This document shows, piece by piece, positions 1-64,000 of a stretch of 64,000 bases of DNA. Location of the stretch: contig NZ_CP039250.1 in assembly GCF_004795895.1 (NCBI RefSeq), forward strand, positions 3,720,001 to 3,784,000, in the 5' to 3' direction. The stretch's first letter is position 1; each line of letters opens with the position of its first letter. Origin of the DNA: Sphingopyxis sp. PAMC25046 (GTDB lineage: Bacteria > Pseudomonadota > Alphaproteobacteria > Sphingomonadales > Sphingomonadaceae). The notes beneath the pieces were generated by a model. That model worked only from the letters and a program-made list of their open reading frames with translations, had not been told where the DNA came from and did no database searches. The position numbers and the translations under genes were made by a program.

Positions 1-9
1 GGTCGAGGA

Positions 10-846
10 TTAACCAACCGACTGGCGCGTCATCCGATGCAAGGTGGAGAGCGCGGCTTCGAGCGCGAAGTCGACCTCCGGTTCTTCTTCGCCTTCTATA
101 CCCGTCGCCGCCGAGGCTGTCTCCTGCATGGCGGCATCCTGACGTCGGCGCGCCAGCCCTGCTTCGAACCGCGCGACCATCGCGCCGAGCGATTTGTCGG
201 CGGGATCTGACAATGTTGACGGCGCGCTCATCTCGGCGGGCTGCAACCAGGGCGCCTCGTCACCGAAATCCTCTTCGGAAGCAAGGTCGGCGAGCATGAG
301 TTCGTCTTCGGCTTCTTCGCGTGCCTCGACCGTCGCTCCGCCAAGCCAAGGGTCGAATTCTGCAGGTTCATAGGCGCTCGTCGTGCCGACCGCGCCCAGC
401 CCGCCCGCCGGCAGGTCTCGGCCTGCGCGGATCGGCGGCCGCGGGGGATCGTCGGGATGCAGATCGACGCGGCGCCGCGTCAGAACGGGTTCGTCATCGC
501 CGGCCTCTTCGGACCCGCGCCGAAAAACATTGCGCAGCGAGGTCAGGCCGGCCGCCTCGGGCCGTGCGATCAGCAGCGCAGCGAGCCCCGCAATCGCGGC
601 GGCGACCGCCGACATGCCGAGCGCGAGCGCGAGCCGTCCACCATTGCCGATCGGCGGCACGAACAGATCGGAGAGACGGTCGAGGTAAAGGTTCCAGCTG
701 ATCGCGGCGACCCATGAAAAAGGCATCAATGCGGCGAACAAGAAGGTCAGCGCCGCGGCGCCGATCACCGCCGGGATCGCGGGCTGGAGCGCGCGCAGCA
801 GCGCGGTCGCTATGGCCTTGGCCCGATTCTCGCTGGTTTCTTCCAT
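10..846 (-). CDS. Hypothetical membrane protein with acidic C-terminal tail
   Basis: I do not recognise this 278-residue protein. The N-terminal ~95 residues hold two or three hydrophobic segments (about residues 25-50 and 70-95), the second rich in Ala and Leu. From about residue 110 the chain becomes charged and low in complexity, with many Glu, Asp, Pro and Arg, which suggests a long soluble, perhaps disordered, cytoplasmic tail. No catalytic motif is visible. It lies 59 bp downstream of the XrtA-associated glycosyltransferase on the same strand, so it could share its transcript. The start (ATG at 846) gives a plausible N-terminus ahead of the first membrane segment. Confidence 0.7.
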   Translation of the reverse strand: MEETSENRAKAIATALLRALQPAIPAVIGAAALTFLFAALMPFSWVAAISWNLYLDRLSDLFVPPIGNGGRLALALGMSAVAAAIAGLAALLIARPEAAGLTSLRNVFRRGSEEAGDDEPVLTRRRVDLHPDDPPRPPIRAGRDLPAGGLGAVGTTSAYEPAEFDPWLGGATVEAREEAEDELMLADLASEEDFGDEAPWLQPAEMSAPSTLSDPADKSLGAMVARFEAGLARRRQDAAMQETASAATGIEGEEEPEVDFALEAALSTLHRMTRQSVG

Positions 847-905
847 ATCGTCCCAAATCCGTCGGCCCGCCGGGCCGTACTGTCCTCACATCAAACGCGT
901 CACGC

Positions 906-2111
906 TCAAGCGCCGCGCAGCAATCGCTGGTAAACCGGTTCGTAACGTAAAATGTTTGACGACCAGTTACGATGGCTTTCGACAAAAATACGTGCGGTCC
1001 GCCGGCGTTCGGGCCACATCGCGCGATTGTCGAGCAAGCCGGCCAGCGCGTTCGCAATCGCGGCCGGGTCATCGGGCGCGAACAGCGTCCCCGTCGCGCC
1101 GTCCGCGATCAGCTCGCGGTGGCCGCCGACATCGGACGCCGCGACCAGCTTGCCCTGCGCCATCGCTTCAAGCGGCTTCAGCGGCGTGACCAGGTCGGTC
1201 AGCCGCATCTTCTTGCGCGGATAGGCGAGGATGTCGATCAGCGAATAATATCGCTCGACCACACTGTGCGGGACGCGGCCGACGAAATGGATATGCGCCG
1301 CGGCGGACGAAGCGGCGGCCCGCATCTTGAGCGCAGCCTCCATAGGGCCGCCACCCACCAGTAGAAGCCGCGCCTTGGGCTGCGCGACCACTAGCGCGGG
1401 CATCGCCGCTATCAGATCGTCGATTCCCTCATAGTCGTAGAAGCTGCCGATATAGCCAATCACGATATCGTCCGCGGTCAGGCCGAGCGTTTCGGCGAGC
1501 GCATCGTCGCGCGGCAGCGGATCGCCGAAGAGATCGAGGTCGACGCCGTTCGGCGACACGGTGATCTTGGCGGGATCGATGCCGCGCGCGATCAGGTCGC
1601 CGCGCAACCCTTCGCAGATCACCGCCACCGCGTCGGCAGACTTTACCGCGTGAGTTTCGAGCATTTTTGTCAGCCGGTAACGCAGGCTGCCTTCGCGCCC
1701 CGTGCCATTTCCGACCGCCGCATCCTCCCAAAAAGCACGGATTTCATAGATGACCGGGATACCGAGCTTCTTGCCGACACGCAGCGCCGCGAGCCCGTCA
1801 AGCACAGGGGAATGAGCGTGGAGCACATCGGGCTTCCACTCGTTCGCCAGCGTTTCGACACGGCTCGCCAAGGCGCCGATTTCGCGCCATTCGCGGAACG
1901 GCGAGGGCACCGGTGCGATCCGTGGGGTGCGATAGAAGGTCAGACAGTCGACCGTTTCGACATCGGGTCCGGGTTCGGGATGGCGCACGCCGGTGACCCC
2001 CGCGACCTCCCACCCCTTCGCCGTCTGCGCCTTCATCAGCGCGCGAGTGCGAAAGGTGTAGCCGCTGTGCGCGGGCAGGCTATGGTCAAGGACGTGCAAT
2101 ATGCGTGTCAT
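906..2111 (-). CDS. XrtA/PEP-CTERM system-associated glycosyltransferase (GT4-like)
   Basis: A 401-residue GT-B fold glycosyltransferase, probably acting on the surface polysaccharide or glycoprotein pathway linked to exosortase A. The N-terminus MTRILHVLDHSLP followed by a Ser-Gly-Tyr stretch is characteristic of the XrtA-associated family (TIGR04063-like). A glycine-rich nucleotide-sugar loop (LLLVGGGP) and the C-terminal donor-binding segment PLKPLEAMAQGK, then ASDVGGHRELI with its conserved Glu, are visible. I chose the ATG at 2111 because homology-like sequence begins exactly there; the open frame upstream is Arg-rich and unlike a protein. It is divergent from the O-glycosylation ligase, which supports the XrtA assignment. 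Confidence 0.85.
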   Translation of the reverse strand: MTRILHVLDHSLPAHSGYTFRTRALMKAQTAKGWEVAGVTGVRHPEPGPDVETVDCLTFYRTPRIAPVPSPFREWREIGALASRVETLANEWKPDVLHAHSPVLDGLAALRVGKKLGIPVIYEIRAFWEDAAVGNGTGREGSLRYRLTKMLETHAVKSADAVAVICEGLRGDLIARGIDPAKITVSPNGVDLDLFGDPLPRDDALAETLGLTADDIVIGYIGSFYDYEGIDDLIAAMPALVVAQPKARLLLVGGGPMEAALKMRAAASSAAAHIHFVGRVPHSVVERYYSLIDILAYPRKKMRLTDLVTPLKPLEAMAQGKLVAASDVGGHRELIADGATGTLFAPDDPAAIANALAGLLDNRAMWPERRRTARIFVESHRNWSSNILRYEPVYQRLLRGA

Positions 2112-2442
2112 GACAAAGGTCAGGACCTGCCAAGAGCGCGTTCGAGGCGCCGAAATGGCGAAGATATCGGCTTCGTGTGGCCGCCGCACATGGTGGTTCC
2201 ATCTGCAAGGCCGCGCGGAGGCGAGATCGAAGCCATTTCGGCGTCCCTCCGGGATTTGACCGATTTTGTCCATGACTGCGTCAGCGAGCCTTGGAATATA
2301 GTCATATGCCTGCGTCTCGCTTCCTTGCCCTGAACAAAATCGCTTCAAACCTCGAACGTGCACTTGGCAGGTCCTGACCCTGAGCGCATTGACATACAAG
2401 CCTTAACGCGGCGTCAACCCAGGTCGCGTAGCGGGAGCCGAC
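2112..2442. promoter_or_regulatory. Divergent intergenic region of the XrtA-associated genes
   Basis: 331 bp lie between the glycosyltransferase (minus) and the 54-codon gene (plus). It must hold both promoters. I see no convincing coding frame. A TTGACA at 2389-2394 has no good -10 box at normal spacing, so no specific promoter is called. Confidence 0.35.
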
Positions 2443-2607
2443 ATGGTCGACAATTTCTCCATTGGCCTGACGCACGTCTTGATGGCGATCGCGCTCTGGC
2501 GCCTGCTCCATCGCAACGATCTCGATCGCGAAGTGAGCCCGCGCATGCTGTGGCAGCAGCGCCGCGATGCCGAGCGTGCCGAAGCGGATGCCCGCCCCGA
2601 TGCGTGA
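2443..2607 (+). CDS. Small protein (54 aa) overlapping the O-glycosylation ligase gene
   Basis: A short frame starting ATG at 2443 behind a GGGAGCC element, with a hydrophobic N-terminal stretch (GLTHVLMAIALW) and a charged C-terminus rich in Arg, Glu and Asp. Its TGA (2605-2607) lies inside the first codons of the ligase gene, whose ATG is at 2600, an arrangement typical of translational coupling. The composition would fit a single short membrane anchor with a cytoplasmic charged tail. I do not recognise the family; XrtA loci of sphingomonads often carry small proteins here, but that is memory, not evidence. Coding status rests on start signal, overlap and amino acid composition. Confidence 0.55.
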   Translation: MVDNFSIGLTHVLMAIALWRLLHRNDLDREVSPRMLWQQRRDAERAEADARPDA

Positions 2608-3982
2608 CATCGCCTTTGTTGCCTTTCTCTTCGCCTTCATCGGGCTCGGCTTTCGCAAGCCGTTCCTGTTCGTGCTGTGCTTTTGCTATATCGACATCGT
2701 CGCGCCGCAGCGCCTCAGCTATTTCCTCATCAACTCGATCCCGATCTCGCTGATCGTTTTCGGGCTGGCGATCGTCGGCTGGCTCGCAGTCGACGACAAG
2801 AAGGACGTAAGATGGTCGGGGCGGCAAGCCCTGCTGATTGCGCTGCTCCTCTATTGCTGGATGACGACGATCCAGGCCGACTTCCCGGTCGAGGCAGCCG
2901 AAAAATGGAGCTGGGTATGGAAGGCGCTCGTCTGGGCGATCTTCCTGCCGCTCACGCTCCGGACCAAGCTGCGTATCGAATCGCTGATTCTCGTCATGCT
3001 GCTGTCGGCCGCGGCGATCGCGATCGCGGGCGGAATCAAGACCGCGGCGGGCGGCGGCGGCTATGGCTCGCTGCAGTTGCTGCTCAACGAGAATTACGGC
3101 CTTTACGAAGGCTCGATCATGTCGGCGGTCGGAATTTCGATCATCCCGCTGATCCTCTGGTATCGGAGGCACGGCACGATCTTCCCGCCCGACTGGCGCG
3201 TGTCGATCTTCTGCTTCGCGCTCGTCTTCGCCTGCGCGCTGCTCCCGGTCGGCACGCAGGCGCGCACCGGGCTCGTCTGCCTCGTCATTCTCGCGATCCT
3301 GTCGCTACGCGCTGTGAAGCATCGCTTCCTCTATATGGCAGGTGCGGGATTGCTCGCGCTCGCCGCGATACCTTTCCTGCCGCAAAGCTTTACAGAGCGG
3401 ATGGAGACGATCCGCGACCACAAGTCCGACCAGTCGGCATCGACGCGCGTCGCGGTGTGGGCGTGGACGTGGGAATATGCGAAGGAAAATCCGTTCGGCG
3501 GCGGCTTCAATGCCTATATCCAGAACCATGTCCGCGTCGAAAAAGCGGCGAGCGGCTATGACCCCGACGCTCCGCAAAATGACGAACCGACAGTTTATGA
3601 GGAACATTCGCGCGCCTATCATTCGAGCTATTTCGAGATGCTCGGCGAACAGGGCTATCCGGGGCTCGCGCTATGGCTGCTCCTGCATGCGGTCGGGCTG
3701 CTGCGAATGGAGCAACTCCGCCGTCGCTATCTCAAGACACGGCGCGCCGAGGAGCAATGGATCGCGCCGCTCGCGACCGCGCTCCAGCATGGCCATATCG
3801 TCTATATGATCGGCTCGCTGTTCGTCGGCATCGCCTTTCAGCCCTTCATCTACATGATGCTCGCGCTCGAAATGGGGCTGTCGACCTATGTGCGCCGCCG
3901 CGAACAGGAGGCGGGATGGCGCCCGCTGACCGCGCGCCCGGCACAGGTTCCGGCACGGCATCCGGCGGCTACTCCCGGCTGA
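2600..3982 (+). CDS. Putative O-glycosylation ligase, exosortase A-associated (Wzy/WaaL-like)
   Basis: A polytopic membrane protein of 460 residues, with hydrophobic segments spaced throughout and a large periplasmic loop near residues 270-350. It matches the O-antigen ligase/polymerase fold and the exosortase A-associated subfamily (TIGR03097-like): the N-terminus MRDIAFVAFLFAF and the block RKPFLFVLCFCYIDIVAPQ are typical. It would join glycan to protein or lipid carriers at the periplasmic side of the inner membrane. The ATG at 2600 is preferred over one 33 bp upstream because it overlaps the preceding small gene and begins directly with the first membrane helix. Confidence 0.85.
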   Translation: MRDIAFVAFLFAFIGLGFRKPFLFVLCFCYIDIVAPQRLSYFLINSIPISLIVFGLAIVGWLAVDDKKDVRWSGRQALLIALLLYCWMTTIQADFPVEAAEKWSWVWKALVWAIFLPLTLRTKLRIESLILVMLLSAAAIAIAGGIKTAAGGGGYGSLQLLLNENYGLYEGSIMSAVGISIIPLILWYRRHGTIFPPDWRVSIFCFALVFACALLPVGTQARTGLVCLVILAILSLRAVKHRFLYMAGAGLLALAAIPFLPQSFTERMETIRDHKSDQSASTRVAVWAWTWEYAKENPFGGGFNAYIQNHVRVEKAASGYDPDAPQNDEPTVYEEHSRAYHSSYFEMLGEQGYPGLALWLLLHAVGLLRMEQLRRRYLKTRRAEEQWIAPLATALQHGHIVYMIGSLFVGIAFQPFIYMMLALEMGLSTYVRRREQEAGWRPLTARPAQVPARHPAATPG

Positions 3983-4020
3983 CCCCGGAACCATATGGCG
4001 CAGCAAGGCGCTATGGACGC

Positions 4021-5031
4021 ATGGCCGCAACCCGCCTTGTCCATGTCGACGACAGTCTGCCCGGGATCAGCCGCGAGCGTTCGGGGGTCGGCTGGCGCTA
4101 TCGCGATGCCAAGGGCAAGATCATCCGCGACCGCGACGAAATCGACCGCCTCAACGCGATCGCACTGCCGCCGGCTTACGAGGACGCCTGGTTCTGCCCG
4201 GCGCCGAACGGCCATATCCTCGCGACCGGCTACGACGCGCGCGGGCGCAAGCAATATCGCTATCATCCCGACTTCCGGATGGCGCGCGAGGCCGACAAAT
4301 ATGACCGCTGCGCCGCCTTCGGCCATGCGCTGCCGCTGCTCCGCGCGCGCCTTGCCGACGATCTCGCCCGCCGGACGCTCTGCTCGGAACGCGTCGTCGC
4401 GGCGGTCGTGCGCCTGCTCGACCTCGCCGCGCTGCGCATCGGCAACGAGCAATATGTCGCTGCGAACAAGAGCTTTGGCGCGACGACGCTGCGCCAGCGC
4501 CATGCAAAGGCTTCGGGCAAGACGTTGCGCCTGCAGTATGTCGCCAAGGGCGGCGCGAAACGCGACGTGACGATCAGCGACCGCAGCCTTTCGACGCTGG
4601 TGCGCCGGTTGCAGGATCTGCCGGGGCAGAAGCTTTTTCAGTATGAGGATGCGGACAGCCTGTGCGCGGTCGGATCGGACGATGTGAATGCCTATATCCG
4701 CGAGGCGATGGGCGATGAGTTCAGCGCCAAGCATTTCCGTACCTGGTCGGCCAGCGTCGAAGCCTTCGCCTTCCTTTACGACGCGCCCGAGCCGCCGACG
4801 CTGAAGGCGATGCTTGAGCATGTCGCCGGCCGCCTCGGCAACACACCCGCCATCGCACGCAAGGCCTATGTCCATCCGGCGATGATCGCCGCAGCGCAGG
4901 AGCGCACGGCCTTCGCGGCGGCCGTCGGGACGCTGCCCCGCGCGACGCGCTATCTTTCGCGTTACGAACGCGGATTTTTGACCTATCTGGAGCGGGCGCC
5001 GGACGCGGCTGCCTTGCTGCGCTCCGCTTGA
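4021..5031 (+). CDS. DNA topoisomerase IB (poxvirus-type)
   Basis: A 336-residue type IB topoisomerase that relaxes DNA supercoils through a 3'-phosphotyrosyl intermediate. The N-terminal domain has the usual DAKGKIIRDRDEIDRL and LPPAYEDAWFCP blocks; the catalytic domain shows LDLAALRIGNEQY, KHFRTWSAS and the segment ARKAYVHP with the active-site Tyr at residue 283. Length is normal for bacterial members. The frame is open well upstream, but the family N-terminus begins at the ATG at 4021. It follows the ligase by 38 bp but is unlikely to be functionally linked to it. Confidence 0.93.
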   Translation: MAATRLVHVDDSLPGISRERSGVGWRYRDAKGKIIRDRDEIDRLNAIALPPAYEDAWFCPAPNGHILATGYDARGRKQYRYHPDFRMAREADKYDRCAAFGHALPLLRARLADDLARRTLCSERVVAAVVRLLDLAALRIGNEQYVAANKSFGATTLRQRHAKASGKTLRLQYVAKGGAKRDVTISDRSLSTLVRRLQDLPGQKLFQYEDADSLCAVGSDDVNAYIREAMGDEFSAKHFRTWSASVEAFAFLYDAPEPPTLKAMLEHVAGRLGNTPAIARKAYVHPAMIAAAQERTAFAAAVGTLPRATRYLSRYERGFLTYLERAPDAAALLRSA

Positions 5032-5068
5032 TCAACCCCCTGTCCTTTACCGCAACAAGAGGATCGAT

Positions 5069-6283
5069 GTGATTTTCCCCCTCTTCGCAGTCGCCCCGAC
5101 ACAAGCCGCACCCGGCGAAACCGCGAAAACGGTCGCCGCGCCGCCCGCCGCCACCGTCAGCCCTCTCGACGATTTGCGTTACTGGTGGGACGCGAGCGTA
5201 GCGTGGATCAACGACCACTGGCTGCAGATCGGCATCGCCGTGGCTGCGGGGCTGATCATCTATTTCCTCCTCTCGATGATCCGCACCTTCGCGTTAAAGC
5301 GCGCGCAATCAGCGCCGGGTCAGTTCACGCTGACCGACATCGTGGGACGCGTGATCCACAAGACCAAGTCGCTCGTACTCGCGATCATCTCGATCCGGTT
5401 GGTCGCGGGCTATGCGCAGCCACCGGCGCTGGTGATGCAACTCATCCAGTTCGTGTTCACCGTCGCGGTGGTGATGCAAGTCGCGATATGGGTGCGCGAG
5501 ATCGTGCTGGGGCTGATCCAGCGCCGCGCCTCCGAGGGACATAACGAGACGCTCTCCAATGCGATGGGTATCATCCGCCTGCTGATCAGTGTCGCGCTGT
5601 TCGCGATCGCAGGCATTGTCATCCTCGACAATATGGGGGTCAATGTCACCGGCCTCGTCGCCGGTCTCGGCATCGGCGGCATCGCGATCGGCCTCGCCGC
5701 GCAGGGTATCTTCTCCGACCTTTTCGCCTCGCTCTCGATCATCTTCGACCGACCGTTCCGCGTCGGCGAGACGATCAAATATGACAACAGCGTCGCGACC
5801 GTTGAGCGCATCGGGCTCAAGAGCACGCACTTGCGCTCGATCAATGGCGAACTCCTCGTGATCTCGAACACCAATTTGCTGTCGAAGGAGATCACCAACT
5901 ACGCCAACCTCCATCGGCGGCGTATCCAATACGCCATCGGGGTCGTCTATCAGACGACCCCCGAAATGCTGCGTGCGCTGCCGGCGCTGCTCCAGGCGCA
6001 GGTCGAAGCGGAAGGGCATGAATTTATCCGATCGAGCTTTATCGGCTTTGGCGCGTCGAGCCTCGACTTCGAGCTCGTCGCCGACGTCCACAACGACGAT
6101 TATAACGAGGTGATCGCTGCGCGGACGGCGATCGGCATCCGCCTGTTCGACGAACTGACGAAGGCGGGCTACGATTTCGCCTATCCGACGCAGACCACCT
6201 TCACCGCGGCGCCCGACGGCACGATGATTCTACCCTATGCCGAGAGCGTGACGATGAAGACGCCGAAACCCGTCAAGGGCTGA
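5069..6283 (+). CDS. Small-conductance mechanosensitive channel (MscS family)
   Basis: A 404-residue inner-membrane channel that opens under membrane tension. After a short N-terminal hydrophobic stretch come several helices (about residues 50-75, 105-145, 170-195) and the pore-lining TM3 with the Gly/Ala pattern GLGIGGIAIGLAAQG, followed by FDRPFRVGETI, which starts the conserved MscS beta domain. The start is GTG at 5069: an ATG two bases upstream runs straight into a stop, and an AAGAGG ribosome site lies about 10 bases before. Its C-terminus is a standard MscS alpha/beta domain. Confidence 0.92.
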   Translation: MIFPLFAVAPTQAAPGETAKTVAAPPAATVSPLDDLRYWWDASVAWINDHWLQIGIAVAAGLIIYFLLSMIRTFALKRAQSAPGQFTLTDIVGRVIHKTKSLVLAIISIRLVAGYAQPPALVMQLIQFVFTVAVVMQVAIWVREIVLGLIQRRASEGHNETLSNAMGIIRLLISVALFAIAGIVILDNMGVNVTGLVAGLGIGGIAIGLAAQGIFSDLFASLSIIFDRPFRVGETIKYDNSVATVERIGLKSTHLRSINGELLVISNTNLLSKEITNYANLHRRRIQYAIGVVYQTTPEMLRALPALLQAQVEAEGHEFIRSSFIGFGASSLDFELVADVHNDDYNEVIAARTAIGIRLFDELTKAGYDFAYPTQTTFTAAPDGTMILPYAESVTMKTPKPVKG

Positions 6284-6378
6284 CGCTACGGCGACGCGGC
6301 TGCGGGGCTTGGCCCTTGTGCAACGCGGCAAGAGAGGCCTAGAACGCGCCCCGAACCAGCAATTCGAGGGGATGAGAT

Positions 6379-6837
6379 ATGGCCACCATCACGCCGCAGG
6401 ACCTGCAAGCCAGGATCGGTGAGCATCTGGGCACATCCGAATGGGTGCTCGTCGATCAGGACATGATCAACAAATTCGCCGACGCGACGGGCGATCATCA
6501 GTTCATCCATATCGACGAGGAAAAGGCAAAGCTCACGCCCTTCGGCGGCACGATCGCGCACGGCTTCCTGACGCTGTCGCTGATCCCGATGCTCGGCGCG
6601 CGCACCGACGGGCCGAAGATCGAAGGCGTGAAAATGGGCGTCAACTATGGCGGCAACAAGGTCCGCTTCCTCGCCCCCGTCCGTTCGGGCAAGCGCGTGC
6701 GCAGCCACGTGAAGCTGCTCGAACTCGAAGAAAAGCGTCCCGGCCAGTGGCAGCAGACCAACGAAGTGACGATCGAGATCGAAGGCGAGGAAAAGCCCGC
6801 GCTGATCGCCGAATGGATCAGCCAGTTCTTCGTCTAA
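6379..6837 (+). CDS. MaoC-family (R)-specific enoyl-CoA hydratase
   Basis: 152 residues with the hot-dog fold hydratase-2 motif: DATGDHQFIHIDEE carries the catalytic Asp and His, followed by GGTIAHGFLTLSL. It would hydrate short or medium trans-2-enoyl-CoA to (R)-3-hydroxyacyl-CoA. The length is typical of NodN/MaoC-like single-domain proteins. It stands 65 bp before a thiolase gene on the same strand, so the two probably act on acyl-CoA intermediates, perhaps linking to PHA metabolism (a PHA depolymerase lies at 12.4-13.6 kb). An AATTCGAGGGGATGAGAT leader supplies the ribosome site. Confidence 0.9.
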   Translation: MATITPQDLQARIGEHLGTSEWVLVDQDMINKFADATGDHQFIHIDEEKAKLTPFGGTIAHGFLTLSLIPMLGARTDGPKIEGVKMGVNYGGNKVRFLAPVRSGKRVRSHVKLLELEEKRPGQWQQTNEVTIEIEGEEKPALIAEWISQFFV

Positions 6838-6902
6838 GACATAGTTATACCGGCCCACCTCCCCCGTTAAGATAACCGGAACCAGAAAGAAGGACCCCTA
6901 TC

Positions 6903-8084
6903 ATGCGTGACGCCGTCATCGTTTCCACCGCCCGCACCCCGCTGACCAAGGCGGCGCGCGGCTCGTTCAACAATACCCTCGCCCCGACGCTCGGTGCCTT
7001 CTCGGTCAAGGCTGCGGTCGAGCGCGCCGGCCTTGAAGGCGGCGAGATCGACGACGTCCTGTTCGGTGCCGCGATGCAGCAGGGATCGCAGACGATGAAC
7101 ATCGGCCGCCTCGTCGCGCTGCGCGCCGGCCTGCCCGTCACCGTCCCCGGCATGTCGATCGACCGCCAATGCTCGTCGGGGCTGATGACGATCGCAACCG
7201 CCGCGAAGCAGATCATCGTCGATCGTCAGGACATCGCGGTCGCCGGCGGCATCGAGTCGATCTCGAAGGTCAGCGGCAGCGGCAAGGTGTTCATCGAGAC
7301 CGACGCCGAGCTGATCGCGATGCACAAGGACACCTATATGCCGATGATCGGCACCGCCGAGGTCGTCGCGAAGCGCTACAGCATCAGCCGCGAAGCTCAG
7401 GACGAATATTCGCTCCAGTCGCAGCAACGCACCGCCGCCGCGCAGGCCGCAGGCAAATATGACGACGAGATCGTCGCCTGCAACGCGACGATGGCGGTGG
7501 TGAACAAGGAAACTAAGGAAGTCAGCTTCAAGGACGTCGTCGCCGACAAGGACGAGTGCAACCGTCCCGACACGACGCTTGAAGGGCTCGCGAGCCTGAA
7601 GCCGGTGATGGGCGAAGGCCATACGATCACCGCAGGCAACGCCAGCCAGCTCGCCGACGGGTCGTCGGCGTGCGTCGTGATGGAAGCCAAGATCGCCGAA
7701 AAGCGCGGACTCCAGCCGCTGGGCCGCTATGTCGGCATGGCGGTCGCGGGCACCGAGCCCGACGAAATGGGCATCGGCCCCGTGTTCGCGATTCCCAAGC
7801 TGCTCGAACGCTTCGAGCTCAAGATGGACGATATCGGCCTTTGGGAACTCAACGAAGCCTTTGCGGTGCAGGTGCTCTATTGCCGCGACAAGCTCGGCAT
7901 TCCGAACGAACTGCTCAACGTCAACGGCGGCTCGATCTCGATCGGCCACCCCTTCGGCATGACCGGCGCGCGCTGCGTCGGCCACGCGCTGATCGAAGGC
8001 AAGCGCCGCGGCGTGAAATATGCCGTCGTCACCATGTGCATCGGCGGCGGCCAAGGCGCAGCGGGCCTGTTCGAGGTCTTCTGA
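6903..8084 (+). CDS. Acetyl-CoA C-acyltransferase (thiolase)
   Basis: A 393-residue thiolase that cleaves or condenses acyl-CoA thioesters in the cytoplasm. The nucleophile Cys90 sits in [10 protein letters not shown]; the C-terminal catalytic His and Cys occur in [10 protein letters not shown] and [13 protein letters not shown]. Domain order and length are those of the degradative/biosynthetic thiolase family. The AGAAAGAAGGA ribosome site precedes the ATG at 6903. Its neighbours (MaoC hydratase upstream, a CMD-like protein and a monooxygenase downstream with 15-18 bp gaps) suggest a catabolic operon, but the substrate cannot be read from sequence. Confidence 0.93.
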
Positions 8085-8099
8085 TTTGCGGCCCGTTAA

Positions 8100-8684
8100 A
8101 TGAGACTAAACGCTCCGCGTATCGAGCCGGTCGATTTGGACCGGCTCGATGCCGACCAGCGCGCCGCGCTCGAACCCTTCCTTGCCACCGATGGCGGCAA
8201 GGTGGGGGGCGGCAAGATCCTCAACATCTTCCGCACCCTCGCCCATGCCCCAAAGGCGCTGACCGCCTTCCTCGGCTGGGGCAATTATATCCTGTCGAAG
8301 CGCAATGCGCTGACCCCGCGCGACCGCGAACTCGTCATCCTGCGCACCGGCTATAATTGCCGATCGGGCTATGAATGGACTCAGCACAAACGCATCGGGC
8401 TCGACTGCGGCTTGTCCGAAGACGAAATCGCGCGGATCAAGGCAGGCCCCGATGCGGCTGGCTGGAATGACCTCGACCGAGCGATGCTGCGTGCGACCGA
8501 CGAACTCACGACCAATCATTTCGTAACCGACGCAAGCTGGGCCGCGCTCGCGCCGCTCGGCGACAAGGGACGCATGGACCTCGTCATGACCGTCGGTCAG
8601 TACACACAGGTATCGATGATATTGAACAGCTTTGGCATTCAGGTCGAGGACGGCTGGCATGTCGACCCCGATCTCAGAGCCTGA
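8100..8684 (+). CDS. Carboxymuconolactone decarboxylase (AhpD-like) family protein
   Basis: A 194-residue all-helical protein of the CMD/AhpD superfamily. The middle contains LTPRDRELVILRTGYNCRSGYEWTQHKR in part (catalytic-type region with NCRSGYEW), the pattern shared by CMD proteins where Cys, Glu and His form a proton relay. Only one Cys of the AhpD CxxC pair is present, so a peroxidase role is less likely than a decarboxylase or unknown lyase role. It begins 15 bp after the thiolase stop and is followed 18 bp later by an ABM monooxygenase, so all four genes may form one transcript. Confidence 0.85.
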   Translation: MRLNAPRIEPVDLDRLDADQRAALEPFLATDGGKVGGGKILNIFRTLAHAPKALTAFLGWGNYILSKRNALTPRDRELVILRTGYNCRSGYEWTQHKRIGLDCGLSEDEIARIKAGPDAAGWNDLDRAMLRATDELTTNHFVTDASWAALAPLGDKGRMDLVMTVGQYTQVSMILNSFGIQVEDGWHVDPDLRA

Positions 8685-8702
8685 TTGCAAGAGGAGAGAG
8701 AC

Positions 8703-8993
8703 ATGAGCAGCATCGGCATCATCGCAACCCTGCGCGTGCAACCCGGCAAGGAAGAAGCGTTTGAAGGCGTCTTCGCCGAACTTGCCGCCGCCGTTCGAGC
8801 GAACGAACCGGGCAACAGCTATTACAAGCTGTTCCGCACCGCGGACGCGGGCGCCTACAAGGTCATGGAATGCTATGACGACGAAGCCGCGGTGGAAGCG
8901 CATCGCGCCTCGGACCATTTCCGCACCCTCGGCGCCAAGCTCGGCCCCTGCCTTGCGGGCGCCCCCGAGATCGAGACGCTAAGCGCAGCCTGA
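8703..8993 (+). CDS. Antibiotic biosynthesis monooxygenase (ABM)-domain protein
   Basis: A 96-residue dimeric ferredoxin-like fold protein of the ABM superfamily (cofactor-free quinol monooxygenases and haem-type relatives). The N-terminus MSSIGIIATLRVQPGKE and the later stretch VMECYDDEAAVEAHRAS with the conserved His are characteristic. I chose the ATG at 8703, preceded by GAGGAGAGAGAC, rather than the frame opening at 8685. It closes the presumed catabolic operon starting with the MaoC gene. Confidence 0.85.
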   Translation: MSSIGIIATLRVQPGKEEAFEGVFAELAAAVRANEPGNSYYKLFRTADAGAYKVMECYDDEAAVEAHRASDHFRTLGAKLGPCLAGAPEIETLSAA

Positions 8994-9069
8994 GTGGCGG
9001 GTTCCGACGGATCGCGGGCCATTGGGCATACCAAGCAGATTTTGCCGGATCGAGTTGAGACAGACCGCG

Positions 9070-9429
9070 ATGCGCAATCTAATATTGGGACTAGTCTTCA
9101 TCCTCGGCGGGTGCGCCACAGACGCAGACGACAGCAATCCGGAATCTGGCCAAGTGGATTCCGCTCCATATGCGGCAGTACTCGCGGCGGGGGCGCCAAC
9201 CATCGCTGAATTGCAAGCGGCAGGTTATGTTCGGGTGGATTATCATCCCGTTGGCTGTGTCTTACCCGATTGCCCTGATTGCGCCTGCGACGCGACAGGA
9301 GCGGAGTTTCTGGACAAGTCCGAAATAGAACGCGATTCCCACGACAAGTATGAATATGTCTGCCCTGCAATCAAGGGCATCAAGCTCCAAGAATGGAAGT
9401 GTCGCCGCCAATCCGGCATCGGCGAATGA
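9070..9429 (+). CDS. Small putative lipoprotein, unknown function
   Basis: 119 residues with an N-terminal lipoprotein signal (hydrophobic core LILGLVFILGG then Cys of the lipobox GGC), so it is probably anchored in the outer or inner membrane. The mature part is Cys-rich: LPDCPDCACDATG contains four cysteines and further Cys occur near the C-terminus, suggesting disulfides or metal binding. I do not recognise the family. It is monocistronic by orientation, convergent with soxR. Its lower local GC and different composition from neighbours may indicate recent acquisition. Confidence 0.6.
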   Translation: MRNLILGLVFILGGCATDADDSNPESGQVDSAPYAAVLAAGAPTIAELQAAGYVRVDYHPVGCVLPDCPDCACDATGAEFLDKSEIERDSHDKYEYVCPAIKGIKLQEWKCRRQSGIGE

Positions 9430-9466
9430 GCCTCCCGAAGCAACGAGCGTTCACCGCCCCAAGTCG

Positions 9467-9937
9467 TCAGCCGATCTCGGCAATCTCCCCCGCCCGGTCG
9501 CCGATCACATAGCGCGGTCCCGCACCGCGCTGCGCCGCCTTGTCCCCGCGGTTGTAGAGCCCGCATTTCTTGAGCGACAGGCAACCGCAGCCGATGCACT
9601 GGTCGAGCAGCCCGCGCGTTCGCGTCAGCGCCGCGATCTGCGCATCGATCCGCGCGCGCAATCCGGTGCTGATCCGCGTCCAGTCAGCGCCATTAGGCGT
9701 CCGCCCCGCAGGCAATCGAGCCAGCTCGTCGCCGATCTCCTCGAGGCTCAAACCCATCTGCTGCGCGATCAGGATGAAGGAGACGCGGCGGATATCGGCC
9801 CGCAGGAAGCGACGCTGTCCGCCGCCGGTGCGCAGCGCCTCGATCAGCCCCTTCGCCTCGTAAAATCGGATCGCCGACACCGCGACGCCGGTGCGCGCGG
9901 CGAGTTCGCCGATGGCGATCAGGTCGGTCCGGTGCAT
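9467..9937 (-). CDS. soxR: Redox-sensitive MerR-family activator SoxR
   Basis: A 156-residue MerR-family regulator. The N-terminal winged helix shows IGELAARTGVAVSAIRFYE; a coiled dimerisation helix follows; the C-terminal motif CIGCGCLSLKKC carries the four cysteines (residues 114, 117, 119, 125) that bind the [2Fe-2S] sensor cluster, with the same spacing as Escherichia coli SoxR. Redox cycling drugs oxidise this cluster and activate transcription. The ATG at 9937 gives the family N-terminus. It is divergent from a VOC-family gene, which is a likely target; no soxS is visible, as expected outside enterobacteria. Confidence 0.93.
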   Translation of the reverse strand: MHRTDLIAIGELAARTGVAVSAIRFYEAKGLIEALRTGGGQRRFLRADIRRVSFILIAQQMGLSLEEIGDELARLPAGRTPNGADWTRISTGLRARIDAQIAALTRTRGLLDQCIGCGCLSLKKCGLYNRGDKAAQRGAGPRYVIGDRAGEIAEIG

Positions 9938-9960
9938 GATCCGCACTCCTCGCTTTTCGC

Positions 9961-9991
9961 TTGATCTAAACCTCACTTGAGCTTTCATAAG
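9961..9991 (+). promoter_or_regulatory. Candidate SoxR-type promoter/operator for the VOC gene
   Basis: Between soxR and the VOC gene a TTGATC (9961-9966) and a CATAAG (9986-9991) are separated by 19 bp, the over-long spacer typical of MerR-family promoters. The spacer contains a partial dyad, AACCTCACTTGAGCTT (9969-9984), whose CTCA/TGAG arms resemble the core of SoxR boxes although the centre is shorter than the enterobacterial one. This is inference from pattern only. Confidence 0.35.
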
Positions 9992-10022
9992 CCGCTGCGT
10001 CAACCCGAATCAGGAGTTCCCC

Positions 10023-10418
10023 GTGACGCATCCCTTCATCGAGCACGTCAATCTGACCGTCAGCGATCCCGACCGCACCGCGGGCATCCTGTCGGCGATC
10101 TTCGGCTGGCACGAGCGCTGGCGCGGCCCCGCGCGCGACGGCGGGCGCACGATCCACCTCGGCAGCGACGCCGCCTATATCGCGCTCTATACCGGCCCCG
10201 ACGGCCAACATCAGGATGCGCATTATCCCAAGGGCGAGCCGCTCAACCACGTCGGGGTGCAGGTCGACGATCTCGATACGATAGAGATGCGCGTCAAGGC
10301 GGTGGGTCTCACGCCGTTCAACCATGGCGATTACGAACCCGGCCGGCGCTTCTATTTCCTCGATCCCGACGGCATCGAATATGAAGTCGTCAGCTATGCC
10401 GAGCCGCGGCGGCGCTGA
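10023..10418 (+). CDS. VOC-family (glyoxalase/dioxygenase-like) protein
   Basis: 131 residues forming a single vicinal-oxygen-chelate domain of paired beta-alpha-beta-beta-beta units. Likely metal-ligand positions are His in FIEHVNLTVSD near the N-terminus, His in LNHVGVQVDD in the middle and Glu in DPDGIEYEVVSY at the end. Start is GTG at 10023 behind CAGGAG. Divergent from soxR across 85 bp, it is probably SoxR-controlled and may detoxify a reactive metabolite or an antibiotic. The exact substrate is not predictable. Confidence 0.85.
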   Translation: MTHPFIEHVNLTVSDPDRTAGILSAIFGWHERWRGPARDGGRTIHLGSDAAYIALYTGPDGQHQDAHYPKGEPLNHVGVQVDDLDTIEMRVKAVGLTPFNHGDYEPGRRFYFLDPDGIEYEVVSYAEPRRR

Positions 10419-10483
10419 ACCGGGCAACAAGTGCACCGCTGCCGCGTTGATCGGTCATCGGGGGGCAGAAATGGAGCCTTTCG

Positions 10484-10948
10484 ATGAGCGACGATATCAA
10501 AAAGCAGTTTTGGAAAGCCCTGGCCGACAGCCCCTATGTCATGGTCGGCGCAACGGGCGAGCGCGAACATCATATCCCGATGAACGCGCAGCTCGACCAG
10601 GATGCGAACAGCGCGTTCTGGTTCTTCACTGCGACCGACAATCGCTTGGCGGCCGGCGGCCCGGCAATGGCGCAATTCGCGGCCAAGGGTCATGACCTGT
10701 TCGCCTGCATTTCGGGAACGCTGGTGCACGAGAATAATCGCGCCGTGCTCGACAAGTTGTGGAACAACAGCATCGCGGCCTGGTATCCGGGCGGCAAGGA
10801 CGATCCCAAGCTTGTCCTGTTGCGTTTCGACCTCGACGATGCCGAAATCTGGACCGCCGATCCCGGAATCAAGGGCATGTTCAAACTCGCGACCGGAATG
10901 GCGATGAAAGACGGCGATCTCGGCAAGCACGCCGAGGTGGCGCTCTAG
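10484..10948 (+). CDS. Pyridoxamine 5'-phosphate oxidase-like general stress protein
   Basis: 154 residues of the split-barrel flavin-binding fold found in PNPOx-like general stress proteins. The segment HHIPMNAQLD followed by AFWFFTATDNRLA is the family signature. It probably binds FMN, FAD or F420-like cofactors; a true PNPOx function is unlikely because the pyridoxal-binding C-terminal part is absent. It follows the VOC gene by 65 bp on the same strand and could belong to the same oxidative-stress transcript. An AGCCTTTCG leader gives only a weak ribosome site before the ATG at 10484. Confidence 0.87.
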   Translation: MSDDIKKQFWKALADSPYVMVGATGEREHHIPMNAQLDQDANSAFWFFTATDNRLAAGGPAMAQFAAKGHDLFACISGTLVHENNRAVLDKLWNNSIAAWYPGGKDDPKLVLLRFDLDDAEIWTADPGIKGMFKLATGMAMKDGDLGKHAEVAL

Positions 10949-10950
10949 GG

Positions 10951-11943
10951 TCAGATCAACGGCGGGCCGATCCGCCCCTCGCGAAATTCGAACCCGCCTT
11001 CGCGGTCCCGCGCCAGCAACGCGGGACCGTCGAGGTCGACCCATTTCGCGCGCTGCGCCAGCACGAACGCCGGCGCGATCGCGAGACTTGTCGAAAGCAT
11101 GCATCCGGCCATGATCGACAGCCCCGCCGCGTCGGCGGCGTCCGCAATCCTGAGTGCCTCGGTCAACCCGCCCGCCTTGTCGAGCTTGATGTTGACTCCG
11201 TCGTAGAAGGGTCCGATCCGCACCACGTCGGCTGCGGTTTGACAGCTTTCGTCGGCGATGAAGGGCAGCGGCGCATAAATCGGATCGAGCAGCGCATCGG
11301 CCCCCACCGGCACTGGCTGCTCGATCATTTCGACTCCCATATCGGCAAGCGACTCGGCCTCACTCAAAATATCGATCTCGCCCCAGCTTTCGTTCGCATC
11401 GACGATCAGCCGCGCCTCGGGTGCGCCTTTGCGCACCCCTGCGACGCGCAGCCGGTCGCCTTCGCCGGTGAGCTTGATCTTGAGCAATCGATAGCCGTCG
11501 GCGGCCGCCGTCGCCGCCTGTTCGGCCATCGCCCCCGGCGTGCCGAGCGAGATCGTATAGGCCGTGACCCGCGAAGTGGGGGCGCCGTCGCACCCGGCGA
11601 GCTGCCAGAGCCGGAGCCCGCGTTGCCGCGCTTCCAGATCCCACAGCGCGCAATCGAGCGCGTTGCGCGCCGCGCCCGGCGCCATCAGCTCCTGAACCGC
11701 TGCGCGCGCCTCGGCAGCGCCCATATTGCCGATATGCGGCGCGGCGAGCAGAATCTGGTCGCGGCACCCCGCCGCATCCTCGCCGAGATAATAGACGGGG
11801 GTTCCCTCGCCGCGCCCGATCTCGCCTCCGCCTTCGATCTCCGCGACGACGACGTCTACATGCGTCTTGGCGCCACGACTGATAACGAACTCACCGGCGA
11901 CGGCCCAACGTTCGACGCGCGCGCTTTTCAGTTGGATAGCCAT
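10951..11943 (-). CDS. Dipeptide epimerase (L-Ala-D/L-Glu type, enolase superfamily)
   Basis: A 330-residue muconate-lactonising subgroup enzyme. The C-terminal barrel shows KIKLTGEGD (Lys acid/base pair KxK), LIVDANESW (metal Asp), MIEQPVP (metal Glu), FIADESCQ (metal Asp/Glu) and NIKLDKAGG (opposite-face Lys), the full set for two-base epimerisation of dipeptides, here probably from murein turnover. The N-terminal capping domain begins MAIQLKSARVERW. It is convergent with the PNPOx-like gene (2 bp gap) and divergent from the DUF1232 gene. Similar proteins are often named DgcA, but I leave the symbol blank because substrate is not proven. Confidence 0.88.
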   Translation of the reverse strand: MAIQLKSARVERWAVAGEFVISRGAKTHVDVVVAEIEGGGEIGRGEGTPVYYLGEDAAGCRDQILLAAPHIGNMGAAEARAAVQELMAPGAARNALDCALWDLEARQRGLRLWQLAGCDGAPTSRVTAYTISLGTPGAMAEQAATAAADGYRLLKIKLTGEGDRLRVAGVRKGAPEARLIVDANESWGEIDILSEAESLADMGVEMIEQPVPVGADALLDPIYAPLPFIADESCQTAADVVRIGPFYDGVNIKLDKAGGLTEALRIADAADAAGLSIMAGCMLSTSLAIAPAFVLAQRAKWVDLDGPALLARDREGGFEFREGRIGPPLI

Positions 11944-11967
11944 GCAGGAAGGCTAGTGTAGATCGCT

Positions 11968-12363
11968 ATGACCGGCAAATCCCTTTCCGAACGCATCGGC
12001 GATCTCGGCCACCGCCTCGCGATCGAGGGGCATGCCGCCTGGCTAGCGGCGCGCGACCCGCGGGTGCCTCTGATCGCACGCGCGCTCGCGATCGCGGTGG
12101 CCGCCTATGCGCTGTCACCGATCGACCTTATTCCCGACTTCATCCCGGTGCTCGGCTGGCTCGACGATCTCGTTATCGTCCCGCTCGGCCTGCTCGTGGT
12201 CCGGCGATTGATCCCCGCTCCGCTATGGGCAGAACTCCATGCCACCGCCGAAACCGCCGGCGAGCGCCCGTCGAGCCGCGCCGGCATGGCGTTCATCCTC
12301 CTGCTCTGGGCAGGGCTGCTCTATATCGTCTATTGGGCTGTGCGGACTTCGCCCTGGCATTGA
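11968..12363 (+). CDS. YkvA family (DUF1232) membrane protein
   Basis: 131 residues with the family hallmark ALSPIDLIPDFIPVLGWLDD in the centre, flanked by membrane helices, and a further hydrophobic helix at the C-terminus. It is an inner-membrane protein of unknown biochemical role. The ATG at 11968 lies 24 bp from the divergent epimerase start, so promoters overlap there. Confidence 0.85.
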   Translation: MTGKSLSERIGDLGHRLAIEGHAAWLAARDPRVPLIARALAIAVAAYALSPIDLIPDFIPVLGWLDDLVIVPLGLLVVRRLIPAPLWAELHATAETAGERPSSRAGMAFILLLWAGLLYIVYWAVRTSPWH

Positions 12364-12379
12364 CCGACGCTTCCAGTCG

Positions 12380-13600
12380 TCAGCCGCCGTGCGTCCGGAT
12401 CCATTTCTCGACCACCGGCGCGATTTCCTCGCGCCATTTGCGGCCGTTGAAGATGCCGTAGTGGCCGACGCCCTTCGCCATCAGATATTTCTTCTTCTTC
12501 ACCGGCAGCGCCTTCGCCAGCGTCAGCGCAGCCTTGGTCTGACCGATCCCCGAAATATCGTCGCGCTCGCCCTCGATCGCGAGGATCGCGATGTCCTCAA
12601 TCGCGCCGACATCAACCGGCTGGCCACGGTGCCTCATCTCGCCCTTGGGCAGCAGATGGCGCTGGAACACGATGTCCACCGTCTGGAGATAGAATTCGGC
12701 GGTCATGTCGCATACCGCGCGATACTCGTCGTAAAATTCCTTGGTTTTGTCCGCGCTTTCGCCGTCGCCCTCGACCAGATGTTTGAACATCTCCCAATGG
12801 CTCATCATATGGTTGCCAAGGTTCATCGACATGAAACCGGCGAGCTGCAGAAAGCCCGGATAGACGCGACGGCCGGCGCCGGGATAATAGGCCGGCACCG
12901 TCGCAATCACATTTTCCTGGAACCAGGCGTGCGGCCGCGTCATCGCATGGTCGTTCACCGCGGTCGGAGCCTTGCGCGTGTCGATCGGCCCACCCATCAT
13001 CGTCAGCGTTTTGGGCCGGCATTTATGCTTGTTCGCCGCCATGATCGCCGCTGCGGCGAGGCTCGGAACCGACGGCTGGCACACTGCCAGCACATGTGCA
13101 CCGGGCCCGATGTGCTCGAGCCACGAAATCAGATAGTCGACATAATCATCGAGATCGAACTTGCCCGCCTCCAGCGGTACGTTCCGCGCATCGCGCCAGT
13201 CGGTGATCCACACATCGTGCCCGGGCAGCATCCGTTCGACCGTTCCGCGCAGCAGTGTCGCATAATGACCCGACATCGGGGCGACGATCAACAGCTTGGG
13301 CGCGTCCTTCGTACCCTTATGCTTGAAATGCTTGAGCTGGCCGAAAGGCTTGCGTGCCTCGATCGCTTCGGCGACACGCACGGTCTCGTCGTTGACGACG
13401 GTGTCATAGAGTTCGAACCCCGGCTTGCCGCGCGGCGCCGCCGCATGTGCGAAGACTTCAAGCGCCGAGGCGAACATCGGGCTGCCGCCGAAATAGCCGA
13501 GCGGATTCGCCGGATGCTGCATCACCTGAGCACCCGCGGTCGCAAGCGCGCTGGCCCCCGCAAGCCAGTTTTTCTGCATATCAAAGGCGTGGTACAGCAT
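12380..13600 (-). CDS. phaZ: Intracellular polyhydroxyalkanoate depolymerase
   Basis: A 406-residue alpha/beta hydrolase that hydrolyses stored PHB granules. The N-terminus MLYHAFDMQKNW and the phrase YGIFNGRKWREEI near the C-terminus are diagnostic for the intracellular PhaZ family. The nucleophile elbow has Cys instead of Ser (VCQPSVP, Cys174), as in the Ralstonia-type enzymes; the His of the triad is in GVGHYGIF. It stands alone, with 138 bp upstream to the annotated start of the ABC exporter on the other strand beyond. Confidence 0.93.
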   Translation of the reverse strand: MLYHAFDMQKNWLAGASALATAGAQVMQHPANPLGYFGGSPMFASALEVFAHAAAPRGKPGFELYDTVVNDETVRVAEAIEARKPFGQLKHFKHKGTKDAPKLLIVAPMSGHYATLLRGTVERMLPGHDVWITDWRDARNVPLEAGKFDLDDYVDYLISWLEHIGPGAHVLAVCQPSVPSLAAAAIMAANKHKCRPKTLTMMGGPIDTRKAPTAVNDHAMTRPHAWFQENVIATVPAYYPGAGRRVYPGFLQLAGFMSMNLGNHMMSHWEMFKHLVEGDGESADKTKEFYDEYRAVCDMTAEFYLQTVDIVFQRHLLPKGEMRHRGQPVDVGAIEDIAILAIEGERDDISGIGQTKAALTLAKALPVKKKKYLMAKGVGHYGIFNGRKWREEIAPVVEKWIRTHGG

Positions 13601-13774
13601 CGATCGACATTCCTTGCGTCCTGGGGGGCGCTCTTCCGGCGCCCTGATGCTTCACAGTCTAGGCAATCACTGCCATTGTGCAACGCATCATTTCGTAATG
13701 CTTCAAACCCTTTGCAGTGAAAGTGCCGCTCTGGGTCGTTGAGCGCGCTTGGCGCCGCTGCTAGGGGCAGTGTA

Positions 13775-15574
13775 ATGGCTAGCCAATCCGATCTTTCCGT
13801 CGCAAACGCTTCCGCCGAACCCCGCCGCAAGCTCGGTAGCTTGCGCATGGTTTGGCATCATGCCAGCCGCTATCCGCTGCAACTGATCGTCGCCGCGATC
13901 GCGCTCGGGATTGCGGCACTCGCAACGCTTGCGATTCCCTATCAATTCAAAGAGATGATCGACAGCGGGTTCATCGCCGGCGGCGGCGACGTGGCCCCCC
14001 ATTTCCGGCTCTTTTACGCGATCGTCGTCGCGCTCGCCCTTGCAACCGCGCTGCGCTTCTATTTCGTCAGCTGGCTCGGCGAACGCACCGTCGCCGACAT
14101 CCGTCAGGCAGTGCAGCAGAACCTGCTACGCCTCGCACCCGGCTTCTTCGAAGAGAACCGCCCCTCCGAAATTGCGTCGCGCATGACGTCTGATACAGCC
14201 ATCATCGAGCAGGTGGTCGGAACCACCGTGTCGGTCGCGTTGCGGAACATGGTCATGGGCGTCGGCGGCATCATCTATCTGTTCAGCCTCTCGCCAAAAC
14301 TCACCGCGGGCATCCTTCTAGGTATTCCAGTCATCATCCTGCCGATTGTGCTGCTCGGCCGGCGGCTTCAGAAAGTCTCGCGGACCAGTCAGGATCGCGT
14401 CGCCGACATCGGCGCGACAACCGCCGAACAGATGGGGGCAATGAAAATCGTCCAGGCGTTCGGCCAGGAAGCGCGCGAGGCTGATCGTTTTTCTGCCGCG
14501 GTCGAGGCCAATTTCGCGACCGCAAAGCGCCGCATCCGTCTTCGCGCGATCATCACCGCGACGGTCATCGGCCTGCTTTTCGGTGCGATCACGACCCTGC
14601 TCTGGTACGGCGCCGAAGGCGTGGCGCAAGGGACGATCACCGGCGGCACCATCGCAGCCTTCGTCCTTACCGGCGGGCTCGTCGCGGGGGCGTTCGGCGC
14701 GCTCACCGAAGTCTATGGCGACCTGCTCCGCGCCGCGGGCGCCGCCGAGCGGCTCAGCGAACTCCTAAATGCCGAACCGACGATCGCCGCACCGGCAAGC
14801 CCACGCCTCTTCCCCGAACCGGCTCTCGGCATGCTCGAATTCGAGAAGGTCGAATTTCACTATCCGACCCGTCCCGATGCGCCGGCGCTCCACGATTTCA
14901 CGCTCGCGATCCGCCCGCGCGAGACGGTCGCGATCGTTGGCCCCTCAGGCGCTGGCAAGTCGACGCTCTTCCAGCTTGCCGAACGTTTCTATGATCCGCA
15001 GGCGGGGCAAATCCTGCTCGACGGCGTGCCGCTGACCGAGGCCGACCCCGCCGACATCCGCGCGCGCATAGCAATGGTGCCGCAGGAAACGGTGATCTTC
15101 GCTGCCTCAGCGCGCGACAACCTGCGCTACGGCAACTGGACCGCAAGCGACGAGGAATTGTGGAACGCCGCGCGCGCTGCCAATGCTGAGGAATTCCTCC
15201 GCAAATTGCCGCAAGGACTCGACACCTTCATGGGCGAAGGCGGCGCGCGCCTCTCGGGCGGCCAGCGCCAGCGCATCGCGATCGCCCGTGCGCTGCTGCG
15301 CCGTGCGCCGCTCCTGCTGCTCGACGAAGCGACCTCGGCGCTCGACGCCGAATCCGAGAAGCTCGTGCAGGACGCGCTCGAGACGCTGATGGCCGATCGC
15401 ACGACAATCGTCATCGCCCACCGCCTCGCGACCGTGCGCGCCGCCGACCGCATCATCGTGATGGACGATGGCCGCATCGTCGAGGAAGGCCGCCATGATG
15501 AACTCGTCACGGCTGACGGCCTCTACGCTCGCCTTGCGCGGCTTCAGTTCCAGGACAATCTCGCCGCGGCCTGA
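13775..15574 (+). CDS. ABC exporter, fused membrane and ATPase domains (MsbA/HlyB-like)
   Basis: A 599-residue half-transporter that acts as a homodimer in the inner membrane. Six helices occupy residues ~40-320 (ABC type 1 exporter fold); the ATPase domain has Walker A GPSGAGKST with Lys395, signature LSGGQRQR, Walker B LLLLDEATSALD and switch His in IVIAHRLATV. The ATG at 13775, after an AGGGG element, is preferred to an upstream TTG at 13739. The substrate is unknown; lipid or drug export are both possible. A DUF1993 protein follows after 19 bp. Confidence 0.93.
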   Translation: MASQSDLSVANASAEPRRKLGSLRMVWHHASRYPLQLIVAAIALGIAALATLAIPYQFKEMIDSGFIAGGGDVAPHFRLFYAIVVALALATALRFYFVSWLGERTVADIRQAVQQNLLRLAPGFFEENRPSEIASRMTSDTAIIEQVVGTTVSVALRNMVMGVGGIIYLFSLSPKLTAGILLGIPVIILPIVLLGRRLQKVSRTSQDRVADIGATTAEQMGAMKIVQAFGQEAREADRFSAAVEANFATAKRRIRLRAIITATVIGLLFGAITTLLWYGAEGVAQGTITGGTIAAFVLTGGLVAGAFGALTEVYGDLLRAAGAAERLSELLNAEPTIAAPASPRLFPEPALGMLEFEKVEFHYPTRPDAPALHDFTLAIRPRETVAIVGPSGAGKSTLFQLAERFYDPQAGQILLDGVPLTEADPADIRARIAMVPQETVIFAASARDNLRYGNWTASDEELWNAARAANAEEFLRKLPQGLDTFMGEGGARLSGGQRQRIAIARALLRRAPLLLLDEATSALDAESEKLVQDALETLMADRTTIVIAHRLATVRAADRIIVMDDGRIVEEGRHDELVTADGLYARLARLQFQDNLAAA

Positions 15575-15593
15575 CAAGAATCGGAGGAAGACG

Positions 15594-16130
15594 ATGCTCT
15601 ACGACCTGACCATACCGGCCTACCAGAACGGCCTCAAGGCGCTGTCCGGAGAGCTGTCGAAGGCAAGCGCATGGGGTACGGAAAACGGCATCGGCGAGTT
15701 GCAGTTCGCGATCGCCCGGCTTGCCCCCGACATGTTTCCCCTCGCCGCGCAGATCCGGTTTACCTGCGCCCAGGCACTGCAGCCGCTGAGCCGGCTCGGG
15801 GGCATCGCGATCCACGAGCTTCCCGAGGATGCGACAGACTTCGCCGGAATGCAGGAGCAGATCGCCGCGACGCTGGCGGTCCTCGATAGCGTCGATCGCA
15901 CCGCACTTGGTGACGACTTGGAGCGGGCCGTCAGCTTCGACCTGCCGAACGGCATGATCTTCGATCTCAGCGCGGCGGACTATGTCCGCGACTGGGCGCA
16001 GCCGCAATTCTACTTCCATCGCGTCGCCGCCTATGCCGTATTGCGCCACATGGGCGTCCCGCTCGGCAAGGCCGACTATGTCGCCTATATGATGCGCCAC
16101 CTTCGCCCCGGAACGGCGCCCGCCGCCTAA
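15594..16130 (+). CDS. DUF1993 family protein
   Basis: 178 residues of the DUF1993 family, probably a DinB-like four-helix bundle. The start MLYDLTIPAYQNGLKALSG and the end YFHRVAAYAVLRHMGVPLGK with DYVAY are typical. The His residue in FYFHRVAAYAVLRH may be a metal ligand, as in DinB-like folds, but function is unknown. A good CGGAGGAAG ribosome site precedes the ATG at 15594. It is probably cotranscribed with the ABC exporter 19 bp upstream. Confidence 0.87.
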   Translation: MLYDLTIPAYQNGLKALSGELSKASAWGTENGIGELQFAIARLAPDMFPLAAQIRFTCAQALQPLSRLGGIAIHELPEDATDFAGMQEQIAATLAVLDSVDRTALGDDLERAVSFDLPNGMIFDLSAADYVRDWAQPQFYFHRVAAYAVLRHMGVPLGKADYVAYMMRHLRPGTAPAA

Positions 16131-16150
16131 ACGACGACGCCCTTCAAATC

Positions 16151-16585
16151 TCAGATCAGCCCGGCGTAACCCTCGATACCTGGAAAGGCGAGCTTGGTCC
16201 CGCCATTGCGCCGGATTGCTCCGATTGCCTCGTCGACGCGCAGGTAACGCGCCCGGGCATCGGGTTCGAGCAGGATCGCCGCCGGCTCGGCACGCTCCGA
16301 TGCCTGCCTTACCAGAACCCCCAGCTCGGCGAGGTCGATCGCTTCGTCGTTCCAGCGGATCACGTCGCGCGTATCGATCGTCACGCGATTTTGGTCGAGT
16401 ATCTTGCCGGTGACATCATCGGCCGGCAACGTCACATCGACGCTGTGCGTCGGCGGCGGAATGGTAATGATAAACATCACCAGCATTACCAGCATCACGT
16501 CGATCAGCGGCGTCGTGTTGATGTCGGGATCACCATTGGGGTCGGCGCGAAAAATGCTGCGATGGAACATGCTGCGTTTGCGCAT
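16151..16585 (-). CDS. ExbD/TolR-family biopolymer transport protein, isolated
   Basis: 144 residues with one N-terminal transmembrane helix following the family motif INTTPLIDVMLVMLVMF, whose Asp lies in the membrane and takes part in proton-driven energy transduction for TonB or Tol systems. The periplasmic domain ends with RVDEAIGAIRRNGG. The ATG at 16585 is preferred; the upstream open frame is basic and non-homologous. No exbB/tolQ partner or tonB is next to it. It lies downstream of ompA, separated by a terminator hairpin. Confidence 0.88.
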   Translation of the reverse strand: MRKRSMFHRSIFRADPNGDPDINTTPLIDVMLVMLVMFIITIPPPTHSVDVTLPADDVTGKILDQNRVTIDTRDVIRWNDEAIDLAELGVLVRQASERAEPAAILLEPDARARYLRVDEAIGAIRRNGGTKLAFPGIEGYAGLI

Positions 16586-16756
16586 CGTCTCTCTCCCGCT
16601 CGGGAATGAGCGCCGTAATCGATCAGCACCCCACCCCGTCAAGAACTTGGGGGTCACCCCATAGCCAAGACGTGATGGTATATCATTATTCCAGATCGGC
16701 AAGAAAAATCGCAAGCACCTTCCAATAACTCCCCGCGCGAATCGCGCATAAAGAAA

Positions 16757-16780
16757 GGGCGACACCTTTCGGTGCCGCCC
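16757..16780 (-). terminator. Intrinsic terminator after the OmpA gene
   Basis: Ten-base arms with one G-U wobble close a GAAA tetraloop (read on the minus strand), followed by TTTCTTT; it begins 37 bp after the ompA stop. The plus-strand reading also ends in a T run (16784-16788), so it could work in both directions. Confidence 0.75.
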
Positions 16781-16816
16781 CTCTTTTTCCAATCCCGTCG
16801 GGGATAGAAATCGGTC

Positions 16817-17932
16817 TTACATGCCCGAGTTCGGACCGTAAGTGATTTCCACGCGACGGTTCTGGTCGTTGCGGACACCATCGGCGGTCGCAACGGCCGG
16901 GCGGGTTTCGCCGAAGCCCTGCGCGCTGATCGAGCCATCCGAAATGCCACGAGCCGTCAGGTAGCTGCGAACCGCGTCGTTGCGGCGGTTCGACAGGCCG
17001 ACGTTGTACGTGGCCGAACCCGAACGGTCGGCGTGACCGGCGAGCATGACCTGCGTACCCGTGCAACCACGGTTGTAGGCGCTGATCGCGTTGTCGAGGG
17101 TCGAAGCCGCTTCCGGCGTGATGTTCGACTGATCCCAGTCGAAATACACGATGTACGGCCCAGGCGCGCATTCCACGACCGGCGGCGGCGGCGGAGGCGG
17201 CGGGGGCGGCGGGGGCGGCGGGGGCGGCGGGGGCGGAGCCGGCGGCGGCGGCGGCTCTGCACCACCGAAGTTGAACGTCAACGTGCCGAGGATCGAGTGC
17301 GAACGGAAGCGCGTCGAAACGTCGCGACCCGCCTGGTCGACCAGATCGAGGTTGTCGGCGTTGAAGAAACGATACTTCAGGCCGACATCGATGCTGTCGC
17401 TAAGCGGAGCGCGGACACCCGCGATCGCCTGCCAGGCAAAGCCCGTGTCCGAATCGTCGAGGAACGGGCCTGCCAGAACGGGTTCGACCGAAACGCGGGC
17501 AACACCGACACCACCGCCGACAAAGCCCTGAAGACCATCGTCGTCGCCGAAGTCGAGCAGACCGTTGACCATGAAGCTGAGTGCGTTCGAATCGCCGTTC
17601 AGATCAGCGCTACCGGTGAAAGCGCCGGTGCCGTCAGCGCGGCTCGGAATACCCGGGCTCGTGAAGCGGCCCGACTTGATGTCGGCTTCGCGGTAACCGA
17701 CTTCGACTTCCGCGCGGAAACCGCCGAAGTCATAACCGACGGTACCTTCGACATCATAGCCAGCGCGATGATCGAGCGTACCGGCATTGTTGAAGGTGCC
17801 GATATCGAGATCCAGGTCCTCGACGAGCATTGCGCCGGCACCAACACCAACATACCAGGAGTTGTCGCGCGCCAGAACCGGCGACGCCAGGGTGGTGGAG
17901 GCCAACGCCACAGCGACGGCAAGCTTCCTCAT
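16817..17932 (-). CDS. OmpA-family porin with poly-proline linker
   Basis: A 371-residue outer-membrane protein. After a cleavable signal peptide (ends near LASPVLA) comes an eight-stranded beta barrel of about 230 residues with alternating hydrophobic strands, then an extended Pro linker of about 25 residues, and a C-terminal OmpA domain that binds peptidoglycan (YFDWDQSNITPEA, GHADRSGS, NRRVEITYG). Start is ATG at 17932, with AAAGGGGAA as ribosome site. It is a major surface anchor protein in sphingomonads. The linker is encoded by short tandem repeats (see 17199-17234). Confidence 0.93.
   Translation of the reverse strand: MRKLAVAVALASTTLASPVLARDNSWYVGVGAGAMLVEDLDLDIGTFNNAGTLDHRAGYDVEGTVGYDFGGFRAEVEVGYREADIKSGRFTSPGIPSRADGTGAFTGSADLNGDSNALSFMVNGLLDFGDDDGLQGFVGGGVGVARVSVEPVLAGPFLDDSDTGFAWQAIAGVRAPLSDSIDVGLKYRFFNADNLDLVDQAGRDVSTRFRSHSILGTLTFNFGGAEPPPPPAPPPPPPPPPPPPPPPPPPPVVECAPGPYIVYFDWDQSNITPEAASTLDNAISAYNRGCTGTQVMLAGHADRSGSATYNVGLSNRRNDAVRSYLTARGISDGSISAQGFGETRPAVATADGVRNDQNRRVEITYGPNSGM
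17199..17234. repeat. Minisatellite in the ompA proline linker
   Basis: Four perfect copies of the 9-mer GGCGGGGGC (plus strand), inside a longer G/C-only stretch from about 17171 to 17257. All copies keep frame (9 = 3 codons) and encode Pro-Pro-Pro, so copy-number change would lengthen or shorten the linker without a frameshift. Confidence 0.9.
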
Positions 17933-18063
17933 AGTAATTCCCCTTTCAATTTGAGATATACGTCTCGGCAGACGTCCTACTCGCCGCTTTGGTTCCGTGC
18001 AAGTGAAACAAATCGTCAATCTGTTGCCAAAAAGTCGCACTTTTTCTGTCAACGCACGGAAAT

Positions 18064-18516
18064 TCAGCCTGAAATCAAGATACCCTCCGCGACAAGCTGC
18101 GCGATCAGCGCCGCGATCGCGCTCCGCGCTTCGGAATCGACCACCGAGCCGTCAGCGGGCGCGGCGACCATTGCCGGCTCGACCCATGCCCCGCCCTCGA
18201 ATCGGAGCCGCGCTCCATCGACGATCCGGATGACGCGCATCCCCTCGCGCGGCACCGTAAATCGCCAACCGCCCGACGTCCAGATCGCGATTGCATTGCC
18301 ACGCCCGGCCCAGGCCCCAGCCGGCGCTGCACCGACGACCCAGCATTCTCCGGCAACCGGATTCGCGGGCGGTGTCGCAAGCGGCCCCCCTTCGACCGTT
18401 GCGTGAACGAGCGCGTCGAGCAAGGTCAGAGCTTCGTTGTGAGTTACCTCCTTTTGCGCTTGCGCAACGGCAAGTAACGGTAACGCAAAGCGCGGCGTGA
18501 TCGGCATGTCGGTCAT
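18064..18516 (-). CDS. DUF2793 protein, last gene of the GTA-like cluster
   Basis: 150 residues of the DUF2793 family, usually found at the end of GTA or phage tail clusters of sphingomonads and rhodobacters. The opening TPRFALPLLAVAQAQKEVTHNEAL is shared within the family (quoted here in part: LPLLAVAQAQKEVTHNEA), and the centre is beta-rich with Trp residues (GECWVVG, IAIWTSGGWRF), which fits a tail-tip or receptor-binding role. It starts 9 bp after the megatron-like gene stop. Function is unproven. Confidence 0.85.
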   Translation of the reverse strand: MTDMPITPRFALPLLAVAQAQKEVTHNEALTLLDALVHATVEGGPLATPPANPVAGECWVVGAAPAGAWAGRGNAIAIWTSGGWRFTVPREGMRVIRIVDGARLRFEGGAWVEPAMVAAPADGSVVDSEARSAIAALIAQLVAEGILISG

Positions 18517-18525
18517 GATCTGTCC

Positions 18526-20703
18526 TTATGTCAAAGTCAGAAAGAGCGGTGGTGACTGAGAAAAATCCCCCGTTTGACGAATTTCCATCGCGTGTCCCGG
18601 TGCCAGCGCTGCCAACTCGTCGGCGCCGATATTCAGCGTCGGTGTCTCCAGTTCCCATGGCCCGACGCCGGGAACCGGCGGCACCATCGAAACGCGCCAC
18701 ATTTCCCGGGCTTCGCCCAGCGGCAGGTCGACATGATCGCGCCAGCCGGTGTCGACGCGGCTTCGTCTTGTCCATCCGATCGTGATTCCGCCCGCGCCGT
18801 CCTCGCGGACTTGCCCGTGTACGGGCGAAAGCGGTTGCAACGCTTGTCCGGCTGCCACTACCTCGATCTCGGTGAATGCAGTATCGTTCCGCGCGGCCCA
18901 TTGAAGCGCCGCACCCTCTCCCGCTGTCATCGCGGCAAGCACCTCGGGCAGCATCAGCAACGCCGGATCGTCGAGCAGGACAAATGGCTCGCCCACCGGA
19001 TGAATCAGCTGGCTCGCGGTCCCCGAACGCCCGCGGAGCAAGCGCGTCAAACGCCATATCCGCGGCCCCACGACCTCGGCCTCGCCGAACTGCAGCAGCT
19101 CGCCGCCCACCATTGCCCGGTTGGCACCAGCCAGCAGCGCGGCATCGTCAACCGATTCGAGCATCATCGACGAATTGACCAGTTCGACCGTCACCGTGCC
19201 GACAAGATCGAACAGGCTTTCGTTCCCCATCGTCAGCGGCGCGGTAAGCAGGCCGAGCGCTGCCGCCGGGCGCAACGATCCCACGGAGACCGGTTCGGCC
19301 CCGGGCGACGCGACAAACCAGCAATCGGCGCCACGCCAACCATCGTTGCTACCCGCCCCGGCGATCAGGATTCTAGGCGTCGAGGCGGCGAAGCTCCCCG
19401 CGTTGGGAAGATCGAACAGGTGAACCATGCCGGCGGCGTCGGGCCAGTCGGGAGCGCCGACCGGAACGCCTGGCGCTGCCGGAAGCTCGGCGGCGGGCAG
19501 CGGTTGGTGGCGTCGCAATTCGAGCGAGATTTCGTTCCCGCGCACTATCCGCCCCACCAGCCGCCAGCGGCTCCCGTCGGCGTCGACGACAACCCCTCCG
19601 ACGGTTAGCACCAGCGCGGCCAGGTCGGCGTGCCGAATCACTGTCTCGCGCTCGTCCGCAGCGGCGGAGGCCAGGCGTTGCGCCAGCGCCCGCGCCGACG
19701 ACGCCGGCAGCACCGCCGGCAGGTCGATCCGTTCCTCGTGTGCGCCGCCGCCCGCGACCCGGCTCGTCTGCTGGCCGAGCTGAAAATCGCGCTCCGGCTC
19801 ATAGTGGCGCAGGCGAACCATCCCCGGCAGCGACGACAAGGGCGCGCGTTTCCGCTCGGCGCAATCGCCAGCAGCGTCGTTCCGCCGCGCTTCGAAAAAG
19901 CCGCTCAGCGCCGGCACGTCGCCTGCTCCTGTCGCCGGCGCCAAATGCCAGCCCTCGGGCCCGCTCGCCAGCCGCACTCCGTCGGCATCGAACAGCGGCG
20001 CCAGCGCGTCGCGTGCCCGGTCGCCCGACGCCGCATAGCCCGAAAAGGGCCATTCGCCGCCACAGCGCCCCACATCTCCAAGCAGTTCGTCGCCGATCAG
20101 CCCGACGTCGATACTCCCCACATCGGCCTCTACCTCGAAGGTCAGCGACGGGATCCGGTTGCCAAACGCCCCCAGTTCGAGTTCCTCGAAGACCGCGTAC
20201 GACAGCCCGCGAAACGCGCTCGCCGACGCGATCCCCAGCGCCGACGCGATCAACGGATCGGCCTCCTGATCCTCGCTCCCGTCATACCAGCGAAAGGTGC
20301 AGCGTTCGCGAAAACTGCCGCTCGTCCCGCGCAGCAGATTGCCGTCGGCCCAGATGCGCTTGATCGCGCGGACGGGGCGCGACGACAGTGCGATCGCCAG
20401 CGATACGGCATAGCTATATTCGCTCGTCGACGGCCGCCCCTTGCCGCCCCCGCGCTTGGCCCGCCGCTCGATCAGGTCGGTGGCCCAGATCACGCTGCCC
20501 GCGACGCGCATCGTCCCGAACAATTGCGGGATCTGCTGGCCATAGATCGACGCCTGGACCTTCAAATCGGCGAGCCGCGGCCCCTCGCGCGCCTTGGGCT
20601 TGAATATCTGGGCGTCGACCTGCTGCCCGACCGTCGCGCCGATCGCGGCGCCCACCGGGCCCGCGACAATCCCGCCCACCACCGTCAGCACCAAAGTCGC
20701 CAT
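18526..20703 (-). CDS. GTA megatron-like tail hub protein (gp15-like), shortened
   Basis: 725 residues. The N-terminus MATLVLTVVGGIVAGPVGAA is a glycine-rich hydrophobic helix, followed by a block KVQASIYGQQIPQLFGTMRV that matches the start of GTA gp15/phage tail-hub proteins; the rest is beta-rich Phage-tail_3-like with a C-terminal Trp/Arg-containing domain. In the Rhodobacter GTA the equivalent protein is about 1300 residues (from memory) and carries a TIM-barrel glycosidase-like domain near the N-terminus; that domain is missing here. The ATG at 20703 is chosen over upstream frames because the family begins there. Cell-contact and DNA delivery is the expected role. Confidence 0.85.
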   Translation of the reverse strand: MATLVLTVVGGIVAGPVGAAIGATVGQQVDAQIFKPKAREGPRLADLKVQASIYGQQIPQLFGTMRVAGSVIWATDLIERRAKRGGGKGRPSTSEYSYAVSLAIALSSRPVRAIKRIWADGNLLRGTSGSFRERCTFRWYDGSEDQEADPLIASALGIASASAFRGLSYAVFEELELGAFGNRIPSLTFEVEADVGSIDVGLIGDELLGDVGRCGGEWPFSGYAASGDRARDALAPLFDADGVRLASGPEGWHLAPATGAGDVPALSGFFEARRNDAAGDCAERKRAPLSSLPGMVRLRHYEPERDFQLGQQTSRVAGGGAHEERIDLPAVLPASSARALAQRLASAAADERETVIRHADLAALVLTVGGVVVDADGSRWRLVGRIVRGNEISLELRRHQPLPAAELPAAPGVPVGAPDWPDAAGMVHLFDLPNAGSFAASTPRILIAGAGSNDGWRGADCWFVASPGAEPVSVGSLRPAAALGLLTAPLTMGNESLFDLVGTVTVELVNSSMMLESVDDAALLAGANRAMVGGELLQFGEAEVVGPRIWRLTRLLRGRSGTASQLIHPVGEPFVLLDDPALLMLPEVLAAMTAGEGAALQWAARNDTAFTEIEVVAAGQALQPLSPVHGQVREDGAGGITIGWTRRSRVDTGWRDHVDLPLGEAREMWRVSMVPPVPGVGPWELETPTLNIGADELAALAPGHAMEIRQTGDFSQSPPLFLTLT

Positions 20704-20713
20704 TGCCGTCCCC

Positions 20714-21115
20714 TTATGAAAGCCGCCATCGCCCGGCGCCGCGCACGCCCAAGTCGAGCGGCGTCTCGACCACCTTGCGCAGCCCCGCATGAGCATGAAT
20801 GAAAGTCTCGCGCCCGATCAGGCCGAGATGATATTGCCGCGCCGGAAGCACGATCAGCGCGACATCGCCGGGACGCACCGCATCGCCAGCGCCGACAAAA
20901 CCCGCAGCAGCGAGCGAGCCCTCGATCCGATCGAGGCCCCAGCCGCGCAGCGGATAAGCCGCCGGCCGCGCCAGCCGCCGTCCCGCCGCCGCATAAGCCG
21001 CCCATACCAGTCCGACACAATCGAGCCCCGTCGCCGGATCCTTCCCCTGCGGCCGGAACCGCGCCCCCACCATCGCACGGGCCGCGCGAAAGGCGGCCTC
21101 ACCGCAATCAGCCAC
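20714..21115 (-). CDS. NlpC/P60-family tail peptidase (GTA gp14-like)
   Basis: 133 residues with the NlpC/P60 catalytic Cys in GLDCVGLVWAAY and the His in QYHLGLIG, so it probably cuts peptidoglycan cross-bridges during injection through the recipient wall. The length is that of GTA gp14. It overlaps the DUF2163 gene by 8 bp and ends 10 bp before the megatron-like gene. Confidence 0.9.
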   Translation of the reverse strand: MADCGEAAFRAARAMVGARFRPQGKDPATGLDCVGLVWAAYAAAGRRLARPAAYPLRGWGLDRIEGSLAAAGFVGAGDAVRPGDVALIVLPARQYHLGLIGRETFIHAHAGLRKVVETPLDLGVRGAGRWRLS

Positions 21116-21929
21116 CGGGATAGCGCGTCAGCAAATCATTGCCCGGCAGATGCGCCTCGCCGCGAAAATTGATCGCATTGGCAAAGCGGTCGCGGCACGT
21201 CGCAAGCTGCTTGTCGCATCCCTCGACCAGCCGCACGCGCACCGGTGCCGCTGGTTCGAACGCCGGCGCCTCGGCGAGATGAAGACTTTCTCCGTCCGCG
21301 GAAATCACAGGGCTTTCCAGGCCGCAATTGGCGCCCTCGATCCACGACAAGCTGCCAAAAGCCATGCCGCCCACCGCCGCGTCGAGCGTCACCACGCGCC
21401 CGTCGACCGCCAGCACCCGCCGGATATGCGTGCGCGGCGCCAGATCGACGCGGCACGCGCGGTCGCCGAGCATTGCGCGGCACGAGGGCGAGGTCGCCGG
21501 GCATACCGGCCGGTCGAGCAGCCGCGTCACGCCTTGCAGCTCGGCGGCAAAGGCCGTCCCGCGCTGCTCGATCGCCCCTAATGATCCGCGCGCGACCGTC
21601 ACCGGCGCCGCCTCCGGCGCGGTCCAGTCGGTGACGAACAGCTCGAGTTCCGCCCCGTCCCATCGCCCCGCTTCCAGATCGCGCGCGGCGATCGCGTCAC
21701 TCGCGATTGCGCCCTCCAGGTCCATCGTCGCGGCGTCGATGCCGTCGTTCGTCTCGATCGCCGAGGGTTTCATCCCCGGCGCCGCGCGATAGGCCAAGCC
21801 GCCGACTACCAAATCGCGGTCGTGCGAGGTGAAGCCGATCGCGATCCCGTCGCGCCGCGCCAACCGCCAGCACCAGGCGAGCGTCACCAACTCCTCGCGC
21901 AGCCAGCCGGGCGCTTCCATCATCACCAT
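21108..21929 (-). CDS. DUF2163 family tail hub protein (GTA gp13-like)
   Basis: 273 residues. The DUF2163 N-terminus (WCWRLARRDGIAIGFTSHD) and the C-terminal Cys-rich segment (GCDKQLATCRDRF) match the GTA/phage BR0599-type hub protein that binds an iron-sulfur cluster in Rhodobacter GTA through four Cys; Cys residues are seen in CPATSPSCRAMLGDRACRVD (quoted to 20), SWIEGANCG and the terminal block. The ATG at 21929 is followed by in-frame ATGs at 21923 and 21920; any could be used. Confidence 0.9.
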   Translation of the reverse strand: MVMMEAPGWLREELVTLAWCWRLARRDGIAIGFTSHDRDLVVGGLAYRAAPGMKPSAIETNDGIDAATMDLEGAIASDAIAARDLEAGRWDGAELELFVTDWTAPEAAPVTVARGSLGAIEQRGTAFAAELQGVTRLLDRPVCPATSPSCRAMLGDRACRVDLAPRTHIRRVLAVDGRVVTLDAAVGGMAFGSLSWIEGANCGLESPVISADGESLHLAEAPAFEPAAPVRVRLVEGCDKQLATCRDRFANAINFRGEAHLPGNDLLTRYPGG

Positions 21930-24262
21930 GGCGCCCGCACCTCGACCAGCGGCACGCTCGCCAATTCGCCCGCGAGAAAGGTCGCGCGGCTCGCCTCCAG
22001 CCGGTCTTCGGCAAATCGCACCGGCACATCGAACAGAAAGCCCGCGCGCACCGCGACCCCCGGCCCCGGCGCGGCGTCGAGCGACACCTCGCCATCGTCG
22101 GTGATCAGGAACGCCGCCGTCTCGATCCCGTCGACCGCGACGCGCACGCTCCCTTCGACCGGCAGCCGGATCGGGCGGACCTGTTCGGCATCGCCCTCGC
22201 CATAGCGCTTCACCAGCGCGAACTGCCGCCGTTCCCCGTCGCCCAGACCGAGCAGCTGATCGTCCGCCGCCGGCAGACCGCCGTCGGCGGCCGAACTCCC
22301 GTCGAAGGGATCGCGAAAGCGAAACCCCCGCGCCGCGCCGCGCCGCGCGCGAAAGAAATCGGTCAGTGCGCGCACATCGGTTTCGGACCGGATTCCCGGC
22401 CCCGCGTCATAACGCATCCGCGGCTCGGCCCATTCGCTCGCGCGCTGCTCATGCCCCGATGGCGAACTCACGATCTGGGTCGAAAATTCGGTGACGACCA
22501 CCGCTTCGCGCCCGATCGCGAGCGGAAAATCCACCGCATCGAAAGCCTGCACATCATCCTCCCCGTCAAAGATCACGAACCCGTCGCGCGCCACCTGCGG
22601 CAGCGCCCAGATAAAGGCGCGCGCCACCCCCGCGCGCCGCGCCGCGCCAGCCGCCTCGGCAATCGCCGCCCACCCGGCGCGCTGCTCGGGCAACAGCACG
22701 AAGCCCGAAAAATAATGCTGCTCATGGGCTGGATAGCCGAGCCGTACCGTCATCGCCGTCCGCGCGCCCGCCGTTTCCACGCCGCGCCCGCCGGTTACCC
22801 AGTCATAATCCTCCAGTTGCAGCACGTCGAAGGCCGGCGCTGCCCACCCTAACGGCACATTGGCGCGGCGCAGCGCGGGCGCCGCGGGGTCGAGGACCGT
22901 CGGCAGATAGACTAGCAGATGGCTAACCAGCCCCGTCGCGTCCGCCTCATCGCGCGCCGCCGCAACCAGCGCCGTTGTCGACGCCGCAAGCAGCGCCCCC
23001 AACGCATCGAGCATCGCCAGTTGCGACGCGTCCAGCATCCCGCGCACATCGGCGATCGGCACGCTGGCGCTGCCCAGCGCCGCCGTCGTCGCGGCATCAT
23101 AGGCGCATATCCGCCCTTCGCCCGCGATCCACCACCACGGTTCGCCGACCTGGAATTTCAGGTCGAGTCCCGCCGCCGCGCCGATTGCGACGAACGCGCG
23201 TGCGACCGACTGCAAATATCCCATCGCCTCGTCATTCGCGGGGGACAGCAAGGTCGACGGAGGCTCCCACCCGGTCAGCGCCGGCGACCCGTCGCTCGCG
23301 CGCTGCTTCCAGTTTTCCGGGCAATAGGCATCGAACAGCTCGTAGGAGAGCGACCAGATCACTCCCAGCCCCGCCGCTTCGCATGCCGCCGCGAACGCCG
23401 CGTGCCACGCTGCGCTCGGCGCATTGAGCGCGCCGCCCGCAACGCCGACATGAAATGCGCCCTCCGCCGCCTCGAGCCGCATATAATGGCTCATCCCGAC
23501 ATAATGGACGATGTCGCCGCGATAGCCGAGCTGCACGACCTGCCGCACCAGCCGCGCGGGCGTCAGATGATAGCTGTCGTCATAGCCGCTCGCGATGCCC
23601 AGCCCCCCGTCTGCCGGGTCCAGCTCGGGCATCACCACATCGCCGATCGCAAGCACCGATCCCGATCCCGAGCAGACGATCTCGCTCATCTCGGCCCAGC
23701 CCTGCACGGGGGCCGGCAGCACGCCATCGCCGCCGTCATAGACCGGTGGCACCAGCGAAATGAACATCCGGTCGATATCGCCCGCCCACACGGGGTCGGC
23801 TTCGCCGGGCAACAGAAACCCGCCGGCCAGCGCATCGAAATCGAGTGTGACGATGGCGTCTTCCGCCGCCCCCTCGGCGTAATTCCACAGCCGCACATAC
23901 CAGGCGCGAGCGCTCCCCGCGGCGTCGCGCCCCTCGATCGTCAGCGTCGGCCCGTGCAGCGCATCGAGCGGCTTAACCCCGCCCGACCGCCAGCGGAAGC
24001 TCAGCCGTGCGTGCCGGAAATCGCGTTTCGTCTCATAGGCGAGCAGCGGGTGATCCCAACGATCCTCGCTCTCCCAGATCAGCCCCGCCAGATCCTGCTT
24101 CCGATAAAAGACCGCCTCAACGCGCAGGGCGTCAGGCGCGTCGCTCGTCACGCTCGCCATCATCGGCCGCGCGAAATCGACCGTCCAGAACCTCGGGTCG
24201 AACCGCTTGAGCCAGGTTTTCCGATGATGCGGCTCGGCGGCCGAAACCAGCGCCCAGCCCAT
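21923..24262 (-). CDS. GTA distal tail protein (DUF2460, gp12-like) fused to large N-terminal domain
   Basis: 779 residues. The C-terminal ~192 residues (from about 588, starting VVVTEFSTQIVSS) are a standard DUF2460/gp12 distal tail protein with RYDAGPGIRS and FRFRDPFDGS. The N-terminal ~587 residues form two extra domains: a beta-rich jelly-roll-like part (to ~180) and an alpha/beta part with features of a glycoside-hydrolase TIM barrel (VIWSLSYELF, KFQVGEPWWW, FDVLQLEDYDWV, RAFIWALPQVA), with the acidic residues in GEPWWW and QLEDYDW as possible catalytic groups. In Rhodobacter GTA, gp12 is only about 200 residues. ATG at 24262 overlaps the preceding stop (TGATG). Confidence 0.85.
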   Translation of the reverse strand: MGWALVSAAEPHHRKTWLKRFDPRFWTVDFARPMMASVTSDAPDALRVEAVFYRKQDLAGLIWESEDRWDHPLLAYETKRDFRHARLSFRWRSGGVKPLDALHGPTLTIEGRDAAGSARAWYVRLWNYAEGAAEDAIVTLDFDALAGGFLLPGEADPVWAGDIDRMFISLVPPVYDGGDGVLPAPVQGWAEMSEIVCSGSGSVLAIGDVVMPELDPADGGLGIASGYDDSYHLTPARLVRQVVQLGYRGDIVHYVGMSHYMRLEAAEGAFHVGVAGGALNAPSAAWHAAFAAACEAAGLGVIWSLSYELFDAYCPENWKQRASDGSPALTGWEPPSTLLSPANDEAMGYLQSVARAFVAIGAAAGLDLKFQVGEPWWWIAGEGRICAYDAATTAALGSASVPIADVRGMLDASQLAMLDALGALLAASTTALVAAARDEADATGLVSHLLVYLPTVLDPAAPALRRANVPLGWAAPAFDVLQLEDYDWVTGGRGVETAGARTAMTVRLGYPAHEQHYFSGFVLLPEQRAGWAAIAEAAGAARRAGVARAFIWALPQVARDGFVIFDGEDDVQAFDAVDFPLAIGREAVVVTEFSTQIVSSPSGHEQRASEWAEPRMRYDAGPGIRSETDVRALTDFFRARRGAARGFRFRDPFDGSSAADGGLPAADDQLLGLGDGERRQFALVKRYGEGDAEQVRPIRLPVEGSVRVAVDGIETAAFLITDDGEVSLDAAPGPGVAVRAGFLFDVPVRFAEDRLEASRATFLAGELASVPLVEVRAPW

Positions 24263-24828
24263 CAATCCTCTCCGCTTGCCACCGCGCGCCGCACCGCACG
24301 GGCCAGCTGCCGCCCCGTCTGCGCCAGCCGCTGCGGCTCGCTGCCTGCCTCGCCCCGCACATTCACCGTGATCGCGATGTTGCGCACGCCCCCGCCCGCC
24401 GCCTCGATCCGCCCGCTCGCGGTCGGCACGAACAGCTCGGGCCCGCGCTCGCCGACGCGATAGGCCCGCCCCGCGCTCACCGGCCCACCCGTCGCCCGGC
24501 CCGGCGCGCCGAACAGCGCCATCGCGATCGACGTACCCAGCGACAGCAGCCCCCCGCCGCCCGATCCGCCGCTCGCCGCGCCGATACCGTTCGAAATCGC
24601 CGCGCGCGCAATATCGGCCATCACCGACAGCGCGAGCCGCTTCAGATCCTCGAACCCCATCTTGCCGCTCACGATCGCGCGCGACAGCGCCCGCTCGATC
24701 GCACGCCCCGCGCGATCGGCTTCGACGACCAGCGGCCCGCCCAGTTCGGCGCGCAGCGCCGCTATGTCGCGCCGGAACGCTCCGGTATCGGCGCGCACCG
24801 CGACGATCATTTCGTCCACCTCATCCAT
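24262..24828 (-). CDS. Short phage tail tape-measure protein (GTA gp11-like)
   Basis: 188 residues, predicted to set tail length. The N-terminal part begins with an acidic helix (MDEVDEMIVAVRADTGAFRR) typical of tape measure start, then a Gly-rich hydrophobic centre (SGGSGGGGLLSLG) and GPELFVPTASGR, a C-terminal tape-measure signature. Phage tape measures are usually 500-1500 residues; the small size matches the short GTA homologue (about 220). Gene overlaps: 8 bp with the upstream chaperone, 1 bp with the downstream distal tail gene. Confidence 0.88.
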   Translation of the reverse strand: MDEVDEMIVAVRADTGAFRRDIAALRAELGGPLVVEADRAGRAIERALSRAIVSGKMGFEDLKRLALSVMADIARAAISNGIGAASGGSGGGGLLSLGTSIAMALFGAPGRATGGPVSAGRAYRVGERGPELFVPTASGRIEAAGGGVRNIAITVNVRGEAGSEPQRLAQTGRQLARAVRRAVASGED

Positions 24829-25024
24829 CGGGAAATCTCTCCATCATCGCCGTCAGCGCCGCACCGTCGAAACAGGTCGCCTCGCCGGGGTCGACCCACC
24901 CCGCCAGCGCCGCGCGGACGTCGGCCGGCGTCGCCGCCCAGAACTCGCCCGGCCGCCATCCCGCGACGCGTGCCATCACCCCTGCGAGCCTGATCGCTGC
25001 GGGGCCAAGCCGATCGTCCGCCAC
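24821..25024 (-). CDS. Phage tail assembly chaperone (TIGR02216-like, gp10.1)
   Basis: 67 residues with GWRPGEFWAATPADVRAAL near the centre (family TIGR02216/Phage_TAC_6). It probably aids loading of the tape measure into the tube. Starts with GTG at 25024, 1 bp after the upstream stop. Overlap of 8 bp with the tape measure gene supports a coupled expression. Confidence 0.85.
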   Translation of the reverse strand: MADDRLGPAAIRLAGVMARVAGWRPGEFWAATPADVRAALAGWVDPGEATCFDGAALTAMMERFPDG

Positions 25025-25025
25025 C

Positions 25026-25337
25026 TCATCGTCCCTGCAATATCTGTCCCAGCAGCACGCGCAGCGCCGGGGTCACGGCAGCCAGTCCCTCGGCGACCAC
25101 CGCCTCGCCCACCGCTTCGCGCGTCAAGGCCTCGGGCCGCTCCTTAACGCAATGCCAGAACAGCCCCGCCAACTCGCCCAGCCCCAACCGCCCCTCGGCC
25201 GCCCGTTCGACCAGGCCGAAGAGCGGCCCCAGCTCGGCCTCGGCGGCGACCAGCGCCGCAAAGCTCGGCCGCAGCACCAGCCGCCGCCCGCCGACCGTCA
25301 GTTCCGCCTCGCCGCGAAGCGCGTTGGCCCCGCTCAC
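25026..25337 (-). CDS. GTA gp10-family tail assembly chaperone (Phage_TAC_11-like)
   Basis: 103 residues with an N-terminal pair of beta strands (GEAELTVGGRRLVLRPSFA) followed by helices, as in the GTA gp10 family, and a helical C-terminal half with VFDL-type pattern replaced by LGELAGLFWHCVKE. Likely the first of two tail assembly chaperones. It overlaps the major tail protein gene by 4 bp (ATGA). Confidence 0.87.
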   Translation of the reverse strand: MSGANALRGEAELTVGGRRLVLRPSFAALVAAEAELGPLFGLVERAAEGRLGLGELAGLFWHCVKERPEALTREAVGEAVVAEGLAAVTPALRVLLGQILQGR

Positions 25338-25741
25338 AGGCTCACCACCGCGCCGCTCGATTCCAGGTTCAGCGTGTAATTGCGCTCGCCATTATAATCG
25401 CCGGCATAGTCGAGCCGCGTGACGAGGAAACGCCCGCGCATCCGCTCGCCACTTTCGAAGCTCAGCTCATAATCGTCGATGGTCCCCGACAAGGCATGGC
25501 CGCGCAGCCGCACCTCGGCGTCCGAACCCGTAAAAATGCCCGCCGCGCTCACCGACACCGACCGGACGCCTGCGCCCGACAGCAGCTCGCGCCACCCGCC
25601 CGAATCCTTGGTCGTGACATTCACCGCTTCGCCGTTCACCGACAGCTGGGTGGTGCGCAGACCCGCGACCGTGCGATAGGTCGGTGGCGCTTCGCCGTCG
25701 CCGACCTTGAGCAGAAAATCGCTCCCATTTTCGATAGCCAT
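25334..25741 (-). CDS. Major tail tube protein (TP901-1 family, gp9-like)
   Basis: 135 residues. The start AIENGSDFLLKVGDG and the segment TTQLSVNGEAVNVTTKDSGGW with WRELLSGAGVRSVSVSA are diagnostic of the TP901-1/GTA gp9 tail tube proteins, which stack as hexameric rings of the tail. RBS GAGGAGA lies 9 bp before the ATG at 25741. The gene sits directly beside a divergent inserted gene. Confidence 0.93.
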   Translation of the reverse strand: MAIENGSDFLLKVGDGEAPPTYRTVAGLRTTQLSVNGEAVNVTTKDSGGWRELLSGAGVRSVSVSAAGIFTGSDAEVRLRGHALSGTIDDYELSFESGERMRGRFLVTRLDYAGDYNGERNYTLNLESSGAVVSL

Positions 25742-25759
25742 CGTCTAATCTCCTCAAAA

Positions 25760-25765
25760 TATAAT
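25760..25765 (+). promoter_or_regulatory. Candidate -10 box (TATAAT) for inserted gene at 25788
   Basis: A perfect TATAAT sits 22 bp before the start codon at 25788. No good -35 box is found at 16-18 bp, so this is only a candidate. It also lies inside the leader of the gp9-like gene on the other strand. Confidence 0.35.
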
Positions 25766-25787
25766 CATGCGGATGGGGAGTCGCAGG

Positions 25788-26126
25788 ATGCTGATCACGA
25801 CATTGCTTTTGGCCGCCATGGTGCAGTCGTCGCCCGCGGCGACCGTCGCCACGACGCGCGTTGCCTTCACCAAATGCCTGCGCGACGACATGAAGAAGGC
25901 GCTCGAGGCCAAGGTCGAAGACGTCCAATATGAAATGCAGGTGAAATCGAACTGCGGGACCGAGCGCGACGCCTTTCGCAAGGCGGTGATCGCGCTCGGC
26001 CGCGCAAGCGGCGACTCCGAAGCGGTCGCGACCGAAGACGCCGACCTTCAGATCGAGGATTACCACGCCAATTTCACCGAAAAGTTCAAGGACTATAAGT
26101 CGACCAACACGATGCCGGGCGAATAG
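25788..26126 (+). CDS. Small exported protein inserted in the GTA-like cluster
   Basis: 112 residues from ATG 25788 (a GGGGAG element lies 7 bases before; another ATG at 25767 has no such element). An N-terminal signal peptide-like stretch (MLITTLLLAAMVQSSPAAT) is followed by a charged, helix-rich mature part with two cysteines (TKCLRDDMKKALEAK, KSNCGTERD) that could form a disulfide. I do not recognise it. It is the only plus-strand gene in this half of the cluster, between the gp9 and gp8-like genes, and has 46 bp upstream and 13 bp downstream spacing. It looks like a moron-type gene, i.e. not part of the particle. Confidence 0.65.
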   Translation: MLITTLLLAAMVQSSPAATVATTRVAFTKCLRDDMKKALEAKVEDVQYEMQVKSNCGTERDAFRKAVIALGRASGDSEAVATEDADLQIEDYHANFTEKFKDYKSTNTMPGE

Positions 26127-26139
26127 CGAAAACCTCGCT

Positions 26140-26532
26140 CTATCCCGCCAGACAGCGACACCGCACGATCGTCTCGCGGCGCCAGCCACCGTCGCGCGCG
26201 AAGGTGAACCGCGTCCGCATCACCCGCACGCTGACGACCGTCCAGCCGTCCGCCGCACCGCGCAAGCCGCCGGCCGCCGCCTCGATCCGCGCGACGGCAC
26301 CGCAGTCGGCGCTCTCGCCGACGCCGTTCAACACCAGCATCACCTGCACCTCGCGCCCAGCCCGGTCCTTCGTGCCCCAGTCGCGGCCTTCCGCCCCGCC
26401 CACCGAGACATAGGGCGCGCTTGTCCGCGGCGGAACGCCGTCGAACACGCCATGCACCATCCCTGCGAGATCCGCGTCACCCGCCAGCAGCGCCAGCGCC
26501 TTCGCGCGCACCGCCTGCTCGGCGCCGCTCAT
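26140..26532 (-). CDS. Tail terminator-like protein (DUF3168, gp8-like)
   Basis: 130 residues of the DUF3168 family. The start MSGAEQAVRAKALALLAGD, the centre FDGVPPRTSAPYVSVGGAE and the end GGWRRETIVRCRCLAG are typical of GTA gp8, which caps the tail tube at the head side. The ATG at 26532 overlaps the connector stop by 4 bp (ATGA). The reading frame stays open well upstream, but that part is a shadow of the connector gene. Confidence 0.9.
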   Translation of the reverse strand: MSGAEQAVRAKALALLAGDADLAGMVHGVFDGVPPRTSAPYVSVGGAEGRDWGTKDRAGREVQVMLVLNGVGESADCGAVARIEAAAGGLRGAADGWTVVSVRVMRTRFTFARDGGWRRETIVRCRCLAG

Positions 26533-27077
26533 CGCCCGCTTCCCAGCGTCAGTCGCCGCCACGGCTGCCACAGCGCCGCGATCATCGCGGGCGGCCCCAC
26601 CCCCGTGCCGTCGCGTGCGTCGTGCAAATGCTGCGTCATCCGCACGATGCCCTGGCGGATCGCTTCGGGGATGCCGTTCGCGCCCTCGGCCATGCCGGCG
26701 CGATAGGCGATGCGCACGCGGGCCGCGCTCTCCGGATCGGTAACCGTAACGCAGGCGCTGCCGTCGCGCGCGATCGTCACGCGATACGCGTCCTCGCCGA
26801 GCGGGATTTCCGAACCGTCCGCCGACAGCAATGTTACGCCGTCGACCCCGATCACCGGCCGCGCGCCAAGCAGGATGCGTTCCGCTGACAGCTGCGCCTC
26901 CTCCTCGCCCGCGCGCACGACCAGCCACTGGCCGATGAACGCCTCGCAGATATTGGTCGCCGCACGCACCAGCCCTGCGATCACCGCGTCGTCAATCGTC
27001 GCGCCCAGCCGCAACCAGCCGCGCGCTTCGTTCAGGCTCACCGGGGCCTCGCCCGGCAACAGGCTTTCCGCCATCAT
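26529..27077 (-). CDS. Head-tail connector protein (gp6-like)
   Basis: 182 residues, with LNEARGWLRLGATIDDAVIA at the N-terminus and the helical C-terminal segment AIRQGIVRMTQHLHDARDG typical of gp6-like connectors that attach to the portal ring. It overlaps the next gene downstream by 4 bp and the upstream small gene by 4 bp. A separate gp7-like stopper between this and gp8 is not visible. Confidence 0.87.
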   Translation of the reverse strand: MMAESLLPGEAPVSLNEARGWLRLGATIDDAVIAGLVRAATNICEAFIGQWLVVRAGEEEAQLSAERILLGARPVIGVDGVTLLSADGSEIPLGEDAYRVTIARDGSACVTVTDPESAARVRIAYRAGMAEGANGIPEAIRQGIVRMTQHLHDARDGTGVGPPAMIAALWQPWRRLTLGSGR

Positions 27078-27355
27078 CGCTCCTCCACCCGCAAGGTCAT
27101 TGACCGTTCGTCGATTTGCCCGTCGCTCATCGTCACGCGATTGGTGACACGATAGACATGGCCCGCGACCCCGCCCGCCAGCGTGACGGTCACCTCCTTA
27201 AGGTCGTGCGCGCTACCGATCACGGTCACGCCGCCCTCTTCGTCCGGTGCGACCGACCAGTCGCTCGCCACGACCGCCTGGCCGCCCGGATAGGCGGCAG
27301 CCCAGTCGAACTCGAAATCGATCCGCGTGCCCGGATCCTTCACCATCATCGTCAT
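27074..27355 (-). CDS. Small beta-sandwich protein in fibre module
   Basis: 93 residues with alternating strands (KEVTVTLAGGVAGHVYRVTNRVT, quoted only partly: HVYRVTNRVTMSDGQ) and the motif RVTNRVTMSDGQIDERSMTLRV, resembling proteins I recall being called phage fiber-tail adaptor or head-tail adaptor. Start at 27355 gives the sequence MTMMVKDPGTRIDFEFDW. It lies between the 51-residue gene and the connector gene and is probably structural. The exact role is not certain. Confidence 0.7.
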   Translation of the reverse strand: MTMMVKDPGTRIDFEFDWAAAYPGGQAVVASDWSVAPDEEGGVTVIGSAHDLKEVTVTLAGGVAGHVYRVTNRVTMSDGQIDERSMTLRVEER

Positions 27356-27370
27356 CGTCTTCCCCTCCCG

Positions 27371-27526
27371 TCAGGGTTTGCGCACCGTCACGCGCCGCGC
27401 CGCCTCGCGCGCCAGCGGCAGCACCGTCTGCGGCGCCGCCGGCTCGGGACCGGCCCACTCGCTAGCGAGATCGCGCCTTGCGACATCGCCGATCGCGCGC
27501 GCGGCCAATGCCGATCCGTCCATCAT
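27371..27526 (-). CDS. Small protein (51 aa) overlapping the tail fibre gene
   Basis: A short frame from ATG 27526 (overlapping the fibre stop as ATGA; a second ATG follows at 27523) to TGA at 27371-27373. The sequence is Ala/Arg-rich with a helical first half (SALAARAIGDVARRDLASEW) and a basic C-terminus ending VTVRKP. No family is recognised. Coding is supported by the ATGA overlap upstream and a 15 bp gap to the next gene, the same packing as its neighbours. Confidence 0.55.
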   Translation of the reverse strand: MMDGSALAARAIGDVARRDLASEWAGPEPAAPQTVLPLAREAARRVTVRKP

Positions 27527-29097
27527 GCCGCGGCCTCAAGCGCCGCGAGGCGCGCGTCCTGCGCCGCGATCAGGAACAGCGCCAGCTGATCGGTGCGCAC
27601 GCCGAAGCGGTCGCCGGCGGGCGGGCCTTCGCCGGTGGCTTCCTCGTCCCATTTGTCGTGGCACAAAAAGGCATAGCGGCTGCTCGACGCCGCGCCTTCA
27701 GCGATCGGGTCGATCAGCCCTTCATCGGCCATGATCGCCCATACCGCCTGCGCGCGAACGCCAAAGTGCAGCCGAGCGCCGTCTTCCCCTTTCATGGCGA
27801 TCGCGTGGTCCCATCGGAAAAAGCCGAGTTCGCCGATGATGCGGCGCGCCGCGGCTATTTCTTCGATGGTCGGCTCGCCACGCCACGTCTTTTCGCGGGC
27901 GTCCGAGGTGTTGATCGTGCCGGTGCCGGCATAGATTAGCGACCAGCGCGCCGACGACCATCCGAGCACCTGTATATTGTCTCCTCCCGGCGTCACATTT
28001 CCGGCGGCATCGACCGTCAACCGTTGGGCGCCGTCCGTAACCAGGGCGATCTGGTTTGAAGCCGACAACATAAGGCCGGTATCGGGATCGGCAGCGAAGC
28101 TATAAGCGGGCGCCGCGCTGGTCCCGGAAACGCCCTGCAATTGCCCTTCGGGCAGGATACGGAACAGGGTCGTCCCCGCCGCAAGCGGGTCGCCCGCAGA
28201 GGCGTTCGACCGGCGAAAAACGAGTTCGCCATAGGCGACATGGCTAGCGACGATGGCCCAATTGCGGTCGTTCACATTGCCGCTGCCGTTGTAAAAGGCG
28301 ATGTTCGGCTGCGTCGCACTGCTTTCGAGGCGAAGCTGCGTGGCGCCCGCACCGCCTCCACGAACGTGCAGCAAAGCGGCGGGCGCGCTCGCTCCGATAC
28401 CGAAATTCCCGCTGCCGGTGATCCGCGCACGCTCCGCGCCATTGGTCGCAAAGCCCAGTATATTGCTCGCGGGCTGCCACAAGCCGGTTCCGCCGTCGCC
28501 CGCAAAGCCGATCGACGGCGCGAGCGCGCTTCCGTTTCTTGCGGCCAGCGCGCCGTCCAGCGCATAACGGCCATCCCCATCGCGAAACGCCAGTGCCGAC
28601 AGCGGAATATTGACCCAGCCGGCGCCACGGCGAACCGTCACTGCGTCCGTTGCGTCGCCCGCGCCCGCGCTTGCGTGCGTTGTCGACAGCGGCTGCTTCG
28701 CCTCGACCGCATCCGCCAGCCCCGCCAGTTCGCCGCCGACCGCCGTCACGCCGGCCGCCAGCGTCGCCGCCTGCGTATCGCTCGCCGCGAACCATCCGGC
28801 GCCCACGGTCAGCGCGATCGTTTTCAGTCCGGTCGCGAAATCGACCGTCGCACCGCCCGCCGACGATGCCGCCACCGTCTCGCGAAGCAAGCGGCCGTCG
28901 ACGTCGATCCGGCCGGTGCCGACCTCCCATTGTTCGGGGCGGGCGATCCCCGCCACGGCATAGTGAAACGAAGCGCCGGGCGGCACCGCGTCGGCAAAGC
29001 GGCGATGACCGGGCACCGCGCCGGTCGGCGTCAGCGGCCCGGTCCCGCCGTCTTGGGCAAGCTCGCGTACCAGATCGGCAAAAAAGGGGGTCGGCAT
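27523..29097 (-). CDS. Tail fibre with C-terminal S74 self-cleaving chaperone domain
   Basis: 524 residues. The N-terminal ~100 residues are a globular domain; the middle shows repeated beta-type phrases such as GIGASAPAALLHVRG and DPDTGLMLSASNQIALVTDG, typical of trimeric fibres; the end is a peptidase S74/intramolecular chaperone domain with TSDAREKT. Ser398 is the expected nucleophile for self-cleavage, with Lys403 nearby. After folding, the 127-residue chaperone part would be released. The gene sits after the capsid gene, an unusual place, since fibres normally lie with tail genes. It is likely a receptor-binding appendage. Confidence 0.9.
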   Translation of the reverse strand: MPTPFFADLVRELAQDGGTGPLTPTGAVPGHRRFADAVPPGASFHYAVAGIARPEQWEVGTGRIDVDGRLLRETVAASSAGGATVDFATGLKTIALTVGAGWFAASDTQAATLAAGVTAVGGELAGLADAVEAKQPLSTTHASAGAGDATDAVTVRRGAGWVNIPLSALAFRDGDGRYALDGALAARNGSALAPSIGFAGDGGTGLWQPASNILGFATNGAERARITGSGNFGIGASAPAALLHVRGGGAGATQLRLESSATQPNIAFYNGSGNVNDRNWAIVASHVAYGELVFRRSNASAGDPLAAGTTLFRILPEGQLQGVSGTSAAPAYSFAADPDTGLMLSASNQIALVTDGAQRLTVDAAGNVTPGGDNIQVLGWSSARWSLIYAGTGTINTSDAREKTWRGEPTIEEIAAARRIIGELGFFRWDHAIAMKGEDGARLHFGVRAQAVWAIMADEGLIDPIAEGAASSSRYAFLCHDKWDEEATGEGPPAGDRFGVRTDQLALFLIAAQDARLAALEAAA

Positions 29098-29280
29098 GGC
29101 AGGGCCATCCTTTCCAATAGGATTTTAATGGAGAAAATGCCGGTTGCCATTTCGTTCAGACCGAGTCGAAAATGACTTTCGCCCGCGACCCGGCGTGCTG
29201 CGTACCATTGTACATGAGCACCGGAAGCGCGGGCGACAGGCATTTGCAGGCCGGTATGGGCGGAATGGCGATCGGCATTT

Positions 29281-29323
29281 GGCGCCCGGCTCCGCCCCGA
29301 AAGGGTTGGACGGGCCGGGCGCC
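29281..29323. promoter_or_regulatory. Perfect inverted repeat between capsid and fibre genes
   Basis: Two perfect 10-bp arms (GGCGCCCGGC and its complement, 29281-29290 and 29314-29323) with a 23-base loop in the 242-bp gap between the capsid and fibre genes, 17 bp beyond the capsid stop. No T run follows on the minus strand. It may be a transcript-stabilising or attenuating hairpin. Otherwise the gap shows no gene. Confidence 0.6.
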
Positions 29324-29339
29324 CTCGCGCACCAGCCTC

Positions 29340-30479
29340 TTAGCTGGCGGCGAACTTCATCAGCTTGATGGCCTGCGTATCGATGATCGCGCCGCCGACC
29401 CTTTTGGTTGCATAGAAATGCACGAAGGGCTTGTTGCTGAACGGATCGCGCAGAATCCGCGTTTCACCGCGATCGGCTATCAGGTAACCGGCGCGGAAAT
29501 TGCCGAAGGCGACCGACAGGCTGTTCGCGCCGACATCGGGCATGTCTTCGGCCTCGACCACCGGATAGCCGAGCAAGGTCGCCGCCTGCCCCTCGACCAT
29601 CCCCGGCTGCCACACGAAAGCGCCATCGGTCGTCTTGAACTTGCGAATGCGCGCCAGCGTGTCCGAATTCATCACCCAGCACGCGCCCTGACGATAGGGA
29701 GCCTTCAGCGAATGGACGAGCTCGACAAGCTTGTCCTGCGGGTTCGACGCCGGAAAGGCGCCCGCGGTCCCCGTCGCCAGATGCTGCAGCGTGCCGAAGG
29801 CGCGTACACCGTCGAGTTCGTTCGTGGTCGCATAGGTCAGGAAACCCTTCGGCCGGTTCGTCCCGTTGCCGGTCACGAACGCCGATCCTTCGGCGACCGC
29901 GAACTCGCGGCCGAGCTGCTCGGCCAGCCAGTCCTCGACATTGAACATCGCATCGTCGAGCATCGCCTGACTCGCCGCCGGATTGGCGTAGAGCTCGCCC
30001 GACGGCGGCGCTATCTCGGCAAAGCTGCGCGTCGCGGTCTCGGGCCGCGCCGCGGTCTCGCCGACCCAGCCCGCGCCCATCGATCCCGTCGCGATAAGCT
30101 TGCGATATCCGCTCGTCCCCGTCTGCACCACCGTCGCGATTCCGCGGATCGGCGACAGCGTCTTCAGCGTCGCCGCGATACTGCCGTCGATCTCGCGCGG
30201 CACGGCATAACCGCCCTCACCGCCCGACGCTCCCGAAAGGCTTTTCATCTCCACGCCGGCATCGATCCCGCGCCGCAGATAGCGTTCGACAAAGGCGTCG
30301 CGCGCCGGATCGGCCGCCTTCGCCCCGTCGAGCGGCAACCGCGACGCCGCCACCGCCTGCGCGTCCACCTGCGTCTTCAGCGCAGCCACCGACGCCTTCA
30401 GCTCATCCACGGCCTCGGCCGCCAGCACCGCATCGAACGCCCCCTCGAGCGCGTCGGCCTTCACTTCCATATCATCCAT
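29340..30479 (-). CDS. HK97-family major capsid protein (GTA gp5-like)
   Basis: 379 residues. An N-terminal helical region of ~100 residues (rich in Ala, Glu, Lys, cut off by the protease in relatives) is followed by the HK97 core: GEGGYAVPREIDGSIAATLK, FVTGNGTNRPKGFLT, WVMNSDTLARIRKFKTTDG. The ATG at 30479 (MDDMEVKAD) lies 5 bp after the protease stop; the reading frame stays open further upstream through the protease gene but is not coding there. It forms the shell of the particle. Confidence 0.95.
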   Translation of the reverse strand: MDDMEVKADALEGAFDAVLAAEAVDELKASVAALKTQVDAQAVAASRLPLDGAKAADPARDAFVERYLRRGIDAGVEMKSLSGASGGEGGYAVPREIDGSIAATLKTLSPIRGIATVVQTGTSGYRKLIATGSMGAGWVGETAARPETATRSFAEIAPPSGELYANPAASQAMLDDAMFNVEDWLAEQLGREFAVAEGSAFVTGNGTNRPKGFLTYATTNELDGVRAFGTLQHLATGTAGAFPASNPQDKLVELVHSLKAPYRQGACWVMNSDTLARIRKFKTTDGAFVWQPGMVEGQAATLLGYPVVEAEDMPDVGANSLSVAFGNFRAGYLIADRGETRILRDPFSNKPFVHFYATKRVGGAIIDTQAIKLMKFAAS

Positions 30480-30484
30480 GCTTG

Positions 30485-30931
30485 TCACTCCTTCACCAAA
30501 TCCACCGCGATTACCCGCGCCAAGGGCTGCATCGGCGCCGCCACCAGGCTGACCTCCGCCAAATCGAGCGCCGTCAGCTCGCGCGGCCCCGTTCCACGCG
30601 CAGCCCGCACCCGATATCCAAAGCTCAGCCCCGTCAGCGCGCCGCGCGCTACCAGCGCGGCGGCGGTCGGATGCGTCACCCGCGCCACCACGCGCAGCCC
30701 CCGCGCATCCTCCGCCAAAGTCTCGATCGCGCCGATCACGGCCCCCGGCCGGTGCTGCCACAGCAACGGCACGGCGCGTCCCTCCTTCAGACTCGCCGCA
30801 AACGCCCCCGCGCGCACCACATCGCCCCCGCGATCGACGCGGTCGAACACCGATGCATAGCCCGCGAACCTGACCCCCGCTCCCGCTTGCGAGAGGGGTC
30901 GGTAGAGGGCCCGTTCGGCTACCGCCTTCAC
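30485..30931 (-). CDS. HK97-family prohead protease (GTA gp4-like)
   Basis: 148 residues of the serine protease fold with catalytic His in LLWQHRPG, Ser in GLSFGYRV and Glu in LAEVSLVAAPM. It matures the capsid by trimming the N-terminus. The start is GTG at 30931, which overlaps the upstream stop (GTGA); this gives a typical length. The longer open frame upstream is Arg-rich and overlaps another gene, so it is rejected. Confidence 0.88.
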   Translation of the reverse strand: MKAVAERALYRPLSQAGAGVRFAGYASVFDRVDRGGDVVRAGAFAASLKEGRAVPLLWQHRPGAVIGAIETLAEDARGLRVVARVTHPTAAALVARGALTGLSFGYRVRAARGTGPRELTALDLAEVSLVAAPMQPLARVIAVDLVKE

Positions 30932-31260
30932 TTCAGGAGCCCCGGCAGCCCCAGCTTCACCGCCAGCCCGACGACGACGAGCGCCAGCACACAGCGCACC
31001 GCCCAATCGACCACCGCCGCCCACACGCTCTTCTTCGCGTCGCGCCACGCGCCGAGCAGCTGCCGCAAATCGCTTACATCGTCGCGCGCCGCCTCGTCGG
31101 CGAGCCCGAGCCGCGCCAGCGCCCGCCGCGCCCCCAGTTCGCTCGCCTCCTCGACCACCGCGCGCAGCAAGGCCGCGTCAGGCGCGCCGGAAGCTCCGGC
31201 CGCACTCGTCCCCGCCAGCGCGACCAACCGCGCCAGCGCTTCGTCTTCATCCATTTGCAT
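30928..31260 (-). CDS. DUF6127-like small membrane protein (GTA gp3.5 position)
   Basis: 110 residues: an acidic/Ala-rich helical N-terminal half and a C-terminal membrane helix (CVLALVVVGLAVKLGLPGLL). It lies between portal and protease, where Rhodobacter GTA has the small gp3.5. Starts are possible at 31260 or 31254 (both ATG); an AGAGGAG element lies just before. Function is unknown; a membrane attachment role for assembly or release is possible. Confidence 0.75.
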   Translation of the reverse strand: MQMDEDEALARLVALAGTSAAGASGAPDAALLRAVVEEASELGARRALARLGLADEAARDDVSDLRQLLGAWRDAKKSVWAAVVDWAVRCVLALVVVGLAVKLGLPGLLK

Positions 31261-31270
31261 AACTCCTCTT

Positions 31271-31347
31271 CGTCACCCCGGGCTTGACCCGGGGTCCCGC
31301 TTTTCGAGCGTCGCTGAGCGGAACCCCGGGTCAAGCCCGGGGTGACG
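31271..31347. repeat. 24-bp palindromic repeat, inverted pair
   Basis: Arms at 31271-31294 and 31324-31347 are perfect inverse copies, each beginning (plus strand left arm) CGTCACCCCGGGCTTGACCC. Each arm itself holds a 7-bp stem (CCCCGGG/CCCGGGG) around CTTGA. The 29-bp spacer has no gene. A third copy lies at 32507-32530. Confidence 0.95.
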
Positions 31348-31354
31348 GTCCAGT

Positions 31355-32461
31355 TCAATCCAACCCCAGCAACGCCTTCTTCTCGTCCGCGCTCAGCCAG
31401 TCGGCCGCCGACACCTCGCGCCACAGCGCCATCCGGTCCTCGGCCAGCGCCGGCACCCGGTCGAGATCGACGCGCAGCTCCGCCCCCGCAAACCAGCCCG
31501 AAAGTCCCTGCGCCACCGCCGCCAAAATCTTCGCGCAGAGCGGCAACACCGTCAGCCGCCACAGCGCCCGATTGGCCTCGCGATAATTGGCATAGGTCGC
31601 GTCCCCCGGCAGTCCGAGCAGCATCGGCGGCACCCCGAACGCCATCGCGATCTCGCGCGCGCTCGAATCTTTCAGCGCCAGGAAATCCATCTCGGCCGGC
31701 GACAGCGACAGCGCCTGCCACTTCAATCCGCCTTCGAGCAGCAACGGCCGCCCCGCATTCGCCCCGCCCGCGAAACTCTCGGCCAGCTCCTCGCGCAGCC
31801 GGTCGACCTGCTCGGCCGACAAGGGCATGCCCTTGTCGCCCGGGTCGTGCACCAGCGCCCCCGAAGGCCGCGCCGCATTGTCGAGCAGCGCCGCATTCCA
31901 CTTCGCGGCGGCATTATGCGCCGCGATCGCACCCGCAGCCGCGCCCAGACACCCCGCGCCATAATGATCGTCGAGCGGATGCAGCGCCTTCACATGCACC
32001 ACCGCCACGCGCCCGGCGCCATCTTCCGCCGGAAGCACCGCGGCACTACCGCCGGCTTTATAGCGATAGGCTACCGGCCACCCCCGCGCATCGGCCTCGA
32101 CCGTCACCCGCTCGGGCCGCAGCGCAAACAGCTCCGCCGGCGCCCCCGCACCATCGGTCAATATCTGCACATAGCCATTGCCGTGGAGCAGCAGCTGCGA
32201 CGCCAACGTCTCGACCAGCCCCTGCCCGCCCGAAGTGCCCGCAACGAGCGCCGCCAGCGCCGGGTCGCTCGCCACCACCGGCGCCGACCCCGCCGCCTCG
32301 GCAACAAGCCGCACCGCCCGCTGCACGATCGCATTGGACAAATAGCCCTCGCGAACCTGCGCCTCCCAGCTCAACGGCGCGGGCGCCGACCAGCTCCCAT
32401 ACACACGCGACAAAGCGGGCCGCGCAGGATGCTGCGCGGCCTTGCGGCCAAACCAGTTCAT
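31355..32461 (-). CDS. HK97-family phage portal protein (GTA gp3-like)
   Basis: 368 residues. The start MNWFGRKAAQHPARPALS, the helical segment EGYLSNAIVQRAVRLVAEA, LLLHGNGYVQILTDGAG and the C-terminal GVPPMLLGLPGDATYANYRE are the portal signature. It forms the DNA gate at one capsid vertex. Gap to the upstream terminase side is 140 bp to the inserted gene plus 19 bp; a palindromic repeat lies on each side of this gene. Confidence 0.93.
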   Translation of the reverse strand: MNWFGRKAAQHPARPALSRVYGSWSAPAPLSWEAQVREGYLSNAIVQRAVRLVAEAAGSAPVVASDPALAALVAGTSGGQGLVETLASQLLLHGNGYVQILTDGAGAPAELFALRPERVTVEADARGWPVAYRYKAGGSAAVLPAEDGAGRVAVVHVKALHPLDDHYGAGCLGAAAGAIAAHNAAAKWNAALLDNAARPSGALVHDPGDKGMPLSAEQVDRLREELAESFAGGANAGRPLLLEGGLKWQALSLSPAEMDFLALKDSSAREIAMAFGVPPMLLGLPGDATYANYREANRALWRLTVLPLCAKILAAVAQGLSGWFAGAELRVDLDRVPALAEDRMALWREVSAADWLSADEKKALLGLD

Positions 32462-32506
32462 GATGATCTCCTATGTCGCGCCCAAGAGGGACAGTACCCT
32501 ACCTCT

Positions 32507-32530
32507 CGTCACCCCGGGCTTGACCCGGGG
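32507..32530. repeat. Third copy of the 24-bp palindromic repeat
   Basis: Identical to the arm at 31271-31294 and in the same orientation. It lies in the gap between the portal start and the inserted plus-strand gene at 32602, so the portal gene is bracketed by copies. Confidence 0.95.
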
Positions 32531-32601
32531 CCTGCCTATTCCACTCGTTCGTAATCCCCGGACGCGTTGCATCCCGACGCGACGATGGCTAATTGCTCGC
32601 A

Positions 32602-33021
32602 ATGCACGAAAACGACGTGACGGGACTGGAAAGCCAATTCAACGAAGCTTTTTACGTGCCCGCAAAGTACGGCTGGCAGTCCAGACGCGCTATGATCCAC
32701 TGGATCGAGACGGCACATCTAGAAGTCGCGCTGGCCGGTCCGGTTTACAGCATCGTGACTTCCGGTGGCTGCAACTATGTATATAGCCGCGAGGATTATT
32801 ATTTCCGGGGCGTCGATAATCCGGTGGCCTTGCGAAATCGACTGCTGCAATCGCACAGCCAGATGGTCGAGATCGTCGACAACTTCATGCCAACGTCCTC
32901 CCGCGAATCCGCAGACCTCGTTTCGATGCGTCAATTCGTATCCGACATAGGCAATGTCATCGAAGCAGCATGCGATATCGAGCAGAGGCGCTGGGACGAT
33001 CAAAACAATCGACAAGCCTAA
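32602..33021 (+). CDS. Hypothetical protein inserted between portal and terminase
   Basis: 139 residues from ATG 32602 (a TTG at 32593 is also in frame). Composition is more AT-rich and richer in Tyr, Asn, Ile and Ser than its neighbours (for example GGCNYVYSREDYYFRG), with no signal peptide and a helical C-terminus (SMRQFVSDIGNVIEAACDIE). No family is recognised. It is convergent with the terminase gene (19 bp gap) and opposite to all other genes in the cluster, so it is probably a later insertion or moron-type cargo. Confidence 0.65.
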   Translation: MHENDVTGLESQFNEAFYVPAKYGWQSRRAMIHWIETAHLEVALAGPVYSIVTSGGCNYVYSREDYYFRGVDNPVALRNRLLQSHSQMVEIVDNFMPTSSRESADLVSMRQFVSDIGNVIEAACDIEQRRWDDQNNRQA

Positions 33022-33040
33022 CACCTGACTACCGTTCAGC

Positions 33041-34375
33041 CTAAACCACCCGCACCCCCGGCTCCTTCCCTCTCTTCAGCCCGTCCAGCAAAGCCGCCAG
33101 CGCCCAAACGCACGCATCCGCCCGATCGGGCGAGCGCCCCGGTCCCGCATAGCCGCCGCCCACCTGCAACCCGCAAAGCTGGTCTTCCAAGTCCGCGAAC
33201 GCCCCCGCATGCACCACCCGCCCGCGCTCATAGGCGATCGCGACCGGCTCGGCGCGGCGCGCCTTGCCGACGCTCGCGTGCACCGGCACCACCGGCAGCG
33301 TCAGTTCGGCCTGCCGCAGCGTATTTTCGACCATCTCGCCGCCCATATTGCTCTCGGCGACCACGCGGTCGGCGCCCCAGCGCGCCGCCGCGCTCGCCAC
33401 CGCCTGCGCCCACACCGCGGGCGGCGGGTTCAGGGCGCTCGCATCCTCGACCACCGCCAGCCGCCCGTCGCGCAGCAGCGCCGCGACGACGATCCCGCAC
33501 GCATCACCCGTGCTCGTCGCGGGCGGATCGACGCCGATCACCACGCGCACCGGCTTGCCGATCTCGTCGGCGCCGATCCGGCACCGCTCGATCAGCCCCC
33601 GCGTCCATAACGCGCCCTCGACATCCTCCAACATCTCGCCATCGAGCTCCTGCCGCCCCAGCCGCGTGCCGCCGTAACTCGCGACCATCGCCTCCACGAA
33701 ATTCGACGGCAGATACGCGTTGTCATTTGTCCCGCCGCGCGTTTCCTCAAACCCCGGCAGCGCCATGATCCGCCGCATCAGCGCGGTCGGCCGCGGCGTC
33801 GTGGTTACCAGCACACGCGGCGCGTCGCCCAGCCGCAATCCCATCATCAGATTGTCCCATGCCATATGGCCTTGCGGCCACTTCGCCAGTTCATCGCACC
33901 AAGCGACATGATGCTCGGGTCCGCGCAAATTTTCAGCCGCCGCCGCCGAATAGAGCGTCGCCACGGCGCCGCTGTCGAAATGCAGTTCGCGCAGGCTCTC
34001 GCGCCAAAGCGGCTCCTCATCCGACCGCGCGACCGCCAGCAGCCCGCTCGGCCCTTCGATCATCACCCGGCGTCCGTCGGCATCGTTCGCCGCAACCAGC
34101 GCGATCCGGGCTCCCGGTAACATCCGCGCCCATTCGCTGATCCATTCGGCACCCGCGCGCGTCTTGCCGAACCCGCGCCCCGCGCGAATCATCCAGATGC
34201 GCCAGTCGCCCGGCGGCTCGCATTGCCCCTCCTGCGCCCAACCTTGCCACCGCTCGATCAACTCGCGGCGATATTTATATGGAAGGTCGCGCATCAACCG
34301 TCGCAACTGGCCCGGCGTCAGCGTCGCCAACAGCTCCAACAGGTCGCCGACGACATCGCGCGTCGCCTGCGCCAT
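33041..34375 (-). CDS. Large terminase subunit (GTA gp2-like)
   Basis: 444 residues. The ATPase has Walker A RAGRGFGKT (residues 64-72) and Walker B ending WCDE (residues 161-162); the RNase H-like nuclease starts near RVVIGVDPPATST with its first Asp and includes VVAESNMGGEM, and the end (GRSPDRADACVWALA) gives the last acidic residues. It would pump host DNA into capsids and cut it. In GTAs it packages random host DNA; specificity is not visible in sequence. It starts 1 bp after the small-subunit stop. Confidence 0.94.
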   Translation of the reverse strand: MAQATRDVVGDLLELLATLTPGQLRRLMRDLPYKYRRELIERWQGWAQEGQCEPPGDWRIWMIRAGRGFGKTRAGAEWISEWARMLPGARIALVAANDADGRRVMIEGPSGLLAVARSDEEPLWRESLRELHFDSGAVATLYSAAAAENLRGPEHHVAWCDELAKWPQGHMAWDNLMMGLRLGDAPRVLVTTTPRPTALMRRIMALPGFEETRGGTNDNAYLPSNFVEAMVASYGGTRLGRQELDGEMLEDVEGALWTRGLIERCRIGADEIGKPVRVVIGVDPPATSTGDACGIVVAALLRDGRLAVVEDASALNPPPAVWAQAVASAAARWGADRVVAESNMGGEMVENTLRQAELTLPVVPVHASVGKARRAEPVAIAYERGRVVHAGAFADLEDQLCGLQVGGGYAGPGRSPDRADACVWALAALLDGLKRGKEPGVRVV

Positions 34376-34376
34376 G

Positions 34377-34883
34377 TTAGAGTTGATCCCAGCCGCGCTG
34401 GCGTCGCAATATGTCGATCCGCTTCAGCACATAGGCATCGGTCTCCTCCGACGTCGGCAGTTTGCCCTTGCCGAGGCGGAGGCTGCGCAGCTTACCGTCG
34501 CGAACGCTCCCTTCATGCCGCCCGAGAACCCGCAGCGCCTGCTCCATCGTCATCGGCGCAATTACCACGCCCTCGCCCTTTTCGTTTTCGCTCGGTGACT
34601 GGCCCTCGACAACTGCCAAAGCGGCATGGAGCAACCCGATCTCCAGCCGCTGATAACCGGCGTCGAGCGCGCCCTGCCAAGCGGCCGCGAACGCCGGGTC
34701 GCGCTGGCGTATCTTGTAAAAGGTCGAAAAGGCGACACCGACCCGCTCGGCCGACAGCGTGACGTTGCAGGTCTCGCTCAGATGCTGGATGAACTCGTCA
34801 CGCTTGCCCTGCGAAATTTCGCGGCGCGAGCGCTTCGTCTTGACCAGCAATCGCCCTTTCCCGCTTTTCACCACCAAGTCCAT
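34377..34883 (-). CDS. Small terminase-like DNA-binding protein (GTA gp1-like)
   Basis: 168 residues with a helix-turn-helix near the N-terminus (CNVTLSAERVGVAFSTFYK), a motif typical of small terminase subunits, and a charged C-terminus (LKRIDILRRQRGWDQL). I chose the ATG at 34883, preceded by GGGAGGT, rather than one 96 bp upstream. It is the first gene of the cluster. The gap upstream (34884-35052, 169 bp) should contain the cluster promoter; it is AT-rich around 34990-35025 but no promoter is certain. Confidence 0.8.
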   Translation of the reverse strand: MDLVVKSGKGRLLVKTKRSRREISQGKRDEFIQHLSETCNVTLSAERVGVAFSTFYKIRQRDPAFAAAWQGALDAGYQRLEIGLLHAALAVVEGQSPSENEKGEGVVIAPMTMEQALRVLGRHEGSVRDGKLRSLRLGKGKLPTSEETDAYVLKRIDILRRQRGWDQL

Positions 34884-35052
34884 CGCCACCTCCCAAGGCA
34901 ATCGGGCCGGAAGGCCTCCCGCAAAACGGAAGGCCGCCGGCCCGACTCGCAATTCTTCATGATGTGATACTTGTGCCATATCAGCGTGACGATGTCAAGA
35001 TATTTTCACCTATTAGGTTATATCGTCCGATCGTGCGCGATTTCGATGCCGC

Positions 35053-37230
35053 TTAAAACCCGTAACGCAGCGTCACGCGTGCATTGCGCGGTTCGCCATA
35101 GATGAAGCCGCCGAACCAGCTGTTGGTGTTGTAATAGCTCTTGTCGAAAACATTGTTGACATTGACCTGCACCGACCACGCCTCGGTCAGGGCGTAAGCG
35201 CCCATCAGGTTCACCAGAGCATATTCCTTTTGCCCAACCGGTTCATCCTGCCCGGTCACGGGATTGGGCGCCGTCTGCGGCGGCCGGCTTTCCCAGCGCA
35301 GCGAACCACCGAGGCTGAAGCCGCCCAACGCGCCGCCGAATTCATATTTGGTCGCCATGCGGAACACACGCCGCGGCTGGTGCGCCTGCACGTCTACGCC
35401 GTCCGGATCCTTCGCCTTGAAATGGCTCCACCCGACGCTGATGTCCCAACCTCGAAGCGGCTCGCCCTGCATCTCGAGTTCATAGCCCTTCGACACCACG
35501 CCCTTGGCGGGGCGCGAGGCGACGTCGGTGGTGCCGGGCACGAAATAGGGGTCGCCCGTTTCGGGATCGATGTCGGGAACGGCGAAATTGCTCTGCTCGA
35601 CGCGGAAGACTGCCGCCGACGCGCGCAGCCGGCCGTTCATCAGGTCGGCCTTCAGCCCCGCTTCGTAATTGTCGCCCTCGAGCGGATCGAGATAGCGGCC
35701 GGTGCGGTCGCGCGCGGTCTGCGGGTTGAAGATGCTCGTATAGCTCGCATAGGCCGAGAAGAAATCGGTGAAGTCGAAGATCAGCCCCGCATAGGGTGTA
35801 AACACCCCCTTGTGCTCGATCCGATAGGCTTCGGGCGTGTAAAGCGCCTCCTCCTCGTCGCGCGTCCACGAACTCAACCGCCCGCCGGCGATCAGCTTCA
35901 GCCGGTCGAGAATCCGGAAACGCGTCACGCCATAGATGGCGGTCTGTTCGGTCGTGCCGAACCCGCTCATGCGATAGCGTTCGCCCCAGACGGGCTCGGG
36001 ATAGCTGCCGTCCCAGTCGTGGAAATCGCCGACCGGGGCGACGCTCGCGGGGTCGGGGTCGCGATTGGTCCAGCCGCCCTTCTGGTGGCTGTACATCGCG
36101 CCGAACACCAGCTCGTGCTGCCGGCCGAAGAGCTGGTAATCGCCCTTGACCTGCAGGTTGGCGCTCCATTGCTTGGGCTTGGAAAGATACCAATAGGGCC
36201 ATATGTCCATGCCCGTCCCGGTTTCGCGGTCGGGGTTGCCCCACAGCCAGATCAGCTTCGAATCCTCGACCTGTTCGAAATAGGAGAGGTCGCCGCGCAA
36301 TTGCCAGCTGCCGCCCAGATCCTGCTCGAGCGACACGAACGCCGCCTTTTCGGTGGTGTCCCATTCGTTCCAGTCGGCGCCCGTGGTCTTCGAACGCGCC
36401 CAGTCGGGACGCGAGCCGTCGGCATACCAATAGGGCAGCTGCGCCCACATCACTCCGTCGCGCTCGTCGCGCTGATAGCTCGCGCCGGCGCGGAGCCGCG
36501 TGCCCGGGCCTAGATCGGCAGCGATCGTGCCATAGAGGGTAAAGCCGTTGCTGCTTTCGAGGTCGACAAAGGCATCCTGCGAATAGACCTCGGCGACGAG
36601 GCGCGCGCGCACCGATCCGTCGGCGGTCAGCGGCGCGCCGATGTCGATCAGCCCCGAATAATGATTCCACGAACCCGCTTCGAAATTCACGTCGCCGGTC
36701 AGCTCGCGCGCGTCGGCGCGCTTGCGGACCATGTTGATCGACGCCGAAGGCTCGCCCGCCCCCTGCAACAGGCCGGTCGCGCCGCGAATGACCTCGACCC
36801 GGTCATAGATGGCGGTGCTCGTCTCCTCGAGCCCGACATTGCCCGTCGCAAAGGGCAGGCCGTCGAGCTGGAAGGCGGTGATGTCGAAGCCGCGCGCCGA
36901 CAGCAGGTTACGGCCGCGGTCGACGCGCTTCACCGAAAGCCCGGTGGTATATTCGAGCACGTCGGCGACCGTCGACGCCGCCTGGTCGTCGATTTGCTCG
37001 CGCGTGATGATCGTGATCGACTGCGGCGTCTCGCGCGGCGTCAGGTCGAGCCCGGTGGCCGCACTATTGCGGTCGATGCCGCTGCCATAGACGACGATCG
37101 TATCGTCCTTGCGGCCGCTCGCCCCGCCCTCTTCCTGCTCCGGCGCGGCTTCCTGCGCAAAGGCCGGAACCGAAAGAACGCTGGCGGCGAGCAGCGCGAA
37201 TTTGAAGACTGGACGAAACGAACGAACCAT
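35053..37230 (-). CDS. TonB-dependent siderophore receptor (FhuE/FpvA-like)
   Basis: 725 residues. Signal peptide ends near VPAFAQE; the plug domain shows TPRETPQSITIITREQIDDQ and GRNLLSARGFDITAFQLDG; the 22-strand barrel ends with the terminal aromatic residue in ARVTLRYGF. The sequence matches the siderophore subfamily with DIDPETGDPYFVPG-type extracellular loops. Iron-siderophore uptake is the expected role. No dedicated inner-membrane transporter or fecIR pair is adjacent. A TonB box-like KDDTIVVYG is near the N-terminus. Confidence 0.9.
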   Translation of the reverse strand: MVRSFRPVFKFALLAASVLSVPAFAQEAAPEQEEGGASGRKDDTIVVYGSGIDRNSAATGLDLTPRETPQSITIITREQIDDQAASTVADVLEYTTGLSVKRVDRGRNLLSARGFDITAFQLDGLPFATGNVGLEETSTAIYDRVEVIRGATGLLQGAGEPSASINMVRKRADARELTGDVNFEAGSWNHYSGLIDIGAPLTADGSVRARLVAEVYSQDAFVDLESSNGFTLYGTIAADLGPGTRLRAGASYQRDERDGVMWAQLPYWYADGSRPDWARSKTTGADWNEWDTTEKAAFVSLEQDLGGSWQLRGDLSYFEQVEDSKLIWLWGNPDRETGTGMDIWPYWYLSKPKQWSANLQVKGDYQLFGRQHELVFGAMYSHQKGGWTNRDPDPASVAPVGDFHDWDGSYPEPVWGERYRMSGFGTTEQTAIYGVTRFRILDRLKLIAGGRLSSWTRDEEEALYTPEAYRIEHKGVFTPYAGLIFDFTDFFSAYASYTSIFNPQTARDRTGRYLDPLEGDNYEAGLKADLMNGRLRASAAVFRVEQSNFAVPDIDPETGDPYFVPGTTDVASRPAKGVVSKGYELEMQGEPLRGWDISVGWSHFKAKDPDGVDVQAHQPRRVFRMATKYEFGGALGGFSLGGSLRWESRPPQTAPNPVTGQDEPVGQKEYALVNLMGAYALTEAWSVQVNVNNVFDKSYYNTNSWFGGFIYGEPRNARVTLRYGF

Positions 37231-37275
37231 GATGCCCCCGGATATCCGTGCGATGAACGGGGGCCGCCTAGACTA

Positions 37276-37294
37276 ATTGCAACTGCGACGCAAT
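37276..37294. promoter_or_regulatory. Candidate operator upstream of siderophore receptor
   Basis: ATTGC-N9-GCAAT, a perfect 5+5 dyad, lies 46 bp before the receptor start. Iron regulators of alphaproteobacteria bind AT-rich dyads of similar layout, but this match to a Fur or Irr consensus is weak. Confidence 0.3.
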
Positions 37295-37343
37295 AGAGAT
37301 TAAAATCAGGTGGGATGCGCATTAGCCGACAGGATCGCTCCGG

Positions 37344-37817
37344 TCATCCGGCGACCGCATAACTCGCCTCATAGGACACGGGAAAATTCACCGAGCGCGC
37401 GATAAAGCAGACCTTGTGGATTTCATGGTGGATCGCATCCGCGCGCGCCAGATCGCTGCCCCGCTCGACGATGATATGCGGTTTGAGGATCGCGCGAACG
37501 AAGCGGCCCGCGCCGTCGGGCGTGCTTTCAGCCGCTCCTATAGGCGTGTCTTGATAGGATTGCACGACGATCCCGGCCTTGCTGGCCAGATGAAGATACC
37601 AGAGCATGTGACAGGCGGCGAGCGCCGACAGCAGCATGTCCTCGGGATTGGGCAGCGCCGGATTGCCGCCCAGCCGCGGATCGTTCGAACAATGGATGAC
37701 CGGCTGGCCCGGCGTGGTCACGCTCCACGTGCGGTCATAGCCGCGATAGCTGCGCGTCCCGTCGCCGCGATTGCCGGTCCACTCGATACGGCTTGTAAAA
37801 TCATGCCGGGTCGCCAC
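37344..37817 (-). CDS. OsmC-family peroxiredoxin-like protein
   Basis: 157 residues of the OsmC/Ohr fold, which reduces organic hydroperoxides. The two conserved cysteines are seen in LAACHMLWYL and VCFIARSVNFPV. The N-terminal MATRHDFTSRIEWTGNRG matches OsmC proteins of the YhfA/OsmC type. It is 50 bp downstream of the GST gene on the same strand, so a joint role in electrophile or peroxide defence is likely. Confidence 0.9.
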   Translation of the reverse strand: MATRHDFTSRIEWTGNRGDGTRSYRGYDRTWSVTTPGQPVIHCSNDPRLGGNPALPNPEDMLLSALAACHMLWYLHLASKAGIVVQSYQDTPIGAAESTPDGAGRFVRAILKPHIIVERGSDLARADAIHHEIHKVCFIARSVNFPVSYEASYAVAG

Positions 37818-37867
37818 GATCAGTCCTCCTCTTGAATTTGTTCAGCCAATGATCCGGCGCTATCGCC

Positions 37868-38563
37868 TCAGGCCGCAGCCGGCACCATCCGGATGGCGTC
37901 GCCGGGCACCAGATAGTCGTCGAACCAGATATGGGGAAGCGCATCGGCCTCGCGCATCCATTCGGCAACGGAGGCACGCTCGAGCAACGCCGCCGCCCAA
38001 TTCCGCGAACGGGGCCAGCGTGCGAGGTCGAGGTCGTGACGGGTCAGCCGCACCACCGTCGGCACGAGCATCAGGTCCGCAAGGCTCAGAGCCCCGAACA
38101 GATACGGCCCGCCGCTCAGCTCGAGCGCCTGCTCGAGGCAGTCGAAGAGGCGTCGGCATTCGGCACTCTCGGCATCGGTCAGCGATCGCTTGAGCGGATA
38201 GAAAGCGCTTTCGAACGAGATTCGCGCACAAATCGCCGACAGCCCCGAATGCTGCCAGGCCACAAGCGATCGGGCGCGGGCGCGCGCCGCGCGGTCGGCG
38301 GGGAGCAACGCCCCGTCCGCGACATCGTTCGCATATTCCATGATCGCGACCGAATCGAAGATCGCCATTTGATCGACGACCAGCACGGGAACCATGGCCG
38401 GGGGCGAGAAAGCACCGATCCGTTCCAGATTCGCGAACCGTTGCGGCCGCCGGATGTCGACGACCTCCTCGTCAAAGTCGATCCCCGCCTCGCGCAACGC
38501 GAGCCACGCGCGCATCGCCCAGCTCGAGGCGTTTTTCGTTCCCGAATAGAGAAAAGGTTTCAT
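37868..38563 (-). CDS. Glutathione S-transferase family protein
   Basis: 231 residues with an N-terminal thioredoxin-like domain (MKPFLYSGTKNASSWAMRAW) including the GSH-binding stretch FDSVAIMEYANDV, and an all-helical C-terminal domain. It could conjugate glutathione to reactive compounds. It is divergent from an HxlR-type regulator across a 176-bp region carrying two palindromes, which implies local control. The OsmC gene follows. Confidence 0.88.
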   Translation of the reverse strand: MKPFLYSGTKNASSWAMRAWLALREAGIDFDEEVVDIRRPQRFANLERIGAFSPPAMVPVLVVDQMAIFDSVAIMEYANDVADGALLPADRAARARARSLVAWQHSGLSAICARISFESAFYPLKRSLTDAESAECRRLFDCLEQALELSGGPYLFGALSLADLMLVPTVVRLTRHDLDLARWPRSRNWAAALLERASVAEWMREADALPHIWFDDYLVPGDAIRMVPAAA

Positions 38564-38602
38564 GGCGAATGTCCCGAATAGTTGCTACGGATTTCATAGC
38601 GC

Positions 38603-38675
38603 GCTATCGAATCGATAGCAAGAATGCTTTGAAAACTGCGCCTTCCCAAGTCGGGCTAGCTATCAAAATGCTAGC
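38603..38675. promoter_or_regulatory. Two palindromes between GST and HxlR genes
   Basis: A 17-bp palindrome GCTATCGAATCGATAGC (38603-38619) and a second dyad GCTAGC-N9-GCTAGC (38655-38675) share GCTA-rich half-sites and are 35 bp apart. HxlR proteins usually bind such dyads next to their own gene, so these are the likely operators. Confidence 0.6.
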
Positions 38676-38739
38676 ACGCTACCAGCGGAGCCACGATCAT
38701 CCGCACTCGCACAGGAACGTGCCAGCGCAGGAGAAACCC

Positions 38740-39087
38740 ATGGCGAAACTGCCCAAACCCGGCCAGCCCGTTCGCGGATCGCGCTCCGGGGCGCCGATCA
38801 TGGCGCTGTTCGATCTGCTCGGTCGCCGCTGGGCGATGGGGGTGCTCTGGACGCTTAGCGAAGGCGGAGCGATGACGTTCCGGGAACTCCAGGACCGGTG
38901 CGAGACGATCTCCCCATCGGTGCTCAACCAACGCCTCAGCGAACTAAAGGAGGCCGGATTCGTGACGCGATCGGCGCGCGGATATGTTCCGACGCCGCTC
39001 GGCGACCGCATCTACCGGCACCTCGTCCCCCTCGGGGCCGCGGCGCGCGATTGGTCCGATATTCTCGATCAAAGCGATCCGGTCTGA
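38740..39087 (+). CDS. HxlR-family winged-helix transcriptional regulator
   Basis: 115 residues of the HxlR/DUF24 family: LLGRRWAMGVLWTLSEGG, then FRELQDRCETISPSVLNQRL as recognition region, and SARGYVPTPLGDRI as wing. Members sense aldehydes, quinones or thiol stress and usually regulate a divergent gene. Start is ATG at 38740, with CAGGAGA upstream. No sensing Cys is seen at the N-terminus, so the stimulus is unclear. The GST and OsmC genes on the other side are the likely targets. Confidence 0.9.
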   Translation: MAKLPKPGQPVRGSRSGAPIMALFDLLGRRWAMGVLWTLSEGGAMTFRELQDRCETISPSVLNQRLSELKEAGFVTRSARGYVPTPLGDRIYRHLVPLGAAARDWSDILDQSDPV

Positions 39088-39252
39088 AGCCCTCTTCGAT
39101 CGGGCGACGCGCCAGCGACGCAGCCGCCGTTCCGTTCGCCGACCTGCCGGCGCTCCCCGGCCCTGCACATACCGCCTGACGGGATTGCTGGCCGAATGAC
39201 CGCGACCGCGGACGATCCGCGGCGCGACCATTTTTTCATCTGACCGGCCCGA

Positions 39253-39927
39253 TCAGCCCTTGGCGGGAGCCGCCTCCGCACCATCGGCATATTTGATCGA
39301 ACAGCCATAGGGCTGCGCGAACGCCGTAGTCACTGGCCGCCCCGCGGCATGATCGTCGAGCGCCGCGCGGACGAAGTTCTTCGCGCCCTCCAGATCCTCG
39401 ACCTTGTTGGTCGGCTTGTCATCGATGCCGCCGGCGTAGATGATCCGTCCCTCGCCATCGATCACCCGCATGTCGGGGGTGGTCTTCGCATCATACGCCT
39501 TCCCCGTCGCGCCCGTAGGGTCGAGCAGCAGATGGGTGAAGCCCGCGTTGAAGCGCTGTTTCCAGTTTTTCGCGCTCTCGCCCTCGACAAAGCCTTGCTC
39601 GCCGGGCGCCGACGAGATGATCGTCAGCCAGACGACGCCGTCGGCGACCGCTTCCTTCTGCAGCGCCTGCATCGCCCCGCTATAATGTTTCTTCACATAG
39701 GGGCAGCCTTCGTTCGTCCATTCGAGAACCACGGTCTTGCCGCGGAAATCGGCCAGCGAAACTTGCTGACCATCGGCACTGGCAAGGGTGAAGGCGGGCG
39801 CCATCTGGCCCCCGGCGGTTTCGGTCGCCTGCCCGGCAGGAGCTTCGGCCGTCTTTTCGGCCGGCTGTCCGCAACCGGCGAGCAGCAACGCCGACGCGGC
39901 GGCGATCGAAAGCAACGCATGTTTCAT
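39253..39927 (-). CDS. Thioredoxin/redoxin-like lipoprotein
   Basis: 224 residues with a lipoprotein signal (LLLAGCGQP), a low-complexity linker and a redoxin domain of the AhpC/TSA-like type. The active site has a single Cys in WTNEGCPYVKKHY (CxxxK instead of CxxC), so it is not a classical thioredoxin and may act as a peroxidase or thiol reductase; a second Cys lies near the C-terminus in QPYGCSIKY. It lies 29 bp downstream of dsbD, which would supply electrons to the periplasm. Confidence 0.85.
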   Translation of the reverse strand: MKHALLSIAAASALLLAGCGQPAEKTAEAPAGQATETAGGQMAPAFTLASADGQQVSLADFRGKTVVLEWTNEGCPYVKKHYSGAMQALQKEAVADGVVWLTIISSAPGEQGFVEGESAKNWKQRFNAGFTHLLLDPTGATGKAYDAKTTPDMRVIDGEGRIIYAGGIDDKPTNKVEDLEGAKNFVRAALDDHAAGRPVTTAFAQPYGCSIKYADGAEAAPAKG

Positions 39928-39956
39928 GGTTCTTCTCCTCTCGGTCTTCAACATCT

Positions 39957-42056
39957 TCAAGCTTCCGCTCCGGCCCGTTTCACCGCATCGGCGACGATGC
40001 CCGGGGTCAGCAGCTGCGGCAATATTTCCGGCTCGGCCCTGCCGGGCGAATAGACGAGGTAGAGCGGGACGCCCGAGCGGCCGAACCGCTCGAGCTCGCG
40101 CGCGATCAGGTCGTCGCGCCGCGTCCAGTCGGCGACCATATAGACCGCGTCGGCGCCGCCAAACAGCGCGCGCGTTCCCTCACTGGCAAGCGCGGCGCGC
40201 TCGTTGACCTTGCACGTTACGCACCAGTCGGCGGTAAAATTCACGAACACGACTTTGCCCTCGGCGCGCGCCGCCGCGACGGCATCGGCCGACCAGGGCG
40301 TTTCGGCGGCCGTTTGCGAAGCCGCCGGCCCGGCGCCGGGCGCGAGCGACGCCGCCGACACCGCGACGACAGCCGCCGCCAGCAGCGACAATGTCGACGC
40401 GGCGGTCGTGCCGAACGCCTTGCGTCCCCCCATTCGCGCGCCCTGCCGCCAGCCCCAGAGGGTGAGGCCGAAGGCGAGCAACAGGCCGCCGGCCAGGATC
40501 AGCGCGAGGGCTTCGCCGCTCGTCTGGCGCGCGAACACCCAGACCAGCCAGAGCGCGGCGCCATACATCGGAAAGGCAAGGATCGACTTCAGCCGGTCCA
40601 TCCAGGGTCCCGGCTTCGGAAAACGCGCGAGCACGCCCGGCGACAGGCTGATGACCAGATAGGGAAGCGCGAGCCCGAGCCCGAGCATCGCAAAAACGGC
40701 GAGCGCCATCGGTGCGGGCATCACGAGCGCCGCGCCGAGCGCGAAGGCCATGAAGGGCGCCGTACAGGGCGCGGCCACGACCACCGCGAGCACCCCGGTG
40801 AAAAAGGCGCCGGTTCCGCCGGGCAGGCGCGTCAGTCCGCCGCCCGCCCCGCTTCCCGAAAGGCCGACCTCGAAGGCGCCCGAAAGGCTGAGGCCAACCG
40901 CGAGCATCAGCAGCGCGAGCCCCGCCGTGACCGCGGGATTCTGAAGCTGAAACCCCCAACCCGCCGCCTCGCCCGCCGCGCGCAAGGCGAGCAGCGCGCC
41001 CGCCAGCAGGACGAAGGTCGTCAGCACGCCGAGCAGGAACGCGACTCCGTCGCGCCGTGCCTCGCGCGGATCGTGCGCCGAAGCGGACAGCGACGCGGCC
41101 TTCATCGCGAGGATCGGGAACACGCACGGCATCAGATTGAGGATCAGGCCGCCGATCAGCGCGAACAGCGCGGCTTGGGCGAAAAGCAGGAGGCTCGTTC
41201 CGCCGCCGTCCGCCGCCGGCGCTCCGCCCGGGTCAGCGACGACTTCCCATGCCCCGTCCGATGTCGCGACGACACCCCCCACCGGTTTGTCGAGACCACC
41301 CGCGAGCACGGCGCCGCCGGCCTTCATCCGGAGGATCAGGTCATCGCCCTTTCGTTCGCCGCGCTGAACCGCCGGATGCTCGACGATGCCCCCATCGAAG
41401 GGAAAGAAATAGGCATCTGCCGTATCGACACCGTTCAATGCCGCGCCGCGCAAGGTCAGCACAAGATCGGCGCCATCGCGCGCGATATGCGCATCGATGT
41501 CGGCGGGCCGCGGCGCCGCGTCGACGACGCGTTCGATCGCGGCTCCCTCGGCCTCGGTCAGTGGCGGCACCCCGTCGCGGACCGCTAGGTCGAGCTTCAC
41601 CGTGCGCTCGTCGGGAACGCACATATCCTCGCTGCAGACCATCGAGAGGACCGTGACGCTCAGTGGCACGACCGATCCCGCTTTTGCCGTCCGCGGCACG
41701 TCGATCGGCACCGGCAGATAGACCTGGCGCGAATAGCCATAGTTCATCAGCCCCTTCACCGGCTGACGTTCGGGGAGCGGCCACAGAATCGGCCCCGCCG
41801 AAAAACCGGCCGGAAGCGTCCACGTCAATTCGGTCGCGCCACCCGAATCCCCCGGATTGCGCCAATAGGTATGCCATCCGGGCTCGATGTCCTGACGAAC
41901 CGCGACGATCGCGGTCGATCCGGGCGCGGCCCATTGATTCATCGGCACCAGCGAGACCTCGACGTTCGCCGAAAACATCGGCTGGGCCGAACCCGGCGCG
42001 ACGCCCGCCATCGCAATGAAAAATGCAAGGAAGATCAAACGGAGCGAAGCGATCAT
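39957..42056 (-). CDS. dsbD: Thiol:disulfide interchange protein DsbD
   Basis: 699 residues. A signal peptide ends near GSAQP; a periplasmic N-terminal DsbD-alpha-like domain of ~250 residues has Cys in MVCSEDMCVPDE; then eight or more membrane helices with the conserved Cys pair in NLMPCVFPILAMKA and VAAPCTAPFMAF; and a C-terminal thioredoxin domain with WCVTCK. It passes electrons from cytoplasmic thioredoxin to periplasmic proteins. The ATG at 42056 is chosen over one 63 bp upstream. The redoxin lipoprotein downstream is a likely client. Confidence 0.92.
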   Translation of the reverse strand: MIASLRLIFLAFFIAMAGVAPGSAQPMFSANVEVSLVPMNQWAAPGSTAIVAVRQDIEPGWHTYWRNPGDSGGATELTWTLPAGFSAGPILWPLPERQPVKGLMNYGYSRQVYLPVPIDVPRTAKAGSVVPLSVTVLSMVCSEDMCVPDERTVKLDLAVRDGVPPLTEAEGAAIERVVDAAPRPADIDAHIARDGADLVLTLRGAALNGVDTADAYFFPFDGGIVEHPAVQRGERKGDDLILRMKAGGAVLAGGLDKPVGGVVATSDGAWEVVADPGGAPAADGGGTSLLLFAQAALFALIGGLILNLMPCVFPILAMKAASLSASAHDPREARRDGVAFLLGVLTTFVLLAGALLALRAAGEAAGWGFQLQNPAVTAGLALLMLAVGLSLSGAFEVGLSGSGAGGGLTRLPGGTGAFFTGVLAVVVAAPCTAPFMAFALGAALVMPAPMALAVFAMLGLGLALPYLVISLSPGVLARFPKPGPWMDRLKSILAFPMYGAALWLVWVFARQTSGEALALILAGGLLLAFGLTLWGWRQGARMGGRKAFGTTAASTLSLLAAAVVAVSAASLAPGAGPAASQTAAETPWSADAVAAARAEGKVVFVNFTADWCVTCKVNERAALASEGTRALFGGADAVYMVADWTRRDDLIARELERFGRSGVPLYLVYSPGRAEPEILPQLLTPGIVADAVKRAGAEA

Positions 42057-42241
42057 GGATGGACCTGTCGACAGCTTTCCAACGCGACGCCCCGGTTTGC
42101 CGCGGGACAGGAGCATCACGACTTTGTCGCAACATTATGGCAGAATCAAATATCCTGATCGAAGCTGTCCGCGACGCAAGGCCGGCCGAGCGGATTTGGG
42201 ACATGGGGCGAGAAGGCCGCGCCCTCCCACCCCATGCCGCC

Positions 42242-42874
42242 TCAGCGCGAACCGCCGGCCAGCCAATATTCGTGCAGCGCCTCTACCTTTCCGTCGGTGA
42301 GGAGCGGCATGGCCGCGTGCAATTGCTCGTCGGTCCAGTCCCACCATCGCATTTCGAGCAGCAAGGCGATGCGCGCCGCGTCGAAACGCGTCCGGATCGG
42401 CGCGGCGGGGTTGCCGCCGACGATCGAATAGGGCGCGACGTCTCGCGTGACCACGGCGCGCGTTGCGATCACCGCGCCGTCGCCGATCCGGACGCCGGGC
42501 ATCACGATCGCCTCGGACCCGATCCACACATCGTTGCCGACCACCGTGTCGCCCGCCGGCTCGAAGCCGTTGCGCGCGCCCCCGAACGCCGGAACCTCCG
42601 GCATCCAGTAAAAGGGAAAGGTGCTGATCCAGTCGTGCCGATGCCCCTGATTGCCGGCCATGATGAAGGCGGCGCCCGATCCGATCGAACAGAAACTGCC
42701 GATCACCAGCTTGTCGGCGTCGCTGTCGGGAAGGATGAACCGCGCGCAATCGTCGAAGCTGTGACCGTGATAATAGCCCGAATAATAGCTGAAGCGACCC
42801 ACGCGAATATTGGGATGGCTCACCTGTTTGTCGAGCGTGATGCCCTTGAAGGGGCTTTCAAAAAAATTTGTCAT
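42242..42874 (-). CDS. catB: Type B chloramphenicol acetyltransferase-like (xenobiotic acyltransferase)
   Basis: 210 residues of the left-handed beta-helix (hexapeptide) acyltransferase family. The block [18 protein letters not shown], then [20 protein letters not shown] with HRHDW (active-site His region) and [16 protein letters not shown] is very close to the CatB type B enzymes that acetylate chloramphenicol. The start [12 protein letters not shown] at 42874 is the CatB N-terminus. Its natural role in an environmental sphingomonad is unproven. It is alone on this strand, with the TonB-dependent receptor starting 410 bp away on the other strand. Confidence 0.88.
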
Positions 42875-43284
42875 TTCATGTACCTGAAGAAACGCCGGCA
42901 CGCGCATGCCGCCGCTGCGAAGGCAATCGCCTCCATTCAGGCGCTTCGTTCGGAGCGCCTGTTCATGTTCCTCGCGTCAGCCGACCGGGAACCCGATGGA
43001 GGTGGTACATGGTGCCGATTTCATCGAGGCGACGCCTAGCATCCGGCCTCGAGCAAGGCAAATTGAGGCACCCGATAAATTGCCGCCAGCGGCCTTTCTC
43101 CATCGGCACATTGTTCCGGCACCGCTCGCCGGAAGCCTCGATCTCCGTCGCCGCCCGCGGCGTGTCATGTCGGTGCATCATGATTGTCATGGCCGCGTCG
43201 TATCGCGGCCATCGAAACGCAACCCTGCGCGCCTAGCGGACGTGCCGACCGCAATCGGCGGCAATCCAATCCAGGGGTTTCAGA
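42875..43284. other. Intergenic region between catB-like gene and TonB receptor
   Basis: 410 bp. I see no convincing gene: the open frames here lack ribosome sites and have atypical composition. It contains a perfect 9-bp-stem hairpin (43189-43212, arms ATGGCCGCG and CGCGGCCAT, loop TCGTAT) 72 bp before the receptor start. It should hold the promoters of both genes. Confidence 0.5.
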
Positions 43285-45798
43285 ATGACGATCAGAGGTC
43301 TTGCCTCCGCCAGCCTATTTGTTCTTTTTGCGAGCACAAGCAGCGTCGCGCTGGCGCAGTCGGATGCCGACGACACATCCGCCGCCGCGGCCGAATCGCA
43401 GGGCGAGGAGATCGTCGTGACCGGCCGCGCCGGCGCCGGCGACCGCACGCGGATCGACACCAGCTATGCGATCACTTCGATCGACAATGACATGCTGCGT
43501 TCGCGCGCGCCCTCGAGCGTCACCGAAGCGCTGAAGTCGGTCCCCGGTTTCTGGGTCGAGGCATCGGGCGGCGAAGGCAGCGGCAACGTCCGCGCGCGCG
43601 GCATTCCGGTCGACGGCTTCGGATCGATCACCCTGCTCGAAAACGGCCTGCCGGTGCAGCATGACCCCTCGCTCGGCTATCTCAACGCCGACCAGGCCTT
43701 TCGGATCGACGAATCGATCGAACGCATCGAGGTGGTCCGCGGCGGTCCGTCGTCGATCTTCTATTCGAACGCGCCCGGCGGCGCGGTCAATTTCATCACC
43801 CGCCAGCCCACCGACGAAATGACCGGTGTCGCGCGCATCCTCTATGGCCCGACCGCCGACCTGTTCCGCTTCGACGGCTGGGTCGGCGCGCCGCTCGGCA
43901 ACGGGTGGAGCTTTGGTGTCGGCGGCTATTATCGCAAGGAGGATGGCGTCCGCGACCCCGGCTTCACCGGCAATCAGGGCGGACAGGTCCGCGCCGACTT
44001 GGGATATGATTTCGGCGATGGTCGGATCACGCTCGGGTACAAGCGGATCGACGACAGCACGATCTTCTACACCGGCATTCCGCTCACCAAGGACCGCAAG
44101 GGCGACATCGTCGGCCTTCCCGGCTTCAACCCGCATTATGGCACGACGGCAAGCCGGGCGACCGCTTTCCTGACGCTGCGCGACGCCAATGGCCCGGTCC
44201 AGTTCGACAATGCCGACGGCACCGACGTCAATCTCGACCAGTTCAGCCTGCTCGCCGAATGGGAGTTCGCGCCGGGCTGGAAACTCAGCAACCGTGCGCG
44301 CTACCGCGATTCGCTGACGGTGCGCAACGGCGTCTATCCGGCCTCGATCAGCACCGCGGCCGCCTTTCTCAACCAGAATAGCGCGTCGCTCCTCGCCGCC
44401 TTCCCGGGTGCGACGAGCATCCAGCTGCGTTACAGCGACACGGGCGAGGCGTTCGACGTCACCGGCCAGAACGGCAATGGCGATGTCTTCATCAACGCGG
44501 CGCGACCGGTCACGGTCGACGAGAGCGAGTTTCTGAACGATCTCCGCCTCGCGCACAGTTTCGACATGGGCGGCACGACGCATGACTTCGCCATCGGCTT
44601 CTATTACGCGCGGATCGAGGAGACCTTCCGCCGCTATTCGGCATCGACGCTGCAGGACGTGTCGGACAATTCGCGCCTCCTCGACCTCGTCGCGCTGAAC
44701 GGCGCCGGGCAGGTCGTCGGCGCCGCAACCGAAAATGGCGTCGTCCGCTACGGCTCCGAATTCGCGAACGGCAGCGGTACGCAGGACACATTCGCGCTTT
44801 ATGCCGCGGACGAATGGCAAATCCTTCCCTCGCTGCGCCTCGACGCCGGTATCCGTTGGGAAACGGTCAAGACCCGCGGCGCGCAAGAGGGCAGCCGTAC
44901 GGTCGATCTCGGCAACGCGGCGACGCTCGCCGACAACAATGTGCTGACCGGAAACGGCGTCTTCACGCCCTTCGACAAGAAATTCGACAAGGTCGGCTAC
45001 ACGGTGGGTGCCGATTGGCAGTTCGCGCCGCGCGCCGGAGTCTTCGCGCGCTACACTTCGGCTTTTCGTCTGCCGAGCGTCGGCAACTTCATCACCAGCG
45101 CCACCGCCGTTCCGCGCACGCAGGGCATCGACCTTTGGGAAGCGGGCCTCAAATATCAGTCGCGCTTCGCCAGCGTCTATCTCACCGGCTTCCTCACCGA
45201 CTTCAACTCCTACGGGATCGGCAACACGCGGTTCGACCCCGACACCAACGGCTATGTGTCGCAGACGATCTACACCGACACGCGCGCCTATGGCGTCGAG
45301 TTCGAAGGCACGGTGCGGCCGGCGCCCTGGTTCGATTTCACGCTCAACGCGACCTGGCAGGACCCGACCTTCCGCAACCTGCGCTTCGACGAGCTCACGA
45401 CGGTCGACGGACAGCAGACGCTGGTGCCGCGGGACTATACGGGCAATCAGCTGATCCGCGTCCCGAAGATCGCGCTGCGTGCGACGCCCGCGGTGACGCT
45501 GCTCGATGACCGGCTGCGCGCGCAGCTCGACGTCGAACATTATACGAAGCGCTTCGCCGACGCGGCGAACATATCGAAGCTTCCGGCCTACACGGTCCTC
45601 AACGCCAGTGTCCGCTTCCGCGTCACCGACCAGATCACGCTTTGGGCCTATGGCGACAATCTCACCAACGAAATCGGACTGACCGAAGGCAATCCGCGCG
45701 CGGGCGAACTCACCAGCGGGCAGGCCAACGACCTGTTGTTCATCGGGCGTCCGATCGTCGGCCGGAATTTCCGCTTCGCGGTGGACTTCCGCTTCTGA
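43285..45798 (+). CDS. TonB-dependent receptor
   Basis: 837 residues. Signal peptide ends near SVALAQS; TonB box-like EEIVVTGRA; plug with SSVTEALKSVPGFWVEASGG and RGGPSSIFYSNAPGG; barrel ending FRFAVDFRF. It would import an organic ligand over 600 Da or a metal complex. It is translationally coupled (TGATG) to the following PHP-domain hydrolase. Together with the catB-like gene divergent to it, no iron regulator is visible. Confidence 0.92.
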   Translation: MTIRGLASASLFVLFASTSSVALAQSDADDTSAAAAESQGEEIVVTGRAGAGDRTRIDTSYAITSIDNDMLRSRAPSSVTEALKSVPGFWVEASGGEGSGNVRARGIPVDGFGSITLLENGLPVQHDPSLGYLNADQAFRIDESIERIEVVRGGPSSIFYSNAPGGAVNFITRQPTDEMTGVARILYGPTADLFRFDGWVGAPLGNGWSFGVGGYYRKEDGVRDPGFTGNQGGQVRADLGYDFGDGRITLGYKRIDDSTIFYTGIPLTKDRKGDIVGLPGFNPHYGTTASRATAFLTLRDANGPVQFDNADGTDVNLDQFSLLAEWEFAPGWKLSNRARYRDSLTVRNGVYPASISTAAAFLNQNSASLLAAFPGATSIQLRYSDTGEAFDVTGQNGNGDVFINAARPVTVDESEFLNDLRLAHSFDMGGTTHDFAIGFYYARIEETFRRYSASTLQDVSDNSRLLDLVALNGAGQVVGAATENGVVRYGSEFANGSGTQDTFALYAADEWQILPSLRLDAGIRWETVKTRGAQEGSRTVDLGNAATLADNNVLTGNGVFTPFDKKFDKVGYTVGADWQFAPRAGVFARYTSAFRLPSVGNFITSATAVPRTQGIDLWEAGLKYQSRFASVYLTGFLTDFNSYGIGNTRFDPDTNGYVSQTIYTDTRAYGVEFEGTVRPAPWFDFTLNATWQDPTFRNLRFDELTTVDGQQTLVPRDYTGNQLIRVPKIALRATPAVTLLDDRLRAQLDVEHYTKRFADAANISKLPAYTVLNASVRFRVTDQITLWAYGDNLTNEIGLTEGNPRAGELTSGQANDLLFIGRPIVGRNFRFAVDFRF

Positions 45799-47291
45799 TG
45801 TGGACCCGGGCAACCCTGTTTGCCGCTGCGCTGGCGATCGCCGGCGCAGCGGCGGCGGCCGAACCGTCGCAGCCGGACGTCACGGTTGCGGGCGAGATCA
45901 GCGGCGCCGATCATCAGACCTATCGCGAAGTGCCGTTCGACGTGCCCGAGGGCACCGAACGGATCACCGTGACGCTGACCTATGACAAGGCGAACCGGAC
46001 GGTCGTCGACATGGGGGTCTGGGATCCGGCGCGTTTCCGTGGCTGGAGCGGCGGCACGCGCGACCGCTTCACGATCGCGCCGAGCGATGCGACGCCCGGC
46101 TATCTTGCCGGGGCGCTGCCGTCGGGACGCTGGCGCGTGTTGCTGGGCGTTCCCAACGCGCGAAAGGACAGCCGGGCGGCCTATTCGGTCAATGTCTTCT
46201 TCGATCGCGCAGGGCAGTCGCGCGCCAGCGCCGCGATCGCCGATCCGCCGATCAAAACCGAACCGGGTTGGTATCGCGGCGACCTTCACATGCACGATGC
46301 GCACAGCGACGGCAGCTGCCAAAGCCGCGGCGGCCGAAAAGTGCCGTGCCCGCTGTTCCGTACCGTCCTCGCCGCCGCCGATGCGGGGCTCGATTTCATC
46401 GCGGTCACCGACCACAACACCACCGCGCATTTCGGCGGCCTGCGCGAGCTCCAGCCCTATTTCGACACGATGCTGCTGATCCCCGGTATCGAGGTGACGA
46501 CATTCGGCGGCCACGCCAATATTTTCGGCCCCGCCCGTTTCGTCGATTTTCGCGTCGGGACGGCCGGCGTGCCCGATGTCGACGCCTTGCAGCGCGACGC
46601 CGCAGCATCGGGCGCGATCCTGTCGCTCAATCATCCCGCCCTGCCATCGGGTGAGCAGTGCATGGGCTGCGGCTGGACCTGGCCCGACACCGATTACGAC
46701 AAGGTTGCCGCGATCGAGGCGATCAACGGGACGATGACCGAGGGCCCCTTCGCCGGGCTTGGTTTCTGGTATGCGCGGCTGAACGAAGGGCACCGGCTGA
46801 CCGGCATTGCAGCCAGCGACAATCACGATCCCGACGTCGCGCCAGGCAAATCCCCGCCCGGCCCGGCGCCGATCGGCCGGCCGCGAACGGTCGTTCATGC
46901 GCGCGCGCTCTCGACGCCGGCGATCCTGAACGGCATCCGCGCCGGCAATGTGTTCATCGACGTCGAGGGAACGCGCACGCGGCTCCTGGAAGTCGAAGCC
47001 GCGGCAGACGGACGACGTGCCGCGATGGGGGAGGTGTTACCGGGACGCCGCCCCACGACGATCCGGGCGCATATAAGGGACGCCGCGGGGTCTTCCGCCG
47101 AACTGATCCTCAACGGCCAGCCGACCGGCGCGCGTCATCCGGTCGCGTCGGACGATGCCCGGCTGACGCTGGTGTTGAAAGCCGAAAAGGCTTGCGGCTG
47201 GGCCGCCGTCAATGTTCGCAGTAGCGAAGGCAAGCTGCTGCTGGTCGGCAATCCGGTCTATTTGTCCTGCGATACGGTCCGGCCGCAATAA
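45798..47291 (+). CDS. Exported CehA/McbA-family PHP metallohydrolase
   Basis: 497 residues: a signal peptide (ends near AIAGAAAAAEP), a ~140-residue beta-rich N-terminal domain, then a PHP domain with metal-ligand motifs GDLHMHDAHSDGSC, AVTDHNT and SLNHPALPSGEQC, and a small beta-sandwich C-terminal domain. The family includes carbaryl hydrolase CehA and McbA; members act on esters and phosphoesters. Start ATG at 45798 overlaps the receptor stop. An exported hydrolase coupled to an importer suggests cleavage of the ligand in the periplasm. The substrate is unknown. Confidence 0.87.
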   Translation: MWTRATLFAAALAIAGAAAAAEPSQPDVTVAGEISGADHQTYREVPFDVPEGTERITVTLTYDKANRTVVDMGVWDPARFRGWSGGTRDRFTIAPSDATPGYLAGALPSGRWRVLLGVPNARKDSRAAYSVNVFFDRAGQSRASAAIADPPIKTEPGWYRGDLHMHDAHSDGSCQSRGGRKVPCPLFRTVLAAADAGLDFIAVTDHNTTAHFGGLRELQPYFDTMLLIPGIEVTTFGGHANIFGPARFVDFRVGTAGVPDVDALQRDAAASGAILSLNHPALPSGEQCMGCGWTWPDTDYDKVAAIEAINGTMTEGPFAGLGFWYARLNEGHRLTGIAASDNHDPDVAPGKSPPGPAPIGRPRTVVHARALSTPAILNGIRAGNVFIDVEGTRTRLLEVEAAADGRRAAMGEVLPGRRPTTIRAHIRDAAGSSAELILNGQPTGARHPVASDDARLTLVLKAEKACGWAAVNVRSSEGKLLLVGNPVYLSCDTVRPQ

Positions 47292-47378
47292 GGGCGCGGC
47301 CGGACCGGCGGGAAGTGCGCGCCGAAAAGACGGGGGACCGCCATTTTCAAGACCGTCCGGGCCGATCGTCGATTCGGT

Positions 47379-50300
47379 CTAGTCGTCGCGGTTGGCGATG
47401 TTGGTGAAGGCGGCCCAGGCGGAAGGATGCGCCCAGCCGGCTTTCCAGCCCGCGATCGCCGAGCCGTCGGCACGCTTGCCGCTGCGCACCGCCTTCATGC
47501 CCATCTGCAGCGCCTCGGCGCGCGAGGTTCCGGGGTTTGCGCGGCGCGCGGTCAGCGTTTCGACCGTGAGCACCGCGGTCGCCTGATCCGATACGCGCCA
47601 GTGGCTCGCGAGCAGCGCGTCGGCGCCCGCGTAGAGGAAACCGCGCGCGAGCGCCGACAGACTGTCGCCGCCGCCCGAATTTACGGCCGAGGCGGTGTTG
47701 CACGCCGACAGGATCACCCAGTCGGCCGACAGCGTCAGCCGTGCGGCCTCGGTCGCGGTGAGCAGGCCGTCGTCGGTATCGCTCGCGACGCTAGGCGGGG
47801 TGAGCACCAGCCCGGGCTCGCCGAACCCCAGCTCGGGATCGGGAAGCAGGCCGTGCGTGGCGATCGCGACGATGTCGCTCGTCGGCAGCGCCGGATCGCG
47901 GCGCAGCGCCGCCTCGGTGGCATCGCGCTCGAGCGTGAGGCTGACCGGCGCGGCGCCGAACAGCTCGGCCATCGCCGCGAGCTCGACTTTGGTACCGGGC
48001 AAGGGGGCGAGCTTGCGGAGCGCGTCGGGGTCGGCCAGCGGCGAGCCCGCGGCCGACACCCCGTCGAAGACGCCGACCCCCGCCGCGGCGCGCGATCCCG
48101 TATCGCCGCCGAGCAGCACGGGCGCGCCATAGCCACGAAAACTCTTGCTCCGCCGTTCTCCCCGCGCCGCGACGGGCAGCATCAACGCCGCGACCGACGG
48201 CAGGCTGGTGAAGGCATAGCGATCGGCGAGCCATCCCGCGCGGGCAAGCGTGTCGGGGTCGGCCAGGTCGGCGCCTTCGGGCAAGGGGGTCGACGACAGC
48301 ATCGCGAGCGGCAGGTCGCCGAGCTTGCCCGAGCTCGCGACATACAGGCGCCGCGTGTCCTTCAGCAGCGGTTCGACCGGTGCGATCAGCTCCTTGTAGA
48401 GCGCGTGCGCGATGTCGAGATCGAAGCGGCGATGCCCCTCGAGCTCGCGCGTCGTCATCGGCAGCGCGTCGAGTTCGGCCTTGCGCGCCGCCGAACAGGT
48501 CGCGAAGTCGACATCGCAGCGAAGGTCGGAAATCTGTTTCAGGATGACGTCGATCTCTTGCGCCGGCCGGCTCCAGCCAACGGCGTCGGGGGTGACGACA
48601 AAGAGGTGAAAGGTGTTCGCAGCCTCGGTCATCATCAGCAAGGCTTCGCCCGGCCGCAGCGCCTTCTGCGCTTCGGCAAGCCCGACCGGGCGCGGCGACA
48701 CGAGCTGGCGGTACGACGGATATTTCTTGTCGATCAGCGCGCCGATGTCGGCGAGTTCGGCCTGCACGCCGTCGAGTTCGCCGCGCAGCCGCGCAGCCTC
48801 GACGGATTTCCGGTCGCCGAGCGCGCGGAGCAGATTCTTGTCGATGACGTTCGCGCGCGCGGCCAGATCCTGCTCGCGGCGCACCGCTTCCGCCATTTGC
48901 GGCGTCTTCGCGGCGCTGCGCGCGGCGGACTGCAGCACCGCGCGCCCCGAAGCCGAGCTGTTCGCATCCTGCGCCGCCCGAAAGGCAAGGTCCTGAAGTC
49001 GCGACTGCCCGGCTGCTTCGCGCGTATCGCTCATCAGGCCGAAGGCCGCATTCATATAGGTGGTGAAGGTACCGCGGTTGGGGTCGACCTGTTGCCGGTC
49101 GAGCGCCGACAAGGCGACGGCGTTGCCGCCCGCCGCGGTCCGGTCGTTGAGTCGCCGCACGATCGCGACCGCCTTGGCAGCCGCCGCCTCGGCTTCGGCC
49201 GCCTTGCCCTGCCGCAGCAGGCTCGCGGCAAGACCGCTATAGGCATGCGCGGTCTCGACGTGCGATTCGCCGAGGCTGCGCTGGCGGATCCCCAGCGCCT
49301 GGCGGTAATAGGGCTCGGCCGCTTCGTCGCCGGCGCGATCGAGACCGCCCCGGCGAACCAGCGCCGCGGCGACGCTGGCATAGCCATCGGCGGTGAGCGG
49401 ATGGTCCTCGCCGAGCAGGCGGCGGCGGATGTCCAGCGCCTTGATCGCCATCTCGGCGCCCTCGGCATGCCGGCCGAGCAGGCTGAGCGTCGTGCCGAGG
49501 CTGGCAAAGGCATGCGCGGTCTCGGGATTGTCTTCGCCGAACTTGGCCCGAAAGATGCCGAGCGCCTCGCGCATCAGCGGTTCGGCGGCTTCGGGGCCGA
49601 GATTATAGGCGAGGTTGATCAGCTGCGTCGCATAGGAGGGATGGTCCGCCCCCGCGACGCTCTTCTGGATTTCGATCCCGCGCCGGTACATCGGCTCGGC
49701 TTCGTCGAAGCGGCCCTGCTGGACCAGATTATGCGCGACATTGCCGTACATGATGGCGGTGCGATGGCTGCTTTCGCCGAACGCCTGCCGCGTGATGTCG
49801 AGCGCCTTGCGCAGCAGAGGTTCGATCGCCGACGGCGGCAGCCCGCGGTTTTCCATGATCAGCGCGACATTGCTATAGGCCTCGCCGGTCAGGGGGTGGG
49901 TGTCGCCAAGCGCCTTGACCCGGATCGCGAGTGCCTTGCGATAGGTGGCGTCGGCTTCCTCATAGCGTCCCTGCAGCCGCAGGCTGTTGGCGACCGCGGT
50001 ATAGCCGAGCGCCGCCTCGGCGCTTTCGTCGCCCTTGGCCGCGCGCCACAGGTCGAGCGCCTTGTTCGCTGCTGCCGAGGCCTCGTCATAGCGCCCGATT
50101 TCGGAGAAATTCGCCGAAACATTATAATGGCTGAGCGCGATGTCGGCAGGATCGCTGTCAGGCAGCGCCTCCTCGATCGCCAGCACCTTGGCAAAGACGG
50201 GCGCCGCCTCGTCGAAGCGCCCGAGGGTGCTGAGCACGGTCGCGAGATTGCCGTAATTCGCCGCGGTCTCGCGGTGATTTTCGCCATGGACCGCGATGCT

Positions 50301-50891
50301 CGCCTCGACCGCTTCGCGGTACAGCGGTTCGGCGCCCTTCATGTCGCCGCTTTCGGCCATGGCACGCGCCAGATTGCTGGTCGCGATGATCGACTTGGAG
50401 TGGTGCTTGCCATTGTTCGCGAGGCGCGCCGCGAGGATCGCGCGGCGCAGCGGGATAGCTTCCACGGGGCGACCCTGCGCCATATAATTGGCCGAGAGGC
50501 GGGCGTAGGCGAGCAAGGTCTCGTCGTCGCTTTCGCCGAGCGACGCCCGGTTGATCGCGAGCAGCTGCTTCAGGAAGGGCTCGGCCTCCTTCAGCCGCCC
50601 CTCGTCCTCCAGCACGCCCGCGAGCAGCCGATAGCCCATGCTGGTGATCAGATTGTCGGCGCCGTACCGCTTCGTCGCTTCGCCGGTCCAGCGCCGGTAG
50701 ACCGCCTCCGCGTCGCGCCGTTTGCCCGCGCGTTCGAGATCCATGCCGCGATTGAGGAGGTCGATCAGCTCCTGTTCGTCGCCGTCGAGCTTGGCGGGTG
50801 GCGACGTTTCGTGCGCGAACCCCGTCGGCGCGATCGTCCACAGCGGCGCCGCGAGGAGAAGAGCGAAAAAGCTAAGTCGGCGGCTGGCCAT
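47379..50891 (-). CDS. Exported TPR-CHAT caspase-like protein
   Basis: 1170 residues. A signal peptide (ends near TGFAHE) precedes about 13 TPR-like repeats of ~42 residues (Kinesin-light-chain-type, e.g. AMYRRGIEIQKSV-like units) up to about residue 590, a linker helical region, and a C-terminal CHAT domain (about 830-1170) with the catalytic dyad His1013 in IATHGLL and Cys1064 in ILSACNTA. CHAT is a caspase/gingipain-type protease fold. Export to periplasm is unusual for immunity-type CHAT proteins. It is convergent with the PHP gene and divergent from the paoABC operon; no partner gene is obvious. Confidence 0.9.
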   Translation of the reverse strand: MASRRLSFFALLLAAPLWTIAPTGFAHETSPPAKLDGDEQELIDLLNRGMDLERAGKRRDAEAVYRRWTGEATKRYGADNLITSMGYRLLAGVLEDEGRLKEAEPFLKQLLAINRASLGESDDETLLAYARLSANYMAQGRPVEAIPLRRAILAARLANNGKHHSKSIIATSNLARAMAESGDMKGAEPLYREAVEASIAVHGENHRETAANYGNLATVLSTLGRFDEAAPVFAKVLAIEEALPDSDPADIALSHYNVSANFSEIGRYDEASAAANKALDLWRAAKGDESAEAALGYTAVANSLRLQGRYEEADATYRKALAIRVKALGDTHPLTGEAYSNVALIMENRGLPPSAIEPLLRKALDITRQAFGESSHRTAIMYGNVAHNLVQQGRFDEAEPMYRRGIEIQKSVAGADHPSYATQLINLAYNLGPEAAEPLMREALGIFRAKFGEDNPETAHAFASLGTTLSLLGRHAEGAEMAIKALDIRRRLLGEDHPLTADGYASVAAALVRRGGLDRAGDEAAEPYYRQALGIRQRSLGESHVETAHAYSGLAASLLRQGKAAEAEAAAAKAVAIVRRLNDRTAAGGNAVALSALDRQQVDPNRGTFTTYMNAAFGLMSDTREAAGQSRLQDLAFRAAQDANSSASGRAVLQSAARSAAKTPQMAEAVRREQDLAARANVIDKNLLRALGDRKSVEAARLRGELDGVQAELADIGALIDKKYPSYRQLVSPRPVGLAEAQKALRPGEALLMMTEAANTFHLFVVTPDAVGWSRPAQEIDVILKQISDLRCDVDFATCSAARKAELDALPMTTRELEGHRRFDLDIAHALYKELIAPVEPLLKDTRRLYVASSGKLGDLPLAMLSSTPLPEGADLADPDTLARAGWLADRYAFTSLPSVAALMLPVAARGERRSKSFRGYGAPVLLGGDTGSRAAAGVGVFDGVSAAGSPLADPDALRKLAPLPGTKVELAAMAELFGAAPVSLTLERDATEAALRRDPALPTSDIVAIATHGLLPDPELGFGEPGLVLTPPSVASDTDDGLLTATEAARLTLSADWVILSACNTASAVNSGGGDSLSALARGFLYAGADALLASHWRVSDQATAVLTVETLTARRANPGTSRAEALQMGMKAVRSGKRADGSAIAGWKAGWAHPSAWAAFTNIANRDD

Positions 50892-51237
50892 GGCGCTGCA
50901 TTTCCCTGTTTTTACCCAACATACAGAATATCTTGAGTTATTGTCATCCGTTCGCGCTAGGACAAGGCGCGCGGCGGCGTTGTGACCACGGTCACGCCCG
51001 GTCGATATCGCTCGAAGCGCGCTTCACTAAGCGACGACAGGCCTTCCGTACGCGAGCACGCTCGACGCGGGCTCGGCTGATCGTCGCCCGTTGCGGCGGA
51101 CCCATGGGTTATGCTAGTTTTGGTCTCGATCCAAAATCGTCAGGGGGCGCGGCAACGCATCGTCCCCTTTTGCATTCATTTGTAAGGACAGCCGCCGACG
51201 AAGCCGTCGCGCGGAGAAAAGATGATTGGGACAGCGC
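50892..51237. promoter_or_regulatory. Divergent promoter region of CHAT and pao genes
   Basis: 346 bp without a convincing gene. It holds a 14-bp palindrome GTGACCACGGTCAC (50982-50995) and an inverted repeat TTTTGG-N7-CCAAAA (51118-51136). Either could be an operator; no promoter boxes are certain. An open frame antisense to the pao start is rejected. Confidence 0.5.
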
Positions 51238-51882
51238 ATGGCAATATCGCACGACATTTCCATCTCTCGGCGCGGGCTGCTCGCCGGCGGCGCGATCTCG
51301 GTCGCTACCGTCGCGGTATCCGATTCCGCGGCCGCGACCCAGGAATCGGGGCGCCCGGCCAACGGACCGCCGACCGCACGTGTCAGCTTCGAGGTCAACG
51401 GCTCGGCACATGAGCTCGAACTCGACACGCGCACGACGCTGCTCGATGCGCTTCGCGAACATCTTCGCCTGACGGGCACGAAGAAGGGGTGCGATCATGG
51501 GCAATGCGGGGCCTGCACCGTCATCGCCGACGGTCGCCGGATCAACAGCTGCCTTTCGCTCGCCGTGCAGCATGACGGCGACAAGATCACGACGATCGAG
51601 GGGCTGGGCCTTCCGGGCAAGCTCCATCCGATGCAGGAAGCCTTCGTCGTTCACGACGGCTATCAATGCGGCTATTGCACCCCGGGACAGATCTGTTCGG
51701 CGGTCGCGGTCCTGGACGAAATCGAAGCAGGCATTCCGAGCCACGTGACCACGGACCTGAACGAGCCCCCCAAGGTCACGCGAGGCGAACTGCGCGAACG
51801 GATGAGCGGCAATATCTGCCGCTGCGGCGCCTATTCGAACATCATCGACGCGATCACCGATGTCGCGGGAGCGAAGGCATGA
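51238..51882 (+). CDS. paoA: Periplasmic aldehyde oxidoreductase, [2Fe-2S] subunit
   Basis: 214 residues with a twin-arginine signal ([13 protein letters not shown], Arg11-Arg12), followed by a ferredoxin domain ([11 protein letters not shown]) and a helical domain with the second cluster (QCGYCTPGQ and CRCGAYSN). It passes electrons in a molybdenum enzyme. Start is ATG at 51238; an in-frame TTG lies 12 bp before. It is the first gene of the operon, overlapping the next by 4 bp. E. coli PaoA is the best-known relative. Confidence 0.93.
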
Positions 51883-52829
51883 AAAGCTTCACCTACGAGC
51901 GTGCAGAGACGCCCGCCGCGGCAACCGCCGCCTTCGCGCGCACCCCGGGCGCGCGCTTCATCGCGGGAGGCACCAACCTGCTCGACCTGATGAAGCTCGA
52001 GATCGAGACGCCGGCGCACCTGATCGACGTGAGCCGCCTCGGCTTCGACAAGATCGAAGCGACGAACGACGGCGGATTGCGGATCGGCGCGATGGTGCGC
52101 AACACCGACCTCGCCTCGGACGCACGCATCCGGCGCGACTATGGCCTCCTCTCGCGCGCGCTCGTCGCCGGCGCTTCGGGACAGCTTCGCAACAAGGCAA
52201 CGACCGCGGGCAATTTGCTCCAGCGCACGCGCTGCCCCTATTTTTACGACACCAACCAGCCGTGCAACAAACGCAAGCCCGGCAGCGGCTGCGCCGCGAT
52301 CGGCGGTTTCAGCCGTCTGCATGCCGTTGTCGGCGCAAGCGAGGCGTGCATCGCCACCCACCCCAGCGACATGGCGGTCGCGATGCAGGCGCTCGACGCC
52401 GCGGTCGAAACGGTCGACGCGGCGGGCAAGGCCCGCAGCATCGCCCTCGCCGATTTCTATCGCGCGCCCGGCAGCACGCCGCATCTCGAAACGGTGCTCG
52501 CGCCGGGCGAGCTGATCACCGCGGTAACGCTGCCGAAACCGCTCGGTGGCACCCACATCTATCACAAGGTCCGCGACCGCGCCTCCTATGCCTTCGCGCT
52601 GATCTCGGTCGGCGCGGTGATCCGGCGCGACGGCAGCGGGCGCGTCGCGCTCGGCGGCGTCGGGTACAAGCCGTGGCGCACCGAGGCGGCCGATGCCGAA
52701 TTGCCGCGCGGTGCCAAGGCGACCGCCTCGGCGCTCCTTGCCGGCGCGAAGACGAGCCACGAAAATGCCTACAAGCTGCCGTTGGTCGAGCGAACGCTCG
52801 CCGGGGTGCTGATGCAAGCAAAAGGTTGA
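51879..52829 (+). CDS. paoB: Periplasmic aldehyde oxidoreductase, FAD subunit
   Basis: 316 residues of the CO-dehydrogenase flavoprotein fold: FAD-binding [15 protein letters not shown] and [14 protein letters not shown]. The four cysteines ([24 protein letters not shown], plus a later one) are those that bind an extra [4Fe-4S] cluster in E. coli PaoB. Starts ATG 51879 in ATGA overlap with paoA; ends 4 bp before paoC. FAD is presumably the electron exit site. Confidence 0.92.
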
Positions 52830-52833
52830 GCCC

Positions 52834-55041
52834 ATGAAGTTCGACACGCCCGCAACCGACAATCCGATCGACCGGCTGAAGGTCGTCGGCAAGCCGACGA
52901 ACCGCATCGACGGCCCCCTCAAGACAAGCGGCACCGCACCCTATGCCTATGAACGGCACGATGTCGTGCCCAACCAGGCCTATGGCTATGTCGTCGGCTC
53001 GGCGATCGCAAAGGGCCGCATCGCCTCGATGGACCTCGGCGCCGCAAAAGCCGCGCCCGGGGTCCTCGCCGTCGTCACCGCCGCCGACGCGGGCAAGCTC
53101 GGCAAGGGCAACTTCAACACCGCGCATCTTCTCGGCGGTCCCGACATCGAACATTATCACCAGGCGATCGCGGTCGTCGTTGCCGAAAGCTTCGAGCAGG
53201 CGCGCGCGGCCGCCGCGCTCGTTCGCGTCCAATATGATCGCGCGAAGGGCAATTTCGACCTCGCAAAATCGATGGACGGCGCGGTCAAGCCGCCGCCGGC
53301 CTTCGGCACAGAGGCGGACACTCGCTTCGGCGATTTCGATGCGGCCTTTGCAAGCGCGCCGGTCAAGCTCGACGCGCGCTACACGACGCCCGACCACAGC
53401 CATGCAATGATGGAACCGCACGCGTCGATCGCGAGCTGGGACGGCGACAGACTCACACTCTGGACATCGAACCAGATGATCGCATGGTCGGTCGGCGACA
53501 TGGCGAAGACGCTGGGTATTCCCAAGGAGAATGTCCGGCTGGTCTCGCCCTACATCGGTGGCGGCTTCGGCGGAAAATTGTTCATCCGTTCCGACGCTCT
53601 GCTCGCCGCGCTCGGCGCGAAGGCCGCCGGGCGTCCGGTGAAGATCGCGCTGCCGCGGCCGCTCATGACCAATAACACCACGCACCGCCCCGCGACGATC
53701 CAGCGCATCCGGCTCGGCGCGACGACCGACGGCAAGCTCACTGCGATCGGCCACGAAAGCTGGTCGGGCGACCTCAAGGGCGGCAGCCCCGAAACCGCGG
53801 TCGCGCAAACGCGCCTCCTCTACGCCGCGCCGAACCGGATGACCGCGATGCGACTCGCGACGCTGGACCTTCCGGAGGGCAATGCGATGCGCGCGCCCGG
53901 CGAAGCCCCCGGACTGATGGCGCTGGAAATCGCGATCGACGAAATGGCGGAAAAGCTAGGCCTCGATCCGGTCGCTTTCCGCGTGCTCAACGACACGCAG
54001 GTCGACCCCGAAAAGCCCGAGCGGCGCTTTTCGCAGCGCCGGCTCAACGAGTGCCTCGAACTCGGCGCCGAAAAATTCGGCTGGAAGAGCCGCAAGGCGG
54101 AACCCGGCGCCACGCGCGACGGCCGGTGGCTCGTCGGCATGGGCGTCGCTGCGGCCTTCCGCAACAATCTCAACGAAAAATCCGCGGCACGCGTCCGCCT
54201 CGACCGCAATGGAACCGTAACTGTCGAAACCGACATGACCGACATCGGAACCGGCAGCTACACGATCATCGCGCAGACCGCCGCCGAGATGCTCGGCGTC
54301 CCGCTCGAACGCGTCGAGGTTCGCCTCGGCGACTCGACCTTTCCCGTCTCGGCGGGCTCGGGCGGCCAGTGGGGGGCGAACAGTTCGACCGCCGGCGTCT
54401 ATGCCGCATGCGCAAAGCTGCGCATGGAGGTCGCCGAAAAGCTCGGACTCGACCCCGCGGCCGCGGTCTTCGAAAACGGCAAGGTCCGCGCCGGGGGCAA
54501 GGGGGTCGCGCTCGCAAAGGCCGCGGCCGATGGCGATCTCGTCGCCGAAGATATGATGGAATATGGCGACCTCGCCCAAAAATATCAGCAGTCGACCTTC
54601 GGCGCGCATTTTTGCGAAGTCGGGGTGGACGCGATGACGGGCGAGATACGGGTGCGCCGGATGCTCGCGGTCTGCGCCGCCGGACGCATCCTCAACCCCA
54701 AGGCCGCGCGCAGCCAGGTCATCGGCGCGATGACGATGGGCGCAGGCGCGGCGCTGATGGAGGAACTGGCCGTCGACAAGAGGTTCGGCTTCTTCGTCAA
54801 TCACGATCTCGCCGGCTACGAAGTCCCCGTCCACGCCGACATTCCGCATCAGGAGGTGATCTTCCTCGACGAGGTCGATCCGACCACATCGCCGATGAAG
54901 GCCAAGGGCGTCGGCGAACTCGGCATCTGCGGCGTCGCCGCCGCGGTCGCGAACGCCGTCTATCATGCGACGGGCGTTCGCGTGCGGAACTACCCGGTCA
55001 CGCTCGACAAGCTGATCGACAAACTTCCGGACCTCGCGTGA
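52834..55041 (+). CDS. paoC: Periplasmic aldehyde oxidoreductase, molybdenum subunit
   Basis: 735 residues of the xanthine oxidase-type molybdopterin subunit. Seen are the aldehyde oxidase domain near the N-terminus (APYAYERHDVV), Mo-pterin binding blocks (YIGGGFGGKL; TDIGTGSYTIIAQ; GGQWGANSS) and the catalytic Glu695 in GVGELGICG. Without its own export signal, it would ride on the Tat signal of PaoA. It oxidises aldehydes to acids, perhaps detoxifying aromatic aldehydes. The cofactor is expected to be the cytosine dinucleotide form. Confidence 0.93.
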   Translation: MKFDTPATDNPIDRLKVVGKPTNRIDGPLKTSGTAPYAYERHDVVPNQAYGYVVGSAIAKGRIASMDLGAAKAAPGVLAVVTAADAGKLGKGNFNTAHLLGGPDIEHYHQAIAVVVAESFEQARAAAALVRVQYDRAKGNFDLAKSMDGAVKPPPAFGTEADTRFGDFDAAFASAPVKLDARYTTPDHSHAMMEPHASIASWDGDRLTLWTSNQMIAWSVGDMAKTLGIPKENVRLVSPYIGGGFGGKLFIRSDALLAALGAKAAGRPVKIALPRPLMTNNTTHRPATIQRIRLGATTDGKLTAIGHESWSGDLKGGSPETAVAQTRLLYAAPNRMTAMRLATLDLPEGNAMRAPGEAPGLMALEIAIDEMAEKLGLDPVAFRVLNDTQVDPEKPERRFSQRRLNECLELGAEKFGWKSRKAEPGATRDGRWLVGMGVAAAFRNNLNEKSAARVRLDRNGTVTVETDMTDIGTGSYTIIAQTAAEMLGVPLERVEVRLGDSTFPVSAGSGGQWGANSSTAGVYAACAKLRMEVAEKLGLDPAAAVFENGKVRAGGKGVALAKAAADGDLVAEDMMEYGDLAQKYQQSTFGAHFCEVGVDAMTGEIRVRRMLAVCAAGRILNPKAARSQVIGAMTMGAGAALMEELAVDKRFGFFVNHDLAGYEVPVHADIPHQEVIFLDEVDPTTSPMKAKGVGELGICGVAAAVANAVYHATGVRVRNYPVTLDKLIDKLPDLA

Positions 55042-55054
55042 GTCCCCATCCCGC

Positions 55055-55621
55055 TCAGCGCAGGTCTTCGGGACGGTCGATATCGGCAAGCTCGAGCGAA
55101 TCCCCGGCGACGAGCAGGGCACCGGCGAGCAAGGCGCGCGCGCCGCGATCGCCTTCGATATTGCGCAGTGCCTCGAAGTGCGAACGCGCAAAAAGCGCCG
55201 GCGGCATCGCGGTGCCGTCGCGCCCCGATGCGACGATCGACGCCTTGGCGGGGTCGAACGCCGCCAGCAGCGACTTGATATGCTCCGGTCCGACGAACGG
55301 CATGTCGCCGAGCGTCACCAGCGCCGCATCGGCGCCCGACAGGTCCGCCCGCTCGATCGCGAGGGCGAGCGAGGAGGACAATCCGCGCGCAGGCTCGGCA
55401 TTGACAATGATTTCGAACCCAAAATCCGACAGGATCGCGGCGACCTCGCTTCCCGCGCGGCAGACCGCGATCAGGCGGCCGGGCCCGATCGCGACCAGCG
55501 TCTTCGCCGCCATGAGCGCGACCGGTTCGCCGCGAACCCGCGCAAGCAGCTTGTCGCTTCCGAAGCGCTCGGAACGGCCGGCCGCCAGCAGGACGGCGGC
55601 GATGCGATTGGCTTCGATCAC
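55055..55621 (-). CDS. Molybdenum cofactor cytidylyltransferase-like (MocA) protein
   Basis: 188 residues of the MobA-like NTP transferase family: LLAAGRSERFGSDKLL (nucleotide-binding loop), VTLGDMPFV (metal Asp) and SGRDGTAMPPALFARSHF. It would convert molybdopterin to its CMP dinucleotide for the PaoC subunit. Start is GTG at 55621, 8 bp after GGGAGAC; no ATG is in a suitable place. It is convergent with paoC (13 bp) and divergent from the XdhC gene (51 bp). Confidence 0.87.
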   Translation of the reverse strand: MIEANRIAAVLLAAGRSERFGSDKLLARVRGEPVALMAAKTLVAIGPGRLIAVCRAGSEVAAILSDFGFEIIVNAEPARGLSSSLALAIERADLSGADAALVTLGDMPFVGPEHIKSLLAAFDPAKASIVASGRDGTAMPPALFARSHFEALRNIEGDRGARALLAGALLVAGDSLELADIDRPEDLR

Positions 55622-55672
55622 GGCATTGTCTCCCGTTGCGCGGCGGCCAGGCAATTCAGCGGGTCGATCGCG

Positions 55673-56656
55673 ATGACCGGATTGGCGACATCTTCGCTCG
55701 ACATATTGCACTTTCTGCGCAGCCGGGGCGAGTCCGGCGACGCCTGCGTCCTCGTGACGCTCACCGGCATCGAAGGTTCGTCGCCGCGCACCCTCGGCGC
55801 GCAGATGGCGATCGCGGCGAACGGCGATTATGCCGGTTCATTCTCGGGCGGCTGCATCGAGGCGGCCGTCGTCGCCGAAGCCCTCGACGCGCTCGCGGCG
55901 GGTGCCCCGCGCCTCGTGCGGTTCGGCCTCGGCTCGCCCTATCTCGACATCCGGCTGCCCTGCGGCGGGGGCATCGACCTTCTGTTCGCGCCGCAGCCCG
56001 ATCCCGCGGCGATCGAGACGGCCATCGCGTTCCTCACAGCACGAAAGCCCGCAGCGCTGGCGCTCGCGCCCGCGGGGCTCCGCCTTGCCGAGGCGAGCGC
56101 GCCGACCGGTTGGCGCGGCGACGACTTCGTCGTCACCTATGTGCCGCAGCTTCGCATCCTGGCGTTCGGGCAGGGCGAGGAACTGACGGCGGCAGCGACA
56201 CTGGCTGCGGCCTCGGGCGCCGCCACCACCGCCTTCTCGCCCTATGCGCGCGATATCGCTGCCCTTGGCGCGGCCGCGGTCGATGCGGCGCTTCTCCCCT
56301 ATCGAGGCTGGCGCCCGGACATCGGCTCCGACCCCTGGACCGCATTTCTCTTCCTTTTTCACGACCGCGACTGGGAAGAAGAGCTGATACCCTGGGCATT
56401 GGAACAGTCGCGCTTTTACGTCGGCGCACTCGGTAGCCGCCGGACGCACGCCGATCGCAAGATCATGCTCGAAGCCGCCGGCGTGGCGGCCGAAGCGATC
56501 GCATCGCTCCGATCGCCGGTGGGCCTCATCCCGTCGACGCGCGATCCCGCGACCCTTGCCATTTCGGTGCTTGCCGAAATCGCCGAGCAGTTTGCGGCCG
56601 ATGCGTTTCTATCCTTGGCAGGTCCGCGCCGCGAACCTGCCCTCAGCGCATCCTGA
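55673..56656 (+). CDS. XdhC/PaoD-family molybdoenzyme maturation protein
   Basis: 327 residues. The N-terminal XdhC/CoxI domain shows LVTLTGIEGSSPRTLGAQM and SGGCIEAAVVAEAL with the conserved Cys; the C-terminal Rossmann domain ends with IGSRRTHADRK-like LGSRRTHADRK and HADRKIMLEAAGV. It binds cofactor and inserts it, with sulfuration, into PaoC. Start ATG at 55673 lacks a strong ribosome site, so another start is possible. Together with the mocA-like gene it completes a self-contained pao locus. Confidence 0.88.
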   Translation: MTGLATSSLDILHFLRSRGESGDACVLVTLTGIEGSSPRTLGAQMAIAANGDYAGSFSGGCIEAAVVAEALDALAAGAPRLVRFGLGSPYLDIRLPCGGGIDLLFAPQPDPAAIETAIAFLTARKPAALALAPAGLRLAEASAPTGWRGDDFVVTYVPQLRILAFGQGEELTAAATLAAASGAATTAFSPYARDIAALGAAAVDAALLPYRGWRPDIGSDPWTAFLFLFHDRDWEEELIPWALEQSRFYVGALGSRRTHADRKIMLEAAGVAAEAIASLRSPVGLIPSTRDPATLAISVLAEIAEQFAADAFLSLAGPRREPALSAS

Positions 56657-56698
56657 CGTTTCGGGCCCCAACCTCGCGAGCGCCGGATTCGAAGCCGC

Positions 56699-59600
56699 TC
56701 AGAAGCGAACCCGGAAGCCCGCGGTGCCCTTCAGATTATAGCCGGCGCCAAAGTCGGCGATGGCCGTGTCACCCGACACTTCGGTGTAGAGGGTGAAACG
56801 GTCGCCGCCCCAGCTATAGCTGCCGCCAAGGCCGAGTTCGCCCGACAGGCGATGGTCGCGATTGGCGATCGGCGTCCCGGACACGTCGGCAACCGCACCA
56901 TCGAGCCATTCGTAGCTGAGGTTCATCACCGAATAGAGCCGCGTGCGGCGGGTATCGCCCGACCGGCCCTTCCAGCTCGTCTGGTGATCGATCGCAAGAC
57001 CCCAGCGGGTCTTGAGGCTTTCGCCCGTCGCAGCCGAAACCGCGGCGTCCGACGGATCGACGAAGCGATCGAAATCGACCTTGGAATAGCTCATCTGGAT
57101 TTGCGGCGTGATCGACAGGTTGCGCCCGATCGCGGTCTGCTTGCCGAGTTCGAGGCTGAACGCCTGCCCGTCGCCCTTGTTGCCCTGAGCCAGCGAACCG
57201 AGAATGTTCGATTCAAGGTCGCTGTCGAACCAGCTGAGCTTGACCTGCCCGTCGACATAGAAGCCCTTGGGCCCATACCATGTCATCGTCGCGCCGACGC
57301 CATAGCCTTGCGTATCGATCGTGCCGTTGCCGAAGATCGACGTCACGGCACTGTCCGCCTTGCCATAATGCGCGGTCAGGCCGCCGACGAGCGCGGCGCC
57401 GTCGCTGCGCTCTGCCAGCACTGCATCGAGCCCGAGTTGCGCCTGCCACTGGTCGACCTTGCGGTCGGCACCGCTCGTCGAGACAAGCGCTTCGGGGCGC
57501 TGGCGTTCGGATTCGAACCGGCCCCACAGCCCGGCCCCGGCGATCGGCGAAGCGGCCCACGACCGGTTGCCGACGCGCTGCTGCAACGTCGGCAAGCGAT
57601 TAAGCGACTGGAGTGCACCGACATAGGCCTCATAGACGGGAACCCCGGGCTGATAGAGCGGTCCTTCGGGATTTCCGCCATCGTCGAGCAGCGCCGAGCG
57701 CAGATACCAGTCGCCGTCCTGCGGCGTCGCGATGCCGTTCTTGTAGAGCCGGTAGCCATAGGCGCCGGCGATCACCGCCTGCTCGCCGTCGAACAGATAG
57801 TCGCCGTCGAGCGTGAAATCGCCGTTCGAAGCGCCGGCGACATCGACAATCTTGATGCCCTCGACCGTCTGCGCGCCAAGGCCGCCGCGATTGACCACGG
57901 TCACCCGCGTGTTGCCCGAGGTCGCGCCGTTCACGACCAGACGGTCGGCAAGCGATGCGTCGCCGCCAAGCTCGGCCTCGATCTCGAGCACACCGCCCTC
58001 GCCGCGATAGTCGCCTGCGACCGTCAGCGCCCCGATGCTGCCGCCCGGTGCGACGACGCCCGCGTTGACGATGCTGCCGACGCGGCCCGCGCCTTCGAGG
58101 CGACCGGCCGAATTGACCGTCACCGCACCGCCAAGGCTGCCCTGCACGGCCAGCGTGCCGCCGGCGACCGTCGTGCTGCCGCCGAAGCCGCCGTTGTCGG
58201 CGGTGACGAGCAACGTGCCCGCACCATTCTTGGTCAGCGCACCCGTGCCCGAGAAGAGACCGTTATAGGTAAAGACCGTATCGGCCGCGGTCGCGATCGT
58301 ACCCCCGCCGGTCACGGCGAAGCCGCGCGCGCTCGTAAGAGTTGCGCTCGTCTCCAGCGTGCCGCCATCGAGCGTCACTTCGCCGCTCGCCGCGCCGAGA
58401 TTGGCGTCGTTCGAAATGCGGAGCGTGCCACCCACGATCTGCGTGCCGCCGGTGTAGCTGTTCGTGCCGCCGAGGACGAGCGTCCCCGCATCGGTCTTGA
58501 CCAGCTGCGCCGTACCCGAGAGCGCCGAGTTGATCGTCGCGGTGAAACCCGCGCCAGCTGTGCTGCCGTCGCCGACGCGGATCGTCGCCTGCACCCCGTC
58601 GAGCGCGAGGGCGTCGCCGGTGATGACGTAGCCGTTCGTCGCAAACTGCATGCCGGTGGCCGACACGGCGCCCGGGCCGTTATCGACCGTTACCGTACCC
58701 GCCGTGCCGCCGAAGATCGCAAAGGCGCCATCGGCATAAGGCGCACTGAGGTTGCCCGTCGCGTCGGTCCAGTTGTCGTTGCCGGCGCTGCTCTGCCACA
58801 CGCCGTCGCCGCCGTTGATCACGCCGTCGACCCTCGGCCCGGCCGCGCCGTCCCAGAAGTTCAGCATCAGCCCACCCGAATTGACCAGATTGACCTGCCC
58901 CGCGACCGAGGTCTGGATGGCGGCGTTGGCGCCCGTCGGCATGGTGCCGAAGGTGACGCCATTGTTCGTCAGCGTGCCGCCATAGTTGAACATGCGATAG
59001 ATGCCGACGTCGAACGCGCCGCCCGCCGGAACGCCGACATTGAGCACACCGTCGAGGACAAGGTTTCCACCGACGTTGACGAGGTCGTTGAGCGCACCGC
59101 CCGCGACCCCCGCCTGTCCGAATTCGAAATCGAGCTGCGTCCCCGCCGCAAGCGACAGATTGCCACCGATGGTCAGCGTGCCCGTTCCGCCCGCACCCGG
59201 TGCCAACGTCGCACCGCTGGCGAAGTCGACATTGCCGCCGATCGTCCCCGTACCGCCCAGCGTCGCGCCCGCGGCGACACTGGTCGCGCCGGTCGCCGCC
59301 GAATAGTCGCCATTGACAAACAAGGTGCCCGCTTCGACCGTCGTGGTGCCGGCGAAAGATCCGCTGCCGCCAAGCGCCAGCGTGCCCGCGCCCGCCTTGG
59401 TGAGCCCGCCTGTGCCGCCGACCGGGCCGGTCAGCGTCAAGGTCGTGCCGGCATCGCTGCGGAACACGCCATCGCCGATCAACGTGACGGTGCGGCCCGA
59501 AACGATATCGGCGGTCGTGTGAAGCGCGCCGCCGCCGAGCGACAGCCCGCCGCTCGCGTCGCCCAGATTGGTATCGCTGCCGATCCGGACCGTGCCGCCG

Positions 59601-62600
59601 TTGATTAGCGTACCGCCACCATAGCTGTTGGCGCCGGTCAGAACGAGCGTGCCGGCGTCGGTCTTGAGCAGTTGCGCGGTACCGGCGATCGCCGCGTCGA
59701 TCGTCGTGGTATAGCCTGCGCCCGCGACGCTGCCGTCGCCGACCTGAACGATCGCCTGCGTGCCGGTCAGCGTCAGCGTGTCGCCAGCGATTACATAGCC
59801 ATCGCTCGCGAACTGCATACCCGAGGCGAGAACGTTGCCGCCGCTGTTGTCGATCGTGACCGTGCCGGGCGCGCCCGCGAAGACCGCGAAACTGTCCTGA
59901 GCATAATCGGCGTTGATCGAGCCGTCCGCGTCGGTCCAGTTGTTGAGGCCGCCTGCGACGCGCCACACGCCGTCGCCGCCGTTAAGCGTTCCGTCATGCT
60001 TGGGCCCCGCCGCGCCGTCCCAGAAGCTGAGCGCAAGGCCCATCGAATTGACGAGGTTGACCTGACCCGCGATCGCGGTCTGGACCGACACGCCGCCAGT
60101 CCCACCGGGGATCGCCCCCAGCGTCAAGCCATTGTCGATCAGCGCACCGCCATAGTTGAAGACGCGGTAGATGCCGGGGCCGAAGGTGCCCCCTGCCGGG
60201 ACCGTCACATTGATCGTTCCGTCGAGCGTCAGGTCGCCGCCAACATTGACCAGGTCGTTGAGCGTGCCGCCCGCGACATCGGCCTGCCCTAACTCGTAAT
60301 TCAGGATCGAGCCACCGGCGAGCGACAGATTGCCGCCGACCGTCAGCGTGCCGGCACTTTCCCCCGGTGCAAGGATCGCGCCATCGAGCATGGCGACATT
60401 GCCGCCGATCGTGCCGGTGCCACCGAGCGTAGCGCCCGCAAACACTGTCATAAGGCCGCTCGCCGCCGACTGGTCGCCATTGACCAGCAAAGTGCCCGCA
60501 TTGACGAATGTGGCCCCGGCATAGCTATTGGCACCCGTCAGCGTAAGCGTGCCGAGGCCGTCCTTCGTCAGCCCGCCCGCGCCGGAGAAGCGCGGCGCAA
60601 TGCCGATATTGTGACCGTCGGTGTCGATGATGCCACCGTTTGTGCCGAGCGTGATGTCGTTCGCACCGAAATCGGCGAAGAACTCGCCTTCATCCTGCGT
60701 CGCGCGGAGCACGCCGCCGTCGAACGAGAAATTGACCGTCCCCAAACCGGCACCGATCTGGCTGGTCTCGACAACACCGCGGTTGCCGGTCGTGCCCGCT
60801 ATGGTCACGGTTCCGCTGGACCCCGCCGCGAAGCCGAGCGCGAAGCCGCCCTCGGCGCGGACCAGCCCGCCGTTTTCGACCAGCAGCGAGCCCGTACCAT
60901 CGTTGCCGACGGTCATCGAGAAATCGGTGACCAGCCAGCGCGACCCGGCGCCGGTCACAACGACGCTCCCGGTGGAATTGGCGCCGATATAAGCCTGATT
61001 GCTGGTGACGCTCGCGCCGTTCTCGATACGCATGGAGCCGGTGCCAAAGCTGCCGACGCTCAGTTGCTGGGTGTTGACCCATGACGTGCCGACGCCGGCT
61101 ATGATCGCGTTGCCGTTTCCGGAGGCCCCGACGATCGCGTCATTGCTGGTCACCGTCGCGCCATTTTCGATGCGCAGCGTACCGGCGCCGAAAAGGCCGA
61201 CGTTGATCCGTCCGCTGTTCTCCCACAGCGAGCCGGCGCCGGCTACGAGCACCTGGCCGACGCCGTCGGAATTGGCGCCGATCTGGCCGCCGACGCTGAC
61301 GACCTTGCCGCCGTCGGCAATATTCAACGTGCCGTTGCCGTCATAGCCGACGAGCACATCGCCATTGTTCGTCCAGATCGAGGCGGCGCCGTTGCCACCG
61401 ACACCCAAGACATTGACGATCCCCTGGCTGCCGGCGTTGGAGCCGATCCAGCCCGACTGATTGCTGACCTGGCCGCCTGCGGTGATATTCAGCGTGCCGC
61501 TACCAAACTCGCCGACGACGATGTCGCTTGCGCCGGTCCAGGTCGAAGCATTGCCATTGGCATCCCGCCCCGAAACATTGACGGTCCCCTCGCTGCCCAC
61601 ATCGTCTCCAATATAGGCGATATCCGCGACGGTCACGATGCCGCCATCGAGGATATTGAGCGTGCCGGTGCCAAGGCGGCCGACACGGAGGATACCCGTG
61701 TTGGCCCAGGTCGAGGCGTTGCCGCTGCCGTCGGCGCCTATGACGGTGAGGATGCCCTGCTCGCCGCTTTCGCGACCGATCATGCCGTCCGTATTGTTCA
61801 GCGTGCCGCCGTCCGCGAGCCGTAGTTCGCCGCCCCGGACATTGGTTTCGCCCACGAAACTGTTGTCGCCCGTCAGCACGAGTGTGCCAAGGTCGGTCTT
61901 GATGACGTCGCCGATGCCGGTCAGGTTCGACGCGATGTTGGCGGTATAGGCCGCGCCGCCAATCGAGCCGTCACCGACGCGAATGATCGCCTCTGATTCA
62001 ACGAGCGCGATATCGGTGCCCGCGATGACATAACCGTCGCTGGCGAACTGCATTCCCGATGCCGTGACCGCACCGAGCGAGTCGTCGACGGTTACCGCGC
62101 CACCGACGCCCGAGAAGACCGCGAAGGCCGCGTCGGTGAACGGCGCGTTCGCCGAACCGTCGAACTCGGTCCAATTGTCGTTGCCGCCGCTGGCCTGCCA
62201 CAGGCCGTCGCCGCCCGTGATCACCCCGTCATTCTTGCCGCCGTTGACGCCGTCCCAGAAGCGCATCGTGAGGCCGGTGGTGTTCACCAGATTGACTTGG
62301 TTCGCGACCGATGTCTGCACGAAATAGCCCGCATTGACCGTCAATCCGTTGTCGGTCAGCGACCCGCCATAATTGATGACGCGATAAACGCCGGGTTGGA
62401 AGTTACCCCCAAGGGTCTCCTGCACATTGAGTGTCCCGCCGAGAACGAGGTCGCCGCCCACGTCGATCAGGTCGTTGTACGCGCCGCCAACGACATTCGC
62501 CTGACCGAAGTCGACGTTGAGCGTCGCGGCGGAGGTGAGGTTAAGATCGCCCGCGATCGTGAGCCTGCCCGGAACCCCGCCGACGCTGCCCGGATTGAGG

Positions 62601-64000
62601 TTGCCGTCGAGGATGGCAACATTACCGCCAATTGTGCCGGTGCCGCCCAGCGTGCCGCCCGTCGCCACGCCGACATTACTCGCCACGCCGCCGAGGATTC
62701 CGTCGATGAACAGCGTGCCGCCCGCGACCGACGTTGTGCCAGTAAAGGCCGAGCTGTCGCCGGTCAGGCGCGTCGTGCCCGCCGCATGGTTGATCGAACC
62801 CGCGCCCGACATACTGCTAGCCAAGAGATAGTCGGTGCCAGCGTGGTTGAAGTTCAACTCGCCCGCGCCAGGGCCGAAAATGATGTTGCCGTCGATGAAG
62901 CCCGCTGCGGCCGCCAAACCGCCTTCGACGCCGCCGATATTTACGGTGCCGGTCGAACCGACTTGGGAGGCAATCTGGAGTCCTGAGCCGGCGATCACCC
63001 GCCCGTTGTCGGCAACCGTCAGGACGGCGGTTCCGGTCCCGCTACCGATAACAAGATCACCGGTGGTGGCGAAGCTGGAACTCGCACCCGACACCGTCAG
63101 GCTCGCGGCCTGCGGCGCGGTCCCGAAGGTCGCCGACGTAAAGCTAGCCGCGCCGCCCTGATCGACGGTGAAATCGCCAGCGGTCATCAGCAACGCGCCA
63201 GTGCTCGTCCAGTTGGAGCCCGCCCCGGTGACCGCGACGGCGATGGCGTTGCTGTTGCTGGTCGCAGTGCCGATCTGGCTCGCGCCCGCGGTGCGCAGCG
63301 TCCCGCCCGCACCCACCGTCAGGCTGAAGGGGCCGTTGAAGGTCGCGCTCCCCCGGATGCCGCCCGACACATCGGCGAGCGAGTTCGCGCCGGTGATGTT
63401 GAGCTGGGTCGAGGCGGTGGGCGCGCGCAGGTCGAAATCGCCTGCCCTCAGCCGTAGCGTGCCGCCGTTCGTGACGTTCACGACAACCGAACCGGCGAAA
63501 GCGATATTATTCCCGCCAACAAACGCTGTGCTGTAGAGCGAGTTCGCGCCGTCGATGCTCAGCGTCGAGCGGCCCAGGGTCGTGCCGCCGCCGGACGTGA
63601 CGTTCGCCCCGCCGACGATGCGCAGCTCGCCGCCCGTGCCGTTGATGCTCGTCCCGCCACCATAATTGCTGTCGCCGGTCAGCGTGGTTACGCCGGTTCC
63701 GGCTACACGAAGGCCGCCAGTACCGGTGATCGATCCGCCATAGGTATAGGCGTTCGAGCGGTTGAAGACGAGGAGGGCATTGTTGACCACGTCACCCGCG
63801 ATCGAACCTGTGGTGCCGGAGAGATCGCCAATTTGCAGCACCCCCGCCTCGATCGTCGTGCCGCCGGTGTAGGTATTTTCGCCGCCGAGCGTGAGCGAGC
63901 CGGCACCCAGCTTCGTAAATCCGCCCGTTCCGGTCATGGCGTCGAGTATGCCGTTGGAGGTCGCGGCGTTCGCCACGTCGACCGCGCCGCCGTTCGCGCC
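56699..64000 (-). CDS. Giant autotransporter adhesin-like protein (5' end beyond window)
   Basis: At least 2433 residues; the frame remains open at the window end, so the start is not seen. The C-terminal ~285 residues (from GLWGRFESERQRPEA to FRVRF, ending in Phe) form the beta-barrel translocator. The passenger is built of PATR-type units (GTLVLTGANSYGGGT-like), three long modules of ~290 residues with FWDGAAGP and GMQFASDGYVIAG, and a block of ~7 short repeats (NGTLNIADGG-type). It is probably a surface beta-helix for adhesion or aggregation. Type Va secretion. Confidence 0.92.
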   Translation of the reverse strand, partial: GANGGAVDVANAATSNGILDAMTGTGGFTKLGAGSLTLGGENTYTGGTTIEAGVLQIGDLSGTTGSIAGDVVNNALLVFNRSNAYTYGGSITGTGGLRVAGTGVTTLTGDSNYGGGTSINGTGGELRIVGGANVTSGGGTTLGRSTLSIDGANSLYSTAFVGGNNIAFAGSVVVNVTNGGTLRLRAGDFDLRAPTASTQLNITGANSLADVSGGIRGSATFNGPFSLTVGAGGTLRTAGASQIGTATSNSNAIAVAVTGAGSNWTSTGALLMTAGDFTVDQGGAASFTSATFGTAPQAASLTVSGASSSFATTGDLVIGSGTGTAVLTVADNGRVIAGSGLQIASQVGSTGTVNIGGVEGGLAAAAGFIDGNIIFGPGAGELNFNHAGTDYLLASSMSGAGSINHAAGTTRLTGDSSAFTGTTSVAGGTLFIDGILGGVASNVGVATGGTLGGTGTIGGNVAILDGNLNPGSVGGVPGRLTIAGDLNLTSAATLNVDFGQANVVGGAYNDLIDVGGDLVLGGTLNVQETLGGNFQPGVYRVINYGGSLTDNGLTVNAGYFVQTSVANQVNLVNTTGLTMRFWDGVNGGKNDGVITGGDGLWQASGGNDNWTEFDGSANAPFTDAAFAVFSGVGGAVTVDDSLGAVTASGMQFASDGYVIAGTDIALVESEAIIRVGDGSIGGAAYTANIASNLTGIGDVIKTDLGTLVLTGDNSFVGETNVRGGELRLADGGTLNNTDGMIGRESGEQGILTVIGADGSGNASTWANTGILRVGRLGTGTLNILDGGIVTVADIAYIGDDVGSEGTVNVSGRDANGNASTWTGASDIVVGEFGSGTLNITAGGQVSNQSGWIGSNAGSQGIVNVLGVGGNGAASIWTNNGDVLVGYDGNGTLNIADGGKVVSVGGQIGANSDGVGQVLVAGAGSLWENSGRINVGLFGAGTLRIENGATVTSNDAIVGASGNGNAIIAGVGTSWVNTQQLSVGSFGTGSMRIENGASVTSNQAYIGANSTGSVVVTGAGSRWLVTDFSMTVGNDGTGSLLVENGGLVRAEGGFALGFAAGSSGTVTIAGTTGNRGVVETSQIGAGLGTVNFSFDGGVLRATQDEGEFFADFGANDITLGTNGGIIDTDGHNIGIAPRFSGAGGLTKDGLGTLTLTGANSYAGATFVNAGTLLVNGDQSAASGLMTVFAGATLGGTGTIGGNVAMLDGAILAPGESAGTLTVGGNLSLAGGSILNYELGQADVAGGTLNDLVNVGGDLTLDGTINVTVPAGGTFGPGIYRVFNYGGALIDNGLTLGAIPGGTGGVSVQTAIAGQVNLVNSMGLALSFWDGAAGPKHDGTLNGGDGVWRVAGGLNNWTDADGSINADYAQDSFAVFAGAPGTVTIDNSGGNVLASGMQFASDGYVIAGDTLTLTGTQAIVQVGDGSVAGAGYTTTIDAAIAGTAQLLKTDAGTLVLTGANSYGGGTLINGGTVRIGSDTNLGDASGGLSLGGGALHTTADIVSGRTVTLIGDGVFRSDAGTTLTLTGPVGGTGGLTKAGAGTLALGGSGSFAGTTTVEAGTLFVNGDYSAATGATSVAAGATLGGTGTIGGNVDFASGATLAPGAGGTGTLTIGGNLSLAAGTQLDFEFGQAGVAGGALNDLVNVGGNLVLDGVLNVGVPAGGAFDVGIYRMFNYGGTLTNNGVTFGTMPTGANAAIQTSVAGQVNLVNSGGLMLNFWDGAAGPRVDGVINGGDGVWQSSAGNDNWTDATGNLSAPYADGAFAIFGGTAGTVTVDNGPGAVSATGMQFATNGYVITGDALALDGVQATIRVGDGSTAGAGFTATINSALSGTAQLVKTDAGTLVLGGTNSYTGGTQIVGGTLRISNDANLGAASGEVTLDGGTLETSATLTSARGFAVTGGGTIATAADTVFTYNGLFSGTGALTKNGAGTLLVTADNGGFGGSTTVAGGTLAVQGSLGGAVTVNSAGRLEGAGRVGSIVNAGVVAPGGSIGALTVAGDYRGEGGVLEIEAELGGDASLADRLVVNGATSGNTRVTVVNRGGLGAQTVEGIKIVDVAGASNGDFTLDGDYLFDGEQAVIAGAYGYRLYKNGIATPQDGDWYLRSALLDDGGNPEGPLYQPGVPVYEAYVGALQSLNRLPTLQQRVGNRSWAASPIAGAGLWGRFESERQRPEALVSTSGADRKVDQWQAQLGLDAVLAERSDGAALVGGLTAHYGKADSAVTSIFGNGTIDTQGYGVGATMTWYGPKGFYVDGQVKLSWFDSDLESNILGSLAQGNKGDGQAFSLELGKQTAIGRNLSITPQIQMSYSKVDFDRFVDPSDAAVSAATGESLKTRWGLAIDHQTSWKGRSGDTRRTRLYSVMNLSYEWLDGAVADVSGTPIANRDHRLSGELGLGGSYSWGGDRFTLYTEVSGDTAIADFGAGYNLKGTAGFRVRF
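58395..59285 (-). repeat. Autotransporter long module, copy 3
   Basis: About 890 bp encoding the module GTGTIGGNV - FEFGQAG - FWDGAAGP - GMQFATNGYVITG - DAGTLVLGGTNSYTGG. Copies 2 and 3 are closer to each other than to copy 1, judged by shared phrases. Limits are approximate. Confidence 0.75.
59560..60445 (-). repeat. Autotransporter long module, copy 2
   Basis: About 885 bp: GTGTIGGNVAMLDG, YELGQADVAGGTLNDLV, FWDGAAGPKHDG, GMQFASDGYVIAGD, then DAGTLVLTGANSYGGG. Limits are approximate. Confidence 0.75.
60790..61790 (-). repeat. Autotransporter short-repeat block
   Basis: About seven repeats of roughly 45-55 residues with the pattern GxGTLNIxxGGxVxxxxxxIGxxxGSxGxVxVxGxGSxW. It lies between long modules 1 and 2 and looks like a T5SS passenger repeat of the PEPC/ESPR-associated type (from memory). 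Confidence 0.7.
61795..62670 (-). repeat. Autotransporter long module, copy 1
   Basis: About 875 bp: GTGTIGGNVAILDGN, VDFGQANVVGGAYNDLI, FWDGVNGGKNDG, GMQFASDGYVIAGTD and LGTLVLTGDNSFVG. It is the most diverged copy. Limits are approximate. Confidence 0.7.

What the first reader, a model, noticed from the sequence alone, without database searches (positions are those of the whole stretch)
18526..24262. Glycosidase-like domain appears moved from GTA megatron to distal tail protein
The DUF2460 distal tail protein (21923-24262) carries ~587 extra N-terminal residues with TIM-barrel-like phrases (VIWSLSYELF, GEPWWW, QLEDYDWV), while the gp15-like megatron (18526-20703) is 725 residues, lacking the TIM-barrel domain found in the ~1300-residue Rhodobacter protein. 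The gain and loss are nearly equal in size. If they are the same fold, the wall- or glycan-degrading activity has been re-wired from the tail tip hub to the ring above it. It might instead be an unrelated tail-sheath-like barrel acquired independently.
Basis: partly seen in the sequence, partly recalled or inferred. Interest (0 to 1): 0.72.

Follow-up and report, generated by a model that had tools for sequence, protein, structure and literature searches.

The report
Glycosidase-like barrel fused to tail ring
In gene-transfer particles of Sphingomonas-type bacteria, a sugar-enzyme-like barrel of the phage N4 tail-sheath family is fused to the ring protein at the end of the tail, while the tip protein that carries an unrelated barrel in other groups has none.

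Summary
In detail: the Dit gene (21923-24262, 779 aa) has a ~575-residue N-terminal extension, the megatron (725 aa) lacks its peripheral domain, and the genome holds no GTA_TIM. The extension is a TIM barrel, but not GTA_TIM: it is the non-contractile tail-sheath module (PF23844 E 8e-99, PF23845 E 5e-159) of phage N4 gp65/gp64. Profile comparison with GTA_TIM gives probability 1%.

The reciprocity is real. In 75 surveyed genome loci with megatron N- and C-parts in one frame, the module never coexists with a megatron insert (40 of 40 without insert when it is present; 30 of 35 with insert when absent). But few independent events underlie this. The module was fused more than once: to Dit in GTAs of Sphingomonadales and neighbouring orders, to the hub in prophage-like elements, and apparently separately to a second Dit in phage contigs. 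N4 splits the barrel over two proteins.

The parts
21923..24262 (-). GTA distal tail protein (gp12/Dit) with N-terminal non-contractile-tail-sheath module, 779 aa
   Evidence: model mean pLDDT 89.2
23642..24211 (-). NCTSP_N domain (PF23844), residues 18-207
   Evidence: E 8.4e-99
22577..23605 (-). TIM-barrel_NCTSP (PF23845), residues 220-562; invariant E308, E374, D389, D479, E484, R559
   Evidence: E 4.7e-159; 45-sequence conservation; TIM-only model pLDDT 93.2, pTM 0.92
21935..22537 (-). DUF2460 / Rcc01695-type Dit domain, residues 576-776
   Evidence: PF09343 E 3.8e-72; TIGR02217 195.2 bits over cut-off 136.65
18526..20703 (-). short megatron (gp15), 725 aa, without peripheral domain
19855..20130 (-). 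92-residue stretch between the megatron N-part and C-part where other groups carry a 421-829 residue insert
   Evidence: own-HMM boundaries
21108..21929 (-). baseplate hub (gp13), PF09931 + PF09356, not fused here
20714..21115 (-). NlpC/P60 tail peptidase (gp14)
   Evidence: PF00877 E 7.5e-6, 26.3 bits over cut-off 23; TIGR02219 only under its cut-off; own HMM
24262..24828 (-). short tape-measure protein (gp11), 188 aa
   Evidence: phrog_30701 (unknown function) E 1.2e-55 plus weaker tape-measure PHROGs

Best explanation
The gene is the distal tail (Dit) protein of an RcGTA-like gene transfer agent. In the GTAs of Sphingomonadales and related orders a ready-made phage module, NCTSP_N plus a glycosidase-fold TIM barrel, has been fused to its N-terminus. 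By analogy with RcGTA and phage R4C (Dit hexamer; three hubs and three megatrons), each particle should carry six such barrels in a ring at the tail tip, instead of the three unrelated GTA_TIM barrels that hang on the megatron in other GTAs. The barrel probably binds and cuts (or at least grips) a surface polysaccharide so that the tip reaches the outer membrane. With this station on the Dit ring, or on the hub in related prophage-like elements, the megatron's peripheral domain is dispensable and absent. Shown: domain identities, predicted fold, conservation of the acidic residues, distribution, more than one separate fusion. Inferred: copy number, position, catalysis, substrate, and functional replacement as the cause of the reciprocity.
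Against: No enzyme assay of this module appears in the passages I saw; its closest solved relative, N4 gp64/gp65, is described there as a sheath and receptor binder, and a shared fold shows no function. The reciprocity rests on three changes of each label on the megatron tree, too few for a test (independent pairs on starred branches: 2, one concordant, one in which the insert does not differ). L117 and L165 have neither module nor insert, so 'exactly one side domain' is not a strict rule. Where the Dit N-terminus points in this protein is by analogy only.
Confidence: 0.62

Rival explanations
1. True relocation: the megatron's GTA_TIM barrel was moved to the Dit gene in sphingomonad GTAs.
For: Both are TIM barrels; sizes of gain (~575 aa) and loss (1304-725=579 aa) nearly match; the two never coexist in my survey.
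Against: Different Pfam families; hhalign probability 1.0% over 25 columns; different conserved motifs; closest relatives are N4, phi92 and Acinetobacter phage proteins.
Confidence: 0.02
2. The barrel is a non-enzymatic structural or receptor-binding sheath element, as in N4 gp64/gp65, and its glycosidase fold is vestigial.
For: N4 gp65 is the receptor binder and gp64:gp65 form a six-fold non-contractile sheath (passages); no solved enzyme is among its close sequence relatives; no GH family matches by sequence.
Against: The acids E308/E374/E484 are invariant from GTAs through phi92, fJoAci01 and Loki (14 of 14), the same motifs are visible in the N4 gp64 alignment, and 45 of 45 in the wider set: more than a scaffold needs, though a binding site would also conserve them.
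Confidence: 0.3
3. The reciprocity is historical accident: the short megatron is simply the state of some lineages and has nothing to do with the module.
For: Only three changes on the megatron tree and no significance by independent pairs; L117 and L165 are short without the module; the deep branches of that tree are weak.
Against: Hub-fused elements sit (84/81) among relatives whose megatrons have inserts, and GTA Dit-fused megatrons form another group (79/19, weak); 0 of 30 insert-bearing megatrons have the module.
Confidence: 0.3
4. These are degraded prophages rather than GTAs, so the fusion has no functional meaning.
For: Some loci are broken (L103, L136, L138, L139, L173, L174).
Against: 35 of 38 Dit-fused genome loci keep module and Dit in one frame; barrel dN/dS 0.21-0.37; HK97-type head genes and a 188-aa tape measure stand in the window.
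Confidence: 0.05

Closest known systems
Phage N4 non-contractile tail sheath gp65/gp64
   Different: N4 is a podophage; its barrel is split over two proteins that surround the tail tube (passages); no Dit or hub fusion found.
RcGTA / roseophage R4C baseplate with megatron GTA_TIM
   Same: Homologous Dit, hub, peptidase and megatron core.
   Different: There the barrel is GTA_TIM inside a 1304-1447 aa megatron and Dit is 210-214 aa; here an unrelated barrel is on Dit and the megatron is 725 aa.
Hub-fused NCTSP elements (Rhodothalassium, Iodidimonas, Aquibaculum, Fodinicurvata and others; L345-L352)
   Same: Same NCTSP_N+TIM module, same baseplate genes, short megatron.
   Different: Module fused to the hub; Dit stands alone; where a tape measure was matched well its frame is long (587-815 aa), except L169, which shows only a 167-aa frame with a weak match.
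Phage phi92 gp142 and Acinetobacter phage NCTSP proteins
   Same: NCTSP_N+TIM module.
   Different: Stand-alone proteins of about 700 aa (719 and 699) with no Dit or hub match.
PgaB C-terminal domain (GH153) and GH42 beta-galactosidases
   Different: About 10% identity and no sequence-family match; the GH153 probable catalytic residue is an Asp (D474), here a Glu (E374) follows beta4.

Membership tests
GTA_TIM (PF13547) | Sequence match to the family | tested here: not met
   no match at E<=1; hhalign of 14 vs 18 sequences probability 1.0%; 0 in own genome
TIM-barrel_NCTSP / NCTSP_N (PF23845, PF23844) | Sequence match over the curated cut-off along the whole model | tested here: met
   529.5 and 328.9 bits (cut-off 27), model positions 4-348/348 and 1-191/191
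Non-contractile tail sheath (N4 type) | Surrounds the tail tube as a six-fold sheath | not testable with these tools
   needs a particle structure; N4 arrangement from passages
Dit, Rcc01695 family (TIGR02217, PF09343) | Score over the curated cut-off | tested here: met
   195.2 bits vs 136.65; 242.5 vs 30.4
GTA megatron equivalog (NF048004) | Score over cut-off 800 bits | tested here: not met
   390.9 bits in two stretches: core present, middle missing
Rcc01698-type baseplate protein | Phage-tail_3 and Rcc01698_C domains | tested here: met
   73 and 87.6 bits over cut-offs 23 and 27
RcGTA-like gene transfer agent | HK97-type portal, protease, capsid, connector, tail tube, short tape measure, Dit, hub, NlpC-type peptidase and megatron core in one cluster | tested here: met
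   portal, protease, capsid, connector and tube over their cut-offs; the rest; terminase only a weak match (E 7e-4, 18.5 bits under cut-off 150)
RcGTA-like gene transfer agent | Particles transfer random host DNA | not testable with these tools
   needs a transduction assay
Known glycoside hydrolase family (GH42, GH153, GH14) | Sequence membership | tested here: not met
   no GH family among the 7 Pfam families matched by 14 members at E<=10 (HMMER's filters drop most weak matches)
Glycosidase TIM-barrel fold | Eight-stranded barrel with high structural similarity to glycosidases | tested here: met
Active glycoside hydrolase | Glycan cleavage | not testable with these tools
   only invariant acidic residues shown

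The most novel reading that the evidence does not exclude
RcGTA-type tail tips have one glycan-handling side domain, and evolution fills it with unrelated parts at different rings: GTA_TIM or another, propeller-like insert on the megatron, or the NCTSP barrel on hub or Dit. Placing it on the hexameric instead of a trimeric ring doubles the copies from three to six and frees the megatron from carrying it. The NCTSP barrel would then be a new glycosidase family used as a portable tail cassette across phages of several tail types and GTAs.
Probability: 0.35. Interest if true: 0.72.

Novelty: new variant of a known kind. Interest (0 to 1): 0.52.

Why it matters
The function of the megatron's TIM domain in RcGTA is stated to be unknown (PMC13420450, a preprint, passage). 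If a non-homologous barrel of glycosidase fold stands in for it on another ring, in GTAs that are said to have co-evolved with their hosts (title of PMC10883770), then a glycan-handling barrel near the tip is a selected need rather than baggage, and the two designs can be compared and assayed. It also links GTA tails to the N4/phi92 family, gives a candidate new glycosidase family with named residues to mutate, and warns that screens using full-length megatron as the GTA marker (PMC13420450, PSI-BLAST hits filtered to coverage over 75%) could miss or misjudge sphingomonad GTAs. The R4C authors' remark that Pfam and PSI-BLAST link their Dit to a glycoside hydrolase family (passage) is probably explained by such fusions (inference).

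Tried and rejected
Relocation of GTA_TIM: rejected. A second full-length megatron elsewhere: none found. Single origin of all Dit fusions: not favoured. The Dit domain of the phage-contig fusions (L304, L313, L322) groups with those contigs' own second Dit (99/94) and is cut off from the GTA Dits by a 100/100 branch; on the barrel tree they lie apart, but holding GTA_Dit and phage Dit together is not rejected (AU p 0.064), while GTA_Dit plus hub is (p 0.033) (the groups were named after the tree was seen, which weakens both tests). Loki (Acinetobacter siphophage) as a hub fusion: its ORF17 has NCTSP_N+TIM and lies between ORF16 ('putative distal tail protein') and ORF20, which resembles the megatron N-part (hhalign 87.7%), but its C-terminal 194 residues match neither hub (1.7%) nor Dit (0.3%), and ORF16 does not match Dit (3.7%); left open (in one search the second listing for ORF20, meant for the megatron C-part, merely repeated the first and is not used). 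Pfam on the inserts of two GTA_TIM-less long megatrons (L147, L158): only the neighbouring Phage-tail_3 domain; 'propeller-like' is my reading of the sequence, no call shows it. An internal start that would also make Dit alone: only GTG codons in residues 555-600, not tested further. Megatron chains 6tba/8gtc did not appear in the 50 rows shown of the fold lists (the 8gtc row is its Dit chain); that excludes nothing.

Literature: listings only from searches; matched passages (not whole texts) seen in PMC7296036, PMC13420450, PMC8669469, PMC12633501, PMC5313236, PMC8601537, PMC10883770, PMC9765227, PMC11445458, PMC10276861, PMC5933820. No listing or passage I saw described the sphingomonad Dit fusion; this rests on searches, of which capped lists were shown (20 of 28, 20 of 26, 4 of 4, 12 of 16), in a library that holds open-licence PMC papers only.

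Full report
OBSERVATION. The Dit gene 21923-24262 (-) and the megatron gene 18526-20703 (-) are as described. Dit carries NCTSP_N (PF23844, residues 18-207), TIM-barrel_NCTSP (PF23845, 220-562) and DUF2460 (576-776) (numbers are for the 779-aa protein from ATG 24262, one less than in the 780-aa frame scanned). The megatron matches the GTA megatron model in two stretches, 390.9 bits against a cut-off of 800, and aligns to RcGTA megatron with the peripheral region left out. Neighbouring genes are those of an RcGTA-like cluster: HK97-type portal, protease and capsid, connector, tail tube, 188-aa tape measure, hub and NlpC/P60 peptidase. The terminase was only weakly named.

WHAT THE EXTENSION IS. 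It is not GTA_TIM. Pfam gives no GTA_TIM match at E<=1; a profile of 14 NCTSP barrels against one of 18 GTA_TIM domains gives probability 1.0% over 25 columns. The closest solved relative is gp64 of podophage N4 (profile E 1.2e-98, from profile position 63 on), while the start of the barrel profile matches N4 gp65 (positions 4-104, the second half poorly aligned): N4 splits this barrel over the two subunits of its sheath heterodimer. In the phage collection 376 records match the whole 780-aa protein, some presumably through the Dit part only (Rhodobacter and Caulobacter phages are among the names) and many through the module, such as Acinetobacter phages and phi92 relatives (60 of 376 rows seen); phi92 gp142, Loki ORF17 and fJoAci01_00046 were confirmed as NCTSP proteins.

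DISTRIBUTION. In 99 genomes of the order: NCTSP barrel 43, GTA_TIM 0, megatron C-domain 48, DUF2460 46. In 210 genomes of the class: GTA_TIM 20, NCTSP barrel 3, megatron C-domain 34, DUF2460 33; the 20 and the 3 do not overlap. Of 37 DUF2460 matches in the class sample 33 lie in frames of 203-265 aa, two (G000, G005) in fused frames, and two (G140, G142) in frames of 322 and 362 aa. Named carriers of the Dit fusion include Sphingopyxis, Emcibacter, Paremcibacter, Luteithermobacter, Iodidimonas, Rhodothalassium, Govanella and Pedomonas, and Sphingomonas, Novosphingobium, Sphingobium, Qipengyuania, Tsuneonella and Polymorphobacter (titles, architecture).

RECIPROCITY. I fetched 80 regions by hand choice from those hits (omissions are told under Tried and rejected) and classified them with home-made HMMs. 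With the window, 75 of 81 loci have megatron N- and C-parts in one frame. Module present: 40 of 40 have no insert between the parts (85-105 residues between). Module absent: 30 of 35 have an insert (17 with GTA_TIM, 565-829 residues; 13 without, 421-506); the other five are L117 and L165 (141 and 151 residues between) and three decayed sphingomonad loci in which no Dit was matched (L139, L173, L174). In viral contigs 122 of 122 such megatrons beside the module are short (several loci are second views of one contig, and the scans selected for the module, so there is no control). In the 80 best named loci of one genome scan (80 of 318 relatives kept) 69 of 69. On the megatron-core tree each label needs three changes, so relatedness explains most of the counts; two independent pairs on starred branches, one concordant, cannot reach significance.

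SEVERAL FUSIONS. In three genome loci (L121, L128, L169), in 9 viral loci (L264-L272) and in 8 named ones (L345-L352, among them Aquibaculum arenosum, Fodinicurvata fenggangensis, Iodidimonas muriae and Rhodothalassium salexigens) the module is fused to the hub instead. Dit is a separate gene in all of these but L268, whose contig begins inside the fused gene, and the megatron is short wherever both parts were seen. These sets overlap in part (L345 is 100% identical to L169). Iodidimonas muriae holds both forms (L350 and L353), and Rhodothalassium salexigens has a hub-fused locus (L351) and a Dit-fused protein (P0237). In contigs L304, L313, L322 (59-64 kb) the module is fused to one Dit while a second Dit stands beside it. 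Hub-fused barrels form one clade (99/93), GTA barrels one side of a branch (93/95, with L293 inside), the phage-contig Dit barrels a third group (100/100). The Dit tree places the latter with those contigs' own second Dit (99/94), far from GTA Dits. Hence at least two, probably three, fusions; the AU test leaves a single origin of the two Dit-fused barrels possible (p 0.064).

MECHANISM. RcGTA and R4C have a Dit hexamer over a threefold hub-megatron baseplate (passages), and in RcGTA the Dit N-terminus takes part in the contact with hub and megatron. An N-terminal module on Dit would therefore hang near the baseplate, six to a particle (inference). RcGTA's own TIM domain protrudes from the baseplate and its function is stated to be unknown; it also helps to hold the biofilm-degrading spike TspA, for which the preprint found homologues in Rhodobacterales but not in other Alphaproteobacteria with megatron (passages). 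I think the NCTSP barrel does similar work: it engages and probably cuts an envelope polysaccharide. Binding alone, as in the receptor-binding N4 sheath, is the main rival.

VERDICT. Confirmed observation; relocation refuted; replacement by a non-homologous barrel of the same general fold is the best reading. New variant of a known kind; interest moderate, because the domain annotation already exists in Pfam while the pattern of placements seems undescribed in what I could search.

Noticed in passing
27523-29097 (-): A tail-fibre gene with a Peptidase_S74 chaperone domain lies inside the GTA head-tail cluster between capsid and connector genes.
   Followed up: no
18064-18516 (-): DUF2793 protein directly downstream of the megatron; weaker PHROG matches include tail fibre proteins.
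   Followed up: no
L165:4409-8113: This megatron has a HINT/intein-like stretch inside its N-part (PF07591 E 0.021, under cut-off).
   Followed up: no
L117:1816-4815: This megatron ends in a weak match to phage adhesin Gp38 (PF05268 E 1.5e-4, 22.1 bits, under its cut-off of 25): perhaps another side domain.
   Followed up: no
L110, L125, L126, L147, L158, L160-L164, L166-L168: Long megatrons whose 421-506 residue insert is not GTA_TIM and has no Pfam name of its own in the two scanned (L147, L158); the sequence looks propeller-like to me.
   Followed up: partly
L110, L125, L126, L147, L161-L163, L166 hub genes: The hub matches in two pieces with a long stretch between them (in L125 the two Pfam domains lie at 21-181 and 463-542 of 551 aa), so the hub also takes extra domains.
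   Followed up: no
L293:7356-9692: A GTA-type NCTSP barrel whose Dit part is replaced by an unrelated C-terminal stretch, with no other baseplate gene matched on the locus.
   Followed up: partly
L173:5352-6116: A decayed sphingomonad locus in which a piece of NCTSP_N runs straight into the hub, as a deletion through the Dit gene would leave.
   Followed up: no
L362 (Xanthobacter aminoxidans): 1156-aa protein with NCTSP_N and barrel far apart (129-313 and 779-1138) and no Dit or hub match.
   Followed up: no
L025 (G151:C1:1672792-1673700): The search reports an open frame of 32612 aa around this GTA_TIM match; odd, perhaps an artefact of masked sequence. Not fetched further.
   Followed up: no
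56699-63976 (-): A 2425-aa open frame fills the end of the window.
   Followed up: no
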